Part shown: in pieces, positions 1-7,009 of the stretch | Layout of the letters: each line of letters opens with the position of its first letter | How positions within the stretch are numbered: the stretch's first letter is position 1 | DNA from: Candidatus Arcticimaribacter sp. | GTDB lineage: Bacteria; Bacteroidota; Bacteroidia; Flavobacteriales; Flavobacteriaceae | DNA length: 7,009 nucleotides | Assembly (NCBI GenBank): GCA_011526335.1 | Contig: WTJB01000170.1 | Coordinates: forward strand, 1 to 7,009 | Reading direction: 5' to 3' | Made by a program: the position numbers and the translations under genes | Notes under the pieces: generated by a model | Told to the model about the DNA's origin: nothing | The model's input: the letters and a program-made list of their open reading frames with translations, nothing else | Database searches by the model: none

Positions 1-282
1 GAACAAAAAGAGGCCGCTACATATGCTTATGTGTTGGATGTAAGAACACCTGAAGAATATGCAACGGGGCATATCGAAGGCTCAGATCTTTTAGACATCA
101 GAAATCCACAAGGCTTTATGGAAGGGGCAGAAAAACTGGATAAATCACTATCGTATTTTATATACTGTCGCTCAGGCGCACGTAGTGCTCAGGCCTGTCA
201 GCTGTTGGATCAGATGGGTGTAAAAGCCACCTATAATTTGGAAGGCGGAATTTTGGCCTGGAAAGGAGACATACAACAATAA
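1..282 (+). CDS. Rhodanese-like domain protein, 5' end outside the window
   Basis: This is a sulfurtransferase-type single rhodanese domain. The frame is open from the first base, so the gene begins upstream; the GTG at 31 is internal to the domain and is not a believable start. The visible 93 residues hold the hallmark D-V-R-T-P-E-E-Y strand-helix segment (residues 13-20), the G-H-I segment (23-25), and the active-site loop C-R-S-G-A-R at residues 56-61, with Cys56 as the expected persulfide-carrying nucleophile. The domain ends with the usual N-L-E-G-G-I-x-x-W segment. Family knowledge: such small proteins (GlpE/PspE-like) move sulfane sulfur to thiophilic acceptors, but the physiological acceptor cannot be read from sequence. 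A signal peptide or extra N-terminal domain could lie in the missing part, so cellular location is unknown. The next gene begins 21 bases after the stop, which suggests co-transcription. Confidence 0.93.
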   Translation, partial: EQKEAATYAYVLDVRTPEEYATGHIEGSDLLDIRNPQGFMEGAEKLDKSLSYFIYCRSGARSAQACQLLDQMGVKATYNLEGGILAWKGDIQQ

Positions 283-303
283 ATTCGCCAAGCCCCATTT
301 CTA

Positions 304-1575
304 TTGCGAGAAGATTTTTTACACTACCTCTGGAAGGGTCAACGTTTTGACCCCAAGCGTATGCTATCTGCTGAGGGACAGCCTTTGTATGTTTACTCTC
401 CAGGAATTCACAACCTATTTGAGGGGCCTGATTTTCTTCAGGCACGTATAAAGATAGAAGCGTTGGAGTGGTGTGGCAGTGTGGAATTTCATCTGAAGGC
501 TTCGGATTGGTACACCCACCAACATCATTTGGATGCGGCTTATAACAATGTCATTCTGCATTTGGTTTGGGAAGACGATGTTGAGGTCTATAATCAAGAG
601 GGGACAAGGGTGCCTACGCTTTCGGTGAAATCTTGGGTTAGCGCAAGTCAATTGACTGCATTTTCTGCGTTTTTTTACCAAAAGAAAGAAGGGATTGTTT
701 GCGCTGATCGTTTTAGGTCAGTAAATCCATTGATTCGTATGGGGTGGAAACAACGTTTATTTGTGGAGAGGTTAGAAAGGCGCGTAAATGAAATCGAAAA
801 GCACCTGGTACAAGCAAATCAAGACTGGGAAGCAGTTTTCTTTTGGTACTTGGCCAAAGCGTTTGGCTTAAATCATAATGGGAAAGCTTTTTTTGAAGCG
901 GCGCAGTCCTTGCCCTTTGCTGTTGTGCGTAAGTGTAGTCAAAGTGTTGAAAAATTGGAAGCACTGTTTATGGGGCAGTCTGGTTTATTGAACAAGACCT
1001 TGACAGATGCGTATCATCAAAAGCTACAAAAAACATACGCCTTTTTAAAACATAAATTTCAGTTGACTACACAAGGGGTTACGCCTCCGCATTTTGCTCG
1101 GATCCGGCCGGCAAATTTCCCTACGATTCGGTGGGCACAATTGGCACAGGTTTATTACAGACATAAAGCACTTTTTACTGATTTAATGAGTAAAATAACA
1201 CAAGATAAATTTCTGTCATGGCGGGAGATAGCTATATCTCCTTACTGGGAAGCGCACTATAATTTTGGTAAAATTTCTCCCAAACGTCCAAAACGACTAA
1301 CTGCTGGGTTTTTACAATTATTAGAAATCAATACGCTCTTGCCTTTCTTTTACTTTTATCATCGTTCAAAGGGAAGAATTTTTAGTGAAGAGATAATGGA
1401 TAGAATGGAACAACTCCCCCCAGAGAAAAATAGCATTACCGATTATTTTAAAACCATTGGTGGTATTGCAGAAAGTGCACTAGATTCGCAAGCCTATATA
1501 AGTTTGAAAAAGGAATATTGTGATCAAAAAAAGTGTTTACTTTGTGCTGTAGGACAAACTCTATTACAACAATAA
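304..1575 (+). CDS. DUF2851 family protein, function unknown
   Basis: A 423-residue protein recognised as DUF2851, a family typical of Bacteroidota with no assigned biochemical role. The N-terminus R-E-D-F-L-H-Y-L-W-K (residues 2-11) and the segment around residues 36-48 (N-L-F-E-G-P-D-F, then R-I-K-I) are characteristic. No signal peptide or membrane helix is evident, so it is probably cytoplasmic. The start is TTG at 304: no ATG or GTG lies between the in-frame stop at 280-282 and this codon, and family members begin at this point of the alignment. No Shine-Dalgarno precedes it, as is normal in this phylum. Near the C-terminus, Cys406, Cys411 and Cys414 form a C-x4-C-x2-C cluster that could bind a metal or Fe-S cluster (inference). 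A 7-bp inverted repeat (1224-1230 with 1235-1241) lies inside the gene and is probably incidental. The stop codon abuts the ATG of the PspC gene, which suggests translational coupling. Confidence 0.9.
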   Translation: MREDFLHYLWKGQRFDPKRMLSAEGQPLYVYSPGIHNLFEGPDFLQARIKIEALEWCGSVEFHLKASDWYTHQHHLDAAYNNVILHLVWEDDVEVYNQEGTRVPTLSVKSWVSASQLTAFSAFFYQKKEGIVCADRFRSVNPLIRMGWKQRLFVERLERRVNEIEKHLVQANQDWEAVFFWYLAKAFGLNHNGKAFFEAAQSLPFAVVRKCSQSVEKLEALFMGQSGLLNKTLTDAYHQKLQKTYAFLKHKFQLTTQGVTPPHFARIRPANFPTIRWAQLAQVYYRHKALFTDLMSKITQDKFLSWREIAISPYWEAHYNFGKISPKRPKRLTAGFLQLLEINTLLPFFYFYHRSKGRIFSEEIMDRMEQLPPEKNSITDYFKTIGGIAESALDSQAYISLKKEYCDQKKCLLCAVGQTLLQQ

Positions 1576-1800
1576 ATGGCCCATCATAGATTTAGACAAT
1601 GGTTTGAGCGAAACGGATTCGCTGTTTGTACTCGTTTGGCAGATCGTCTTGGAATGAAAGTAAAAAGCGTACGCTTATTCTTTATTTACGCTTCTTTTGC
1701 CACTTTAGTTGGAGGCTTTGTTTTATACCTCACTTTGGCCTTTTGGCTACGGCTAAAAGATTTGGTTTATACCAAAAGAACTTCTGTTTTTGATTTATAA
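1576..1800 (+). CDS. Small PspC-domain membrane protein
   Basis: A 74-residue protein made of little more than one PspC domain. Residues 1-33 are basic and contain R-L-A-D-R-L-G-M (20-27), the region preceding the membrane helix in PspC domains. Residues 34-58 are strongly hydrophobic and form one probable inner-membrane helix. The tail is short and polar (K-D-L-V-Y-T-K-R-T-S). In Proteobacteria PspC senses envelope stress together with PspA and PspB; no pspA or pspB is visible here, so that role should not be transferred directly. Flavobacterial genomes commonly carry this short stand-alone form next to DUF2851. ATG immediately follows the TAA of the DUF2851 gene with no intervening base, so it is almost certainly translated from the same mRNA. 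Family assignment is firm; function is open. Confidence 0.85.
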   Translation: MAHHRFRQWFERNGFAVCTRLADRLGMKVKSVRLFFIYASFATLVGGFVLYLTLAFWLRLKDLVYTKRTSVFDL

Positions 1801-1823
1801 TTCAAATCCATAAATAGAATTTG
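1790..1823 (+). promoter_or_regulatory. Possible weak promoter for the AGCS symporter gene
   Basis: TTG at 1790-1792 is followed after 22 bases by TAGAATTTG at 1815-1823. This resembles the Bacteroidota promoter (TTG, 17-23 bases, TAnnTTTG) but has three bases, not two, between TA and TTTG. A start site near 1830 would give a leader of about 40 bases before the ATG at 1871. A second candidate, TATATTTTG at 1834-1842, has the same one-base expansion and no well-spaced TTG. The 70-base gap and the change of gene function make an independent promoter here likely, but the exact site is uncertain. Confidence 0.3.
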
Positions 1824-1870
1824 TTTTTAGCATTATATTTTGGATATTGTCAAGGAAGAAACTACACCCT

Positions 1871-3412
1871 ATGAATTTTAAAAAACTACTCAGCATTGTA
1901 CTATTATTTTTTTCTGCTCCAATCTTTGCACAAGATCAAGGTTTAGATGATCGGATTAATGAAGCTTTTACTCCCATAGCCAATTGGTGGGGGGCCGTTG
2001 TATTGCATAATTTTCCAGGAACAGAAATCCCTACCATTATCTTTTTGTTGGTAGGTGGTGCACTTTTTTTTACCGTTTACTTCGGTTTTATCAACATCAA
2101 ACAATTTCCTACGGCTATAAACACCGTTCGTGGGAAGTATGACGAAATAGACGATCACGGACAAGATGAGGAAGACGGAGAGGTAAGTCATTTTCAGGCT
2201 TTAGCCACAGCCGTGTCAGGTACAGTGGGTAATGGAAACATTGCGGGTGTCGCCTTGGCTATTGCTGTGGGGGGACCCGGAGCAACCTTTTGGATGATAC
2301 TCTGTGGATTGATTGGTATGTCAACAAAATTTGTAGAATGTACCCTCGGGGTTAAATACCGTGATGTAGGGGAAGACGGCACCGTTTACGGAGGGCCTAT
2401 GTATTACCTTACCAAAGGATTGGAAGAACGAGGTTTTGCTCGCTTAGGAAAAATACTTGCCGTTACTTTTGCTGTTTTATGTATTGGTGCCTCTTTTGGA
2501 GGAGGGAACGCAGCCCAATCCAATCAAGCAGCGATGCAATTGGTAGAATCTTTTGGGATGACCGGCGGTAGCGCTCGAACAATTATAGGACTCATCATGA
2601 TGGTTCTCGTGGGGATCATTATCATTGGAGGGATAAAGCGTATTGCTTCGGTTACAGAAAAGGTCGTTCCTTTTATGGCTTTAATGTATATCCTCGCTTG
2701 TCTTTATATTATAGGTACCAATATCACATTTGTTGATGATGCTTTTGGAATGATTTTCTCCCAAGCCTTTAACCCTCAAGCTGGTCTCGGAGGACTTTTA
2801 GGAGTTTTAATTACAGGTTTTAGGCGTGCTGCTTTTTCCAATGAAGCAGGAGCGGGGTCTGCATCTATTGCCCACTCGGCTGTAAAAACAAAGTACGCGG
2901 CCTCAGAAGGTTTAGTAGCCTTACTAGAACCCTTTATAGATACGGTTGTGATCTGTACCATGACGGCTTTGGTGATCATTATTTTTAATGGCGATAATAC
3001 CGTCTTTCAATACGGAGGAGAAGGAGGAATTGTTACCATTGCAGGACAACAAGTGGAGGGTGCCGCTATTACTGCCGCAGCTTTTGCAAAGTACATTTCC
3101 TTTTCAGGGCCTTTTTTAACCATTGCGGTGGTGTTGTTTGCTATTTCTACCATGATCTCTTGGTCGTATTACGGACTTCAATCTTGGATGTACGTTTTTG
3201 GAAAAAGCAAGATTTCAGATTTGACGTATAAATTATTATTCTTAGCCTTTATCGTTATTGGTGCTGCTGGAGATATGTCTGCGGTATGGACCTTTTCAGA
3301 CGCGATGATTTTGGCCTTGGTATTTCCGAATATGATCGGATTGTTCTTCTTGTTCCCAAAAGTAAAAGAAGAATTGAATCGTTATTTAGCTGCCATTAAA
3401 AGTGTGAAGTAA
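1871..3412 (+). CDS. Sodium:alanine/glycine symporter, AGCS family
   Basis: An inner-membrane transporter of the alanine or glycine:cation symporter family (TC 2.A.25), expected to take up alanine, glycine or a related small amino acid with Na+. I chose ATG 1871 (513 residues) over the upstream in-frame TTG at 1847, because it places a classic signal peptide at the very N-terminus: K-K, a hydrophobic core, then a probable cut after Ala20 (I-F-A|Q-D). Multiple hydrophobic helices follow, the first at about residues 54-74. The family signature lies at residues 117-146, including G-N-G-N-I-A-G-V-A and G-G-P-G-A-T-F-W-M. A second conserved block, F-S-N-E-A-G-A-G-S, lies about two thirds along. 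An acidic stretch at residues 91-104 precedes the signature, in a loop; flavobacterial members often carry a comparable insertion. Na+ coupling and amino-acid substrate are family knowledge; the specific substrate is not determinable here. Confidence 0.92.
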   Translation: MNFKKLLSIVLLFFSAPIFAQDQGLDDRINEAFTPIANWWGAVVLHNFPGTEIPTIIFLLVGGALFFTVYFGFINIKQFPTAINTVRGKYDEIDDHGQDEEDGEVSHFQALATAVSGTVGNGNIAGVALAIAVGGPGATFWMILCGLIGMSTKFVECTLGVKYRDVGEDGTVYGGPMYYLTKGLEERGFARLGKILAVTFAVLCIGASFGGGNAAQSNQAAMQLVESFGMTGGSARTIIGLIMMVLVGIIIIGGIKRIASVTEKVVPFMALMYILACLYIIGTNITFVDDAFGMIFSQAFNPQAGLGGLLGVLITGFRRAAFSNEAGAGSASIAHSAVKTKYAASEGLVALLEPFIDTVVICTMTALVIIIFNGDNTVFQYGGEGGIVTIAGQQVEGAAITAAAFAKYISFSGPFLTIAVVLFAISTMISWSYYGLQSWMYVFGKSKISDLTYKLLFLAFIVIGAAGDMSAVWTFSDAMILALVFPNMIGLFFLFPKVKEELNRYLAAIKSVK

Positions 3413-3423
3413 AATAACTTTTT

Positions 3424-4242
3424 ATGAAGCCTTTACCGCCTTTTGGATTTCAGTTTACGCGAATTCAAAAGGCGGTTTTGCTTTTTTTGGCGCTCATCTT
3501 AATCCTCCAACTCATTGCGTTTTTCGGGTTTCAACGGCAGCGCATAGAAGTAGGATTTGTGGAGGACAAGGCCCTGCAAGAAAAATGGGATCGATCAAAG
3601 CAAGAGAACCGTTCTACAATTTATCCTTTTAATCCCAATTTTATTTCTTCCTATAAAGCCTACCAATTGGATTTAAGTGCCGCAGAGTATCAGGCCATTG
3701 TTGCTTGGCGTCAAGAGAACAATTATTTTACATCAATAGCAGAATTTCAGGCGGTAACAAAAGTGTCTGCAGCTTGGCTGAGTATGTATGGCCCTTACTT
3801 TAAATGGTCTTCGAACAAAGAAAAACCAGCAAAGAAAATAAACACTCCTGTGCTATTGGGCGAACTGAATACAGCTACTGTTTCCGATTTTCAGAAAATA
3901 AGGGGCATAGGTAGCGTTTTGAGTGAAAGAATTCTAAAGTATAAACATCGCCTTGGAGGTTTTGCGCTCTACGATCAATTACACGAGGTGTATGGATTAG
4001 ACACTACAGTGGTCAACCGATTGAAAGACCAATTTACCCTAAACGCTGTTTCTTATTCTAAAATAAACCTGCAAACGGCAAGTTTAGCTGATCTTGCGGC
4101 GCTTCCTTACCTAAATTACAAGGAAGCAAAAGAGGTGTTAAAACTTCGTACAACCAACGATACCCTTAGTTTAAAAGGATTAAAACACAGCCTTAAATGG
4201 GACCCCTTGAAGTTTCAGAGATTAACGTTATATTTGTACTAA
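3424..4242 (+). CDS. Membrane-anchored helix-hairpin-helix (ComEA-like) protein
   Basis: A 272-residue protein with one N-terminal transmembrane segment (about residues 17-35) and a soluble part with three helix-hairpin-helix units: residues 67-128 (starting F-N-P-N), 147-205 and 213-270. The middle unit is the most canonical, with L-N-T-A at 148-151 and the hairpin R-G-I-G-S-V-L at 160-166. The other two have lost the G-x-G hairpin and are degenerate. HhH repeats of this type bind DNA non-specifically in ComEA, which supports DNA uptake, so a DNA-binding protein anchored in the inner membrane is plausible. The topology, and whether this protein acts in competence, are inference. ATG 3424 lies 11 bases after the symporter stop. 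A terminator-like hairpin overlaps codons 4-18. The next gene starts 6 bases after its stop. Family assignment is solid; role is uncertain. Confidence 0.85.
   Translation: MKPLPPFGFQFTRIQKAVLLFLALILILQLIAFFGFQRQRIEVGFVEDKALQEKWDRSKQENRSTIYPFNPNFISSYKAYQLDLSAAEYQAIVAWRQENNYFTSIAEFQAVTKVSAAWLSMYGPYFKWSSNKEKPAKKINTPVLLGELNTATVSDFQKIRGIGSVLSERILKYKHRLGGFALYDQLHEVYGLDTTVVNRLKDQFTLNAVSYSKINLQTASLADLAALPYLNYKEAKEVLKLRTTNDTLSLKGLKHSLKWDPLKFQRLTLYLY
3435..3488 (+). terminator. Terminator-like hairpin inside the start of the HhH gene
   Basis: ACCGCCTTTTG at 3435-3445 is perfectly complementary to CAAAAGGCGGT at 3466-3476. Pairing continues inward for five more pairs (two of them G-U), giving a 16-bp stem with a 10-base loop at 3451-3460. 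The right arm runs into TTTT (3476-3479) and, after GC, seven T (3482-3488). Shape and position, starting 22 bases after the symporter stop codon, suit an intrinsic terminator or attenuator for the symporter transcript. It is unusual because it lies in codons 4-18 of the next gene. The T tract also encodes Leu/Phe of the membrane helix, so part of it could be coincidence. Termination activity is inferred. Confidence 0.45.
4207..4236 (+). promoter_or_regulatory. Predicted promoter of the acyl-CoA dehydrogenase gene
   Basis: TTG at 4207-4209 and TATATTTG at 4229-4236 are separated by 19 bases. This is a full match to the primary sigma promoter of Bacteroidota (TTG, 17-23 bases, TAnnTTTG). It sits in the last codons of the HhH gene. 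Transcription from it would begin only a few bases before the ATG at 4249, giving an unusually short leader. It would let the dehydrogenase be expressed independently of the HhH gene. A chance match in AT-rich coding sequence cannot be excluded. Confidence 0.5.
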
Positions 4243-4248
4243 AACGCT

Positions 4249-5409
4249 ATGATAGATTCTACAACTTCCAAGTTATCTGACGCAAATGATTTGCGGGACA
4301 TGATAGCTTCCTCTGCAAAAGAATTTGCAGAAAAGCATCTGAGACCACACATCATGGAGTGGGATGAAAGCCAACATTTTCCTAAAGAAGCCTTGCATCA
4401 AGCCGGAGCTTTAGGTTTTATGGGCGTTTTGATTCCTGAAGAATACGGCGGGTCAGGACTAGGGTACCACGAATATATTTCAATCATCGAAGAAATATCT
4501 GCAGTCGATCCTTCTATAGGACTTTCGGTTGCAGCACACAATTCTTTGTGTACCAATCATATTTACCTTTTTGGCAATGAAACACAACGCTGCAAGTGGC
4601 TTCCAAAGCTTGCTTCAGGAGAACATATTGGTGCCTGGGGGCTAACAGAACACAATACAGGTTCTGATGCCAAAGGGATGCATACCACAGCGACCAAAAA
4701 AGGAGACCATTGGGTCCTCAACGGGACTAAAAACTTTATCACTCACGGAAAGAGTGGTGACATCGCCGTTGTTATTGCTCGAAATGGTGAAAAGGGCGAT
4801 AGCCACGGAATGACTGCCTTTGTTGTCGAACGTGGCACTCCGGGTTTCTCTCACGGGAAAAAAGAAAATAAATTGGGAATGCGTGCATCAGAAACTGCCG
4901 AAATGGTTTTTGATCAATGCGTTATCCCAGACGAAAACCGTCTTGGTCCCGTAGGCGACGGCTTTATACAATCCATGAAAATTTTAGATGGAGGAAGAAT
5001 TTCTATCGGGGCACTCTCTTTAGGGATAGCACGCGGGGCGTATAATGCCTCTGTAAAGTATGCCAAAGAAAGAAAGCAATTTGGAAAATCCATCAGCCAA
5101 TTTCAAGGGGTTTCTTTTAAGTTGGTGGATATGGCCACTGAGATTGAAGCTTCTGAACTGTTGCTACACAAAGCTGCTGCAGACAAAATAAGTGGTAAAA
5201 ACATTACCAAAATAGGGGCTATGGCCAAAATGTATGCCTCAGAGGTTTGTGTAAAAGTTTCGAGTGAAGCCATCCAAATACACGGAGGATATGGCTTTAC
5301 AAAAGACTTCCCGGTAGAAAAGTTTTATCGAGATGCCAAGCTATGTACGATAGGAGAGGGGACCACTGAAATACAAAAAGTAGTCATCTCTAGAGAAATT
5401 TTAAAATAA
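4249..5409 (+). CDS. Acyl-CoA dehydrogenase (short/medium-chain type)
   Basis: A 386-residue FAD flavoenzyme that introduces the alpha-beta double bond into acyl-CoA and passes electrons to electron-transfer flavoprotein, in fatty-acid or branched-chain amino-acid breakdown in the cytoplasm. The order is that of the family: N-terminal helical domain (about 15-125), beta domain with W-G-L-T-E-H-N-T-G-S-D at 130-140 that contacts FAD and substrate, and C-terminal helical domain (about 240-386) with R-K-Q-F-G-K (275-280) and I-H-G-G-Y-G-F (344-350). The catalytic base is expected to be Glu370 in G-E-G-T-T-E, the position used by short- and medium-chain enzymes. The alternative position used by isovaleryl- and long-chain enzymes, near residue 254, is Gly. 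Length is typical. Chain-length preference cannot be settled from sequence. The gene starts 6 bases after the HhH gene and may have its own promoter at 4207-4236. Confidence 0.94.
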   Translation: MIDSTTSKLSDANDLRDMIASSAKEFAEKHLRPHIMEWDESQHFPKEALHQAGALGFMGVLIPEEYGGSGLGYHEYISIIEEISAVDPSIGLSVAAHNSLCTNHIYLFGNETQRCKWLPKLASGEHIGAWGLTEHNTGSDAKGMHTTATKKGDHWVLNGTKNFITHGKSGDIAVVIARNGEKGDSHGMTAFVVERGTPGFSHGKKENKLGMRASETAEMVFDQCVIPDENRLGPVGDGFIQSMKILDGGRISIGALSLGIARGAYNASVKYAKERKQFGKSISQFQGVSFKLVDMATEIEASELLLHKAAADKISGKNITKIGAMAKMYASEVCVKVSSEAIQIHGGYGFTKDFPVEKFYRDAKLCTIGEGTTEIQKVVISREILK

Positions 5410-5433
5410 ACCTAAAATCGGCAAAAACTTCCT

Positions 5434-5441
5434 TATATTTG
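5434..5441 (+). promoter_or_regulatory. -7 element of the rpsU promoter
   Basis: TATATTTG matches the Bacteroidota -7 element TAnnTTTG exactly and is followed by GC. No TTG is found at the expected distance upstream (about 5410-5416), so the -33 element is weak or absent. A start site near 5447 would give a leader of about 25 bases that contains the extended Shine-Dalgarno of rpsU. It lies in the 63-base gap after the acyl-CoA dehydrogenase, where I see no convincing terminator for that gene. Confidence 0.6.
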
Positions 5442-5453
5442 CAGCCAATTCAA

Positions 5454-5465
5454 AGAAAGGAGGTG
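5454..5465 (+). promoter_or_regulatory. Extended Shine-Dalgarno of rpsU
   Basis: AGAAAGGAGGTG is a 12-base uninterrupted complement to the expected 3' tail of Bacteroidota 16S rRNA (CACCTCCTTTCT). The GGAGG core (5459-5463) ends 9 bases before the ATG at 5473, an ideal distance. No other gene in the window has such a site, as expected in a phylum whose ribosomes generally ignore Shine-Dalgarno sequences. Established knowledge from Flavobacterium johnsoniae: bS21, with bS18 and bS6, sequesters the anti-SD, and ribosomes lacking bS21 can read SD-bearing messages, so rpsU is autoregulated. The site here fits that arrangement. Confidence 0.9.
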
Positions 5466-5472
5466 CATCATT

Positions 5473-5667
5473 ATGTTAATTATACCCATTAAAGAAGGCG
5501 AAAACATCGATAGAGCGTTAAAACGTTTTAAGCGTAAATTTGATAAAACGGGAGCTATGCGTCAATTGCGTAGCCGTAAACAATTCATTAAGCCTTCTGT
5601 AAAAAACAGAACAAAAATTCAAAAAGCACAATACATTCAAAAGCTGCGTGACGCAGAAGCACAATAG
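5473..5667 (+). CDS. rpsU: Small ribosomal subunit protein bS21
   Basis: A 64-residue, highly basic protein of the 30S platform near the 3' end of 16S rRNA. The N-terminus (M-L-I-I-P-I-K-E-G-E-N-I-D-R-A-L-K-R-F-K-R-K) and the following K-T-G-A-M-R-Q-L-R-S-R motif (25-35) are typical of Bacteroidota bS21, as is the length. The start is fixed by the 12-base Shine-Dalgarno at 5454-5465. In this phylum bS21 helps bury the anti-SD tail, which makes its own SD a sensor of bS21 shortage (known in Flavobacterium, inferred here). It has its own -7 element at 5434-5441, and its transcript should end mainly at the strong hairpin at 5690-5732, so it is probably largely monocistronic. The order rpsU, xerC, hpf is common in the phylum. 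Confidence 0.97.
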   Translation: MLIIPIKEGENIDRALKRFKRKFDKTGAMRQLRSRKQFIKPSVKNRTKIQKAQYIQKLRDAEAQ

Positions 5668-5689
5668 TATAGTGTTTTTTACCATTCAT

Positions 5690-5732
5690 AAAGTTGTCCT
5701 TAAAATGCGTAATTTTAAGGACAACTTTTTTT
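5690..5732 (+). terminator. Intrinsic terminator after rpsU
   Basis: A perfect 17-bp stem (5690-5706 with 5712-5728) encloses the 5-base loop GCGTA and runs into seven T at 5726-5732. The middle of the stem, GTTGTCC/GGACAAC, supplies the GC content. It starts 22 bases after the rpsU stop and suits the rpsU terminator. The T tract ends directly before the ATG of xerC at 5733. Any read-through transcript that serves xerC would therefore carry this hairpin against its start codon. Confidence 0.88.
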
Positions 5733-6632
5733 ATGTCTATACAGGCTTTTATCGATCATCTCGCTCACGAAAAAAAGTATGCTCAGCATACCATTACTGC
5801 CTATAAGCGCGATTTAGAACGCTTTGCTGCCTATTGTGCAAGTGAACACCAAAGCGTACAATTGGAAGATGTGGCCTATACCCTAATTCGCAGTTGGATT
5901 GTCACCTTGGTAGATCAAGGACTGGAGCATAGAAGTATCAACCGAAAAATTTCTTCTTTGCGTTCGTACTATAAGTTTTTATATCAAATCGGACAAATAG
6001 GTCAGCACCCCCTGCGCAATCACAAACCCTTAAAAGTGTCTAAAAATGTGCAAATCCCCCTTTCGGAAGAAGAAATGCTAAAGCTATGGGACGGAACGGT
6101 ATTTACAGAAGATTATAACGGAGTGCTGGGGAAAACCATTATTGAGCTTCTGTACAGTACAGGAATGCGACGATCAGAACTTATCCACCTTAAGCCTGAG
6201 AACATCGATTGGGACAATCATAAAATAAAAGTTTTAGGCAAGAGAAATAAAGAACGCTATTTGCCTCTTTTACCCGCATTAAAAGAAACCCTAAAGGCCT
6301 ACGAGAAGATCAAAATAGAAAAAGGATGGGCATCTCAACCCTATTTTTTACTTGGGTCTAAAGGGAAGAAATTAACCGAAAATTTTGTTTATACAACCGT
6401 AAATTTTTATCTTAAACAAGTATCCACGAAAAAGAAAGTTAGCCCGCATATGATTCGTCATAGTTTTGCTACGCATCTTTTAAACAATGGAGCTGAGCTA
6501 AAAGTTGTTCAAGACCTGCTGGGGCACACCAGTCTTGCGGCTACACAAGTGTACACACACAGTAGCATGCAAAAAATAAAGGCAGCGTATGCAAAGGCTC
6601 ATCCTCGCGGGGGTACAAAAAAGAATGTTTAA
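5733..6632 (+). CDS. xerC: Tyrosine recombinase XerC/XerD type
   Basis: A 299-residue site-specific recombinase expected to resolve chromosome dimers at dif near the division septum. Residues 1-100 form the helical core-binding (SAM-like) domain; residues from about 108 form the catalytic domain. All catalytic residues are recognisable: Arg146 (T-G-M-R), Lys170 (L-G-K-R-N-K-E-R), His239 and Arg242 (H-M-I-R-H), His265 (L-L-G-H), and the nucleophile Tyr274 (Q-V-Y-T-H). I chose ATG 5733; an in-frame TTG at 5694 would put the terminator hairpin inside the coding region and add 13 residues unlike the family. The length matches XerC/D, and the location between rpsU and hpf is the housekeeping one in Bacteroidota, so this is not an integrase of a mobile element. 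The XerC label rests on that context; XerD is the alternative. I see no clear promoter of its own; expression may depend on read-through from rpsU. Confidence 0.93.
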   Translation: MSIQAFIDHLAHEKKYAQHTITAYKRDLERFAAYCASEHQSVQLEDVAYTLIRSWIVTLVDQGLEHRSINRKISSLRSYYKFLYQIGQIGQHPLRNHKPLKVSKNVQIPLSEEEMLKLWDGTVFTEDYNGVLGKTIIELLYSTGMRRSELIHLKPENIDWDNHKIKVLGKRNKERYLPLLPALKETLKAYEKIKIEKGWASQPYFLLGSKGKKLTENFVYTTVNFYLKQVSTKKKVSPHMIRHSFATHLLNNGAELKVVQDLLGHTSLAATQVYTHSSMQKIKAAYAKAHPRGGTKKNV

Positions 6633-6649
6633 TTTAAATTTTTATGCTT

Positions 6650-6943
6650 ATGAAAATCAACTTCCAGTCCACTAATTTCAATGTTGATCGCAAACTCATT
6701 GATTTTTCCGAAAAAAAAATCGGCAAACTGACACAGTATTTTGACAAAATCATCCGTGCCCAAGTGGTTTTCAAAGTAGAAAATACAAGTGATCGTATCA
6801 ATAAGTTTGCCGAGCTCAAGCTGTCTATCCCTGGAGAAGACATCGTGGTAAAAAAAATGTGCAAGACCTTTGAAGAAGCCATTGACCTGAGTGCTAGAGC
6901 TGCAGAGCGAATCTTAAAGCGCCACAAAGCGGTACTGCGCTAA
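6650..6943 (+). CDS. hpf: Ribosome hibernation-promoting factor, short HPF/YfiA type
   Basis: A 97-residue protein of the HPF/RaiA (YfiA) family, which binds the 30S decoding region and silences or stores ribosomes in slow growth. The fold order beta-alpha-beta-beta-beta-alpha can be followed: M-K-I-N-F-Q-S first strand, helix 14-31 (R-K-L-I-D-F-S-E-K-K), strands about 37-68, and a basic C-terminal helix (about 73-94) with R-A-A-E-R-I-L-K-R-H-K. It lacks the long-form C-terminal dimerisation domain, so 100S formation by the long-HPF mode is not expected from this protein alone. ATG 6650 fits the family start M-K-I; the in-frame ATG at 6644 would add Met-Leu. It follows xerC after a 17-base AT-rich gap and is probably co-transcribed with it. 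No Shine-Dalgarno is present. Confidence 0.92.
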   Translation: MKINFQSTNFNVDRKLIDFSEKKIGKLTQYFDKIIRAQVVFKVENTSDRINKFAELKLSIPGEDIVVKKMCKTFEEAIDLSARAAERILKRHKAVLR

Positions 6944-6964
6944 ATTTTTTATTTTTTCTTTTCA

Positions 6965-6985
6965 TTTTTTTGGATTCCAAAAAAA
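6965..6985. repeat. AT-rich palindrome between hpf and the last promoter
   Basis: TTTTTTTGGA (6965-6974) is the exact reverse complement of TCCAAAAAAA (6976-6985), with one central base. It lies 22 bases after the hpf stop codon, in a T-rich stretch. As RNA it would make a weak, low-GC hairpin with no following T run, so it is a poor terminator on the + strand. It covers the -33 TTG (6970-6972) of the promoter at the window edge and could instead be a protein-binding or bending site. Its role is not established. Confidence 0.5.
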
Positions 6986-7001
6986 TAAATATTTACATTT
7001 G
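6970..7001 (+). promoter_or_regulatory. Strong promoter for the next operon (probably tRNAs and tuf)
   Basis: TTG at 6970-6972, 21 bases, then TACATTTG at 6994-7001 followed by C: a full match to the Bacteroidota primary promoter. It lies in the non-coding gap after hpf, and transcription would begin at about the last bases of the window. In this phylum the rpsU-xerC-hpf block is commonly followed by a tRNA cluster and tuf (EF-Tu). That the promoter serves those genes is inference from gene order; the genes themselves are outside the window. Confidence 0.72.
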
Positions 7002-7009
7002 CACACCGC

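Follow-up and report, generated by a model that had tools for sequence, protein, structure and literature searches.

The locus described here raises the question of whether a long Shine-Dalgarno (SD) sequence in front of rpsU, the gene for ribosomal protein bS21, places this gene under the feedback control known from a cultured relative, and whether rpsU is the only gene of its genome that is marked in this way. The window, by which we mean the whole stretch of 7,009 nt that was analysed, is contig C217 of a draft genome of Candidatus Arcticimaribacter sp. (1.9 Mb in 343 contigs, 85% complete). In Flavobacterium johnsoniae, according to the published account, the tail of the 16S rRNA is held by bS21, bS18 and bS6, and the evidence for feedback comes from reporters, from bS21 mutation and depletion and from purified ribosomes: translation of rpsU reporters goes up when the C-terminus of bS21 is lost, when its Tyr54 is replaced (Y54A) or when bS21 is depleted, and in vitro the mutant ribosomes yield more from rpsU templates (McNutt et al. 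2023, PMC9976891). The paper also reports that in about 80% of Flavobacteriales the rpsU SD is the strongest among ribosomal genes and lies below -13 kcal/mol, names rpsU as the only target of ribosomes lacking bS21 and infers that in Flavobacteriales no gene but this one is controlled by an SD (PMC9976891). The features discussed below are collected in Table 1; the product of rpsU scores 56.1 bits against TIGR00030, for which the cut-off is 28.95, and a search of the window against Rfam gave no family at the gathering score.

Table 1. Features of the window, the second SD sequence found elsewhere in the genome and the loci of the short message that carries it (mini-mRNA). Positions refer to the window unless a contig or locus is named.
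Feature	Position	Strand	Basis or remark
Rhodanese-domain protein (3' end only), DUF2851 protein, PspC-like protein, Na:alanine symporter, in this order		+	
Helix-hairpin-helix protein, acyl-CoA dehydrogenase, rpsU, XerC/XerD-like recombinase, HPF/YfiA protein, continuing this order		+	
TATATTTG, match to TAnnTTTG	5434..5441	+	31 nt upstream of rpsU ATG
Extended SD AGAAAGGAGGTG, 12 bp with 16S tail CACCTCCTTTCT	5454..5465	+	predicted pairing energy
rpsU, ribosomal protein bS21, 64 aa with Tyr54	5473..5667	+	TIGR00030, PF01165
Terminator-like hairpin between rpsU and xerC, 17 pairs then T run	5690..5728	+	consensus scan
Second exact SD 12-mer (L082)	C273:14270-14281	-	3 nt upstream of ATG
Mini-mRNA loci	L082 (own genome), L175-L191, L193-L201, L259-L283		

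An earlier note on this DNA had described a 12-base SD in front of rpsU, complementary to the 16S tail and well spaced, and this is borne out by the predicted pairing, which consists of 12 Watson-Crick pairs with an energy of -21.3 kcal/mol and leaves the flanking base on either side unpaired; the spacer to the ATG is the 7-nt CATCATT. The draft's own contigs contain no 16S (0 SSU matches), and the pairing was calculated with the tail of relatives, GGAACACCTCCTTTCTAGAG. Among 26 related genomes searched for 16S, 11 gave a match and 8 a complete gene, and the tail reads GGCTGGAACACCTCCTTTCTAGAG in all 8 (14 gene copies), including that of Ca. Arcticimaribacter forsetii from the same genus, as well as in a ninth genome (G316); CCTCCTTT is present in the tail of all 9 relatives in which the tail can be read. 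That no other start in the window has an SD, as the note had also stated, was confirmed at the nine other start sites tested (seven genes, two of them with an alternative start), which range from +0.3 to -5.8 kcal/mol, and the next-best of the 695 ATG, GTG or TTG triplets on both strands of the window reaches -14.9 kcal/mol.

The partners of the known circuit are also at hand, as the best solved relatives of the bS21, bS18 and bS6 of this genome are chains of the F. johnsoniae ribosome 7jil. The sequence features on which the F. johnsoniae feedback depends, as far as they were testable here, thus appear to be in place, a conclusion that the comparison supports. In a complete 30S subunit, bS21, bS18 and bS6 would keep the 16S tail in its pocket, so that most mRNAs would be read without an SD, while a subunit lacking bS21 would expose the tail and capture the rpsU mRNA through the 12-bp helix, with the result that bS21 would be replaced. 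By analogy, but strongly, we infer that such feedback operates in the source organism and, because it would be the circuit shown in F. johnsoniae, rpsU here adds an expected member to a circuit already described. On balance we consider it fairly probable that the rpsU SD raises bS21 synthesis when bS21 is short and that the second gene described below is a further client of the same ribosomes. It could be argued instead that the SD is a plain strong start signal, giving constant high expression and no feedback. This seems quite improbable, given that complete ribosomes of F. johnsoniae translate rpsU weakly and those lacking bS21 do so better, as the study reports (PMC9976891), that the source organism has kept Tyr54 and the proteins of the pocket, and that the rpsU SD is stronger than what precedes the three other ribosomal protein genes scored in this genome, none of which has an SD (rpsF +0.7, rpsR -3.4 and rplI -6.8 kcal/mol).

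The availability of related genomes allowed the comparison of rpsU leaders that the earlier note had proposed. Among the best 80 of at least 559 relatives, the SD is kept at 72 loci, with energies of -16.8 to -21.4 kcal/mol over 10-12 bp and AGGAGG placed 8-10 nt upstream of the ATG in all 72, and the remaining eight loci have nothing stronger than -3.3 kcal/mol, so that there are no intermediate values. The motif TAnnTTTG, which we take to be the -7 promoter box of Bacteroidota, is found no more than 75 nt ahead of rpsU at 79 of the 80 loci and the leader should therefore be short; in the window, the position of the match implies a leader of roughly 25 nt. At six of the eight SD-less loci (L020, L029, L031, L053, L062 and L078, the other two being L030 and L047) the box is only 17-21 nt from the ATG, which would fit a deletion of the SD. 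All 72 SD-bearing loci encode Tyr54 of bS21, as do five of the eight SD-less ones, where the exceptions have H (L020 and L031) or F (L047); a joint loss of Tyr54 and SD is suggestive only, because L020 and L031 look like near kin. We found no support for an altered 16S tail as the reason for a missing SD, the sole readable case being that of G316 (locus L030), whose tail is canonical, and candidate altered tails in G318 and G023 turned out not to be 16S; in G010 and G011, runs of N hide part of the 16S. The SD circuit of rpsU therefore appears dispensable, with eight of 80 loci SD-less and at least one such genome (G316) retaining the canonical tail.

Genes for bS21 are also carried by phages (14 viral contigs, L111-L124), and we considered whether these use the same signal; the 12 viral loci scored have at most seven contiguous pairs and at best -11.1 kcal/mol, and the idea was rejected. 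On a separate matter, two distinct rpsU loci (L001 and L023) occur in a single metagenome bin (SI072_bin182), in which two organisms were perhaps binned together.

The earlier note had further pointed to HPF, another protein that sets ribosome state and the product of the last gene in the window, and a link between rpsU control and HPF is not supported. Most relatives share the gene order rpsU-xerC-hpf (among loci of sufficient length, 75 of 76 have xerC and 60 of 68 have hpf), as might be expected if rpsU and hpf formed one ribosome-state locus under common control. Such an arrangement is nevertheless highly improbable, as no SD precedes hpf, whose start gives -2.1 kcal/mol in the window and no better than -9.4 kcal/mol in any of 68 relatives, and the terminator-like hairpin follows rpsU; the window has 10 terminator-like sites compared with a mean of 6.1 after shuffling, and this hairpin is the longest of them. 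On this evidence, HPF would be a neighbour only, outside the circuit. A second TAnnTTTG-like box (tacatttg) was seen 3' of hpf, at window positions 6987-6999, and its possible target lies beyond the window.

Genome-wide, the exact SD 12-mer occurs twice. Places that match it with up to two mismatches show no enrichment (163, compared with 170 for the reversed control). The pattern GAAAGGAGGT-N(1-9)-ATG is found at two places in this genome and at none for the reversed control. The ATG behind the second 12-mer opens a frame of 20 codons, MSYDNYLRSNRQEVPFTASF, and the SD of this gene pairs over 13 bases because the preceding T also fits the tail. A DNA search of the genus identified this mini-mRNA or a homologue in 17 of 19 genomes, its own included, and each of the 17 has the SD followed by a frame that is 20 or 26 codons long. 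Over the same 19 genomes, the pattern GAAAGGAGGT-N(1-9)-ATG occurs at 30 places (reversed control 7), and a place-by-place inspection assigned 17 to the mini-ORF, 10 to rpsU and three to other positions. The latter three (in G029, G031 and G040) are embedded in stop-free frames of 283-384 codons, whereas the frames that they open have just 17-18 codons, and we judged them to be chance and not further SD genes.

Beyond the genus, a first covariance model (R1) detected the mini-mRNA in nine of 249 genomes of the family at E < 1e-14, representing the genus and eight other genera; the other 73 of the 82 matching genomes had E > 1e-5 and were excluded from the counts, and weak matches that were inspected (L202, L203 and L205) showed only a terminator hairpin. 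Among 48 named genomes the same model found it in 24, including G322, whose copy has a mismatched base in the SD. A second model (R2), run on a drawn sample of 395 genomes of the order with stricter filters, returned only the source genome. The 17 mini-mRNA loci of the genus gave no match to Rfam 15 at the gathering score (nine weak matches, the best with 28.3 bits against 58.7), and a literature search, with many journals outside its scope, found no second extended-SD gene of Flavobacteriales in titles or abstracts. The copy in G322 (L291) looks decayed: it follows the exchanger gene introduced below, has one SD mismatch (GAAAGGAAGTG) and a damaged terminator stem, and its 21-codon ORF is still open.

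The mini-mRNA occupies a nearly constant place. Of 44 loci given (duplicates included) 43 could be placed, and in 39 of these the ATG lies 84-129 nt after the end of a match to a Na+/H+ exchanger (PF00999); another gene precedes the mini-mRNA in L176, L269 and L273, and L283 is cut off. The gene on the 3' side varies, being a 2OG-Fe(II) dioxygenase, an ABA4-like protein or neither, and in A. forsetii (G036), G039 and G316 the exchanger gene is kept with no mini-mRNA after it. The mini-mRNA is present in 21 of 40 genomes with an rpsU SD and in three of eight without one, and its presence is thus independent of the rpsU SD.

For the anatomy of the mini-mRNA we aligned 39 distinct sequences out of 43 loci given, requiring AGGAGG; left out were L270 (an N), L272 (a duplicate), L282 (an SD mismatch, so that the pattern was not found) and L283 (cut off). 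The loci come from two overlapping genome collections, from which only identical regions were removed. The mini-mRNA is about 165 nt long and consists of a 5' hairpin with a conserved GACA loop, the SD, an ORF of 19-26 codons and a terminator hairpin in which CGATGG is invariant. A TAnnTTTG box is found 58-62 nt upstream of the ATG in 35 of the 39 sequences, the copy of the source genome being without it. In all 39, the SD is predicted to form 10-16 contiguous pairs, counting G-U, with energies of -17.0 to -22.7 kcal/mol, AGGAGG stands 5-7 nt upstream of the ATG, and the ATG itself is present. Both hairpins covary, with two-sided changes at four of six pairs in the 5' hairpin and at seven of ten pairs in the terminator, and folds of three single sequences lie 3.7-4.1 standard deviations below those of their shuffles. 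Most sequences also have CCTTATCTA or a near variant, resembling the anti-SD, 3' of the stop of the mini-ORF. Its helix with the SD (nine pairs and one bulge) forms in 94.8% of cells and hardly varies, for which reason covariation speaks neither for nor against it, and a rival pairing of CCTTATCTA with the early ORF forms in 91.0% and is preferred by the consensus fold of the 39 sequences. Masking of the SD by CCTTATCTA is therefore no more than possible.

Within the mini-ORF, no sequence of the 39 has an in-frame stop in the 18 codons after the ATG, compared with 36 and 39 of the 39 in the other two frames, an observation made lighter by shared descent. Where the nucleotide alignment has gaps within the ORF, these are 3 bases long, and in the leucine, glutamine and proline columns synonymous changes exceed replacements, the remaining peptide being free to drift; the pooled pN/pS is 0.86 (0.85 within the genus). 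From this pattern, translation of the mini-ORF looks conserved, and it is doubtful whether the peptide itself has a function.

These data bear on what the message is for. The strong structure (z of -3.7 to -4.1 in the three folded sequences), the covarying hairpins with their invariant CGATGG, the weak constraint on the peptide and the position just 3' of the exchanger gene in 39 of 43 placed loci would all suit a small RNA with a regulatory role at the exchanger locus, in which the SD-like stretch would serve RNA-RNA pairing, the ORF would be incidental and the feedback would concern rpsU only. We regard this reading as unlikely, if well worth keeping in mind, as it does not account for an ATG and an AGGAGG-ATG spacing kept in every sequence, for a frame that is open where the two others are closed, or for 3-base gaps and synonymous change at leucine, glutamine and proline. 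Another suggestion is that the mini-mRNA acts as a ribosome decoy, engaging bS21-free 30S subunits in brief rounds that yield nothing of use and so damping the rpsU feedback, with no role for the peptide. An SD pairing that equals or exceeds that of rpsU (10-16 bp compared with 10-12), on a tiny ORF whose peptide drifts, would agree with this, but the three genomes that keep the mini-mRNA and whose rpsU has no SD to damp make a decoy rather improbable.

We therefore return to translation of the mini-mRNA as such. With a second gene whose SD is equally long, rpsU is not the sole candidate client of SD-reading ribosomes, and the simplest explanation is that the mini-mRNA too would be read by bS21-free subunits, because complete ribosomes of this class, studied in F. 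johnsoniae, ignore SDs; CCTTATCTA may keep the SD of the mini-mRNA covered as long as no such subunit competes for it. In its full form, the proposal is that bS21-free ribosomes have a dedicated second message beside the exchanger, with a self-masked SD of 10-16 bp that only ribosomes with a free tail would open, so that loss of bS21 would be turned into an output other than bS21; we put this forward tentatively, as an open possibility and not as a probable outcome. Both an effect of the mini-mRNA on the exchanger and its dependence on bS21-free ribosomes are things that we infer. The SD of the conserved mini-mRNA equals that of rpsU in strength, and the published restriction of SD control to rpsU in Flavobacteriales therefore looks incomplete in this clade. 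Ribosomes lacking bS21 are among the clearest cases of specialised bacterial ribosomes, and if another conserved message does respond to them through this signal, a private feedback would become a small regulon. It would also pose the question of why a locus beside a sodium/proton exchanger should be informed when a single ribosomal protein runs short.

Mini-mRNAs of the leader-peptide or type I toxin style combine a short ORF with structured RNA, possible masking of the SD and a terminator. The mini-mRNA described here would be like these in all four respects, and differs from them in matching no Rfam family at the gathering score, in encoding a polar peptide and in having a variable next gene. 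Compared with F. johnsoniae, the similarities are an rpsU with an extended SD (here 12 bp and -21.3 kcal/mol, where the circuit calls for 9-13 bp and the paper's mark is < -13; PMC9976891), a canonical 16S tail (read in relatives), Tyr54 in bS21 and matching bS18 and bS6; the differences are that the feedback is here proposed from sequence and that an extended SD occurs on a second gene of the genome. In other Bacteroidia, as the paper tells, rpsR and a few further genes for ribosomal proteins have strong SDs (PMC9976891), and what the present genome shares with them is isolated SDs in a genome otherwise devoid of these. It differs from them in that its rpsR has no SD (-3.4 kcal/mol) and in that its second SD stands on a tiny, non-ribosomal ORF.
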